A stretch of DNA of 38,372 nt from the NCBI RefSeq assembly GCF_000337415.1, contig NZ_AOJD01000077.1:124583-162954 (forward strand), read 5' to 3'. The translations under genes and the position numbers were made by a program. The DNA comes from Halorubrum tebenquichense DSM 14210. Its GTDB lineage: Archaea > Halobacteriota > Halobacteria > Halobacteriales > Haloferacaceae. Of this stretch, positions 1-38,372 are shown in pieces. The notes below the pieces were generated by a model. It made no database searches, was not told the origin of the DNA, and saw only the letters and a list, made by a program, of their open reading frames with translations. The first letter of the stretch is position 1. Every line of letters begins with the position of its first letter.

Positions 1-80
1 CGACCACGAAAGCGAGGACGAACACGACCACGAAAGCGAGGACGAACACGACCACGAAAGCGAGGACGAACACGACCACG
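1..80 (+). repeat. 24-bp tandem repeat encoding a His/Asp/Glu-rich loop
   Basis: Three full copies and a partial fourth copy of a 24-bp unit, read in frame, encode the octapeptide DHESEDEH. The copies are identical, which points to recent expansion by slippage or recombination. The left boundary is outside the window, so the true copy number is unknown. Histidine-rich charged loops of this kind are characteristic of zinc-specific cluster A-I binding proteins. Confidence 0.95.
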
Positions 81-616
81 GAGCGATGGACCCGCATTTC
101 TGGCTCGACCCCCAGCGAGCCGCCCAAGCGGTCGGTAAACTTGAGGCGACGTTCGCCGAGATGGACGGCGAAAACGCCGAGGTGTACGCCGACAACGCGG
201 CCGCCTACCGCGACCAGCTCGAGGAACTCGACGGCGAGATCCAGTCGATCGTCGACGACGCGCCGAAGGAGACGCTGTTCGTCGCCGGTCACGACGCGTT
301 CCAGTACCTCGAAGACCGCTACGGCCTGCGTGTCGAGTCGCTGACGGACCTCTCGCCGGACGACCAGCCCACGCCGCGAGACATCGAGCGCGCCCAAGAC
401 ATCATCGACGAACACGGGCTCGCGCACGTCTGTGCCGATCCGCTGGAAGATCAGACCGCGGCCGAACAGCTCGTCGAGGAAACCGACGCGACTGGGATGC
501 TACCGCTGACGGCGATCCCGGGGCAGACGAGCGAGTGGGCCGACAACGATTGGGGGTACATCGAGATCATGGAGAACATCAACCTCGACACGCTCGAAAC
601 CGCGCTCAACGCATGA
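2..616 (+). CDS. znuA: Zinc/manganese ABC transporter substrate-binding protein, C-terminal part
   Basis: This is the 3' portion of a cluster A-I (ZnuA/TroA family) extracellular metal-binding protein; the N-terminus, signal peptide and first metal ligand lie upstream of the window. After the His-rich repeat comes the family motif DPHFWLDP, whose histidine is normally a metal ligand, then AGHDAFQYLEDRYGL, containing another conserved His, and a C-terminal region ending in the typical NxxxxxxAL helix. The protein would capture divalent metal outside the membrane and hand it to the permease encoded at 1619. The charged loop favours zinc over manganese, but this is inference. It overlaps the next gene by ATGA and starts an apparent operon with 613, 831 and 1619. 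Confidence 0.9.
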   Translation, partial: DHESEDEHDHESEDEHDHESEDEHDHGAMDPHFWLDPQRAAQAVGKLEATFAEMDGENAEVYADNAAAYRDQLEELDGEIQSIVDDAPKETLFVAGHDAFQYLEDRYGLRVESLTDLSPDDQPTPRDIERAQDIIDEHGLAHVCADPLEDQTAAEQLVEETDATGMLPLTAIPGQTSEWADNDWGYIEIMENINLDTLETALNA

Positions 617-834
617 ATAATACGGACCCCGACAGCACGCGTCCGAGCTGGGACGGAACAGAAACGCCCGGTCCGTCTGACCGCCAGCGACCGGAACTCC
701 TCGCGCTCGTCGTCGGGTCCACAGACGAGCCGACGTGTACGATCTACCCGCCGGATGTGGCGGCTCCATACCGGTCGACGACCTGGATCAGCGCGTCCGG
801 TGACGGCTTCGTACGTCTCGAACAGCACCGATGA
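613..834 (+). CDS. Small haloarchaeal protein resembling DUF7511
   Basis: A 73-residue protein beginning at the ATG that overlaps the znuA stop, and itself ending in an ATGA overlap with the ATPase gene, so it is almost certainly translated with the transporter. An acidic Asp/Ser/Thr-rich N-terminus of about 27 residues precedes a compact domain with the pattern CTIYPPD...TTWISA...FVRLE. That pattern matches my memory of the haloarchaeal DUF7511 family of unknown function. There is no signal peptide or membrane segment. Its place inside a metal-transport operon suggests an accessory or regulatory job, but nothing in the sequence proves it. A longer reading frame starting at 535 lies inside znuA and is less likely. 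Confidence 0.75.
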   Translation: MNNTDPDSTRPSWDGTETPGPSDRQRPELLALVVGSTDEPTCTIYPPDVAAPYRSTTWISASGDGFVRLEQHR

Positions 835-1616
835 CAACCGAAACAGCAGGGGCTGAATCGCTCCGAAGGCGTTCGGAAGAACTCGTCGTCAGCGTCGATG
901 ATGTCAGCTTCGCGTACGGGGACCTCCCCGTGATCGAATCGGTGTCGATCGATGTCGAGCCGGGGGCGTTTCTCGGGCTCGTCGGGCCGAACGGCAGCGG
1001 AAAGAGCACGTTGCTGAACCTGATGCTCGGTCTCCAGAAACCGGACACGGGGACGGTTCAGCTGTTCGGTGAGCCCGCAGGCGAGTTCGACGCCGGCGAG
1101 CGGATCGGCTACGTCCCACAGAACGCCACGGCCGCCGCCGATCGAATGCCAGTGACCGTTCGCGAACTCGTCACGATGGGGCGATACCCCCGGCGGCTCG
1201 TCGGTCGGTTCTCGGATGAAGACCGCCGCGCGATCGACGATGCGCTCCGCGCGGTCGAGATCACGGACCTGGCCGACCGTCGGGTCGGTCAGCTCTCCGG
1301 AGGCCAGCGCCAGCGCGTCTTCATCGCGCGTGCGCTCGCCGCCGAAGCCGACCTGCTCGCGCTCGACGAGCCGACGGTCGGCGTCGATGCCGAGTCCAGA
1401 GAGGCCTTCTACGAGCTGTTAGCTGACCTCAACGACTCGGGGCTCACTATCCTGTTGATCGAACACGATATCGGTGTCGTCACGACCTACGCCAGCGAGA
1501 TCGCCTGTCTCAACCGACGACTGTACTTCGACGGCGATCCCGAGGACTTCGTCGCCACTGACGCTCTCGCAGCCGCGTACGGCACCGATCAACACGTGTT
1601 AACTCACGATCACTGA
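831..1616 (+). CDS. znuC: Metal ABC transporter ATP-binding protein
   Basis: The 261-residue ATPase of the zinc/manganese ABC importer. Walker A is GPNGSGKST at residues 52-60, the ABC signature is LSGGQRQR, Walker B is LLALDEPT, and the switch histidine lies in LLIEHD. It couples ATP hydrolysis on the cytoplasmic side to metal import through the permease encoded two bases downstream. The start overlaps the preceding small gene by ATGA. The first 20 residues are charged and probably disordered, so translation could also begin slightly inside, but the overlap supports the given start. Length is normal for the family. Confidence 0.95.
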   Translation: MTTETAGAESLRRRSEELVVSVDDVSFAYGDLPVIESVSIDVEPGAFLGLVGPNGSGKSTLLNLMLGLQKPDTGTVQLFGEPAGEFDAGERIGYVPQNATAAADRMPVTVRELVTMGRYPRRLVGRFSDEDRRAIDDALRAVEITDLADRRVGQLSGGQRQRVFIARALAAEADLLALDEPTVGVDAESREAFYELLADLNDSGLTILLIEHDIGVVTTYASEIACLNRRLYFDGDPEDFVATDALAAAYGTDQHVLTHDH

Positions 1617-1618
1617 GT

Positions 1619-2674
1619 ATGACTTCCCACCACCTCGCGACGATTCTGTTACAGGGATCGACAGATAGCTTTTCACCGATCGAGAGCTTGTGGCGGCTCT
1701 TCGAGTGGTTGCTCGTCGACGTGTACGGAACCGGAATGAACCTCCTGTCCGAGCTGTTGGGCGTGCGGATGCTCGGCTATCCGTATATGCAGCGAGCCTA
1801 TCTCGCGGCGGTCTGTATCGCGGTGATCGGCCCGCTCGTCGGCACGTTTCTCGTCCACCGCGAACTGTCGATGCTCGCCGACACGCTCGCTCACACCGCC
1901 TTCGCGGGCGTGGCGGTCGGGCTGTTTCTCAACGCGGCATTATCGCTGTCGCTGTCGCCGCTGTTGACCGCAATGATCGTCGCCGTCGGAACGGCGCTGC
2001 TCGTCGAACTGCTGATCGATTACGCGGACGCCTACAGTGACACGTCGCTGGCGATCGTCCTCACGACCGGGTTCGCACTCGGAAGTGTCCTCATCACCGC
2101 GACGGACGGTGGGATCGCCGTCGGAATCGACGCGTACCTCTTCGGCAGTCTCTCGACCGTCTCGAAGGACAACGTCGGGTTGCTCGTCGCGATGAGCCTC
2201 CTCATCGGCACGCTCGTCACAGTCGCGTACCGCCCGCTGTTGTACGTCACCGTTGACGCAACCGCGGCACGGGCCGCCCGGATCAACGTTCGGCTCTACA
2301 AGCGCCTGATGGTCGTGCTTACGGCGCTCGTCGTCGTCAGCGCGATGCAGATCATGGGGGTCATCTTGGTCGCGGCGATGCTCGTCGTGCCGGTCGCCAC
2401 GGCGGGATTCGTCGCACAGAGTTTCAAACAGTCGATACTGCTGGCGATCCTTGCCGCCGAGTTCGCCGTGCTGTCGGGCGTGACACTCGCGTATGTATAT
2501 GGAATCGCGGCTGGGGGCTCAATTGTCCTCTCGGCGGCAGCGGTCTACGCGACGGTTCTCGTGGTGACCAAAGTCGACATCCGGTGGGTGCTTCGGCTGC
2601 TCCCGACGCGTTCCGGACCCTCAGTCGAGCATGCGGAGCAGGGGCTCGAAGCCGATGGCGGTGAGCGAGAGTGA
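1619..2674 (+). CDS. znuB: Metal ABC transporter permease (ABC-3 family)
   Basis: A 351-residue integral membrane protein with about eight or nine hydrophobic segments, and the family features PLVGTFLVHRELSMLADTLAH and FAGVAVG early in the chain. It forms the membrane pore of the importer with the products of 2 and 831. The N-terminus has an extra hydrophilic-to-amphipathic stretch of about 50 residues compared with bacterial ZnuB, as seen in other haloarchaeal homologues, and the C-terminus is an acidic tail. The gene starts two bases after the ATPase stop and overlaps the next gene by GTGA. Confidence 0.93.
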   Translation: MTSHHLATILLQGSTDSFSPIESLWRLFEWLLVDVYGTGMNLLSELLGVRMLGYPYMQRAYLAAVCIAVIGPLVGTFLVHRELSMLADTLAHTAFAGVAVGLFLNAALSLSLSPLLTAMIVAVGTALLVELLIDYADAYSDTSLAIVLTTGFALGSVLITATDGGIAVGIDAYLFGSLSTVSKDNVGLLVAMSLLIGTLVTVAYRPLLYVTVDATAARAARINVRLYKRLMVVLTALVVVSAMQIMGVILVAAMLVVPVATAGFVAQSFKQSILLAILAAEFAVLSGVTLAYVYGIAAGGSIVLSAAAVYATVLVVTKVDIRWVLRLLPTRSGPSVEHAEQGLEADGGERE

Positions 2675-3963
2675 CGACCAACGACGCTCTCGAAGAACAC
2701 CCGGCCCCCAACCGTCAGCCGTACGAATATGTGATCGTCGGCGGCGGGATCCACGGCACGTGTCTCGCGAACTACCTCCTCACAGAAGGAGAATACACGC
2801 ACGACGAGATTCGAATACTCGATCCGCGCGAGGAGTTACTCGCGTCGTTCGGCAAAAAGGCTCGTCAGTGTGGGATTGAGACGCTTCGGTCGACGTTCGT
2901 CCATCATATCGATACCGAGTCGTTCTCGCTCGAGTCGTTCGCGGAAGGACACCACCGAGCGCACGAGCTCGTGTCGACGGAGAATCACCCCGATCGACCG
3001 ACGCTTGACCTCTTTCTCGACCACGCGCGCGACATCATCGACCGCCGTGACCTCGATAAGTGTCACTACCGGTCAAGGGTGATAGGAATTTCCCGATCTA
3101 CGTCTCAGGAGGCCTATGTCGTGGAAACAGACGCGGAGACGATTGAGGCCCACCGCGTCGTCCTGGCCGTCGGACTCGGCGCGACGCCCACGCTCCCGGA
3201 GTGGACGACGTCGCTCTCGGAGGACACGCCGCTCGCACACGTGTGGGACGACGAGTTCGATCCGACAACGACGAGCGAATTCGAGGGGCGGACGTTCGTC
3301 GTCGGAGGCGGCATCACGGCCGGGCAGCTCGCCTGTCGCCTGGCAGAACAGACTGACGTGACGCTCCTGTCGCGTCACGAACTCGATATCGAGCTGACCG
3401 AGGCCGACCCGTACTGGATCAACTGGCGTCACATCGGCAAGGAAATCCACACGCTGCCACCGGGGTCGGAGGCTCGTCTCGATCGGATTCGGGCCGTCAG
3501 AAACGACGCCACCATCCCGCCATACGTCGAACAGCGACTGTCCGAAGCGTGTGACGACGGTGCACTCGAACTCCGGCGAGGCGAAATCACGTCTGCGCAC
3601 GCGACAGACGAGGGGTTGTCCCTCCGCTTCGACGACGGTACGAGGGCGACAGGCGCACGGGTCGTCCTCGCCACCGGACTCGAACCGGTTCCGGAGCGGC
3701 CGGTGGTCAAACGCGTCAGCGAGTCGCTGTCGCTCGCACGTGGGGCGGAGGGGTTTCCCGTCCTCGACGATCGAACACTCGCGTGGAGACGGACCGACGG
3801 CGACGAGTCCGCGGTGTACGTTTCGGGCGCGCTCGCGGAGCCCAGCGTCGGCCCCTTCGCTCGCAACATCGTCGGCGCTCGACGCGCCGCGGAACGAATC
3901 CTCGATCCCCCAGACCAGGCGCGGGCAGAGTCGCTCCCGATGAGCTCTCGAAGCGGGTCCTGA
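2671..3963 (+). CDS. FAD/NAD(P)-binding oxidoreductase, likely part of the zinc operon
   Basis: A 430-residue flavoprotein-like protein translated from a GTG that overlaps the permease stop. Two dinucleotide-binding motifs are visible: GGGIHGTCLANYLL near residue 24 and VVGGGITAGQLACRL near residue 210, with ATGLEP near residue 330 as in two-domain FAD/NAD(P) monooxygenase- or lysine/ornithine-hydroxylase-like enzymes. No signal peptide or transmembrane segment is seen. The substrate cannot be read from the sequence. Four-base coupling to znuB suggests a function under metal limitation, for example making or modifying a metal-binding ligand or redox control of zinc thiolates; that is inference. 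Confidence 0.85.
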   Translation: MTTNDALEEHPAPNRQPYEYVIVGGGIHGTCLANYLLTEGEYTHDEIRILDPREELLASFGKKARQCGIETLRSTFVHHIDTESFSLESFAEGHHRAHELVSTENHPDRPTLDLFLDHARDIIDRRDLDKCHYRSRVIGISRSTSQEAYVVETDAETIEAHRVVLAVGLGATPTLPEWTTSLSEDTPLAHVWDDEFDPTTTSEFEGRTFVVGGGITAGQLACRLAEQTDVTLLSRHELDIELTEADPYWINWRHIGKEIHTLPPGSEARLDRIRAVRNDATIPPYVEQRLSEACDDGALELRRGEITSAHATDEGLSLRFDDGTRATGARVVLATGLEPVPERPVVKRVSESLSLARGAEGFPVLDDRTLAWRRTDGDESAVYVSGALAEPSVGPFARNIVGARRAAERILDPPDQARAESLPMSSRSGS

Positions 3964-3964
3964 C

Positions 3965-4348
3965 GTGGCTTCGACCGATCTCACGCTGGCCGTCTCGTTG
4001 GGCGCACTCGATCGACTCGCACGGCCCGACCGCGCGCTCGAAGACGCCGCAACGTGGGCAAGTCACGTCGGAATCGTCTCCTCGGAGCCGTCATACATCG
4101 AACGACGGCGAGTGCGAGAGGCCGGCTATCATCAGGAGTTTCTGTCCGGGCCGCGTTCCGTAGCAGAGGCGCTCTCGGCCGTTCGAAACAACTTCCAGAC
4201 GGAGCGGTACGTGTTCGTCGGAACCGATGAGACCAGCGGGGCGGTGGAGGCGGTCTCCGGCTGGACATATCAGCCGATTGTGGACGCCGCGACGGCTGCG
4301 GACTGGAAACTGTCGACTCCCTCTAGTGTGAACCGCGACTGGCCGTAG
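3965..4348 (+). CDS. Conserved haloarchaeal protein resembling DUF7124
   Basis: A 127-residue protein starting at GTG one base after the previous stop, so it probably ends the znu operon. The sequence has the pattern LTLAVSLGALDRL...DRALEDAATWASHVGIVS...FLSGPRSVAEAL...RYVFVGTDE, which agrees with my recollection of haloarchaeal DUF7124, a family with no known biochemical role. It is soluble, mixed alpha/beta and lacks cysteine metal sites. The next 80 bases are AT-rich with no gene, consistent with the end of the transcript. Confidence 0.7.
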   Translation: MASTDLTLAVSLGALDRLARPDRALEDAATWASHVGIVSSEPSYIERRRVREAGYHQEFLSGPRSVAEALSAVRNNFQTERYVFVGTDETSGAVEAVSGWTYQPIVDAATAADWKLSTPSSVNRDWP

Positions 4349-4430
4349 CGGCAACCGCTAAACCAGTTCTGTTTAAATAATTATAAACTGATAATAAAGG
4401 CGTGGTGAATAGAGAGCGCATAGTTAGCAT

Positions 4431-5003
4431 CTACGGCCTGAACGTGTTCTCTGAAATAATCGCATTTGACGGAGTGTGGACGATGATCACTTCGAGTTCG
4501 TCAGCGTCAGGTCCGTTCGGATCCTCACGGAAATCAGCTCCGTCAGTAACCGGTATCCGGAATATAATACTCTGCCCAGCAGTCCAAGTAGAACTGTCGT
4601 CAAACAGGACTCCATCAGTCACACCCCTCCCAGAAACTAGATCCTCGTTACCCTCGTAACTCTCATCATCAAACGTCGTATCGCTAGGTGGGAGATTTAC
4701 CAACCGAACCTGTGTATCATCCATATTATTACCACTCGCACGAACGATTATCTCCATCTCGTCAAGAGGAACGCCTTCTCCGGCTATGTGTGTGATCCGG
4801 ACAATTTGCTTGTTACCTGCTCTTTCGCCGGGAGGAGTAACGGTAAACTCACCGGTTGTATCAGCAACGTTTGGCGCAGGCTCGTTAATATCATCAGCGA
4901 CATAAAAAAAGAACACAGAGACTGTCGCAGCTAAAATAATGACAATTGCGACCATGAGAATAGTCGAAACAACAGGTGTGACAGCACGATTCTGCTGATT
5001 CAT
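4431..5003 (-). CDS. Type IV pilin-like protein (archaeal prepilin)
   Basis: A 190-residue secreted pilin-like protein. Starting at the ATG at 5003 gives MNQQNRAVTPVVSTILMVA, a classical haloarchaeal prepilin peptide: a short positive leader, a PibD-type cleavage site around R/AVTP and a hydrophobic helix of about 20 residues that would form the filament core. The rest is a hydrophilic beta-rich domain ending in HTPSNAIISENTFRP. The frame remains open 24 codons upstream, but that extension would bury the leader, so the internal start is preferred. Base composition is visibly richer in A/T than its neighbours and no pilus assembly genes are nearby, which suggests an orphan, perhaps acquired, adhesin. 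Confidence 0.85.
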   Translation of the reverse strand: MNQQNRAVTPVVSTILMVAIVIILAATVSVFFFYVADDINEPAPNVADTTGEFTVTPPGERAGNKQIVRITHIAGEGVPLDEMEIIVRASGNNMDDTQVRLVNLPPSDTTFDDESYEGNEDLVSGRGVTDGVLFDDSSTWTAGQSIIFRIPVTDGADFREDPNGPDADELEVIIVHTPSNAIISENTFRP

Positions 5004-5087
5004 TGCTATGTTTATCCGCTGTTGAGCAATACAATTACCGGACTTGCTACTGTATCCAACCTCTATATTCAGCACGGCTACTGATAC

Positions 5088-5099
5088 TTATTAATAAAT
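5088..5099 (-). promoter_or_regulatory. Candidate TATA box for the pilin gene
   Basis: On the minus strand this reads ATTTATTAATAA, an archaeal box A-like stretch in an AT-rich gap upstream of the pilin. It would give a leader of roughly 60 bases to the preferred start. A second AT-rich patch near 5070-5080 is an alternative. No experimental support. Confidence 0.3.
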
Positions 5100-5171
5100 G
5101 ATAATTTCTACAAAGCCGGCGGATGGTAACCGACAGCGTCCAAATAGTTCCTGAATTAGGGGTCGCACTCG

Positions 5172-5627
5172 TCAGAGAAACCGTTCGTCGGCCTGTTTCG
5201 ATCGAATCGCCGACGCCGATGCGTCCATCCACCCCGTCTCCGTTTCGGACGGAACGTCGAACTCCGGAACGAACGGCTTGACGTCCAGCAACGGTGTTCC
5301 GTCGACGACGTCGATACCGCCTACCGTCAGTTCGCGTCCCTCGACGGACTCGACCGAGACCACGGAGAGCCCGATCGGGTTCGGACGTTGCGGGGCCCGC
5401 GTCGAGAAGACACCGCGTTGCTCGTCGTCGAGAAACGGCTCGACGCTCAGCGGAGCGTCGTCACCAGACGCGTGAAAGTGGTACAACAGGATACAGTGCG
5501 AAAACCCGTCGAGGTCTGCCAGTCCGTCCGCAAACGGCGGATCGAGTTCGACGGTTCCCGTTACCGAATCTGCGCCGACAGGCTGAATCGGCATCCCCTC
5601 GGGCGATTCAAATGGGGTCCGGATCAC
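5172..5627 (-). CDS. trmO: tRNA (N6-threonylcarbamoyladenosine37-N6)-methyltransferase, TsaA/TrmO family
   Basis: A 151-residue SAM-dependent methyltransferase-type beta-barrel protein that methylates the t6A37 base of certain tRNAs in bacteria; archaeal homologues are usually annotated by similarity. Family motifs are VIRTPFE at the start, LDGFSHCILLYHFH, GVFSTRAPQRPNPIGLSVV and GTPLLDVKPFVPEFD. The only available start is GTG at 5627. The upstream codons in frame read E-S-I-G, which is the usual family N-terminus, but they are preceded directly by TAA. The protein may therefore lack the first few usual residues. A short spacer separates it from the pilin. Confidence 0.88.
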   Translation of the reverse strand: MIRTPFESPEGMPIQPVGADSVTGTVELDPPFADGLADLDGFSHCILLYHFHASGDDAPLSVEPFLDDEQRGVFSTRAPQRPNPIGLSVVSVESVEGRELTVGGIDVVDGTPLLDVKPFVPEFDVPSETETGWMDASASAIRSKQADERFL

Positions 5628-5740
5628 TCCGATCGATTCTTAACTGAACGTGTCTGTGGGCACGACCGTGTCTCGGCCTGTGAAGGAAAAGTCAGTATCG
5701 TAATCGAGGGTGCGGCTGTACCGTACCGGGGAGTGACTGA

Positions 5741-5893
5741 TTAGTGACTCTCGTGGACGTGCTCGCGCAGTGAGTCGGTCCCTTCGAACTCCTCGTCACA
5801 CACGGCACATCGGTCGTGGTGCAAGGCGACGTGCTGGGTCACACCGGCAGCGCTCTGGAACTGTGCATCGCAGTTGGTGCATGCGTACGACAT
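5741..5893 (-). CDS. 50-residue double C2H2 zinc-finger protein
   Basis: A small open frame from ATG at 5893 to TAA at 5741. It has two zinc-finger-like units: C5-x2-C8 with H21, H25 and H26, and C29-x2-C32 with H45, H47 and H50. The linker between first cysteines and histidines has the hydrophobic spacing of classical fingers (YACTNCDAQF, CAVCDEEF). Short zinc-finger proteins are widespread in haloarchaea and are usually of unknown function. It stands alone on the minus strand with an AT-rich upstream region. Its location inside a zinc-homeostasis cluster makes a role as zinc sensor, zinc buffer or DNA-binding protein plausible but unproven. Confidence 0.8.
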   Translation of the reverse strand: MSYACTNCDAQFQSAAGVTQHVALHHDRCAVCDEEFEGTDSLREHVHESH

Positions 5894-5976
5894 TACATTA
5901 ACAATCTAGACCCATATACACAAGAATGTTATTAAGAACTGGTGTACGACAACTGCTTTAGAATATTAATTAGAGC

Positions 5977-5998
5977 CACGGGCTAACTAATTCCCGTG
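5977..5998 (-). terminator. Hairpin downstream of the COG0523 operon
   Basis: CACGGG and CCCGTG form a six-base-pair stem around a ten-base AT-rich loop. Read on the minus strand it lies 34 bases after the stop of the gene at 6032-6298 and is followed by an AT-rich stretch, so it could end that transcript. Confidence 0.4.
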
Positions 5999-6031
5999 CG
6001 CACAACGAGAACCGACGAACCAGACGAAGCG

Positions 6032-6298
6032 TTAGCGCAGTTGGTCCGCCCGCTCTCGGAGCGGTGTCGGTAGGCTCGCGTCGTCGGCCAGCGCCGCGAG
6101 TTCTGTTGTCGCTCGGCACCGACCGAGCCCGTTCAACGCCTGCCGGCGGAACGACCCGTTAAAACCGTCTGCGACGACGATAACGCGGAGCTGCGTCGTC
6201 GCGGCGATCTCGGCGAGTTCATCGATCGCCGTTGTGCGGGTCTCGCGTGGCGCGTTCTTGTCGACGGCCGTCCGGAAGAGGGAGCGTGGCGAGGACAT
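6032..6298 (-). CDS. Small HEAT-repeat-like protein linked to the COG0523 gene
   Basis: An 88-residue all-helical protein with two HEAT-like helix pairs: PRETRTTAIDELAEIAATTQ around residues 17-36 and FRRQALNGLGRCRATTELAALADD around 50-73. Its ATG lies two bases after the stop of the upstream GTPase gene, so they are surely cotranscribed. HEAT proteins usually act as binding scaffolds, and the likely partner here is the metallochaperone GTPase or one of its clients. No enzyme motif is visible. Confidence 0.75.
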   Translation of the reverse strand: MSSPRSLFRTAVDKNAPRETRTTAIDELAEIAATTQLRVIVVADGFNGSFRRQALNGLGRCRATTELAALADDASLPTPLRERADQLR

Positions 6299-6300
6299 CG

Positions 6301-7587
6301 TCAGTCTGCGAGGCCGACCTCCTCGGCGCTGTCGTCGGTCGTCTCAGCCGACTCCTCGGTACCCTCGCCAGGTTCGTTATCATCCTCGACATCCCATGTC
6401 GGGAACCGGTCCTCGAAGGCGGTCCAGTCGGCGTTCATCTCCTCGTCGGTCAGCTGGGCCGCGTCGAGGTCGCCACGGAGCGCGTCATGGTCCATATCCG
6501 TCCCAATAAGCACGAGTTGTGTCCCCCTGTCACCCCACTCGTCGTCCCATATCTCTTCGAGTTCCGGATTGGCCTCGAAGTAGGTCTCGCGCTCTTCTTC
6601 CGGGAGCGTCGCGATCCAGTCGCCGGCCGACCCGACTCGGATCGACTGTCCCGCGACGTTCAGCCCGAGTGCCGTCTGCTCGCGACCCGCCACCCAGAAG
6701 TGACCCTTCGAGCGGACGACGTTCGCGGGGAACGCGTCGAGTAGATCGGCGAACCGCTCGGGGTGGAACGGACGGCGCGACGTGTAGACAAACGACGTGA
6801 CACCGTGTTCCTCCTCGGCGGACTCATGCGGCTGCTGGAGTTCTCGTAACCATCCCGCGGACTGACTCGCTTCCTCGAAGTCGAACCGGCCCGTGTCGAG
6901 GATCTTGTCGGGATCGACCGCGCCGTGTTCCGTCCGGATGATCTCCGCACGCGGCTGGAGGACCTCAATCATCTCCTCGATCTCGTCGATTGTCGCCTCG
7001 TCTACGAGGTCACACTTGTTCAACAGGAGGACGTCACAGAACTCGATCTGCTCGATGAGCAGGCTCCCGAGGTCCTTTTCGGTGTCCCCGTCCATGAGCG
7101 ACTCTTTTGAATCGAACGCCGTCCAGAACTGGTGGGCGTCGACGACGGTGACCGTCGTGTCAAGCTCGTAGTAGTCCATCACCTCGATGCCGGTCTCCTC
7201 GTAGAACTCCGTCGGGTCGAGGTCGCCCTGATCGAACCCCATCGTGAGCGTCTGTGCGACAGGTAACGGTTCAGCGACGCCCGTCGATTCGATGACGAGG
7301 TGGTCGAACTCGCGGACCTGAGCGAGCTTCGCAAGCGCGTCCAGCAGATCGCCGCGCAGCTCACAGCAGATGCAGCCGTTCGACAGTTCGATCAGGTCCT
7401 CGTCGTCTTCGGAGATGTCCGAGTGCTCGGCGACGCGTTCCGCGTCGACGTTCACCTCGCCCATGTCGTTGACGAGGACCGCGATATCGAGGTCCGTTCG
7501 CGTGTTCAGAAGGTTATTCAACACGGTCGTCTTTCCCGCGCCGAGGTTGCCGCTCAATACCGTGACGGGGATCGTCTCTCGACTCAT
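6301..7587 (-). CDS. COG0523 (CobW/ZNG1-like) GTP-dependent metallochaperone
   Basis: A 428-residue G3E-family GTPase. Walker A is SGNLGAGKTT at residues 12-21, the diagnostic metal site CxCC is at residues 72-75 (GCICC), the guanine motif is NKCD, and the C-terminal CobW_C domain is followed by an acidic tail of about 30 residues. COG0523 proteins with CxCC load metal, usually zinc, into client proteins and in many bacteria are induced by zinc starvation. The neighbours (znu genes, uS14 variant, FeoB-like transporter) fit a zinc-allocation role. The gene is divergent from the FAD gene at 7652 and shares a 64-base promoter region with it. Confidence 0.93.
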   Translation of the reverse strand: MSRETIPVTVLSGNLGAGKTTVLNNLLNTRTDLDIAVLVNDMGEVNVDAERVAEHSDISEDDEDLIELSNGCICCELRGDLLDALAKLAQVREFDHLVIESTGVAEPLPVAQTLTMGFDQGDLDPTEFYEETGIEVMDYYELDTTVTVVDAHQFWTAFDSKESLMDGDTEKDLGSLLIEQIEFCDVLLLNKCDLVDEATIDEIEEMIEVLQPRAEIIRTEHGAVDPDKILDTGRFDFEEASQSAGWLRELQQPHESAEEEHGVTSFVYTSRRPFHPERFADLLDAFPANVVRSKGHFWVAGREQTALGLNVAGQSIRVGSAGDWIATLPEEERETYFEANPELEEIWDDEWGDRGTQLVLIGTDMDHDALRGDLDAAQLTDEEMNADWTAFEDRFPTWDVEDDNEPGEGTEESAETTDDSAEEVGLAD

Positions 7588-7651
7588 CTGTTATTAATAC
7601 TATAGCGTATATTATTTATATTTGGCTATTGAGTTCCAGTTGTTGCTAATA
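7588..7651. promoter_or_regulatory. Divergent AT-rich promoter between COG0523 and FAD genes
   Basis: The 64 bases between two divergent starts contain an AT-rich core with an imperfect dyad, TAATAC-TATAGC-GTATAT, at 7595-7612, followed by ATTATTTATA. The segment must carry two promoters, and the dyad is the best candidate for a shared regulator-binding site. No known archaeal zinc-regulator consensus was matched. Confidence 0.45.
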
Positions 7652-8809
7652 ATGGCATTGACAAACCTCCGAAAGTGCGAGTCGCTCGACGCGGTGATCG
7701 TCGGCGCGGGTGCTGCCGGCGTCGGAACCGGCGTCGTCCTCGAGGACCTCGGTCTAGATTCCTACGCGATTCTCGACCGAGAGGCGGTCGGCGCGTCGTT
7801 CAGACAGTGGCCCGACGAGATGCAATTGATCACGCCCTCATTTCCGAGCAACAGCTTCGGCTGTCGAGACTTGAACGCCGTAACTACTGATACGTCGCCG
7901 GCATTCACGCTCGATAGCGAGCATCCAAGCGGTGACGAGTACGCCGAATACCTCGAGGGGGTCGCCGAGTTCTACGACCTCCCCGTCCGGACCGGCGTCG
8001 ACGTGGAGTCGGTACAGCGTCACAACGATGAGTTCATGATTCATACGTCGAGTGGTCCGATCCACAGCCGGTTCGTCGTCTGGGCGACCGGCCAGTTCGG
8101 CCGGCCGAACGACGAGCCGTTCCCGGGTGCGAGCCACTGCGTTCACAACACTCGGGTCGGATCGTGGAGCTCGTTTGCCGACGAGTGTGTCGACGACCCG
8201 GTCGTAATCGTCGGCGGGTACGAGAGCGGGATCGACGCGGCGCTCACGCTCGCCGACGTGGGGCAAGAGACGATCGTTCTCGACGAGAAAGGGCCGTGGC
8301 GGTTCCGCGGGCCCGACCCGAGCGAAGTGCTCTCGCCGTACACGAGCCAACAGTTGCGCGAAGCGTTCGAACGGGACGCGCCGATTACGCTCGAAGACGG
8401 CGTCCGCGTCGAACGGGTCGAGCGCGCAGAGAGTGATAATGAGTCGTTCGAGGTCGTCAGCACGGACGGTGAGACGTTTGCGACGCGGAATCAACCTGTG
8501 CTGGCAACTGGGTTCCAAAGCGGACTCGGCCTCGCAGACGAGTACTTCGCGTTCGACGACGGCTGGCCGGAACTGACCGAGCGGGACGAGTCGACGACGA
8601 CTCCCGGGGCGTTTCTGGTCGGCCCACAGGTTTCACACAACGGCCAGCTGTTCTGCTTTATTTACAAGTTCAGACAGCGCTTCGCCGTGGTCGCCGACGA
8701 AATCGCCGCGAGACTCGATATCGACCGTACTCCCCTCGAGGAGTACCGTGAGAAGGACATGTTCCTCGAGGACCTGTCCTGCTGTGAGCCTGACATGTGC
8801 GACTGCTGA
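7652..8809 (+). CDS. FAD-dependent NAD(P)-binding oxidoreductase with cysteine-rich tail
   Basis: A 385-residue flavin-dependent oxidoreductase-like protein. The nucleotide-binding glycine motif [10 protein letters not shown] is at residues 18-27, a second Rossmann motif [11 protein letters not shown] is mid-chain, and the linker motif WATGQFGRP is present, as in YpdA/Baeyer-Villiger-like enzymes. The last nine residues are CCEPDMCDC, giving four cysteines at 377, 378, 383 and 385, a possible metal-binding or thiol-transfer tail. The start at 7652 (ATG) is chosen over an upstream TTG that would add ten hydrophobic residues. The gene runs two bases from the uS14 gene, in the same operon. Confidence 0.87.
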
Positions 8810-8811
8810 TC

Positions 8812-8997
8812 ATGGCACGAGACACATCGAACGAGGACGGCAGCATCGAGCAATCAACTGAGGCGAGTAACGACGATCGACACGTCTGCCGGATGACCGG
8901 CCGCAAACAGGGTCTCGTCGGGAAGTACGACATCTGGCTCTGTCGGCAGTCGTTCCGCGAGCTGGCCCCCACGATCGGGTTCGAGAAGTATGACTGA
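8812..8997 (+). CDS. rps14: 30S ribosomal protein uS14 variant with incomplete zinc site
   Basis: A 61-residue uS14 homologue. After a charged N-terminal tail of about 25 residues it has the archaeal core [18 protein letters not shown], then SFRELAP and GFEKYD. The canonical site is two CxxC pairs; here the first pair reads C-R-M-T and the second C-R-Q-S, so two of the four cysteines are missing and classical zinc binding is unlikely. In bacteria, zinc-free uS14 paralogues replace the zinc form during zinc starvation. The gene is far from any ribosomal operon and sits between a metal-linked oxidoreductase and a FeoB-like transporter. Whether the main chromosomal copy also lacks these cysteines cannot be seen here. 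Confidence 0.88.
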
Positions 8998-10711
8998 AAG
9001 GCGGGAGCGACCGGCCGACACACCGGCTGCGGAGGATGCCGACAGAGAGACTATCGTAGTCGTCGGGAAGGAAAGCGTCGGGAAGTCCGAACTCGTCTCC
9101 TCACTCACGGGCGACCGGCCGACTAGCGGAAACTTCCGCGGTACCACTACCCGCAGTGAGCGGTACACGACCGATAGGTACGAGTTCGTCGATACGCCCG
9201 GGATCGTCCTCGATGCCGACACCGAGGGAACGCGGGACGCACTGGCGCAGGTCGACGAAGACGAGACAGTGTTGCTCGTCGTTCCGGCGACGGATATCGA
9301 CGACGACCTCGACGCGCTACTGCCGCTGGTCGAATCCCATCTCGGAGCCGTCGTCGTCACCTTCTGGGACAAAGTCGAGGAGCGAACCGAAACCCGCCGC
9401 GCACTCGAGGAACTGAGCGCCGACATCGGCGTTCCGGTCGTCCCCGTCGACGCTCGCACGGTCGAGCGACCGATGGTCGACGGCGGGACACCGGGGGCGA
9501 GGGCCGGAACGTCGACCGACGCCTACGGGAAGATCATGGACGCATTGGCTCAGCCGGGGATCTTCCCTGACACTGCGCGCAAGCGGGTCGGTCGACGGAT
9601 CGAACCGCCGAAAACGGTGTTCGAGTGGCCGATCGCCGGCCCGCTGGTGAGCCTGTTGCTCCTGTTGGTCCCGGCCGGCGCGGCGGTCTGGTTCGCAAAC
9701 ACACTCGCCAGCGAACTCGATCCGATCGTGGGGGCCGCCTTCGAACCGCTGGTCGCGGCCGCCGAGCGGCTTCCGGAGCCGCTAGCAGTACTGTTGACGA
9801 ACGAGTACGGTCTGCTATCGATGGGACCCTTTCTGTTCGTCTGGGCCGGCCCAACGATGCTCCTCTTTGCGGTGATTCTCGGCGTGTACAAGAACACGGG
9901 CGTCGTCACCCGAATGACTGTCGCACTACATCCGACGATGCGACGGATCGGCCTCTCCGGTCGGGACCTCATCCGGGTCGTGATGGGCTTCGGCTGTAAC
10001 GTCCCCGCGGTGGTCAACACCCGCTCGTGTTCGGACTGTACGCGATGTACGACCATTTCGGCGATCTCGTTCGGCTCAGCGTGTTCGTACCAGTTTCCCG
10101 CGACGCTCGCAGTGTTCGCGGCGGTCGGCATGGGCTGGCTCGTCGGGCCCTACCTGCTCGCGTTGGCGGTCACGACGTTCATTTACGTCGGACTGATCGC
10201 GCCCGCTGAAGCCCGAGAGTCGACCACCGTGATCGACCGCCGAACGTTCCTCCAGTGGCCAGACCCGAAGGCGGTCGCCCGTGAGGCCTGGAGCGCGCTC
10301 AGGGAGTTCTTTATGAAGGCACTCCCTGTCTTTGTCGTCATCACCTTCGTCGCCGCCGCGCTCGACCGTCTCGGCGTGATCGACGCGCTGGGATCGGTGC
10401 TTGGACCGGCGATGAGTCTGTTCAATCTCCCGGCAGATGCCGCGCTCACAGTCGTGCTGGCGTCGATCCGGAAGGACGGGATCGCCCTGCTGACTGCTGA
10501 CGGCGCATCGACGGCGGCCACGCTCTCGCCGGTACAGGTACTCGTAGTCGTCTATCTCGCAGGGGTCTTGCTGCCGTGTCTGGTGACAGCGTTTACCGTT
10601 GCCCGCGAGGTCTCACCACAATGGGCTCTGACAATGATGCTTCGGCAGGCGGTTGCTGCGATCGGCTTTGCGGCCGTGATCGCGTGGGGAGGTGTAGTCG
10701 TCTTCGGCTGA
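8990..10711 (+). CDS. feoB: FeoB-like GTPase-coupled metal transporter (short form)
   Basis: A 573-residue protein with an N-terminal GTPase domain and about eight to ten membrane segments. G1 is GKESVGKS at residues 26-33 and G3 is DTPG at 68-71. The G4 region reads FWDKVE rather than NKxD. The FeoB gate signature [14 protein letters not shown] lies near residues 330-345, followed by CSDCTRC, an extra C-x2-C-x2-C cluster. Typical FeoB is about 650-770 residues; this one has a shortened cytoplasmic region. It overlaps the uS14 gene by eight bases, so it is part of the same transcript. The context argues for zinc or other divalent import or export rather than ordinary iron uptake. Confidence 0.85.
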
Positions 10712-10832
10712 TCTCTGGCAGATCTAGAGAGCAGAATCCTCGGTCAGACTCATTCCCAAAAATTTTGATAGGAAAACATACATCAGTTCTATCCCCCAAA
10801 TATTGTCTATATAGGGTGCCGAAACACCAACG

Positions 10833-11129
10833 ATGACCAATGAGATAGACATCCCAAGCGAACCACGGGCTGCGGTCGACGCGCTGGCCAACCATCTAAC
10901 TGCGACCGCAGAGCGCCCAATTCCGCCGGCGACCAACCGCTGGCTCGGTGAAGCCGAGGCTGTCGCCCGCGATGCTACCAGCGACGACCTCGACACCCCA
11001 ACTAGACGGAAACGTGTTCGACAGGTTGCCACACTGCTTGAGTCGGCTGACAAAACGGACGACGCGGTCGCCGATCGCCACATCGAAGCGGCGATTGAGT
11101 GCTGTCAAGTCGCTCTTGCTGACGGGTGA
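10833..11129 (+). CDS. Conserved small helical haloarchaeal protein
   Basis: A 98-residue acidic, predominantly helical protein. The recognisable stretch RPIPPATNRWLGEAEAVARD and then RKRVRQVATLLES resembles a short family common in haloarchaea whose number I cannot recall. No catalytic motif or membrane helix is seen, and one CC pair is present near the C-terminus. It has its own 120-base AT-rich upstream region with runs such as AAAAATTTTG, so it is probably not in the FeoB transcript. Confidence 0.65.
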   Translation: MTNEIDIPSEPRAAVDALANHLTATAERPIPPATNRWLGEAEAVARDATSDDLDTPTRRKRVRQVATLLESADKTDDAVADRHIEAAIECCQVALADG

Positions 11130-11301
11130 TTTAGATCCTAGTTGTACGGAGTCACTCTCGTCACCAATTAAATTCTAATTTGTGAGGAAACCAAATTAAA
11201 CTACACCAAGTTATTCTCTTTCGTTAAAGAAACCAATATAAGTTACAAAAGAGTGTTCCAGCGCATCACACTTATGTTCGTAGTCTCTGAAGAATAGTTT
11301 G
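11130..11301 (+). promoter_or_regulatory. AT-rich regulatory region upstream of sufB
   Basis: This 172-base gap is much richer in A/T than its surroundings. It holds a near-direct repeat, ACCAATTAAA and ACCAAATTAAA, separated by about 20 bases, followed by CAATATAAG, a possible TATA box about 65 bases before the sufB ATG. The repeat may be an operator; this is inference. Confidence 0.4.
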
Positions 11302-12732
11302 ATGAGTTCAAAACAAGACGATCTCAAGGAGACGAACACCGAGGCCCGCTTCGAGTTCAAGAAGGAGGAGAAGTCCGCCTTCCAGACCGAGAAGGGCCTC
11401 ACCGAGGAGACAGTCCGTGTCATCTCCGAGGACAAGGGCGAGCCGGAGTGGATGTTAGAGCGCCGCCTGCGCGCGCTCGAGCAGTTCCAGGAGATGCCGA
11501 TGCCGACCGACTGGCCCGGCCAGCCGGACCTCAGTGAGGTCGACGTCGACGAGATTGTCCCGTACATCCGGCCGGACGTCGATGTTCGCGCCGGCGTTGA
11601 CGACTGGACCGAACTTCCGGACGAGATCCAAGACACCTTCGACAAGCTGGGCATCCCAGAGGCCGAAAAGAACGCGCTCTCGGGCGTCGGCGCCCAGTAC
11701 GAGTCCGAGGTCGTCTACCAGAACATGCAGGAGCGCTGGGAGGAGAAGGGCGTGGTCTTCTGTAACATGGACGAGGCCGTCCAAGAGCACGAAGAGCTCG
11801 TCCGCGAGCACTTCATGACGAAGTGCGTCCCGCCGAGCGACAACAAGTTCGCGGCGCTTCACGGCGCCATCTGGTCCGGCGGCTCGTTCGTCTACGTCCC
11901 CGAAAACACCACCGTTGACATGCCTATCCAGGCGTACTTCCGGATGAATAGCGAGGGGATGGGCCAGTTCGAGCACACGCTCATCATCGCTGAGGAAGGC
12001 GCCGAGGTCCACTACATCGAGGGCTGTTCCGCCCCGAAGTACTCGAAGTTCAATCTCCACTGTGGCGGCGTCGAGGTGTTCGTCGACGAGGACGCACACG
12101 TTCAGTACTCGACCGTTCAAAATTGGTCGAAGAACACGTACAACCTGAACACCAAGCGCGCCATTGCGGAGAAGGGCGGGCGCATGGAGTGGATCTCTGG
12201 GTCGATGGGATCGAGGGCGACGATGCTGTACCCGTCGACGATCCTGAAAGGCCGGGGTGCCTCCGACAACCACATCACCATCGCGATGGCCGGCGAGGGC
12301 CAAGACATCGACACGGGCGCGAAGGTCTACCACAACGCGCCCGAGACCAAGTCGACGGTCGAGTCGAAGTCGATCGCGAAGGACGGCGGCCGCACGAACT
12401 ACCGCGGTCTCGTCCACATCGCCGACGGCGCCGAGAACTCTTCGACGGCCGTCGAGTGCGACGCGCTGATGTTCGACAACGAGTCGACGTCGGACACGAT
12501 GCCATACATGGAGATCAACGAATCGAAGGTCGACGTCGCCCACGAGGCGACCGTCGGCAAGATCGGCGACGAGGACATCTTCTACCTCCAGTCGCGCGGT
12601 CTCGACGACGACGACGCGAAACAGATGATCGTCTCTGGCTTCATCGAGCCGATCACGGAGGAGCTGCCGATCGAGTACGCCGTCGAGCTGAACCGGCTTG
12701 TCGAACTCGAGATGGAGGGCTCGCTCGGGTGA
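11302..12732 (+). CDS. sufB: Fe-S cluster assembly scaffold protein SufB, without SufC or SufD
   Basis: A 476-residue SufB. It has an N-terminal helical region, then the right-handed beta-helix core, with conserved stretches FCNMDEAVQEH, TKCVPPSDNKFAALHGA, HYIEGCSAP and VDVAHEATVGKIGDEDIFYL. SufB with SufC and SufD forms the scaffold that builds Fe-S clusters; haloarchaea normally carry sufC-sufB-sufD together. Here neither partner is adjacent, so this may be a second copy or rely on SufCD elsewhere. ATG at 11302 is chosen over TTG at 11299. Codon usage is very GC-rich and differs from the AT-rich region before it. Confidence 0.95.
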   Translation: MSSKQDDLKETNTEARFEFKKEEKSAFQTEKGLTEETVRVISEDKGEPEWMLERRLRALEQFQEMPMPTDWPGQPDLSEVDVDEIVPYIRPDVDVRAGVDDWTELPDEIQDTFDKLGIPEAEKNALSGVGAQYESEVVYQNMQERWEEKGVVFCNMDEAVQEHEELVREHFMTKCVPPSDNKFAALHGAIWSGGSFVYVPENTTVDMPIQAYFRMNSEGMGQFEHTLIIAEEGAEVHYIEGCSAPKYSKFNLHCGGVEVFVDEDAHVQYSTVQNWSKNTYNLNTKRAIAEKGGRMEWISGSMGSRATMLYPSTILKGRGASDNHITIAMAGEGQDIDTGAKVYHNAPETKSTVESKSIAKDGGRTNYRGLVHIADGAENSSTAVECDALMFDNESTSDTMPYMEINESKVDVAHEATVGKIGDEDIFYLQSRGLDDDDAKQMIVSGFIEPITEELPIEYAVELNRLVELEMEGSLG

Positions 12733-12736
12733 TCTG

Positions 12737-12877
12737 ATGCCGGAGTGTGCACATTGCGGGGGACACGTCTCACAGCGATTCGTGACCGTGTTCGGCCTAG
12801 ACGGTGGTGACGTAGTCGCCTGCCCAGCGTGTTCCAGTCAAGCGAACATCGCGGAGACGGTCTTAGACCGTCGCTGA
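12737..12877 (+). CDS. 46-residue zinc-ribbon protein resembling DUF7563
   Basis: A small frame from ATG at 12737 to TGA at 12877, four bases after sufB. It starts MPECAHCGGHVSQRFVTVFG and has C4-x2-C7 and C29-x2-C32, a complete single zinc ribbon. The opening matches my memory of the haloarchaeal DUF7563 family. Function is unknown; such proteins are often DNA-binding or metal-buffering. Tight coupling to sufB and to the next zinc-ribbon gene suggests one transcript. Confidence 0.75.
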   Translation: MPECAHCGGHVSQRFVTVFGLDGGDVVACPACSSQANIAETVLDRR

Positions 12878-12886
12878 CAGCGAACG

Positions 12887-13252
12887 ATGGAACACTGCTT
12901 CGCGTGCGACACCGACTATGGGTACTTTGGGACGACACCGCACGAAGGGTCCTGTCCAGCCTGCGGCTCGTCAGCTGTCACGCCAGCAGGCGAACTCAGC
13001 GTCGTCGACACGACAACGTGGGAGAGTGCTACCGGTCTCTCGACGATCCACGTGACGGCGACCGATAGACGAGCGCGTCGCTTCGAGTTTGTCGTTGCGG
13101 CACGTCGCGGGCGAGGGGAACTTGTCTGTCTCGCGATCGACGGGACAGAGGTACCTACCGATACGGTGTGGTCGGTTCCGTCCGCCGTCGCTACGAGAGT
13201 TACCGCACACGGGATTAGGATCAGTGACTCGACGCCAGCTCAGAGCCGATGA
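12887..13252 (+). CDS. Zinc-ribbon protein of unknown function
   Basis: A 121-residue protein with an N-terminal ribbon, C4-x2-C7 and C23-x2-C26, followed by a beta-rich domain of about 90 residues with no recognised motif. Its ATG is nine bases after the preceding small zinc-ribbon gene. It could be a nucleic-acid-binding or adaptor protein; no function can be assigned. The downstream 330 bases hold no gene. Confidence 0.65.
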   Translation: MEHCFACDTDYGYFGTTPHEGSCPACGSSAVTPAGELSVVDTTTWESATGLSTIHVTATDRRARRFEFVVAARRGRGELVCLAIDGTEVPTDTVWSVPSAVATRVTAHGIRISDSTPAQSR

Positions 13253-13578
13253 TGAACAGTATAGGCTATATACGCAGCCCGTCGCGTCTGTTCTGTCTCG
13301 ATTACGAGCGGTAGCACCACGTAATATCTGATATGTTTGAGCGTGTCGTTACAAATATCCGAACAGGAGAGCTGCCGAGCGGTTCGAATCGCCCGACCGA
13401 TGAGTAGCCGCGCGCTAAACGACACCTCACGTCACCGGACAGTCGAAGTATGAACTCGACAACGACGTGTTACGCCGACAGGAAAAGCTGATCAACTCAG
13501 CACTTCATCCCGTCATAGGAGCTGAAACATAGAGTAGTTGCGTGGGCTCGGGCAGGCCATCTATCGGTACTCAACAAC
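13253..13578. other. Gap between convergent operons, no gene seen
   Basis: About 326 bases between the ends of two convergent transcription units. Short frames exist but none has coding character. A segment near 13450-13530 can be read as a short open stretch ending at TAG, but no family was recognised, so it is left unannotated. Confidence 0.5.
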
Positions 13579-14718
13579 TCACTCCGAGACGGGAAATACC
13601 GTGAGATCGCTCACCATGACAGTAACGGTTACGCGGTCGCCTTCACGGAGTCCGTCGCGATGTTGCTCGACGACTACTGCCTCGCCGGAGTCAACCTCCA
13701 CACGTACGTCGTAGCGGCGTCCAACGTCACGTACATGTGTCACCGTCCCCTGTATCTCGATCGCTTCCGATCGGTTATCGAGACTCTCCCGATCAGTCGA
13801 TGCGTCCGGTCGATCCGATGTGTTCTCGCCTTCGCTCGACTGCCCGTCGGACCCCGATGTAAGCCTGACTACCAAGTCGCCCGGTCGAACGTGAACGACC
13901 GCGCGGGATGTATCGGTAAACTCTTTCCCAACGGCGTCGGCTGGCAAAGCGACCCCGCCGACCGCCACCATCGACGGCTCACCACCGTCGACCCTCGCCG
14001 AAAGTTCGTTCGAGCGTCCGAGGAATGACGCGACGAACCGGGTCGACGGCGATTCGTAGAGTTGTCGGGGGTCTCCTGTCGCGACGGTCGCCCCGTCGCG
14101 GAGGATGACGAGCCGGTCCGCGACCGACATCGCGTCCTCCTGATCGTGGGTAACGAACAGCGTCGTCACGCCGGTTTCCTGCTGGATTCGGACGATCTCG
14201 TCGCGGAGCCGCGCACGGAGTCCCCTGTCAAGCGCCGACAGCGGCTCGTCGAGCAGGAGAACATCTGGTTCGGGAGCGAGGGCACGAGCGAGTTCGACGC
14301 GGCGGGTCTCGCCCCCACTGAGCGATGTCGGCGACGCGTCACGTCGGTCGGTGAGTTCGACTAGTTTGAGATACCGATCGACACGGTCACTCACCTGATC
14401 GGGCGTGAGATCACCGGTTTCCAGTCCATACGCGACGTTCTCGGCGACAGTCATGTGTGGGTACAGCGTCGACCGCTGAAAGACGACCCCGACGTTACGA
14501 TCCTCCGGCGGGATGCCGGTGACGTCGGTCCCGCGGAGCGATATCCTGCCGGCTGTCGGGTTGAGGTGCCCGGCAATCGCTTGAACGACAGTCGTCTTCC
14601 CGCAGCCGCTCGGCCCGAGCAGCGCGACGAGTTCTCCATCCTCGAGGGCGAGCGACACGTCATCGAGCGCGCGCTCGCTCCCGTACCGATGGGTCAATCC
14701 GTCGAGTTCGAGGGTCAT
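13579..14718 (-). CDS. wtpC: Tungstate/molybdate-type ABC transporter ATP-binding protein
   Basis: A 379-residue ATPase with Walker A GPSGCGKTT near residues 34-42, signature LSGGETRRV, Walker B VLLLDEPLSALD and switch FVTHDQEDAMSVAD. A C-terminal region of about 140 residues resembles the TOBE/MOP domain that senses oxyanion in related systems, with an Asp/Ser-rich insert near residues 290-320. It is the last gene of a tight three-gene operon and overlaps the permease gene by four bases. Sulfate or thiosulfate transporters have similar ATPases, but the binding protein points to tungstate or molybdate. Confidence 0.9.
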   Translation of the reverse strand: MTLELDGLTHRYGSERALDDVSLALEDGELVALLGPSGCGKTTVVQAIAGHLNPTAGRISLRGTDVTGIPPEDRNVGVVFQRSTLYPHMTVAENVAYGLETGDLTPDQVSDRVDRYLKLVELTDRRDASPTSLSGGETRRVELARALAPEPDVLLLDEPLSALDRGLRARLRDEIVRIQQETGVTTLFVTHDQEDAMSVADRLVILRDGATVATGDPRQLYESPSTRFVASFLGRSNELSARVDGGEPSMVAVGGVALPADAVGKEFTDTSRAVVHVRPGDLVVRLTSGSDGQSSEGENTSDRPDASTDRESLDNRSEAIEIQGTVTHVRDVGRRYDVRVEVDSGEAVVVEQHRDGLREGDRVTVTVMVSDLTVFPVSE

Positions 14719-15536
14719 TTCTCCACCGCGGTGGGAACGCCGGCGAACCGCTGGACTGTGGCGACCACGATGAACGTGACAGCCAACAGCGCGAGCGCGA
14801 GCGGAACGATCGCGTCAATACCGCCGGCGATGAAGTCGACCCAGATACGCGTCGGGATCGTCCGGGGGTTGTACGCGACCATCATCGTGGCGCCGAACTC
14901 GCCGATGGCTCGTGCAAACGTGAGTACGACCCCGGCGACGATCGCCCGGCTCGTGAGCGGAAGCGACACGCGCCTGAACGTGGCTATCGGTCCGTAGCCG
15001 AGCGATCGGGACGCCTGTTCGAGACGCTCGTCGACGGCGCCGAACCCAGCGCGAGCGGTGATCACTACGAACGGCGCAGCGACGAACGTCTGCGCGAGAA
15101 CGATGCCGATGAGGCTGTCCGTCAGCGGGATCCCGAGACGAGCTGCGGCGGCACCGATCGGCGTGAATCGGCCCACCACGCTGAGCAGCATTGCCCCGCC
15201 GACGACCGGCGGGACGACGAGCGGGAGCACGACGAGCGCTTCGATGAGCCGCTTTCCCGGGAACGTCTCGCGTGCGAGGACGTACGCGAGCGGCACGCCG
15301 AGAACGGTCGCGATCGCGGTGGCAGCCGGCGCGGTGAGAAGCGAGTTCCGGATCGCCGTCCGGCTCGCCACCTGTGAGAGAGCCTCGACGATAGAAACCG
15401 ATCCGGTCCGGCTGAGAAACACCGCGAAGGGGAGCGCAAAGTAGATGAGCAGGATCCCCCCGAAGAGACCGAAAATCAGCAGCGGCGGTAGTCGCCGAGA
15501 CTTCGTTGCCGGGCGGGTCGCGTTGATGAGGCTCAT
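14715..15536 (-). CDS. wtpB: Tungstate/molybdate-type ABC transporter permease
   Basis: A 273-residue inner-membrane permease with about six hydrophobic segments and the EAA loop near LEQASRSLGYGPIATFRRVSLP. Family features such as VLPLVVPPVVGGAMLL and RAIGEFGATMMVAYNP are seen, the latter being typical of ModB/WtpB. Start and stop both overlap the flanking genes by ATGA, so all three are translationally coupled. Confidence 0.93.
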   Translation of the reverse strand: MSLINATRPATKSRRLPPLLIFGLFGGILLIYFALPFAVFLSRTGSVSIVEALSQVASRTAIRNSLLTAPAATAIATVLGVPLAYVLARETFPGKRLIEALVVLPLVVPPVVGGAMLLSVVGRFTPIGAAAARLGIPLTDSLIGIVLAQTFVAAPFVVITARAGFGAVDERLEQASRSLGYGPIATFRRVSLPLTSRAIVAGVVLTFARAIGEFGATMMVAYNPRTIPTRIWVDFIAGGIDAIVPLALALLAVTFIVVATVQRFAGVPTAVEK

Positions 15537-16453
15537 CTACCCGTTACCTCGGCGGGAACGTCGCCGTGCGATCTTGGGAACTGCTCCGTCTCGAATCCGT
15601 TTTCACGGAGGAGATCGCCGGCGTTCGCGAGGAACCGGACAAACTTGCGTCCAGCGTCTGGCGAGTCAGCACTCTCGAGCACCGTTGCGTTGTACACAAT
15701 CGGCCCGCCGGTCGCCGTGTATCCCTCGTCCGTCGTGTACGAGACCTCTGCGTAGCGATCGGTGTACTCCGGGTTCGAGAAGTCGTACACCTCGGGGAAC
15801 GAGTGGAACGGGAGCTCGTGGTCCGCGGCCATGTTCCGGTAGACGACCGCCGCGGCGCGGTTCCCCGTCTCGACGCCAGCGAGCAACTGGGGTTCCTCCG
15901 GCTCCCGATAGGCGGCCTCTGTGATGGCTTTGGCGAAGCCGTCGAGTCCGTGTTCCCGCTCGGCCAGTCGGAACGCATGGATAGCACGGTATCCAAGGGG
16001 ATCAAGGTCAGGGTCACTTATTGCGAGGGTACCGGGCTCAGCCTCGCGTACGACCTCGTACCACGGCTCGTCCCCCTTTAGTCGCTCCCCGATCCGCGTG
16101 TTGGGGGCGTAGGCGATCCCAATGGCGTTCGACGCGAACGAGATGTCCCACGCTGCGTGCGCATCGTACAGCTGGTCACGCAACAGCTCTGCATCTGCGC
16201 TCACGACAACATCCGGGTATTTCCGGTCATCTCGCACCATCCGCATTACCGCGTTCGTACCATAGTACTCACCCCGACAGGAAATTCCTGTCTCGGACTC
16301 AAACTGCTCTCCGAGGTGATCGTCGATGAGGACCGCGAGGCTCCCGGCGGCGAGGACTGAGACCGAATTGTTGTCGCCGAGACAGCCAGCGACTCCAAGT
16401 CCACTCCCAGCGGCCACCGCTGTGAGGACCGACCGTCGGGAACGCGATTGCAT
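15533..16453 (-). CDS. wtpA: Tungstate/molybdate-type substrate-binding lipoprotein
   Basis: A 306-residue extracellular binding protein. The ATG at 16453 gives a Tat signal with RRSVL, a short hydrophobic stretch and a lipobox VAGC with the lipidated cysteine at residue 24, so it is exported folded and anchored as a lipoprotein. The mature domain has LAAGSLAVLIDDH, EYYGTNAVMRMV, SDPDLDPLGYRA and LLAGVETGNRAAAVVYRN, a layout seen in WtpA/ModA-type proteins where an Asp and a Glu complete octahedral oxyanion binding. The upstream in-frame extension to 16519 lacks a sensible signal and is rejected. Tungstate versus molybdate cannot be told from sequence alone. Confidence 0.9.
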   Translation of the reverse strand: MQSRSRRSVLTAVAAGSGLGVAGCLGDNNSVSVLAAGSLAVLIDDHLGEQFESETGISCRGEYYGTNAVMRMVRDDRKYPDVVVSADAELLRDQLYDAHAAWDISFASNAIGIAYAPNTRIGERLKGDEPWYEVVREAEPGTLAISDPDLDPLGYRAIHAFRLAEREHGLDGFAKAITEAAYREPEEPQLLAGVETGNRAAAVVYRNMAADHELPFHSFPEVYDFSNPEYTDRYAEVSYTTDEGYTATGGPIVYNATVLESADSPDAGRKFVRFLANAGDLLRENGFETEQFPRSHGDVPAEVTGR

Positions 16454-16493
16454 ATCGAAGGGTTCGGCTGTCGAACACATATAACCTACTCTC

Positions 16494-16516
16494 GTTACTA
16501 TTCTACGAGAAGTAAC
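16494..16516 (-). promoter_or_regulatory. Candidate operator upstream of the wtp operon
   Basis: Perfect six-base inverted arms GTTACT and AGTAAC separated by 11 bases, centred about 50 bases upstream of the wtpA start. Position and symmetry fit a regulator dimer; no known consensus was matched. Confidence 0.4.
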
Positions 16517-16822
16517 CATTTTAGAATACGGTTCCAGCTGAAGTTACGTTACAAGTAGCCGAGTTCGATTATAACGCCAAATTGAGTGGACATCAATCTC
16601 GATCCGAGTTCCAAGGTTACGCCGCGTGACTACGGCTCCGGCTTGAGCCTGGCGGTATCCTACGTTGCCGGGGCAATAATTGCGAGAATTCTATGACACG
16701 CAGATGTGATCCACTTTATGACACTGTTCAAATACCAATATCTCGCCGGTGATATCATCGGCGAGCACTCAGCAGCCGCGAGCAATGCGCTCAATCGAGC
16801 AAATGGCTACTCTTAGTGGTGA

Positions 16823-16951
16823 ATGGCTAAGATATCCTACTCGACAACAAAGCGCTCGATTGGCGATGCCGTGGGAGCGCTGAGCTGGTATCGCCAGTTC
16901 CGTGAAATTGTCCTGATGTTTGCCATCAGTAACATAGAACCGCTGTGTTAG
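16823..16951 (+). pseudogene. C-terminal remnant of an IS transposase
   Basis: A 42-residue frame beginning MAKISYSTTKRSIGDAVGA and containing SWYRQFREIVLMFAISNIE before the stop. The WYR-FREIVLM-NI pattern resembles the C-terminal end of haloarchaeal IS5-group transposases as I remember them. No upstream catalytic part is present, so it is a remnant. Confidence 0.5.
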
Positions 16952-17049
16952 CCGTTTTAATTGTGGCTCAACGTCTATTCAACACAGCAGTGATGTGTAA
17001 TCTCTACTAGAGGATCCAGCCTACCGTAAGGTAGAGAGCAGAATGTATT

Positions 17050-17096
17050 CTAAACGACTTTCCGACACGACTAATAGAATAAAACCAAGTCTTGAG
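17050..17096 (+). repeat. Diverged repeat, copy 1
   Basis: CTAAACGACTTTCCGACACG here matches CTAAACGGCTTTGCGACGCG at 19100 with few changes, and both continue after a small indel into CCAAGTCTTGAG or CCAAAATCTTGAG. A third, inverted copy lies at 18952-18974. The repeats bracket the MATE gene. They may be decayed transposon ends or a duplicated coding fragment; no family was recognised. Confidence 0.55.
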
Positions 17097-17316
17097 GTTG
17101 TTCTATCGACAGAGATCTTTCGCAGCAGAGCGAATAAGAGGCACCCAACAGAATGATCTACCCTCTATTTTAGTCAGGGTAACCGCCGCAAGTACAGGTG
17201 TAAGCAGTCACGACCGGATCAGTTATTGACGACGGACACTTATTGATCATATCACATTTACGATGGCTGACAATACACCTACTCGTCACAGTGTTTAGCC
17301 ACGACCCTGACCTCCA

Positions 17317-18825
17317 ATGAGGCTTCAACAGCTCTTCAAGAGTCAATCAGAGCTCGATCTAACTGACGGACCGATTCCACGCGCTCTATTTTTTCTCTCG
17401 TTTCCGATCGTCATCACCAATCTGCTCCAAGTCGGATACAACCTCGCCGATACCTTCTGGCTGGGACGTTACAGTACTGAGGCACTCGCCGCGATCAGCC
17501 TCGGGTTTCCGCTCGTCTATCTGTTCATCTCACTCGGGCTCGGATTGACCGTCGCTGGCAGCGTTCTCGTCGCTCAACACACCGGCGCCGAACAGCCCGC
17601 GAAGGCTGAGTATGCTGCTTCTCAAGCCGTCATCTTCACTCTGTTAGCCGGAATCATACTCGGAGCGCTCGGCTACAGTTTCGTCGCCGAACTGCTCGAC
17701 GTGTTCGATGCCGAGCCGGTCGTTTTGGGACTGGCGACCGAGTACATGGAAATTATTAGCCTCGGACTGCCGTTCCTGTTCGGCTTCACGATTTTCATCG
17801 CACTGATGCGAGGCGCCGGAGACACTGTCACACCGATGCTAGTCATGCTCGGGACGGTCATACTCAACGTCGCACTCGATCCGCTGCTCATCTTCGGAGT
17901 CGGACCGCTCCCTGAACTCGGCGTTGAGGGCGCTGCCGTTGCGACCGTCTTCGCGAGGGGGTCTGCGATGGTCGTCGGGATCTGGCTCATGCTTCGGGGA
18001 GCGCATGGTATCCAGATTCACCTCCGGCAGATGGTTCCAGACCTGAGCTACAGCCGAAAACTGCTCCGGATCGGTGTGCCGGCGTCGATCGAAAATACTG
18101 GCCGCGCCATCTCAATCAATGCGGTCTTAGTGATCGTCACACTGTTCTCGACGTCTGTCGTCGCCGCCTTCGGCGTCGGCATTCGGGTCTTCTCGATGAT
18201 CTTCATGCCCGCGATCGCCATTGACCGTGGTGTCGAGGCGATGACCGGCCAGAATATCGGCGCGGGACGACACGACCGGGTGGTCGCAACCAATCGCTTC
18301 GCCGCGAAGGTGTCGTTTCTACTCTTTTCGGCCGTCGGGCTCGCGACCTTCGTGTTCGCTCCCGAGATCATCGGAATCTTCGACGACTCGCCGGCCGTCG
18401 TCGCTGAGGGCGCCTCATTCCTGCGGTGGATCGCACTCACATTCGGGTTTGTGGGCGTCATCAGAGCCTACAGCGGTGGTTTCCGTGGTGCCGGCAAAAC
18501 ACTCACCGCTGCTACTATCGCCGTCGTGTTGTTCGGGTTTATCCGACTCCCGATCGCTTACGTGGCGTCGCAAGGACTGGTCCCGATTGACGGGTGGTTC
18601 TTTGCGACGCCGTCGCCGACGGGTATTTGGTTCGCCTTCGCGGTCTCAAGTGTAATCGCTGCTGTCGTCGCGGCGGGCTGGTTCGAGAGTGGCGGTTGGC
18701 GTGGTGGCGATCTAACTGACGAAGCGATGGAGACGACAAATACGAATACTGCCGGTGAAGACTCATCAACCGATGGTGGGACTGGCGATGAGAGTAATCA
18801 AGACGTGATCTCTGGAACTGATTGA
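17317..18825 (+). CDS. MATE family multidrug/toxin efflux transporter
   Basis: A 502-residue membrane protein with twelve predicted helices arranged as two MatE halves. Family features include PIVITNLLQVGYNLADTFWL in helix 1, MRGAGDT, GVEGAAVAT, and AIDRGVEAMTGQNIGAG in the second half. The C-terminal 55 residues are an acidic Asp/Thr/Ser tail. It likely exports cationic drugs or metabolites in exchange for sodium or protons. It stands alone, and both flanks carry mobile-element traces and diverged repeats, so it may have arrived with them. Confidence 0.94.
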   Translation: MRLQQLFKSQSELDLTDGPIPRALFFLSFPIVITNLLQVGYNLADTFWLGRYSTEALAAISLGFPLVYLFISLGLGLTVAGSVLVAQHTGAEQPAKAEYAASQAVIFTLLAGIILGALGYSFVAELLDVFDAEPVVLGLATEYMEIISLGLPFLFGFTIFIALMRGAGDTVTPMLVMLGTVILNVALDPLLIFGVGPLPELGVEGAAVATVFARGSAMVVGIWLMLRGAHGIQIHLRQMVPDLSYSRKLLRIGVPASIENTGRAISINAVLVIVTLFSTSVVAAFGVGIRVFSMIFMPAIAIDRGVEAMTGQNIGAGRHDRVVATNRFAAKVSFLLFSAVGLATFVFAPEIIGIFDDSPAVVAEGASFLRWIALTFGFVGVIRAYSGGFRGAGKTLTAATIAVVLFGFIRLPIAYVASQGLVPIDGWFFATPSPTGIWFAFAVSSVIAAVVAAGWFESGGWRGGDLTDEAMETTNTNTAGEDSSTDGGTGDESNQDVISGTD

Positions 18826-18951
18826 CGATACTACTGAAATCCTAATTTTAGAGATATTCTTGCCTGAAACAGCTTGCCGATAGGCATTTCAAATTGACCG
18901 CTGCGAGTCCTGCTAGTTTGAGATGACGTTCGGAATACTGTGAAAGGTGTA

Positions 18952-18974
18952 GATCGCGTCGTAAAGCGGTCTAG
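18952..18974 (-). repeat. Diverged repeat, inverted copy 3
   Basis: ATCGCGTCGTAAAGCGGTCT, read on the other strand, matches the repeats at 17050 and 19100 with about four mismatches over 23 bases. It lies downstream of the MATE gene in opposite orientation to the other two. Confidence 0.45.
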
Positions 18975-19023
18975 AGTTTTGTGGTTGGCTGACCCCACTC
19001 TATCCGTTACAGACTTAGAACTA

Positions 19024-19040
19024 CGTACACCCGGTGTACG
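19024..19040. promoter_or_regulatory. Short perfect dyad in the MATE-MITE gap
   Basis: CGTACAC-CCG-GTGTACG is a 17-base palindrome with seven-base arms. It could be a protein-binding site or a short hairpin; it is followed by AT-rich DNA. No adjacent gene depends on it in an obvious way. Confidence 0.4.
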
Positions 19041-19099
19041 TTGATTTAATACAATAACAGATTTAGGTGGACGCGCGTGCTTGCTCTATTGAGCAAAGT

Positions 19100-19133
19100 C
19101 TAAACGGCTTTGCGACGCGACCAAAATCTTGAG
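19100..19133 (+). repeat. Diverged repeat, copy 2
   Basis: See copy 1 at 17050. This copy ends 20 bases before the MITE. Read through the MITE insertion point it would continue in frame into the coding-like segment at 19294. Confidence 0.5.
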
Positions 19134-19153
19134 TACCAGTTCCCGTACTATGG

Positions 19154-19293
19154 AGGGTGTCATAGAACAGTTCACATACCCGCTGTATAGCGATTTATAC
19201 CAAGAGTAGTTCCGGTTTCCGACGCTATTCTTCGAACTCAACTAGACAAACGCTCTCTCACAGTACCCATGACAACCGTTCTATGACACCCTC
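19154..19293. mobile_element. 140-bp MITE with 16-bp TIRs and 8-bp target-site duplication
   Basis: The ends are perfect inverted repeats, GAGGGTGTCATAGAAC at 19154-19169 and its complement at 19278-19293. The element is flanked by an exact 8-bp direct repeat GTACTATG at 19146-19153 and 19294-19301. No coding capacity is present inside. An 8-bp duplication is known for several haloarchaeal IS groups, so a full-length IS with the same ends probably supplies the transposase. Perfect TIRs and TSD mean the insertion is recent. Confidence 0.92.
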
Positions 19294-19489
19294 GTACTAT
19301 GGGTTAATTCTCCTCGCGAATGAGCAGGGGATCGTCGAGCGTGCGTACCCGAGAGGGCCACAAACGGACATTGAACGGCTCGTGAACGATGTCGAACGGG
19401 TTGCCACGGCACGAAGTGCCGGCCTCTTCGCGTCTGGAAACGTGCCGAAGATCCTCAATAGCAGGGATGCGCCTGAACCCAGTTATTAA
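19294..19489 (+). pseudogene. Unknown gene fragment cut by the MITE
   Basis: The frame YYGLILLANEQGIVERAYPR and onward to residue SY continues from inside the right MITE end, where the first ATG (19283) belongs to the transposon. Removing the MITE and one duplicated octamer joins this frame to LEYQFP upstream without a stop for about a dozen codons, but no ATG or GTG start is then found, only a TTG. The coding-like part is therefore a fragment of an unrecognised gene, now disconnected from its own start. Confidence 0.5.
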
Positions 19490-19567
19490 TTCCTATTGAG
19501 TGGTTCTGAATAGAAGACACGCATCAAAATCATCCTCCGAGGTTGTGTCCAATGCTGTGTGGGTCAA

Positions 19568-19996
19568 TTAGCTCTCGATGTCGTAGCCCCATTCACGGAG
19601 CATCGATTCGAGCTCCTCAGGATGACTGAGCCCAACAAGCAGGGCGGCTTCCCGGAGATCAGCTTTCTTGACTGTCTCACCTAACCGATCCTCAACAGAG
19701 CGTCGTGCGTCACGCTGGACATCGATAGTCGATTGTTGAAGATGGAGTTGAACCGTCTTATCACGGCCATCAGTAATGCTGTTCCGCGTGAGCACCCAGG
19801 GAAGGTCGGTCGAGCGCTGTGCCGAAGTTCCACTTGTCTCCACAGACTGTTCAGGGGATTCTACTCCGGTCTCAATGGTCTCGTCAGCCTGCCGGTCGTC
19901 CGAGTTATCTTCACTCTGGTCAACTTCGTCGGCATCGGTATCGTACTCGCTGTCGCCCCAGTCGTCGTCCGCTGCGCCGCTTTTGAACCCACCCAT
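19568..19996 (-). CDS. ParA-linked plasmid protein, possible partition partner
   Basis: A 142-residue protein whose start overlaps the parA stop by one base (TAATG), so the pair is coupled. Residues 1-60 are Asp/Glu/Ser-rich and likely disordered. The C-terminal 80 residues, from PWVLTRNSITDGRDKTVQLH, form a mixed domain with helices KKADLREAALLVGL and HPEELESMLREWGY. It would be the analogue of a ParB/ParG-type adaptor that binds the centromere and stimulates ParA. No ribbon-helix-helix or ParB motif could be recognised with certainty. Confidence 0.7.
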   Translation of the reverse strand: MGGFKSGAADDDWGDSEYDTDADEVDQSEDNSDDRQADETIETGVESPEQSVETSGTSAQRSTDLPWVLTRNSITDGRDKTVQLHLQQSTIDVQRDARRSVEDRLGETVKKADLREAALLVGLSHPEELESMLREWGYDIES

Positions 19997-20880
19997 TATG
20001 CCGTCACCTCGAGTTCATCTTCGTCGATGGCACCGGGTTCAGGCGGGTTTGGTGCTGTGATCCCGCCTTGCTCCTCGACGAAACGGGCTACACGATCCAG
20101 CTGAGCGAGCGTTTCGATCTCATAATCCCGACGGCGGTCACGGTGGCTGCGAACATACTCGAACGCAGAGCACTGCTGTCGCCAACATCCTTCCATCAGT
20201 GACGTGCGGTCACCGATCACGGCAGGAACCTCATACGGAATCTCCGCAAGCATCTCTTCCTGATCGCGGGTCCCTTTAACGCCGATCGGGACGGCACCAA
20301 GTACTCCCACGTCGATATTCAGCTGGTCCGCGAAGTTTGTCGCGAGATCTTCTAACCCTTCAACGGCCGCCTGTCCCTTCGCAGAGGGCTCAACCGGGAG
20401 AAGCAGGTTTCGGGTTGCGTAGATCGCATTATACAGATGGGATCCTTCGGTCGCCGGAGGGTCACAGATGACAATATCGTACGTATCCGGGATACCCGCC
20501 TCACCAAGGACACGCCGGAGTTGGGCGTGGATGTTGTATGCGTCACCGAAGTCTTCCGCCTTCTGCTGTTCGCGCTCGAGGTGTTGACTGAGATCTGAGA
20601 GTGAATTATGTTCTGGGATGACGTCGATACCCTCCACAGTCCGGATCAGATCCTCAAATGGACCACGGGGGCTGCCCACCATGTGACGGACAAGACTGTC
20701 CGCGGATGCGTCCGCGCGATCGTCGTCAACGCCGAGGAGCCGACTCAGGTCGCCATCCTGTGGGTCGAGCGGGACCACGAGGACATCGAGCCCGGCTCGG
20801 CGGTGCGCCACGGCGAGGTTGGCAGCGAGCGAGGTTTTGCCGACGCCTCCTGCCTCGCTGTATACTGTGTACGCAAGCAT
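19996..20880 (-). CDS. parA: ParA-family partition ATPase
   Basis: A 294-residue P-loop ATPase with the deviant Walker A region SEAGGVGKTS at residues 8-17, a switch DPQDGDLSRLLG near residue 40 and Walker B-like YDIVICDPPA near 135. The signature lysine of classical ParA (KGGVGKT) is replaced by alanine at residue 10, although the P-loop lysine is intact at residue 15. The protein would segregate a low-copy replicon with the product of the adjoining gene. The upstream region contains strong palindromes that could be the centromere and autoregulatory site. Confidence 0.9.
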   Translation of the reverse strand: MLAYTVYSEAGGVGKTSLAANLAVAHRRAGLDVLVVPLDPQDGDLSRLLGVDDDRADASADSLVRHMVGSPRGPFEDLIRTVEGIDVIPEHNSLSDLSQHLEREQQKAEDFGDAYNIHAQLRRVLGEAGIPDTYDIVICDPPATEGSHLYNAIYATRNLLLPVEPSAKGQAAVEGLEDLATNFADQLNIDVGVLGAVPIGVKGTRDQEEMLAEIPYEVPAVIGDRTSLMEGCWRQQCSAFEYVRSHRDRRRDYEIETLAQLDRVARFVEEQGGITAPNPPEPGAIDEDELEVTA

Positions 20881-20924
20881 ATCCGGGAATACGGTGGCTT
20901 ACCTAATGAATGTACGTCAGACAC

Positions 20925-20970
20925 TAACCTAAGACTCATATCTAAGACAGATATCTTAGACACTTGTCTA
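20925..20970. promoter_or_regulatory. Candidate partition/autoregulatory site upstream of parA
   Basis: Nested palindromes: TCTAAGA-CAGATA-TCTTAGA at 20941-20960 and TAGACA-CT-TGTCTA at 20957-20970, preceded by CCTAAGACTC at 20928-20937. The repeated core TAAGAC/GTCTTA within 50 bases and its place just upstream of parA fit a parC-like binding array. Confidence 0.55.
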
Positions 20971-21113
20971 GATATTTTATACATGAAAGATAGATGGATA
21001 ACAGAGATCAGATGCGTGGACAAATTGGATAGAGGGCTGAGGCATCCTAGAAATCGGAACACAGAGCATCGCCCAAAGGAACTAATATTATTAACCATGT
21101 ACATTAGCGCGTC

Positions 21114-21694
21114 ATGGTATCACAAGACAGGGTTGAAAATCTATACGCCGACATGGTTACGGCACGGTATTACGAGGAACGATTACAGGAAGAGTAACTA
21201 GAAGGCAAACAGCCTGCCTTCGACATTTCAGCGGGCCCTATTCCCGGTGAGCTTCATCTCGCAGCTGGACAGGAGGCGGCAGCTGTTGGTGTCTGTCACC
21301 ATCTTCGGTCAGACGACACGGTAACAGCCCCACATCGTCCGCATCATATCGCTATCGCGAAAGGGGTCGATCTGAAACGGATGACCGCTGAGATATTCGG
21401 CCGAGCAACGGGTCTCAGCAAAGGAAAGGGTGGACATATGCATCTGTTCGACCCAGATGTGAATTTCGCGTGTAGTGGCATCATCGCTGAGGGATGTCCA
21501 CCAGCAGCCGGGGCAGGGCTTGCGGCCAAAAAGCGCAATACTGACGCAGTGGCAGTCGCGTTCCTCGGTGAGGGAGCGATCGATCAGGGTGCGTTCCTCG
21601 AGTCGCTGAATTTCGCGAGTGTCCACAACCTACCAGTTGTATTCGTCGTCGAGGATAATGACTGGGCAATCAGCATGCCCAAAGACCGTCTGAC
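21114..21694 (+). pseudogene. 2-oxoacid dehydrogenase E1-alpha, 5' part, with nonsense codon
   Basis: This encodes the first half of a thiamine-diphosphate-dependent 2-oxoacid (pyruvate/acetoin type) dehydrogenase alpha subunit. After ATG at 21114, codon 28 is TAA (21195-21197), at a place where the surrounding frame (RYYEERLQEE-stop-LEGKQPAFDISAGPIPGEL) continues perfectly. Beyond it come HLAAGQEAAAVG, PHRPHHIAIAKG, GLSKGKGGHMH and the ThDP motif GEGAIDQGAF...VVFVVEDNDWAISMP. The gene is then broken by the IS200/IS605 element at 21695 and resumes at 23387. It is non-functional for two independent reasons, unless the stop codon is a sequencing error. Confidence 0.88.
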
Positions 21695-21699
21695 ATCCT

Positions 21700-21719
21700 C
21701 CCACGGCTAAAGCCGTGGG
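21700..21719. repeat. IS200/IS605 right-end hairpin
   Basis: Perfect 9-bp stem with a two-base AA loop, five bases from the inferred end of the element. TnpA of this family recognises such subterminal hairpins as single-stranded DNA. The tnpB reading frame ends inside it. Confidence 0.85.
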
Positions 21720-22861
21720 GTTCCTCCACTGGGGGTTGAGCCCACAGAAATTGAGAGGTTCGCAGGTTCCTCGTCACGTTCGACGATGACCTGCGTTTTG
21801 GGCTGTGCCAGTACAGCCCCCGCCTCGGACAGCGGTTTCGAAAACTTGCCCGAGGCTCGTTTTCCGATGTTTAGCGCACCGTTCTTGTCCGCGTTGTCGT
21901 CCAATCCGCACTCGGGACACTCGAACCGCCCCTGCGTCTCCCGGACACCCTCACAGGCACAGCGGTTACACGTCTTCGACGTGTCGTATTCCTCGACCAA
22001 CACCACGTCGATACCCGCGCCGTGTGCTTTGTACTCGATGTAGTTCAACAGGCGAGCGAACGGCATCTTGTGGATCTTGTCGTTAATGTACCGCCCTTTG
22101 TCGTTGTCTCTACAAATTCCACCGAGATCACCCACGACGATGACCGTGTTCCGCTCTTCGGCATCCTCTACAATGTGTCGAGCAATCTTGTGGAGACGGT
22201 CGTCGACCTTCCGCGCTTCCGCGTCACCGATGCGCTCAACCACCTGCTGTCCCTGTCGAGGTTTGGCCTTCCCGATAGACTTCCGTAGTTGCTTGTAGTG
22301 TTCGCGGAGGCGGCGCACTTCTTCGCCGTAGAACGTGGTGTCACGGTCCGAGAGGAACGCGCAGGTAGCGACCCAGCGTGCGCCCATATCGATAGCCAGT
22401 ACGTCGTCATACTCGTCTGGGATGGTCACAGACCGTTTAACGACGAGATGGACGTACCAGTCACCATCACGGCGCACTAGTTCGCTATCTCGAATGTCAC
22501 CCTCTTGGACGAGTGTTTCGTCCTTGTGTGGAACGTGGGCGGGACACCAGATAGAGTTCCCCTGTCCCCGTTCAGGGTCGTATACAGGGACTTTCATCCA
22601 CCACGACGACAGCACCGTGTCCTTGTCGTGAGCGATATCCAGTACGTCGTTGCGGAGAACGACGGGCTGCTCGGTGTCAGGGTTCGGGTCTTTCTGTTGC
22701 TGGACTTTCGACGCTTGCTGTTTCGTCGCGGAGTAGAGGTCGGCATCCCCGCCGTGAACCTCGCGTTGGAACGCCTCGTACTCACGGGCCAGCATATCGG
22801 ATTTTCTGTTGGTCAGCGAGTGGAGCTTGACCCGCACCGTGGTTGAGACGTTCCGTTGCAT
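21707..22861 (-). CDS. tnpB: TnpB (IS605 OrfB) with glycine at the RuvC glutamate position
   Basis: A 384-residue RNA-guided nuclease-family protein. RuvC-I aspartate is D158 (LAIDMGARW) and RuvC-III aspartate is about D325 (NADKNGALN), with the zinc finger C-x2-C...C-x2-C between residues 298 and 318. The RuvC-II segment reads VIVVGDLGGI, so G244 occupies the place where TnpB usually has a catalytic Glu (V-x-x-E-D-L). It may be cleavage-deficient, or use another acidic residue. Its start lies two bases after tnpA. TnpB normally cuts donor sites to keep the element; a dead version would instead bind DNA. Confidence 0.85.
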   Translation of the reverse strand: MQRNVSTTVRVKLHSLTNRKSDMLAREYEAFQREVHGGDADLYSATKQQASKVQQQKDPNPDTEQPVVLRNDVLDIAHDKDTVLSSWWMKVPVYDPERGQGNSIWCPAHVPHKDETLVQEGDIRDSELVRRDGDWYVHLVVKRSVTIPDEYDDVLAIDMGARWVATCAFLSDRDTTFYGEEVRRLREHYKQLRKSIGKAKPRQGQQVVERIGDAEARKVDDRLHKIARHIVEDAEERNTVIVVGDLGGICRDNDKGRYINDKIHKMPFARLLNYIEYKAHGAGIDVVLVEEYDTSKTCNRCACEGVRETQGRFECPECGLDDNADKNGALNIGKRASGKFSKPLSEAGAVLAQPKTQVIVERDEEPANLSISVGSTPSGGTPRL

Positions 22862-22863
22862 CG

Positions 22864-23277
22864 TTATTCACCCGCTTGTGCGTCGATATACTCCTCGATG
22901 ACCTCGCTGGAGACGTCACCCCCACTGGAGACGAAGTACGAGCGCGTCCACAGCGAGGGCAAGCCAAAGTCGTACTTCTCACGGAGGTGATGCGAGGAGT
23001 AGCCCTTGACCTGTTGCATTATTTTGTTCGGAGCGAGCGTCGGATCGCCCGTGATGAACAAGTGAACGTGGTCGGGACGAATCGCTAACTCCAGAATTTC
23101 TACGTCGAGTTCGTTAGCTTTGTCCTCGATGAGTTCTTCGAGTCGATGGCGTACCTCGCCTTTGAGTACCGACTTGCGGTACTTCGGACACCAGACGAAG
23201 TGGTACTGGAGTTTGTGGATGTTGGTACGTTCTCGGTCGAACCCGCGAGGCATCGTCGGTATATAGAAGTAACTCAT
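22864..23277 (-). CDS. tnpA: IS200/IS605 Y1 transposase TnpA
   Basis: A 137-residue tyrosine HUH transposase that mobilises single-stranded DNA. The HUH pair is H70-V-H72 (RPDHVHLFI) and the nucleophilic tyrosine is Y130 in the C-terminal helix (IEEYIDAQ). All expected parts are present, so it looks active. A slightly later ATG at 23253 (MPRGFDRERT) could be the true start. Confidence 0.93.
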   Translation of the reverse strand: MSYFYIPTMPRGFDRERTNIHKLQYHFVWCPKYRKSVLKGEVRHRLEELIEDKANELDVEILELAIRPDHVHLFITGDPTLAPNKIMQQVKGYSSHHLREKYDFGLPSLWTRSYFVSSGGDVSSEVIEEYIDAQAGE

Positions 23278-23351
23278 CGAAAGATGTTACGCAAATATCA
23301 ACCCCAAGCCGTGGCTACGAACGTGGATACATTCCCAGTTGTCGGCTTCAT

Positions 23352-23371
23352 CCCACCCGTGAACGGGTGGG
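23352..23371. repeat. IS200/IS605 left-end hairpin
   Basis: Perfect 9-bp stem with GA loop, 15 bases inside the inferred left end. It is preceded by TCGGCTTCAT and followed by GCTTTCGCCTTG, a layout shared with the element ending near 25322. Confidence 0.85.
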
Positions 23372-23386
23372 CTTTCGCCTTGCTAC

Positions 23387-23861
23387 CGCTGTAACGGACG
23401 TAGAAGACGGGTCAGACAGAGCAGCCGGGTTTGATATGCCAGGTGTTCGCGTCGACCGCGACGACGCCGTTGCCATCTACGAAACTGCCGCTGACGCAAT
23501 CGGCAGAGCCCGGGACAGGAACGGACCCACACTCCTCGAAGTTCAAGTCCACCGACGGATGGGCCACTTCATGGGCGATCCACAGACGTATCGGCCTGAT
23601 GAGGACGAGGAGGCGGCACTCGCGCGGGATTCGATCGATCGCCTCGAATCGAGATTACACGACCACGGCGTCGACGACGAAGCACTCGCCGAGATCCGTG
23701 ACGAGGTCGAAGCGCGCGTTGAAGATGCCATCTCGTGGGCAAAAGAACAGCCCCATCCAGACCCCGAAGACGCGTACGACGACGTCTTCGTCAATCCACC
23801 GTCGGGTGTGACAACAGAGGAGCCGGAGTTCAACCTCGCGGAGGTGAACAACGATGACTGA
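23387..23861 (+). pseudogene. 2-oxoacid dehydrogenase E1-alpha, 3' part
   Basis: The continuation of the interrupted E1-alpha: AVTDVEDGSDRAAGF, then PTLLEVQVHRRMGHFMGDPQ and FVNPPSGVTTEEPEF to the stop. It contains the conserved arginine/histidine phosphorylation-loop-like region RRMGHFMGDP of such subunits. In frame it joins exactly to the part ending at 21694. Its last eight bases overlap the E1-beta start. Confidence 0.88.
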
Positions 23862-23884
23862 AGATAGCGATGTTATCGACCGTC
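23854..23884 (+). pseudogene. E1-beta subunit, N-terminal stub
   Basis: Only ten codons (MTEDSDVIDR) remain before the second transposon begins. The overlap with E1-alpha and the order alpha-beta-lipoyl identify it as the beta subunit start. The rest of the gene is missing except for its C-terminus at 25326. Confidence 0.65.
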
Positions 23885-25184
23885 AGTGACCCACGACTGA
23901 AGTCGTGGGCTTGTCAGTGGACTCCCCCTCTACCGTCGAATCAACGGAGGCGTGGAACTCGCCGTTCAGGTTCAGCGTCCCTGACTTGAGCGCACACTGA
24001 CAGGGTGCGCCTCCACTCGAAGACGTTTGCCCCGAGTGGAGACGTTTCAGCAGTTTGCGAGCGATATTCTTGCTCGCGTTGTAGTCCGCGTTCAGTTCGT
24101 ACTCGCACTTCTGACAGACGAACTGGTGTTTCGACCGCCGATTGCCCTCGTGGGTAAACCCGCACGACGAACACCGCTGGGACGTGTACGCCGGACTCAC
24201 CCGCGCGACCTCGATACCGTCCATCTCGGCTTTGTACTCGACGTACTCGAACAAGCGGCGGAACGCCCACGCGTGGAATCGTTTTCCGCCTCCCATCCGC
24301 GTGCGAATATCAGTCAGGTTCTCGAACGCGATGTGCGTACACCCGTGGTTGCGGGCTTCGTCGAGAATCCGGTTCGATGCGCGGTGGAGTTCGTCCTGTA
24401 TCCAGCGGTGTTCGCGGTCGTTCATCGACTGAATCGACAGATGCGCCGACCGCGTCCTCGTCTGTTGCATCGACCCGCGCGTCTTCTCGAACTCCCGGCG
24501 TCGATGGTTCATCTCGTCGGCGTTCCCGATGAACGCGCCTGTCGAAGTCACTGCGAGCGACCCGTCCACGTTCAAATCGACCCCAAGGACTGTTCTGTGC
24601 TTGGCGTCGTCAGAAGTAGTCGTGAACTGGTCTTGCTTGTCCGTTGTTCGGCGCATCCGTGCGTGGAGGTAAAACGATGCTGTACTGCGATCGTACTGTA
24701 ACGTGGACATTCGAAACTCGTAGTCCTCGTTCAGCAGGTACTCGCCGATCGGTGTGTCTTCGGGATCGTCGGGGAGCACGTAATCGCACTCGACGCGACC
24801 GTTCACAGTCGACAGCGACACGTGGTCACGGTGGAACGTCGCAGAGCGTTTGTCATAGACAACGCTCCACGCGTCGAACTGCGGCTGACTCGTCTTCTCG
24901 CCCTTTTCGAGGCGGGCAACACCGCTTTTTGTGGCCTCGATAGCGCGTCGAATTCCTTTTTGGACGAGATTCGCAGTCAACTCCGTCTCGTCGCGGAGCC
25001 GGTCGTAGAGGGCGTTTTCGGCTTTCTGTTTCGAGGTCACGCAGTAGTCGTTCGGATGCCTCCACGCCCACTCTGAGGTGGTGTTCGCACAGTGGAGGAA
25101 CTGGTCTTTCGTCTGATGGAGGTCGTCGCACCGCTCTGTGGGAACGTTGAGTTTGACTTTGACCGTGCGAATCGCGTCCTCCAT
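23883..25184 (-). CDS. tnpB: TnpB (IS1341-type OrfB) with intact RuvC triad
   Basis: A 433-residue TnpB from the ATG at 25184 (MEDAIRTVKVKL); the frame is open six codons further. The catalytic residues are visible: Asp in VLGVDLNVDG, Glu in HIAFENLTDI and Asp in LNADYNASKNI, with zinc-ribbon CSSCG and CQKCE. It therefore looks able to act as an RNA-guided nuclease, unlike the TnpB at 21707. No tnpA accompanies it, so its mobility depends on a transposase in trans, perhaps that at 22864. The C-terminus reads into the right-end hairpin. Confidence 0.93.
   Translation of the reverse strand: MEDAIRTVKVKLNVPTERCDDLHQTKDQFLHCANTTSEWAWRHPNDYCVTSKQKAENALYDRLRDETELTANLVQKGIRRAIEATKSGVARLEKGEKTSQPQFDAWSVVYDKRSATFHRDHVSLSTVNGRVECDYVLPDDPEDTPIGEYLLNEDYEFRMSTLQYDRSTASFYLHARMRRTTDKQDQFTTTSDDAKHRTVLGVDLNVDGSLAVTSTGAFIGNADEMNHRRREFEKTRGSMQQTRTRSAHLSIQSMNDREHRWIQDELHRASNRILDEARNHGCTHIAFENLTDIRTRMGGGKRFHAWAFRRLFEYVEYKAEMDGIEVARVSPAYTSQRCSSCGFTHEGNRRSKHQFVCQKCEYELNADYNASKNIARKLLKRLHSGQTSSSGGAPCQCALKSGTLNLNGEFHASVDSTVEGESTDKPTTSVVGH
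23890..23909. repeat. Right-end hairpin of the tnpB-only element
   Basis: Perfect 9-bp stem with GA loop. It lies at the 3' end of tnpB, where the omega RNA scaffold would be transcribed; the guide would then come from E1-beta stub DNA outside the element. Confidence 0.8.
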
Positions 25185-25287
25185 CCGTACTTCACATATC
25201 AATAGATCTATTTATATATTTTAGGATTGGGATCGGGGAGTCAGGCGGCCATCGTTCGCGGACTGTATAGCATTTTGTCGGCTTCCT

Positions 25288-25307
25288 CCCACAACTGAAG
25301 TCGTGGG
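25288..25307. repeat. Left-end hairpin of the tnpB-only element
   Basis: A 9-bp stem with one A-C mismatch and a GA loop. Apart from the mismatch it is identical to the right-end hairpin of the same element. Confidence 0.8.
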
Positions 25308-25325
25308 CTTCCGCCTCGTGCCTCT

Positions 25326-25385
25326 GTGATTCCCGACAGCGGCGATATCGAAGACAGCGTCCGTGAAGTCATGGCGACAGAATGA
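25326..25385 (+). pseudogene. E1-beta subunit, C-terminal stub
   Basis: The frame VIPDSGDIEDSVREVMATE ends at TGA and overlaps the lipoyl gene start by ATGA. The IPD-x-x-DI-x-x-x-VREV pattern is the usual end of alpha-keto acid dehydrogenase beta subunits. Only 19 codons survive. Confidence 0.65.
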
Positions 25386-25669
25386 GCGACCGACAACTCG
25401 TTACAGATGGAGGCTCCGGACTCCGGGTCGGGATTCGTGCGACCGGTGAGTGGGAGTCGGACGTCGACGAGACGGAAGGTGTCATGGTAAACTGGTTCGT
25501 TCGCGAGGGCCGGACCGTAGAAGCCGGGGACACACTCTGTGAGATACAGGTTGAGAAGGTAAGTATCGACCTACAGGCACCCACCGCGGGAACACTTGAG
25601 GAGATTACCGTAGCGGAAGACGACGAGTTTGAGATCGGGGACACGCTAGGGTGGATCAGATCAGAATAA
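25382..25669 (+). CDS. Biotin/lipoyl attachment domain protein (E2 lipoyl carrier)
   Basis: A 95-residue single lipoyl domain. The lysine of the hairpin turn is K59 in IQVEKVSIDLQAP, the place normally lipoylated (DKA/EKV type). It would carry acyl groups between the E1 and E2 components of a 2-oxoacid dehydrogenase. The E1 genes upstream are destroyed and no E2 catalytic or E3 gene follows, so the intact domain is probably orphaned. Confidence 0.88.
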   Translation: MSDRQLVTDGGSGLRVGIRATGEWESDVDETEGVMVNWFVREGRTVEAGDTLCEIQVEKVSIDLQAPTAGTLEEITVAEDDEFEIGDTLGWIRSE

Positions 25670-25677
25670 ATCCAGGT

Positions 25678-26166
25678 CTACGGCGGATTTTCTGCGTCGT
25701 TGATCCCTTCGAATGTGCTGTTCGTGTGAGCGTATCGCCACCGTTGGAGAATCGCTCGTGTGACCAACGAAGCCTCACGCACAGTGATACAGGATAACTC
25801 AACAGGACGACTGGAGGCGTCAGGTGGAGGATGAAAATGCCGTGTCGGTGCATCGGGTTTCGGATGACAGTCGAATCGAAAATTCCGCCCCTGGTTGTCC
25901 GTGTAGTGGGCAGCGTAGTTCCCGGCCAAACTCCATCGAATGTCAATCCTCGCTGTTGACGCCGCTCCGACGCCGTCAGCCAGTTCGATCGAAAGTATCT
26001 GTGGATTCAGCGGATCATCCAGTGATGCCGTCTCAACCAACGGCTCTTGAGTGACAATCAGATCTCGGATCTCGCGTAACGCCCCGGCATCGATCGGGCC
26101 GAACACCCCGGCCTGTTCGCCCGGCTGACTATCCGCAGAGAATGTCTCGTCTTCCGCATCGGTCAT
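25678..26166 (-). CDS. Possible TumE-like toxin of a two-gene module
   Basis: A 162-residue protein overlapping the upstream regulator gene by ATGA. The central segment ARIDIRWSLAGNYAAHYTD, then FRFDCHPKPDAPTRHFHPPPD, resembles the histidine-rich core of TumE/DUF6516-type toxins as I recall (R/W-x-D...HPxxP...HxH). Toxins of that group pair with a DNA-binding antitoxin. The reading as toxin rests on this motif and gene order, so it is tentative. Confidence 0.55.
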   Translation of the reverse strand: MTDAEDETFSADSQPGEQAGVFGPIDAGALREIRDLIVTQEPLVETASLDDPLNPQILSIELADGVGAASTARIDIRWSLAGNYAAHYTDNQGRNFRFDCHPKPDAPTRHFHPPPDASSRPVELSCITVREASLVTRAILQRWRYAHTNSTFEGINDAENPP

Positions 26167-26774
26167 ACGACAATGGAGGTGTCGCTGTTGCTATCGTCGT
26201 CAGTGTCGGTTCCAGTCAGGTGACCAGTACGACTGGCCTCAGCAATCGCGAGCGTCGCTTGTGCGAGTGCGAGGTTGCGGCGAGTCGTTTGCCACTCTCT
26301 GAGCAACGTCCCAGACTCGCTGTCGGCGTCTTCAATATCCAGTTCCCGAGCGAGTTCCTCGGGCGAATCAACTCCGTACTCGTCACGCCAGTTCTGAATC
26401 TGTGTTTTCAGTTCGGTGATTCCAGAGGCAATCTCTTCAGGAGTACGTTCCGCAAGCAGCGACTGCGCATGCTCAGTGACAATGCCCGTTTCTGACCGGC
26501 GGTACAGCGTCGTCTGGCCGTCCTGTGATGTCGTCACTTCGCCTGCATCCACGAGCGATCGCAGGTGCTTTCGCGCCGTCGTAGGCGAGACACGAGCACG
26601 GTCGGCAATCTGTGAAGCAGATGTTGGATCGTAGGTACTACGGAGGATTTCGTAGACTCGTTCGAAGGGCGTTGTCTCCTCAATCCAGTCCTCAACGACA
26701 ACGTCGTTGATATCACGCTGTTCGGCACCGCCATCAGGACATACTTGATTGGGTGGGGGCGTCTTCTCGGACAT
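26163..26774 (-). CDS. Winged-helix regulator, likely antitoxin partner (DUF7342-like)
   Basis: A 203-residue protein with a winged helix-turn-helix at about residues 35-95 (FERVYEILRSTYDPTSASQI, then ADRARVSPTTARKHLRSLVD) and a helical C-terminal part with ELKTQIQNWRDEYGVDSPEEL and a heptad-like region LLREWQTTRRNLALAQATLA. It resembles haloarchaeal DUF7342 regulators. It is the first gene of the pair and probably represses its own promoter. A degenerate TAACCAAC...TTGGTTT inverted pair lies just upstream at 26782-26829. Confidence 0.75.
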   Translation of the reverse strand: MSEKTPPPNQVCPDGGAEQRDINDVVVEDWIEETTPFERVYEILRSTYDPTSASQIADRARVSPTTARKHLRSLVDAGEVTTSQDGQTTLYRRSETGIVTEHAQSLLAERTPEEIASGITELKTQIQNWRDEYGVDSPEELARELDIEDADSESGTLLREWQTTRRNLALAQATLAIAEASRTGHLTGTDTDDDSNSDTSIVV

Positions 26775-26888
26775 GATACACTAACCAACGTGAGACAAGT
26801 ATAATAATTTGTGGGACAGTATATTGGTTTGTGATTCTTCCGAGTGTGGGTCTCGTAGAGATGTGGTCTAAAGCCCATTTACCGGGGC

Positions 26889-26970
26889 TTTACAGCGGCA
26901 ACGTGGGGTGAGGATCGTGCCAGTTAGAATGCTAGTTTGAGAAGACGTTTACAGCGGCACTCCGGGGTGA
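26889..26970 (+). repeat. Two ORB-like direct repeats
   Basis: TTTACAGCGGCA followed by four variable bases and GGGGTGA occurs at 26889-26911 and 26948-26970, 59 bases apart, same orientation, 19 of 23 positions identical. A TTTCCAGTGGAA-like block followed by a G-string is the form of haloarchaeal origin recognition boxes. No initiator gene specific for them is adjacent. Confidence 0.6.
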
Positions 26971-27208
26971 TCTATCCACCGCTCGGTTCCTTCTCATCTC
27001 AATAACGGGCTGATCACTCCCCGTCGTCAACATCGGGTGTTACTCGCGAGAAGATAGAGACAGAAAACTCCTTGAACTCTGAAAAACGGGGCATCCGAAC
27101 TGGCAAGAGCATACTGTCACCGATTGGGTGGAACAGCTCAGACGTCCATCGGGAACACGTTGGGACGCGGGTGGTGGAGTTGACAACAATCCTGTCTTCA
27201 CCCAGTAA

Positions 27209-27250
27209 TTAACCAATAACTACGGTCGATAGATGTCGCATGTTGGTTAA
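27209..27250. repeat. Long-spaced inverted repeat, copy a
   Basis: TTAACCAA at 27209-27216 and TGTTGGTTAA at 27241-27250, spacer 24 bases. Exactly 17 bases after it begins TCGAACCCACACCCC and the first CTATCGATGTGT repeat. The same pattern with the same 17-base interval occurs at copy b. Confidence 0.7.
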
Positions 27251-27275
27251 AGCCAGCTCGGGTGGCCTCGAACCC

Positions 27276-27296
27276 ACACCCCTCTATCGATGTGTT
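27276..27296 (+). repeat. Origin-type repeat family 2, copy 1
   Basis: CACCCCTCTATCGATGTGT here is mirrored by an inverted copy at 27455-27475 and three direct copies at 30626-30727. The complementary strand ends in GGGGTGT like the Orc-linked repeats, so it may be another initiator-binding site. Confidence 0.75.
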
Positions 27297-27454
27297 CCAC
27301 AAATGCGCTGGCTGGCGAAGACAGGTTACGAGCCGCAGCCGTCTGGTATGAAATGGAGAAAACGGGAAGTATGTCGTCTGTTACCCATGATATCTCGATG
27401 TGAATACCACACAGATTCCCGTTGTCCTTCAAACACCAGAGATCGGTTGGCGCG

Positions 27455-27475
27455 AACACATCGATAGAGGGGTGT
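27455..27475 (-). repeat. Origin-type repeat family 2, inverted copy 2
   Basis: ACACATCGATAGAGGGGTGT, an exact inverted match to the copy at 27276, with about 158 bases between them. The pair encloses AT-richer DNA, as at origins with inverted ORBs. Confidence 0.75.
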
Positions 27476-27523
27476 GTCTCGACAACCTCATCGTGGTTAC
27501 ACATCGCACGAAGGCCGTCGAAT

Positions 27524-28147
27524 ATTCGACTCGAACACGAAGTCTACTACGGCTGGGTCGCGTTCGTTCCACAGCGCGAGAGCGACTCCGGCGCGTTGTC
27601 GAAGTACTTTGGGAGGGTCGCCGATGCCGACGAGTTCAAGCTCAGAGGTATCGAAGCCCGGCAGCGCTCAACCCCGCCGTTCATCGAAGACGTCCAGCAG
27701 GAGTGTCTCGAACGGCTCCACGCGACTCGATCGCCGGACGCCGTACTCGACTGTCTTCAAGACACCATCAAGCGCCATTTCGCTGGAACGGTGCCGGTTG
27801 AACAACTTGTCGAGCGGAATCGTGTCTCTAAGCCACTCGAAGGGTATACGCAGAACACCCAGAACGTGGCGGGAATAAAACGAGCCCGGGATCTGGACCT
27901 CGCTGTTCTTCCAGGACAGGACATTGAATACGTAGTCGTCGATGACGGGAAAACCTCGCGAGAACGGGTCGCCCTTGTTCATGAGGAGATCGAGGCCTAC
28001 GGCACCTCGTACTATGAGACACAACTTATCAGGGCTGTCGAGAGTGTACTGTGGCCGATGGGCTGTGATCGAACGGAGATTCGTCGAGAACTCACGGAGA
28101 CACGGGTCCCAAAGTTGACGGCGTACACGAACACGGAAGATTGTTAA
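27524..28147 (+). pseudogene. Family B DNA polymerase, C-terminal fragment
   Basis: About 207 codons with strong similarity in memory to the thumb/C-terminal region of haloarchaeal PolB-type polymerases: YYGWVAFVPQRESDSGALSKYF, then RGIEARQRSTPPFI, NRVSKPLEGYTQ and PGQDIEYVVVDD. Exonuclease and polymerase active-site regions are missing, and upstream the frame passes into origin repeats, so there is no true start. The protein cannot polymerise. A complete gene has evidently been replaced or cut at its 5' side by the origin repeat block. A downstream inverted repeat starts within its stop region. Confidence 0.8.
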
Positions 28148-28186
28148 CCAACAAAGGAGTCATCAGGAGCGGCTCTGTTGGTTAAC
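28144..28186. repeat. Long-spaced inverted repeat, copy b
   Basis: TTAACCAACA at 28144-28153 and TGTTGGTTAA at 28177-28186, spacer 23 bases. It directly follows the polymerase fragment, and 17 bases beyond it is TCGAACCCCCACACCCC, which leads into the inverted Orc repeat. Confidence 0.85.
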
Positions 28187-28203
28187 CACTGCCCCTCACG
28201 AGA

Positions 28204-28890
28204 TCGAACCCCCACACCCCGTGTGCGATATGAAATCGGGAAGATGGTGGGAGGGGGTAGCCAACGGGAAAGACCCCGAACCGCCGGAAATTCATGATTT
28301 TACGGAGGTAGAGCCTCAGAGACGGCAATATCACGAAAGGCTATATTTCATAGAAACCTTTAGATAGACACTCTGTCAACCATAGCCGCAATAAGGCTCA
28401 AGTCAGTCAAAACGAAACAGTATGTTTCGTGATATAATTGGACTCGTCCATAGCTTTGACCCTTCGTGAGATGGACGCCTCCGTTGGTTTGACGCCTTCT
28501 CGTGGACTCTCTCGCCATTTTCCAACTCTTCAGATGACTCGTCCTTACCTACCCTATCACCAAATTCATATCGCACACGGGGTGTGGGGGTAACCCACCG
28601 ACGAGATCAGACTCCACTCGAGATATTCAAGAGATCTTCTCGGCACATCTAGTCGAGAATACGTCTAGTAATTCATTTTGTACACGGGGAGTACCTCTGC
28701 CGAACATATCCGTCTCGCCTTGACATCGACAGGTGTTCGATGACCTGATCGATATTTCATATCGCACACGGGGGGTCACTACGTCTAATTGATTTCGCCC
28801 GCGGTTACAGTATTACTTCGCCTCCCCTTCGAGTAACCGCCTGTACTGTGAGAATTTAGCAAATTTAATCTCGCACACGGTCCCCATATT
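28204..28890. other. Replication origin region upstream of orc1/cdc6
   Basis: Five copies of an ORB-like repeat with core TCGCACACGGGGTGTG: one inverted at 28212-28236, then direct copies at 28564, 28671, 28754 and 28862 with decreasing match. The first two form a perfect inverted pair of about 26 bases that flanks some 330 bases, including an AT-rich stretch around 28318-28440 with ATATCACG and ATATAATTGG that could be the unwinding element. This layout next to an initiator gene is the standard haloarchaeal origin. No gene is seen between 28189 and 28920. Confidence 0.82.
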
Positions 28891-28920
28891 TATTTATAGT
28901 TTCGCTCCAACTGCGGAAAT

Positions 28921-30267
28921 ATGGTTGACGGTGACGATCAACAGTCCCTCTCACAATCTATCAAAGGACGCCTCCAGGAGGGAGTTCAAAACTCGGTTTT
29001 CCGAGATAAGGGCCTTCTCGACCCGGATGCCGTCATCGACGAGGACCGAATCGTCGGTCGTGATGACCAGCTTGACGATATCATCACCTACCTACGACCG
29101 GCAGTACAGGGAAACCGCCCACCAAATATGCTTCTCTACGGCCCATCCGGGACGGGGAAGTCGCTCATTATCAACGCGGTCTGTCAGCAGGTTCTCGAAC
29201 TCGCGAACGCCCAAGACGACCGTTTTGGGGTTATTAAAATCAACTGTCAGACAATCAAATCGCACGATAGGGCCGTCTATCGACTTGTGGAAAACGCCGC
29301 AACTGAAGCAGACGTTGAAGTTGGAGTTCCACAGAGTGGTGTCTCGACAGACCAGAAACTCAACCGGTTCTATGAGATCCTGAGCAACAACTTCGACTCG
29401 GTCATCATCATCCTGGATGAGGTTGACCTCTTGGTAGGGCGACAGCGGGACCCGAACGATGAGCCAGCATACTCCAAGTTGCTCTATCAGCTCTCTCGGG
29501 CATCACAGCTCGGCCAGATCGAGGGGCACGTTTCTGTTGCAGCGCTCACAAACGATCCCCGGTTCATGGAGAACCTCGACGGTCGGGCAGAGAGCTCGTT
29601 CAATCCGCAGGATGTCGTCTTTTCAGACTATGATGCGGACCAACTACAGTCTATTCTGAAACGACGTCGTGACGCATATCGGGACGGTGTCCTTGAGGAC
29701 GGGATCATTCCACTTAGCTCCGCATTTGCGGCACAGGACCACGGTGACGCCCGGAAAGCGATCGATCTGTTTCGGAAAGCAGGCGAGATTGCAGACCGTG
29801 AAGGCGAAGAGATGGTTCATGAAGGGCACGTTCGTGATGCCCAGAAAGAAGCCGAACGGGATCGAACGCTGACTCAGATGCAAGGGTTGTCGACCCAAAA
29901 GAAACTCTCGCTTTACGCTACTGCGATTGTCCCCGTCTACTCACAACGCAATCTGAACGCTGTTCCCAGTACGGTTGCATATCGTGTGTATCAGTACCTT
30001 ACTGACTTACTTGACGCTGATACAAAATCGCGCGACTCCTACCTCCGGTATATGAGTGAAGCGGAGACATACAACTTTGTCACATCAGAAAAACGTGGAC
30101 GCGGCTACGGCAGCGGTGTTCACAAGGAGTACACGTTTGTTGATGATCCGGGTGTGGTTGCTGAAACTCTTCGAGCTGACATCCGGATTGAAGAGGCAGA
30201 CAATGAAGGCGATCTAATCAAATCTGTTGTCAACGCACAAATAGATGATTTCTTCGAAGGAAAGTAG
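28921..30267 (+). CDS. orc: Orc1/Cdc6 replication initiator
   Basis: A 448-residue AAA+ initiator. Walker A is GPSGTGKS at residues 74-81, Walker B is VIIILDEVD at 161-169, sensor-like AALTNDPRFMENLDGR follows, and the C-terminal winged helix covers about residues 340-430. It would bind the flanking ORB-like repeats and load the replicative helicase. Repeats lie on both sides of the gene and the last upstream one is only 35 bases from the ATG, so binding may also repress its own promoter. TATTTATAG just before the start could be the TATA box of a nearly leaderless transcript. Confidence 0.96.
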   Translation: MVDGDDQQSLSQSIKGRLQEGVQNSVFRDKGLLDPDAVIDEDRIVGRDDQLDDIITYLRPAVQGNRPPNMLLYGPSGTGKSLIINAVCQQVLELANAQDDRFGVIKINCQTIKSHDRAVYRLVENAATEADVEVGVPQSGVSTDQKLNRFYEILSNNFDSVIIILDEVDLLVGRQRDPNDEPAYSKLLYQLSRASQLGQIEGHVSVAALTNDPRFMENLDGRAESSFNPQDVVFSDYDADQLQSILKRRRDAYRDGVLEDGIIPLSSAFAAQDHGDARKAIDLFRKAGEIADREGEEMVHEGHVRDAQKEAERDRTLTQMQGLSTQKKLSLYATAIVPVYSQRNLNAVPSTVAYRVYQYLTDLLDADTKSRDSYLRYMSEAETYNFVTSEKRGRGYGSGVHKEYTFVDDPGVVAETLRADIRIEEADNEGDLIKSVVNAQIDDFFEGK

Positions 30268-30295
30268 CGTTCAGTGCTGTCGCTTCCATAACTAG

Positions 30296-30512
30296 ATTCA
30301 TTTCGCACACGGGGTGTGATGTCGTTAGAACATATGTTAATATTGGTAAATATGTCTGACAACCGTATACACGATTTCATTTCGCACACGGGGTGTCTCC
30401 GCTTGATTCGTCAACTGATTCATTTCTCATACGGGGTGCGTCCTGAATCAGCGTAAAATCATCTCGCACACGGGGGGTACTATTACAGATTTCATTTCGC
30501 ACACGGGGTGTG
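30296..30512 (+). repeat. Five ORB-like repeats downstream of orc1/cdc6
   Basis: Direct copies of the core TTTCGCACACGGGGTGTG start at 30296, 30374, 30418, 30457 and 30489, with variants TTTCTCATACGGGGTGCG and CTCGCACACGGGGGGT. They have the same orientation as the upstream copies and share the leading ATTTCAT or ATTCAT. Confidence 0.85.
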
Positions 30513-30625
30513 TAGACATCAATATCCGGCTATAAACCTGTTCTACCTGCCAGTATCGACGGTGACCAACATTTGGACTTGACTTAATTTTCCGCTTCGA
30601 TCTACGGTTCAACTGACCGGAAGGG

Positions 30626-30727
30626 ACACCCCTCTATCGATGTGTTTTGAAAAGCCCGCTTGAATACACCCCTCTATCGAAGTGTTCACAGTAGCAGTCA
30701 CTGTACACACCCCTCTATCGAAGTGTA
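30626..30727 (+). repeat. Three direct copies of origin-type repeat family 2
   Basis: CACCCCTCTATCGATGTGT at 30626-30646 and CACCCCTCTATCGAAGTGT at 30666-30686 and 30707-30727. The spacing is about 40 bases, roughly four helical turns, so bound proteins would lie on one face of DNA. Confidence 0.85.
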
Positions 30728-30773
30728 GAAGCAGGTGGTGGTTATCCCTAGTATCGACGCCGACTCTCAGTAC

Positions 30774-31097
30774 CTACTCATCCGCGTTGACCGGTCCTTT
30801 GTACTTGGACTTCACTGAGTTTCCTTCCCGCCACTGCCAGTAGTAGTAGCGGTTGTCGTTGATTTCCTTGATCGTGATCGTCGCCTTCGCTGGGACATCG
30901 TCCGGAAGGTCATCGGGTCGTTCCTCGACGTCGGAATCATCCTGCTCCGCTTCGATATCCGCTTCCAGCTCTTTGTGTTCGGCTAACGCCTCGCCATACC
31001 GAGCAACGTCCCGAAGCTGCGCTGGTGTGGCTTCGTTGAGGGCGTCGACGACCTCTGCCGGGAGGGTTGCTGGTGGGATCGGTGGTTCGTCGGACAT
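30774..31097 (-). CDS. Plasmid protein resembling DUF6788
   Basis: A 107-residue protein. The C-terminal ITIKEINDNRYYYWQWREGN and KSKYKGPV pattern resembles the DUF6788-type domain often found in archaeal mobile DNA; the middle is strongly acidic. Function is unknown. It is divergent from the gene at 31154, with the inverted repeat copy c between their starts. Confidence 0.65.
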   Translation of the reverse strand: MSDEPPIPPATLPAEVVDALNEATPAQLRDVARYGEALAEHKELEADIEAEQDDSDVEERPDDLPDDVPAKATITIKEINDNRYYYWQWREGNSVKSKYKGPVNADE

Positions 31098-31111
31098 CGG
31101 CTGTTCTCGTA

Positions 31112-31152
31112 TTAACCAACACAGTCTGCTACTCCATAATTTTGTTGGTTAA
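31112..31152. promoter_or_regulatory. Long-spaced inverted repeat, copy c, in a divergent promoter
   Basis: TTAACCAACA at 31112-31121 and TGTTGGTTAA at 31143-31152, spacer 21. The left arm is 15 bases from the start of the minus-strand gene and the right arm touches the ATG of the plus-strand gene, which is what an operator for both would look like. Confidence 0.75.
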
Positions 31153-31153
31153 G

Positions 31154-31306
31154 ATGGTGTTACAGCGAACGAGCCTCCACGTTGACATCGACGAGGAGGA
31201 CCTCCGAGCGCAGGCAGCGAAGTACGGGATCGACGACGTGATCGACGCGCTACTCCAGTCCCTCGAGACGCACGGGGAGGTCGGGGATGACCGGCTCTCG
31301 GAGTGA
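31154..31306 (+). CDS. 50-residue plasmid protein
   Basis: A short frame starting at the ATG two bases after the inverted repeat: MVLQRTSLHVDIDEEDLRAQ, then AAKYGIDDVIDALLQSLETH. It has a helix-rich composition with a start like ribbon-helix-helix proteins (beta strand then helix), but the match is weak. Function is not assigned. A longer frame starting in the repeat region is rejected. Confidence 0.5.
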   Translation: MVLQRTSLHVDIDEEDLRAQAAKYGIDDVIDALLQSLETHGEVGDDRLSE

Positions 31307-31382
31307 AACGAGTTCCAGGAGTTTGCGGCTGATTACGAAATTGAATCCTGAACGAGTGCTAATCTGGAACGAATTAAGGGAG

Positions 31383-31796
31383 TTACGCTTCTTCCGGACG
31401 GGGAGCCTTCTCGTACTTGACCATCTTTTCGGGCTTGTCTGAGATGGTGTCGTAGATCTGCTGGAGGGTCTCCTCTGCGGCGAGCAGATTGTGTTCCTCT
31501 AGGAATTCCCGCCCCTCCGCCGTGAGGCCGTAGAACTTCCAGGGGTAGCCCTGCCGGCGCTGATCGCCTTCCAGAGCGACTTCTTTGACGATGCCGGCGT
31601 TGATGAGCTTCTGGACGTGCTTGTAGACAGTCGCGTCGCTCACGCTGGGATTGAGCTCTTCGAGTTCGTACATCGAGGGTAGCTGCTCGGGATGCTGGAG
31701 GATGTTGTTGATCAGCGCGAACCGCGTCTGCTGAGTGACGAAGTGGACGAGTTCGCGGGATTCTATCCCGTCGGCAGTCCCCAGGTCAGTACTCAT
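31383..31796 (-). CDS. Winged-helix transcriptional regulator
   Basis: A 137-residue regulator from the ATG at 31796. The winged helix is at about residues 18-90, with VTQQTRFALINNILQHPEQL, PSVSDATVYKHVQKLINAG and the wing EGDQRRQGYPWKFYGLT. The PadR/ArsR-like fold probably makes it a repressor of its own promoter and of the divergent gene at 31925. Two palindromes between the genes fit that. An upstream extension of 17 residues is rejected. Confidence 0.8.
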   Translation of the reverse strand: MSTDLGTADGIESRELVHFVTQQTRFALINNILQHPEQLPSMYELEELNPSVSDATVYKHVQKLINAGIVKEVALEGDQRRQGYPWKFYGLTAEGREFLEEHNLLAAEETLQQIYDTISDKPEKMVKYEKAPRPEEA

Positions 31797-31826
31797 ACGA
31801 GACGATACACAGCCTGGCGGCAAGTA

Positions 31827-31888
31827 GTTTACCCTTGGGTAAACCACTCTGGAGTAAACTACGCTTGGTTAAGTGGGTGATTTACTCC
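31827..31888. promoter_or_regulatory. Palindromic operators between divergent genes
   Basis: GTTTACCC-TT-GGGTAAAC at 31827-31844 is a perfect 18-base dyad, and GGAGTAAA at 31851-31858 pairs with TTTACTCC at 31881-31888. All share the core GTAAA/TTTAC. They occupy the intergenic space of the regulator gene and the gene at 31925. Confidence 0.7.
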
Positions 31889-31924
31889 ATAAACCATATC
31901 GCACAACGCTGAGAGGTGTTGAAT

Positions 31925-32473
31925 ATGTCCGACGAGGAGCCGCCTGTCCCTGAAGAGGTCCTTACCAGTGCGAAGGACCAACTCGATGATGAAGAGATCT
32001 CGCTGGCCGACAATGAGGAGATCCTCCACGCCCTGAGCGAACTGACTCCCGTCTATGAAAATGAGCGCTCGTACTTCGTGCTGGGGAACTACGACCGGGA
32101 GCCGATCCGCCGGCTGAACCTCGTGATCGACCGACTCAACCGCCGGCAGGACGCCTACGCCTTCCGGATGGTCGACATCCGCGGGGAGTGGGACAATAGC
32201 ATCCAGAAGTTCTGCCTGATCGGTGATCTCGTGACCTACCTCGTCGGTGTCGCCGAGAAGGATCCGAGCGACTTCCTCGTCGAACAGGGGTTGCTCGTCG
32301 GCACGACTGAGTTCTTCGCGAAGAGCCACGTCCTCAAACGGGAGTACGAGGACGAGGAGCACCCCTTCGGTTGGATGCAGGACGGTGTTTTTGAGCTGTT
32401 CGACCAGGAGGGACGGCTGTATCGCTGGCAGACCGAAGAGGAACTTGTTGATGTGACGGAAGAACTCCCGTAA
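31925..32473 (+). CDS. Conserved plasmid protein of unknown function
   Basis: A 182-residue acidic soluble protein with YFVLGNYDREPIRRLNLVID, then LVTYLVGVAEKDPSDFLVEQG and FGWMQDGVFELFDQEGRLYRW. The family looks like one seen near plasmid regulators in haloarchaea, but no function is known to me. ATG at 31925 is preferred; an ATG nine bases upstream is possible. The divergent regulator probably controls it. Confidence 0.65.
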   Translation: MSDEEPPVPEEVLTSAKDQLDDEEISLADNEEILHALSELTPVYENERSYFVLGNYDREPIRRLNLVIDRLNRRQDAYAFRMVDIRGEWDNSIQKFCLIGDLVTYLVGVAEKDPSDFLVEQGLLVGTTEFFAKSHVLKREYEDEEHPFGWMQDGVFELFDQEGRLYRWQTEEELVDVTEELP

Positions 32474-32498
32474 CGGCGGTGGACCACGTCTGCCGGTA

Positions 32499-32933
32499 TC
32501 AGTTCGGATCGTAGGGGTTCGTTGCTGATTCAAGCCGATAGACGTCCTCGACAGCGTCGAAGTCGTCATCGAACGCATACAGGTAGCCAAGCCCCTCGGT
32601 TTGCATATACGCGACAATACAGGCATCGACGAACGAGAGCGGTTCGTGTTGGCGAAAGAGCGACTTTCCCGTCGCGAGGGCGGTGGTGGTGAGTGAATCG
32701 ATGTGGAAGTGAGCGTTCTCTTCGAGGCGGTCGAGCAGATCGACCGCTGCGTCGTGGCCGGCGTGGGTCGTGAGGCCGTTTAGCGTTTCGGCGAGAACGT
32801 AATCGAGGATGACTCCCTCAGGAAGCGTTCCAGTATCGATGCCGTGGAGCACCGGGAGTGCGGCGTCGTGTGATGTATCTTGCTTGTACGCCGCTGCAAA
32901 CAGAACCGACGTATCGATGAGTGCGCGAGGCAT
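32499..32933 (-). CDS. vapC: PIN-domain toxin VapC
   Basis: A 144-residue PIN ribonuclease. The acidic active site is visible: D7 (LIDTS), E49 (AETLNG), D103 (FVDACI) and D122 or D124 (FDDDFD). It would cleave RNA when freed from its antitoxin. Its ATG follows the antitoxin stop directly, without a gap. Confidence 0.92.
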   Translation of the reverse strand: MPRALIDTSVLFAAAYKQDTSHDAALPVLHGIDTGTLPEGVILDYVLAETLNGLTTHAGHDAAVDLLDRLEENAHFHIDSLTTTALATGKSLFRQHEPLSFVDACIVAYMQTEGLGYLYAFDDDFDAVEDVYRLESATNPYDPN

Positions 32934-33185
32934 TTACTCGATGTCGACGCCCCACGCATCGTGATCGCTGGTCACATCGGTGTCTTCCTCACCAGCGTAC
33001 CCGTCGAAATCGGCGAACGTACCCGTCTGCTGTTGGATGACGTGGACCCGGATACTCCCGTCATCTTCCAGCTGCCAGCGAAGCTGATCACCGTCATCAA
33101 TATCGAGTTCCCGTCGAATCCGGGCGGGGATGTTTGCCTGGTTTCCAGACACCTTGCTTTCGGCGTCGATTCTGTCGCTGCTCAT
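32934..33185 (-). CDS. vapB: AbrB-like antitoxin VapB
   Basis: An 83-residue SpoVT/AbrB-type protein: SKVSGNQANIPARIRRELDI, then GDQLRWQLEDDGSIRVHV, the swapped-hairpin DNA-binding fold, and an acidic tail of about 30 residues that would block the toxin. The ATG at 33185 is preferred over a long upstream frame. The pair likely autoregulates through this protein. Confidence 0.9.
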   Translation of the reverse strand: MSSDRIDAESKVSGNQANIPARIRRELDIDDGDQLRWQLEDDGSIRVHVIQQQTGTFADFDGYAGEEDTDVTSDHDAWGVDIE

Positions 33186-33276
33186 ATCTCCGGGTAAGTG
33201 ACCAACCCTGAAAAGGCTAGTGTGCCGCCACACTATACAGTAGCAAAAGACCGATTCCGATGAAGAGGACGGTGAT

Positions 33277-34098
33277 TCATTTTGAAACCGTTGGGAGGCG
33301 ACCGTCTGGTCGGGGCACACGGCCTCGTTTGATCTCGTGATCGACGTGACGCAGGTGCTTACAGCCGCCTTCGGGTGAACGCTGCTGCCAGTCCGGGCAG
33401 GTACACGCCTCTTCGGCGACGTCGACTTCGTACCGATTACCGGACGCGGACTGGACCTCGTAGCGACCACCTTTGGAGAGGAGCGAGACGTCCATCGATT
33501 CGGTGACGGCGCGCTTCGTGCGAGGCTCAAGTTCGTCCTGTGACTGTGCGGTATCGTCGACGACCAGCCGATCGCGTACGTCGCCCGTTCGGCCACCATC
33601 CGGAGCGACAGCTTCCGCAGGGCCACTGAGGCGCTCGTGAAGTAGTTCTTCTACCGGATGCCCTTCTGGCCACAGGTAGTGTACCTCACGGCGCTCACGA
33701 TGGTCGTAGGAGCCGCACGCGGCTGCGCTCCCTATCCAGACGCGCCAAGCACCCAGCGCAGCCATCACGTCGACGATGATACGGGGAACCGTCTGGTGGT
33801 CGTCCGGGAAGAACACCCGGAAACGCGTACACGCCTCTTGGGGCGGGACAGTTTCCCACCAGTCTTCGCTGGAGCCCCAACTGTCGAACATCGCCTCGTC
33901 GGTGCCGTAGCCCACCGTGATGCCGTCGATCGGCGTCCAGCCCGTCGGGATGTGGTCTGCCTGCCCCTCGAGTATCCTGAGGACGGCGTAACGAAGGTAC
34001 TCGTGGGTTTGGTTGTCCGTCGTTCGGGCCACCTTGTCGTGCTGCTCGGCAACGTGCTCGGCTTCCTCGAGGACCGTTGTGAGATAGTCGTCAGTCAT
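33277..34098 (-). CDS. SWIM zinc-finger domain protein
   Basis: A 273-residue protein whose C-terminal part contains EEACTCPDWQQRSPEGGCKH, the CxC...CxH SWIM pattern, near residues 232-251. SWIM domains bind DNA or proteins. The N-terminal 190 residues resemble other haloarchaeal plasmid proteins but no motif was recognised. It is located on an apparent plasmid accessory strip with the ArdC-like gene. Confidence 0.75.
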   Translation of the reverse strand: MTDDYLTTVLEEAEHVAEQHDKVARTTDNQTHEYLRYAVLRILEGQADHIPTGWTPIDGITVGYGTDEAMFDSWGSSEDWWETVPPQEACTRFRVFFPDDHQTVPRIIVDVMAALGAWRVWIGSAAACGSYDHRERREVHYLWPEGHPVEELLHERLSGPAEAVAPDGGRTGDVRDRLVVDDTAQSQDELEPRTKRAVTESMDVSLLSKGGRYEVQSASGNRYEVDVAEEACTCPDWQQRSPEGGCKHLRHVDHEIKRGRVPRPDGRLPTVSK

Positions 34099-34148
34099 GA
34101 TTCACGGAGGTCAGAATTCGCCTCCGCCCCTCTGCGGGCGCAGAAAAC

Positions 34149-34189
34149 TTAACCAACGAAAGAGGAGAAATCCGGCATCTGTTGGTTAA
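34149..34189. repeat. Long-spaced inverted repeat, copy d
   Basis: TTAACCAACG at 34149-34158 and TGTTGGTTAA at 34180-34189, spacer 21. It lies between two same-strand genes, upstream of the SWIM gene and just past the stop of the ArdC-like gene. This place would suit an operator or a terminator. Confidence 0.75.
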
Positions 34190-34194
34190 CTGAT

Positions 34195-34977
34195 TTAGCG
34201 AGCAAGCCGCTCTTCGAGCACGTCGATGAGCTCCTCTGCCGTCCGACTGATCCGACCGAGCCGCTCGCGAACGACCTCGGGGTCGTCCGACTCCCAGGCT
34301 GCGAGGTAGAACGCCGAGCCGCTGGTGTCGAGGCCGCAGTACCGCCCAACGACGTATGCGACGGCTTCGGCCTCGACTTCGCGTTTCGACCGTTCCGTAT
34401 CGTCGTCGACGTCGAAGTGGAGCAGAGCGTGCGCGTACTCGTGAACCAGTGTCCGAGCGAGATCGGCGTCGTTCTCGCGATCTCGAACCTCAACACGCGG
34501 CTGCATGTCGATGAGACTGAGCTGCTCGCAGATTCCTTTCGCCTCGCCGTGCGTCCACTCGTTGGCTGGAATGATCCGGACCGTCACGCCGAGGTCATCA
34601 GCGGCGGCAGTCAACTGTTCGACGAGGTCGCCGGCGTCGCCGGTCGCTTCCGTATCCAGATCGGGGAGCGGCTCGCCCTCGGTCTGGGAGATGTCGAACA
34701 CCGGCGCGGGCTTGAATCCGACGAGCCCCTCCGACCACTCCTCAGGTGGCGTCTCGTCGTACCCACAGTCACTGTCCTCGTGGTAGTTCGGCGAGTTCTC
34801 GCATTCCGGGCATTGCTTCGTGATGATCGGTGCCCAGATCCAGATGGCTGACTCGCCCTCTTGGACGTGCGGGTCCGCGCCGACGAGACGGTCGAACACC
34901 GTCTTTCCGGTGGCTAACGCGTCATCATGGGTCGATGCCTCTACCAGTGCGGAAATCACCATATGTATCTCGAACAC
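34195..34977 (-). CDS. Chimeric protein with ArdC-type zincin metallopeptidase domain
   Basis: From GTG at 34977 the protein is 260 residues. The C-terminal two thirds match the zincin part of ArdC antirestriction proteins: HVQEGESAIWIWAPI, a cysteine pair in KQCPECENSPNYHED, VFDISQTEGEPLP, then the active site HEYAHALLH with a downstream ligand-like EAEAVAYVVG. The N-terminal 36 residues (FEIHMVISALVEASTHDDAL...FDRLVGADP) resemble a different plasmid protein family, and the usual ArdC ssDNA-binding N-domain is missing. This suggests an in-frame fusion by deletion. A longer open frame to 35091 has a non-protein-like start. Confidence 0.72.
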   Translation of the reverse strand: MFEIHMVISALVEASTHDDALATGKTVFDRLVGADPHVQEGESAIWIWAPIITKQCPECENSPNYHEDSDCGYDETPPEEWSEGLVGFKPAPVFDISQTEGEPLPDLDTEATGDAGDLVEQLTAAADDLGVTVRIIPANEWTHGEAKGICEQLSLIDMQPRVEVRDRENDADLARTLVHEYAHALLHFDVDDDTERSKREVEAEAVAYVVGRYCGLDTSGSAFYLAAWESDDPEVVRERLGRISRTAEELIDVLEERLAR

Positions 34978-35074
34978 GTCGAAACGCCGACGCACCCGGT
35001 GTCGTTGCTCGCTCGCTCCTACTGCGCCGGCACCCATCGCCGGCGCTCGAAAAACCTGCTTTGGGAGATTGCGT

Positions 35075-35497
35075 TCAGGAGTCGGCCGCACGCTTGACGG
35101 TGATGGTCAGATCCCCGGACTCATAGTCCGCTTCGAAGTCGGCGACGTACGCATCTGAATCGTAGGCGACGTGGTAGGCGCGGTGACGCTCGAGGGATCC
35201 GGTCGCCTTGTAGTGGAAGAATGCGGCCGCCGTGTAGGGCTTGCTCAGTATCTCTATTTGTGTCTCAACCGATGCCGGAAGCGCGATCTGTGGTGTGTCA
35301 GTGTCGATGCTCGCCGCGAACTCTTTGGCCTCCTCGACAGTCGCTTGCGAATGTACAGGTGTTGCGCCAGTGAGCACGTTCACCGGAGTTTCGGTCTTGT
35401 CGGTGAACAGGGCGTCTTCGAAGGTATGCGTCCCGAGGATCGCATCGGGAGCTAACTCGCAATCGTCGAAGGGATTGTCAGTTGTTTCATCGGCCAT
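35075..35497 (-). CDS. Plasmid hypothetical protein
   Basis: A 140-residue acidic soluble protein with CELAPDAILGTHTFEDALFT, then ALPASVETQIEILSKPYTAA and LERHRAYHVAYDSDAYVADF. No motif of known function. It has the same strand as the ArdC-like chimera, with about 100 bases between, and probably belongs to the same plasmid accessory set. Confidence 0.6.
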   Translation of the reverse strand: MADETTDNPFDDCELAPDAILGTHTFEDALFTDKTETPVNVLTGATPVHSQATVEEAKEFAASIDTDTPQIALPASVETQIEILSKPYTAAAFFHYKATGSLERHRAYHVAYDSDAYVADFEADYESGDLTITVKRAADS

Positions 35498-35746
35498 TGA
35501 ATCACGAGCCTTTGGCGGGGATCACCCATTCCGGCCCCTGAAAAACAGCAGCGGCTTCGACGCAGATTACCGTCCGAGTCGGTATCGAAACCTGTAATTG
35601 GTCCCTCTTCGACACTCCGACGCGATGCCGTCCCTCTCTCGCTGCGAATACCTTTTTACACGAATCTTGCGTACCACCGATATGACCCTCCAAGCTCAAG
35701 TACCTAAATCAACAGTAGATTACCTCAAATTCCAGGTGCTATCTCG

Positions 35747-36649
35747 ATGGCTGTGATTGAGACAACCGAACTCACCAAGGGGTACAGCGGCGATCCAGCT
35801 GTTACAGACCTTGACCTCGAAGTCGAAGACGGTGAAGTGTATGGATTCCTCGGACCGAACGGTGCCGGGAAATCCACGACGATCGATATGCTGATGAACT
35901 ATACTCGTCCATCAGCAGGAACACTCACCGTTCTTGGACTCGACGCCCAGCAGAACGCAAGTGAGATTCACGCTCGAACTGGTATCCTCCCGGACCAATT
36001 CGGCGTTTACAGTACGCTCACGGGACGTGAACACGTCCACTACATCCTCGACGCGAACGACGCGACAGGGGACCCCGAGGAGATTCTCGAGCGTGTTGGT
36101 CTCGCTGACGCCGTCGACCAACGTGCCGGCGGGTACTCGAAAGGAATGCAACAACGCCTGGGGCTGGCGATGGCTATCGCCGGCGAACCGGAACTACTCA
36201 TCCTCGACGAGCCGTTCTCCGGACTTGATCCCTATGGAGTGCGGTTGGTTCGTGACGTTGTTGCTACTGAACGCGACCGTGGAGCGACGGTCTTCTTCTC
36301 GAGTCACGTCCTCGACCAAGTCGAACGAGTCTGTGATCGCGTCGGGTTACTCTCTGACGGCCACCTGATTGCTGAAGGAACGCCGAAAGAACTCCGTGAT
36401 ATGGCTGGCGTCCGAACGCAACTCAGCATTGAGACAGACAGCGATGACCCACCGATACAAGCAATCGGTGAGCTCGCCGATGTCCAGAACGTTTTCTCTG
36501 AGACTGGCCGGATAGTGGTGACGTGTCCTCGGACAGTCTGTTACAACGTCCTCAAAACACTGGATAGTGCTGGAGTGAACATCCAGTCGTTCGACATCGA
36601 GCACGGCACAATTGAGGACGCTTTCGTCGAACTCGCTACCGAAAGTTAA
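35747..36649 (+). CDS. ABC transporter ATP-binding protein (CcmA/NatA type)
   Basis: A 300-residue ATPase with Walker A GPNGAGKST near residues 37-45, signature YSKGMQQRLGLA, Walker B LLILDEPFSGLD and switch FFSSHVLDQVE. The C-terminal extension of about 80 residues is typical of ABC-2 drug/antibiotic exporters. Its natural partner is an ABC-2 permease, and one lies directly downstream but in opposite orientation, with five bases between stop codons. A TTTTTACA stretch near 35652 may be its TATA box. Confidence 0.93.
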   Translation: MAVIETTELTKGYSGDPAVTDLDLEVEDGEVYGFLGPNGAGKSTTIDMLMNYTRPSAGTLTVLGLDAQQNASEIHARTGILPDQFGVYSTLTGREHVHYILDANDATGDPEEILERVGLADAVDQRAGGYSKGMQQRLGLAMAIAGEPELLILDEPFSGLDPYGVRLVRDVVATERDRGATVFFSSHVLDQVERVCDRVGLLSDGHLIAEGTPKELRDMAGVRTQLSIETDSDDPPIQAIGELADVQNVFSETGRIVVTCPRTVCYNVLKTLDSAGVNIQSFDIEHGTIEDAFVELATES

Positions 36650-36654
36650 CTCAG

Positions 36655-38268
36655 CTAATCGATGTTTCTCGTTCGATAAACCCAGAGTGCAACTCCTAGT
36701 GGAAGAATGAGCCACAGGAGATGTTGTCCGAGTGCGGCTGACGGATGTAGATACCAAGCTGGAACGTCAGTTCCGTAGGCTAATCGTGCAACAACGATAT
36801 TCGAGAACTGGTTTGGTTGTAGTTCTCGAATCACAGACGAGGCCGGCGCTGCGGAGTTCGGAACGCCGATGATTGTATTCGTCACAACGTTCGGGAGTCG
36901 TAGCGGAGGTATCCATCGGAGAAATAAATAAAGCGGGTCACTCGGCGGATTGTGTCCATTTGCGCTCACTCCTGTGATTAAGCTATAGAGAGTGTTTGAA
37001 ACTGTGAACCAGGCGATTTGAACGCCCACAAAGACGAGAATCGTGAATCCGGCGATGGCTTGGCTTTGGAAAATCGTCGAGATCGAGACGCCCATCCCAG
37101 CGATCACGGTCACAAAGAAGACTGCGAACACCAGAAATCCGGCGAGTATACCAAGCGGAACAATGCCATGCTGGGGTACTGCTAGCAGGCATGTCAGGAC
37201 GATCCCACCGACGATCGGAACGGCGAAGGCACCTGCTCGACCGAGCGTAAACCCGATGAGCGTCCCCATTCGTGAGATAGCAGTGCCTGCGGTGAACCGA
37301 ATTGCGCCCGTATCACGTTCGTGATTTACCGAACGGAACGTACCGAACAGCACGCCGATACCGCCGATGAACGTGAGCGGTCGTTGTAGGGCAGCAAGCG
37401 GCATACGAGACCCGAGTGCGTCCTGTACGTACATTGCTGGTGAGAGACTGAGGATACCAGCGACGAACACGAGCATGCCGACACCCCAGACGAGTGGGGT
37501 ACGAATGAGCCGCTGGAATTCACGACGGGCGAGCGGTTGCCACGACCCGGGGAGCGCATCAATCAGGCCACCGTTCCCGGTGAGACGGGCAAATAGTCGA
37601 CTCTCGACTCGAGGAAGTGAGGGAGAAACCCGTTGAAGCGTTCGAAGTATCTTGAGTTGGTTACGGGCCGCGAGATCGCTTCGCTGGAAGATTGTGATAC
37701 CACCGAGGAGGGAGAGCATCGGCCAGCTGAGCAGGAAGCCGAATCCCCACCACGCTGAGAGTGGTGGCGACGTCGTCGCGAGTTCGCCTGTTTCAGTGAG
37801 GGCGTCAGAGATCTGGGCGACGGCATTACCGGGGCCGACTGGAATCCCAAATAGCCAGTTCGTGAGGACTTGAAACGCACTGAGGGGTGACAGCCAGCCT
37901 GCAATCTGGAAGGCTGTTGGATGGTTCATCTGCGGTCCCGGTGTTGCGCCTGTGATGAGCTGCCAGAGGACCGCGAGCGTCACATTGTTCCAGAATGCCA
38001 ATGCGAGTGTCACGATTGAACCAAGAATTACTGCGCGGGTCGTTGATGAGCTCGCTGCGGAGAGACCAACGATGAGCCCCATCCACACATACACGTAGAT
38101 CGTTGTGAGGGCGAGGAAGCCGAGGAACAACAGTGGTGAGAATTGGCCGTACTGGAAGACGTCGTAGGCGGTGACGAGAAGCGTCCCAGCTACGACTGGG
38201 GCAAGCAGAGCTGTTCCGCGTCCGACGGTGTTCAGATAAGGTTTGAAAGTGAGGCGGTGCGTTTTCAA
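36655..38268 (-). pseudogene. ABC-2 type permease, 5' end lost at an IS boundary
   Basis: The remaining 537 codons encode a membrane protein with two ABC-2 halves. The second half is complete from WQPLARREFQRLIRTPLVWG, through RSVNHERDTGAIRF, to its last helices; the first half begins only at the segment VGRGTALLAPVVAGTLL, equivalent to LGRAGAFAVPIVGGIVL of the second half. So about 120-130 N-terminal codons are missing. The frame has only a TTG start 9 bases from the IS6-type transposase ATG. Truncation by this IS is the simplest explanation. It converges on the ATPase gene, unlike the usual tandem order. Confidence 0.78.
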
Positions 38269-38276
38269 AGCGTTCT

Positions 38277-38372
38277 ATGCCAAAAAACGACCGCCTCAGC
38301 GGCTGTTTAGACGAGATCAACTTAGAGTTTGTGGAGCGAGAAGCAACACCGAAGCTGTTGATGAAGCTCAGT
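38277..38372 (+). CDS. IS6-type transposase, N-terminal part (runs off the window)
   Basis: The frame begins MPKNDRLSGCLDEINLEFVE and continues REATPKLLMKLS to the edge. This opening is that of the haloarchaeal IS6-group (ISH14/ISH29-like) transposases as I remember them, DDE enzymes that move by cointegrate formation. Only 32 codons are seen, so completeness is unknown. The left end of the element must lie between about 38220 and 38276, where the permease gene stops. Confidence 0.75.
   Translation, partial: MPKNDRLSGCLDEINLEFVEREATPKLLMKLS

Follow-up and report, generated by a model that had tools for sequence, protein, structure and literature searches.

A strict interrupted palindrome, TTAACCAACR-N20..24-YGTTGGTTAA, recurs on haloarchaeal plasmids and proviruses, where it lies between genes regardless of their orientation and, at one gene junction, marks an insertion hot spot that includes cassettes bounded by two sites. 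The palindrome was identified in a 38,372-nt stretch of Halorubrum tebenquichense DSM 14210 (the window; GCF_000337415.1, NZ_AOJD01000077.1, positions 124,583–162,954 of the forward strand). The site is undescribed within the literature searched, and a text search for the arm sequences returned no relevant paper among those listed. As our leading explanation we tentatively favour a module-junction site that is bound by a putative protein and used for module insertion, in a manner reminiscent of pdif sites although it is neither dif nor attC.

An interrupted palindrome between genes

The sequence TGTTGGTTAA is the right arm of the palindrome, whose total length is 39–44 bp, mostly 41–42 bp. The window contains four copies (starting at 27209, 28144, 31112 and 34149), with TGTTGGTTAA at 27241–27250, 28176–28185, 31143–31152 and 34180–34189, against none in shuffled versions. 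Throughout the fetched loci, 2.4 Mb in total, the 9-bp arm is nearly never unpaired, its partner lying 22–26 bases away (23–24 bases in 85 % of cases). Perfect sites number 323 versus 29 with one or two mismatches, a strictness that is somewhat overstated because the loci were partly picked by perfect sites; shuffled sequence yielded no site with fewer than three mismatches. The half-sites are constant, with A or G as the tenth base, while the core and flanks are almost information-free, and pairing at mirrored core positions was at chance level; approximately 335 distinct sites were studied in all. The half-site centres lie roughly 32 bp, or three helical turns, apart, a distance that would suit simultaneous binding of the two half-sites by a single protein complex. 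The palindrome is probably a site bound by a putative protein through two inverted 10-bp half-sites, YGTTGGTTAA, with the core irrelevant. A separate arrangement was seen in L121 (9511–11210), where five near-copies of the palindrome, of the CTAACCAACA...TGTTGGTTAG type, cluster in a 2.6-kb gap with an adjoining winged-helix gene.

The genome to which the window belongs has six copies. Among the 392 Halobacteriales genomes surveyed, 256 contained the palindrome, at up to 33 copies per genome, and the reversed-pattern control returned zero in nearly all. A scan of the genomes of approximately 85,000 species gave, among the matches listed, exclusively haloarchaeal hits apart from one bacterial MAG contig; the palindrome is almost restricted to Haloarchaea, and there mainly to plasmids and proviruses. 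Plasmids tend to carry several copies (seven in Halobacterium salinarum pNRC200), and it is found on many contigs of haloarchaeal viruses and proviruses, mostly as one copy each; the proviral copies are not located at provirus contig ends. Three contigs (L016, L018 and L017, from G181, G161 and G114) display seemingly identical site pairs with identical flanks. An attL/attR reading of these pairs was rejected, as in two genomes the flanks agree over kilobases at 99.9 %, and in the third the paired flanks are identical; the pairs most likely reflect circular contigs whose ends were duplicated during assembly.

Placement was assessed for 326 distinct sites using a simple codon-model gene caller, checked against two annotated plasmids, which gives approximate start positions. 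Nearly all sites (319/326, 98 %) are intergenic, and their neighbouring genes are tandem, divergent and convergent in 61, 21 and 18 % of cases, versus 63, 22 and 16 % in control gaps. The zone 20–40 bp upstream of gene starts is avoided, stop codons are crowded by sites, and the distinct sites showed neither promoter nor 3′-end bias. Taken together, the control-like orientations, the avoided promoter zone and the crowding at stop codons do not match what a general operator or terminator would show.

Insertions at the ArdC–SWIM junction

Palindrome copy 4 (34149–34189) is positioned between a SWIM-like gene (33277–34098) and an ArdC/ImmA-like gene (34195–35091), and represents the empty state of an insertion hot spot. 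All 30 fetched loci that match across such an empty junction carry the site, 26 of them in perfect form. At least seven different inserts occupy this junction in other plasmids. Some of them lie between two sites (AbiEi–AbiEii; AbiEi together with two further genes; a nucleotidyltransferase alongside an HTH protein), others are accompanied by one site (a membrane protein of 253 aa, an HNH protein of 433 aa and a membrane protein of 347 aa) and one, a small insert, has no site. Among the matches listed, the site junction was broken in 42 of 94 ArdC-bearing places (45 %), compared with 27 of 148 (18 %) for the adjacent backbone junction, where no site is present (Fisher p 2e-5, which serves as a guide only, as the places share ancestry, the lists are limited to 150 matches and a single pair of junctions is compared). 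In the SWIM-only matches listed, homology stops at the site edge or arm end in 23/23. Segments between adjacent sites also reappear in unrelated contexts (22 pairs). Cassettes bounded by two sites were found at the ArdC–SWIM junction and one other locus; one-site inserts are common too, and two-site insertions are roughly matched in frequency by those with a single bounding site or none. In L310–L315, L318 and L319, the inserts on the SWIM side of the hot spot lack a site there and open with sequences that are partly related (TTCCAGTAGCTG-like) and may represent the terminus of a different mobile element.

The hot-spot result at this junction stands, and a dedicated recombination system may use the site. 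A putative protein would bind the paired half-sites on haloarchaeal plasmids and proviruses, the sites would mark gene-module junctions at which accessory genes, notably toxin–antitoxin and abortive-infection genes, are inserted or exchanged, and a recombinase or accessory complex would most likely use the site for module insertion. It is possible, and we say so with greater reserve, that haloarchaeal plasmids and proviruses share a cassette-exchange system of their own, comprising a 41-bp paired site with a free core and a putative serving protein, by which defence and toxin–antitoxin modules would enter and leave plasmid backbones.

Over all sites, one-sided homology showed no excess relative to ordinary intergenic junctions at matched identity above 80 %; an excess was seen at 60–80 % identity, which a few large gene families may cause. 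A general recombination hot spot, as a reading of one-sided homology, was rejected for this lack of excess over controls at matched identity. Mapping of crossovers within the core revealed no consistent crossover point, and the variable sequence and length of the core are a poor fit to core strand exchange by a tyrosine recombinase. General tyrosine integrases showed no clear enrichment near sites (27 % versus 21 % within 300 bp).

Known integron sites offer one comparison. The attC consensus is RYYYAAC/GTTRRRY, and the palindrome arms miss it by one base each. Like the palindrome, integron attC sites, including those of archaeal integrons, have inverted AAC...GTT arms by stop codons and a variable middle, and they are associated with accessory-gene cassettes (PMC9668308). 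An attC site, however, folds into a hairpin with paired L boxes inside its R boxes, whereas mirrored positions in the palindrome core pair at chance level, and attC cassettes form same-strand arrays, whereas gene orientations flanking the palindrome are mixed as in control gaps; we therefore rejected this assignment. A likeness is also found in the pdif sites of Acinetobacter plasmids, which are short palindromic intermodule sites acted on by XerC/XerD, present many times per plasmid and bounding cassettes of 0.7–2.7 kb that include toxin–antitoxin pairs (PMC6449649, PMC13141974). The haloarchaeal palindrome is likewise short, located between plasmid modules, present in several copies per plasmid and in some cases bounds a cassette from both sides, although inserts with one site are also common. 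Nevertheless, dif and pdif sites consist of two 11-bp arms around a 6-bp centre, 28 bp in all (PMC8371274, PMC6449649), whereas the palindrome is haloarchaeal and has 10-bp arms, a free core of 20–24 bp and a length of 39–44 bp; by its arm and centre architecture it is not a Xer site. Archaeal dif, which occurs once per chromosome and has 11-nt arms separated by a 6-nt spacer (PMC8371274), resembles it in having inverted arms around a centre.

The rival that survives best, which we regard as unlikely though it accounts for several observations, is a parS-like segregation or architecture site served by a ParB-, SMC- or condensin-type protein on extrachromosomal replicons, with junctions tolerating such sites and, being permissive, collecting inserts. 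The copy numbers (mostly exactly one on proviral contigs, several on plasmids), the orientation-neutral placement away from promoters, the strictness of a palindrome with a free core and the one-sided homology at control level are all consistent with this explanation. However, ParA genes lie near sites in only 1 of 15 members, and single copies within multi-copy plasmids barely decay even though redundancy would permit it. A segregation role also sits poorly with a site junction that is broken more often than its neighbour, an observation consistent with module insertion.

Neighbouring genes and possible regulation

Several gene families hold the site at a fixed place. In the window, palindrome copy 3 (31112–31152) lies 14 bp upstream of the gene for a small protein, hyp107 (30774–31097, minus strand), and next to the C-terminal remnant of a MarR-type regulator of the HVO_2833_C family (31154–31306, plus strand; the last ~50 codons). 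Approximately 0.8 kb that is found in ten relatives is absent from this MarR gene, the loss starting at the outer edge of the palindrome copy. In the hyp107 family the site has a fixed position in 39/40 members, mostly 14 bp upstream; the SWIM-like family has it in 12/12, mostly 50 bp upstream, and a 296-aa protein family in 9/9, directly past the stop codon. The distance from the gene start is ~70 bp for DUF6610 and ~83 bp for MarR. Matches to the hyp107 family were detected in 289 of 392 genomes at an E value of 1e-6. The hyp107 model, of low confidence (pTM 0.42), predicts N-terminal helices and a three-stranded sheet; it returned no structural match at an E value of 0.001, and the protein gave no family match at threshold. 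As an obligatory partner of the site, hyp107 was rejected because several genomes carry sites without it.

The fixed start distances could point to an operator at which a widespread regulator, encoded by plasmid or host, controls neighbouring genes via the paired half-sites, as could the two-winged-helix regulator that, in many plasmids, is divergent from hyp107 with the site in between. We nonetheless consider a regulatory role improbable: the distances vary among families, hyp107 is missing from several site-bearing genomes, 18 % of sites lie between convergent genes in keeping with the control gaps, and the core-promoter zone is avoided. Outside the hyp107 family, the sites lack the bias towards gene starts and promoters that a transcription operator should display.

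Palindromes and origin repeats in the window

The preliminary description interpreted the arm as part of an origin module that was duplicated with swapped specificity of the origin recognition box (ORB), the arms at 27241 and 28177 each being followed after exactly 17 bases by TCGAACC. The arm at 27241 was confirmed; the second has the described sequence and begins at 28176, and the spacing holds for module 1 (TCGAACC at 27268, 17 bases) but is 18 bases in module 2 (28204). In both frames CACACCCC leads into an inverted ORB, and, as described, the same arm stands beside inverted ORBs of two families that differ in specificity, with a polymerase fragment between them. The match is not accidental, as the window contains TTGGTTAA-N15-20-TCGAACCC twice and none of 100 shuffles contains it. 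CGAACCC/CACACCCC corresponds to the end of an ORB that points outward and bears the G-string; hence, the shared frame amounts to the palindrome adjoining an ORB, twice.

In module 1, palindrome copy 1 (27209–27250; TTAACCAATAA...TGTTGGTTAA, with one mismatch in the left arm) precedes a family B ORB (27276–27297, minus strand, outward end CGAACCCACACCCC) whose inverted partner (27454–27475, plus strand) is 100 % complementary to it. A C-terminal fragment of a type-B DNA polymerase (27517–28147, plus strand; ~200 aa of ~720 aa) follows, and its stop codon lies within palindrome copy 2 (28144–28185), the arm of module 2. An ORB of family A (28214–28235, minus strand) stands 18–20 bp from this copy, with its inverted partner at 28564–28585, the first of three further ORB-A copies on the plus strand (28564, 28671 and 28755; 28564–28776); these are followed by an orc1/cdc6 initiator gene of 448 aa (28921–30267, plus strand), downstream of which are five further ORB-A copies (30296–30511, plus strand). 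Three ORB-B copies (30626–30728, minus strand) complete this side, and no closely matching Orc for them was found in the same genome. Two ORB-like repeats of family C (26889 and 26948; 26889–26970, plus strand) match repeats beside the Orc of L150. Three ORB families are thus present in the origin region, and the window encodes an initiator for family A only; ORB-B belongs to the L193 Orc, and ORB-C to the L150 Orc. Compared with the L193 Orc, the best matches that the genome under study contains show 52 % identity (the Orc of the window) and 45 %, and the flanks of the latter carry ORB-A-like boxes. A TnpB-like gene (Cas12f1-like TNB domain) lies close to the origin region at 23883–25202, and ARAGORN and Rfam searches of the window returned no tRNA or RNA element.

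When the frame was sought in other haloarchaeal plasmids, module 2 recurred and module 1 did not. The order of PolB end, palindrome, 18–20 bp, ORB-A and orc1/cdc6 is conserved in plasmids of several genera, and the layout was seen in six other plasmid loci (L113, L114, L115, L116 with a degenerate site, L145 and L156). Among the loci searched, module 1 occurred in this window only, and PolB starts in relatives have flanks unrelated to it, giving no evidence that either module was copied from the other. Nor does the arm behave as an origin element, as GAACCC lies within 45 bp at just ~20 of the ~335 distinct sites and the majority are distant from any ORB; within the window, copies 3 and 4 have no adjoining ORB. 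Despite the two matched frames and the recurrence of module 2, a duplicated origin module is thus very improbable, given the few sites with an ORB end close by, the solitary module 1 and spacings that differ by one base. ORB-A of module 2 and ORB-B of module 1 are haloarchaeal ORBs with the halophile G-string (PMC3528665, PMC3936714), whereas the palindrome lacks a G-string and is mostly away from origins. It was rejected as an origin recognition box itself, as its arms are constant beside different Orc families, here ORB-A and ORB-B. The two frames are better explained by a general palindrome that stands next to two different ORBs, and the window is a mosaic of origin relics beside this general site. 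One copy ends the polymerase gene and one precedes a relic origin segment, so the earlier finding corresponds to two different origins next to a general site; read as an origin duplication, it is ordinary plasmid mosaicism.

A strict site that two thirds of the sampled haloarchaeal genomes contain, on plasmids and proviruses, and for which the literature searched offers no match, points to an unstudied protein common to them. If the palindrome is a segregation site, it would still be a general cis element of haloarchaeal plasmid and provirus replicons. If it serves module exchange, the acquisition and loss of defence genes and origins by haloarchaeal megaplasmids would be accounted for.

Follow-up and report, generated by a model that had tools for sequence, protein, structure and literature searches.

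The minus-strand open reading frame that ends at position 34195 of the window (the whole 38,372-nucleotide stretch analysed, from Halorubrum tebenquichense DSM 14210) is, judged by its alignments, a real in-frame fusion: the start of one haloarchaeal plasmid gene, here termed the N gene, is joined to the back end of a gene for an ArdC-like protein. In related plasmids the two parents are same-strand neighbours in one module, which makes this, as far as gene order tells, a deletion fusion of border genes and not a shuffling of distant genes. We consider it quite likely that a single deletion made the fusion, and that the resulting protein is a by-product of that event and not a selected new protein.

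The fused reading frame and its parent genes

The frame is open throughout from ATG 34962 to the stop at 34195, and stays open further back to GTG 35091. The start given in the earlier note, 34977, is a GTG codon, and ATG 34962 is the likelier start. Relatives have the annotated ATG of the N gene two codons further upstream, at a position where the window reads ATA. The fused frame, its two halves and the motif of its catalytic part are as follows.

34195 to 34962, minus strand: fused ORF, 255 aa from ATG 34962, or 260 aa from GTG 34977
34867 to 34962, minus strand: 5' part, the first ~32 codons of the N gene, from alignments to N genes
34195 to 34869, minus strand: 3' part, the C-terminal ~224 codons of a haloarchaeal ArdC-like protein, from alignments to ArdC genes
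34429 to 34443, minus strand: HEYAH, zincin metal-binding motif, invariant in the alignment of relatives and supported by a Peptidase_M78 match and a fold match to R388 ArdC residues 142–291

Residues 1–32 of the fusion read MVISALVEAS...FDRLVGADPH, and the rest runs from HVQEGESAIW to the end. Searched separately, the two halves led to two unrelated families, and both parents were found whole and common in other haloarchaeal plasmids; the reading of the earlier note, an in-frame chimera of a plasmid protein N-terminus and an ArdC metallopeptidase, is thereby borne out. Of 72,556 plasmid records, 109 match residues 1–32, and in 107 of these the match covers at least 80% of the query. The full fusion matched in 710 of the same records, and all 40 matches listed begin at residue 30 or 32. 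At the nucleotide level, the N part together with the gene upstream of it (the up gene) aligns over ~630 bp at 80–82% identity, and the ArdC part over ~680 bp at up to 91%. Since both matches are so extensive, chance is excluded.

The N gene encodes a 163-aa haloarchaeal plasmid protein and is a stand-alone ORF in relatives. The fusion shares the first 32 residues of this family and lacks the remaining ~129. No Pfam family was found for the N gene product; one copy (L085:4538-5029) gave a sub-cut-off match to the NCBIfam model MBSP1, ‘biosurfactant protein 1’, at 63 bits against a cut-off of 320. The ArdC of relatives is likewise a stand-alone ORF, of ~310 aa. From haloarchaeal ArdC-like proteins such as that of Haloplanus sp. 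GDY1 (NZ_CP098517.1, 312 aa), the fusion differs in the absence of the first ~88 residues; the retained ArdC part is 91% identical at the DNA level to locus L086.

Gene order, the proposed deletion and the joining of the ends

The usual order in annotated plasmids is up gene (138–140 aa), N, DUF7568, DUF7567, variable genes, ArdC and a SWIM-like protein, with the outer ends of the N–ArdC module differing in a few plasmids. N lies upstream of ArdC on the same strand in 11 of the 12 annotated stretches examined; in the twelfth, L087, no ArdC is annotated within the part examined. A search of the 58 other relatives returned 21 N matches, of which 19 have an ArdC downstream on the same strand and contig and two do not. 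The distance from N to ArdC in these 19 cases is 7.6–37.4 kb in 18 and 74 kb in one; the smallest N–ArdC spacing seen is ~4.2 kb (L083), and the usual spacing is 4–37 kb. In the window, the fusion has the up gene as its immediate upstream neighbour and the SWIM-like gene as its immediate downstream neighbour, and the genes between N and ArdC are all missing.

35075 to 35497, minus strand: up gene, the upstream neighbour, 140 aa, also the N gene's neighbour in most relatives
33277 to 34098, minus strand: downstream neighbour, 273 aa, weak SWIM match, also ArdC's neighbour in many relatives

The parents are thus intact, collinear and on the same strand in relatives, and the outer neighbours are kept. 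Because these neighbours have remained and the interval between them is gone, a single deletion fusing the border genes is the simplest origin. Such a plasmid deletion would have removed everything from about codon 35 of N to about codon 88 of ArdC. The break would then have been rejoined, probably by end-joining, inside a 10-bp block that is similar in both genes, and the fused product would be made from the start of the N gene. Within this account, we infer the joining mechanism, the expression and the loss of antirestriction.

The block is where the nucleotide alignments meet, those to N genes running to 34866 and those to ArdC genes starting at 34875, in agreement with the shared DPH/HV point at which the junction had been placed before.

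34866 to 34875, minus strand: junction block GACCCGCACG, 10 bp, parents alike at 8 of 10 positions

In the block, GACCCACACG is shared by nine of the ten N loci printed (L068 differs), and ten of the eleven ArdC loci printed read GACCG, one base and CACG (L110 has GATCG). Base 5 of the block in the window is N-like and base 6 is like that of the five of 11 ArdC loci with CGG; these two bases put the best point of exchange between 34871 and 34870. Since the block has the same frame in both genes (D-P-H in N, D-R-H in ArdC), the join is in frame. If the parents carried their commonest bases, four bases match on each side of the join and the exact overlap amounts to 0 bp, which weakens the end-joining step; an N parent with CCG would give 5 bp. 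Furthermore, an 8/10 match over 10 bp is not rare by chance across kilobases. Haloferax volcanii has been described to rejoin cut plasmids by end-joining with 3–5 bp of microhomology, and the deletions reported from that assay, 6–977 bp, are far smaller than the one proposed here (PMC2700283). A later paper describes such joining after self-targeting (PMC7521656). An end-joining mechanism would fit, with a deletion larger than in the assay.

What lies between N and ArdC varies between plasmids (L083–L086, L088–L090 and L157–L160). A restriction endonuclease is annotated in the interval in 7 of 11 stretches; five of the seven endonucleases were examined, three matching Mrr_cat and two matching PADLOC type IV or Mrr-like models. 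The interval of L090 holds HamA and HamB of Hachiman and a PDC-S39 candidate, that of L089 a mercuric reductase and a metal ATPase, and that of L085 a ParE toxin. From these annotations, the N–ArdC interval looks like a cargo and defence hotspot of haloarchaeal plasmids.

The two halves could alternatively have come from two different plasmids, with recombination joining the N gene of one to the ArdC of the other. Identity to relatives is lower for the up gene (78–81%) than for the ArdC part (86–91%), which speaks for such an origin. However, all four parts are further from the relatives than the relatives mostly are from each other (L085 stands out in its SWIM gene), as in one divergent lineage, and the remaining gene order is exactly that expected after a deletion. 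We therefore regard recombination between plasmids as very unlikely.

A false join of two separate loci by the assembler appears even less probable, in our view barely worth entertaining. The genome is a draft of 93 contigs and the join falls in a short similar block, both of which would suit an artefact. Nevertheless, a block of 10 bp should be too short to mislead an assembler, ~3.8 kb separate the junction from the end of its contig (163,356 bases), both outer neighbours are in the expected order, and the other halves of both genes as well as the next gene are absent from an assembly rated 99.7% complete. Searching this genome with the full 163-aa N protein returned residues 1–35 alone and no other part of the N gene. 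ArdC is present from residue 86 on only; neither an ArdC N-terminus nor a match to the ArdcN profile was found, and DUF7568 was not found either (best E 0.24). The gene that precedes ArdC in relatives gave two weak matches (E 0.009 and 0.03, 33% and 27% identity), which seem weaker than a conserved gene's orthologues should give, yet the absence is not clean.

The window holds further genes of the accessory kind, listed here as separate observations. Just past the SWIM-like gene, a PIN-domain protein stands beside a MazE-like protein (32499–33197, minus strand), a VapBC-type toxin–antitoxin pair. An Orc1/Cdc6-type replication protein (28921–30267, plus strand) and a ParA-like ATPase (19996–20880, minus strand) suggest a plasmid or secondary replicon. 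The ORF at 23367–23861 (plus strand) matches only the C-terminal part (174–300 of 300) of a dehydrogenase E1 component and is flanked by transposon-like ORFs, one with a TnpB-like match (21707–22861) and one judged by eye (23883–25202); it is probably a gene truncated by insertion.

Distribution of the junction

A query of 75 residues spanning the junction was searched against 392 genomes of the order, among them the own genome, with matches listed down to E ~2e-20. The junction was spanned in one genome of the 392, which is the own genome (169 bits); the next best match, at 85 bits, covers the ArdC side only. A match in G381:C2 reached residues 12–75 at 61% identity, with 78.8 bits against the 169 bits of the fusion. 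The architecture, on whose being uncommon the reading of the earlier note depended, was found in none of the 58 other relatives, none of the 391 other genomes of the order and none of the 72,556 plasmid records, where a match to the full protein would have topped the list.

We also scanned a species-genome collection (84,980 genomes) with patterns including DPHVQEGE across the junction, which gave 426 loci, of which the best 80 were kept. The fusion was not found among these best 80 loci, and in all five of them that also carry N, the N gene is a separate upstream gene. The collections searched may omit records near the window's own genome. In eight of the loci listed the match begins at residue 1. 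Three of them (L062, L064 and L066) have ordinary ArdC N-termini, and L067, L072 and L080 show ordinary ArdC starts; in L076 and L077 (ORF of 332 aa) the start region is ambiguous. Viral contigs yielded 37 loci and no fusion, all at 27–37% identity in the best segment, as distant ArdC-like proteins. No paper on this fusion appeared among the results listed by searches of open-licence PMC.

The retained zincin and its known relatives

Two intact ArdC relatives match Pfam ArdcN (PF08401) above the cut-off, at residues 26–100 and 29–100, and the fusion has no such match. The junction corresponds to about residue 89 of intact ArdC, so that 63 of the 75 ArdcN-matched residues (26–88) are gone, and about one sixth of the match together with the stretch before the zincin is kept. 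The earlier claim that the ssDNA-binding domain is lost is right as regards the Pfam match; it goes too far in that the junction lies inside the domain and a remnant is retained. In a survey of polyvalent proteins, the nested hairpin of ArdC-N is connected with ssDNA binding (PMC5512222). DNA binding would presumably be lost in the fusion. For R388 ArdC it has been reported that the mutant E229A conjugated like the wild type and that the protease is not needed for antirestriction (PMC7213743). Because the protease is dispensable there and most of ArdC-N is gone here, the fusion has probably lost antirestriction.

The HEYAH motif occupies residues 174–178 of the fusion, and the Peptidase_M78 match scores 22.5 bits against a cut-off of 22. 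The zincin domain was predicted with block pLDDT of 79–94 (residues 111–210) and 80–93 (residues 231–255), and 59–65 between; residues 1–27 were modelled as helices at pLDDT ~50. The model was also tried as a test for an unfolded ArdC-N remnant, and rejected for this use: pLDDT is below 50 over most of residues 28–103 of the fusion, but the intact control L001 is equally unsure over most of its ArdC-N. The low values in the remnant arise at least partly because the alignment is shallow. In fold comparison, the best matches of the fusion model were the R388 ArdC structures, 6sna with Z 9.8 and 6i89 with Z 9.1, the next being 7.4; Foldseek alone gave 6i89 at E 0.016. Sequence searches of the PDB, with the single protein and with a profile, gave no match, and fold comparison alone linked the fusion to R388 ArdC.

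To look for decay, we set the ArdC part of the window against 63 distinct relatives, which remained from 76 tblastn matches once 13 duplicates were removed; matches below 85% identity, shorter than ~200 residues or with a stop had been left out before. Its median dN/dS of 0.076 is the fourth lowest of the 64. It has no private change at 82 invariant columns, a test of little power since the same holds for 39 of the 64 sequences when the window is counted among them. On these comparisons the ArdC part is not decaying, and a young fusion would look alike. The low dN/dS and the lack of decay could mean that the fused gene is in use.

This bears on the question of whether the fusion is a functional new protein. 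The same deletion could have created a working stand-alone zincin, expressed from the N promoter and either released from ssDNA binding or guided by the N-terminus it has gained. In support of this, the frame and HEYAH are kept, the zincin fold is predicted confidently and resembles R388 ArdC (by both structures), and dN/dS is low. On the other hand, the fusion occurs in one genome only among those searched, the dN/dS blends the time before and after the fusion, and the private-change test is weak. We consider such a function improbable; likewise, a working ArdC-type zincin standing at the border of a cargo and defence hotspot, born when the hotspot was emptied by a single in-frame deletion, would come as something of a surprise. 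A deletion with the protein as its by-product is the reading we prefer.

As a natural case in which the deletion of several genes has sealed two border genes into a single frame, the locus is clean, and both of its parents are known. It also provides a form of ArdC whose zincin is complete and whose DNA-binding part is truncated, of use in studying the role of the protease alone, and it points to the N–ArdC interval of haloarchaeal plasmids as a site of cargo turnover, including defence genes.

Compared with R388 ArdC (PDB 6i89, 6sna; PMC7213743), the C-terminal zincin is alike, residues 107–252 of the fusion superposing on 142–291 with Z 9.1 and HExxH kept, whereas the fusion is without most of the N-terminal ssDNA-binding domain and has 32 residues of another protein instead. 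Fusions made by deletion have been described from Mycobacterium tuberculosis (PMC7671302), where a multigene deletion likewise joins two same-strand genes in one frame. The fused protein was reported there as detected for at least one case, whereas the fusion described here is known from DNA alone. The N–ArdC junction is unique in these searches, and as a fusion made by deletion it is of a known kind.
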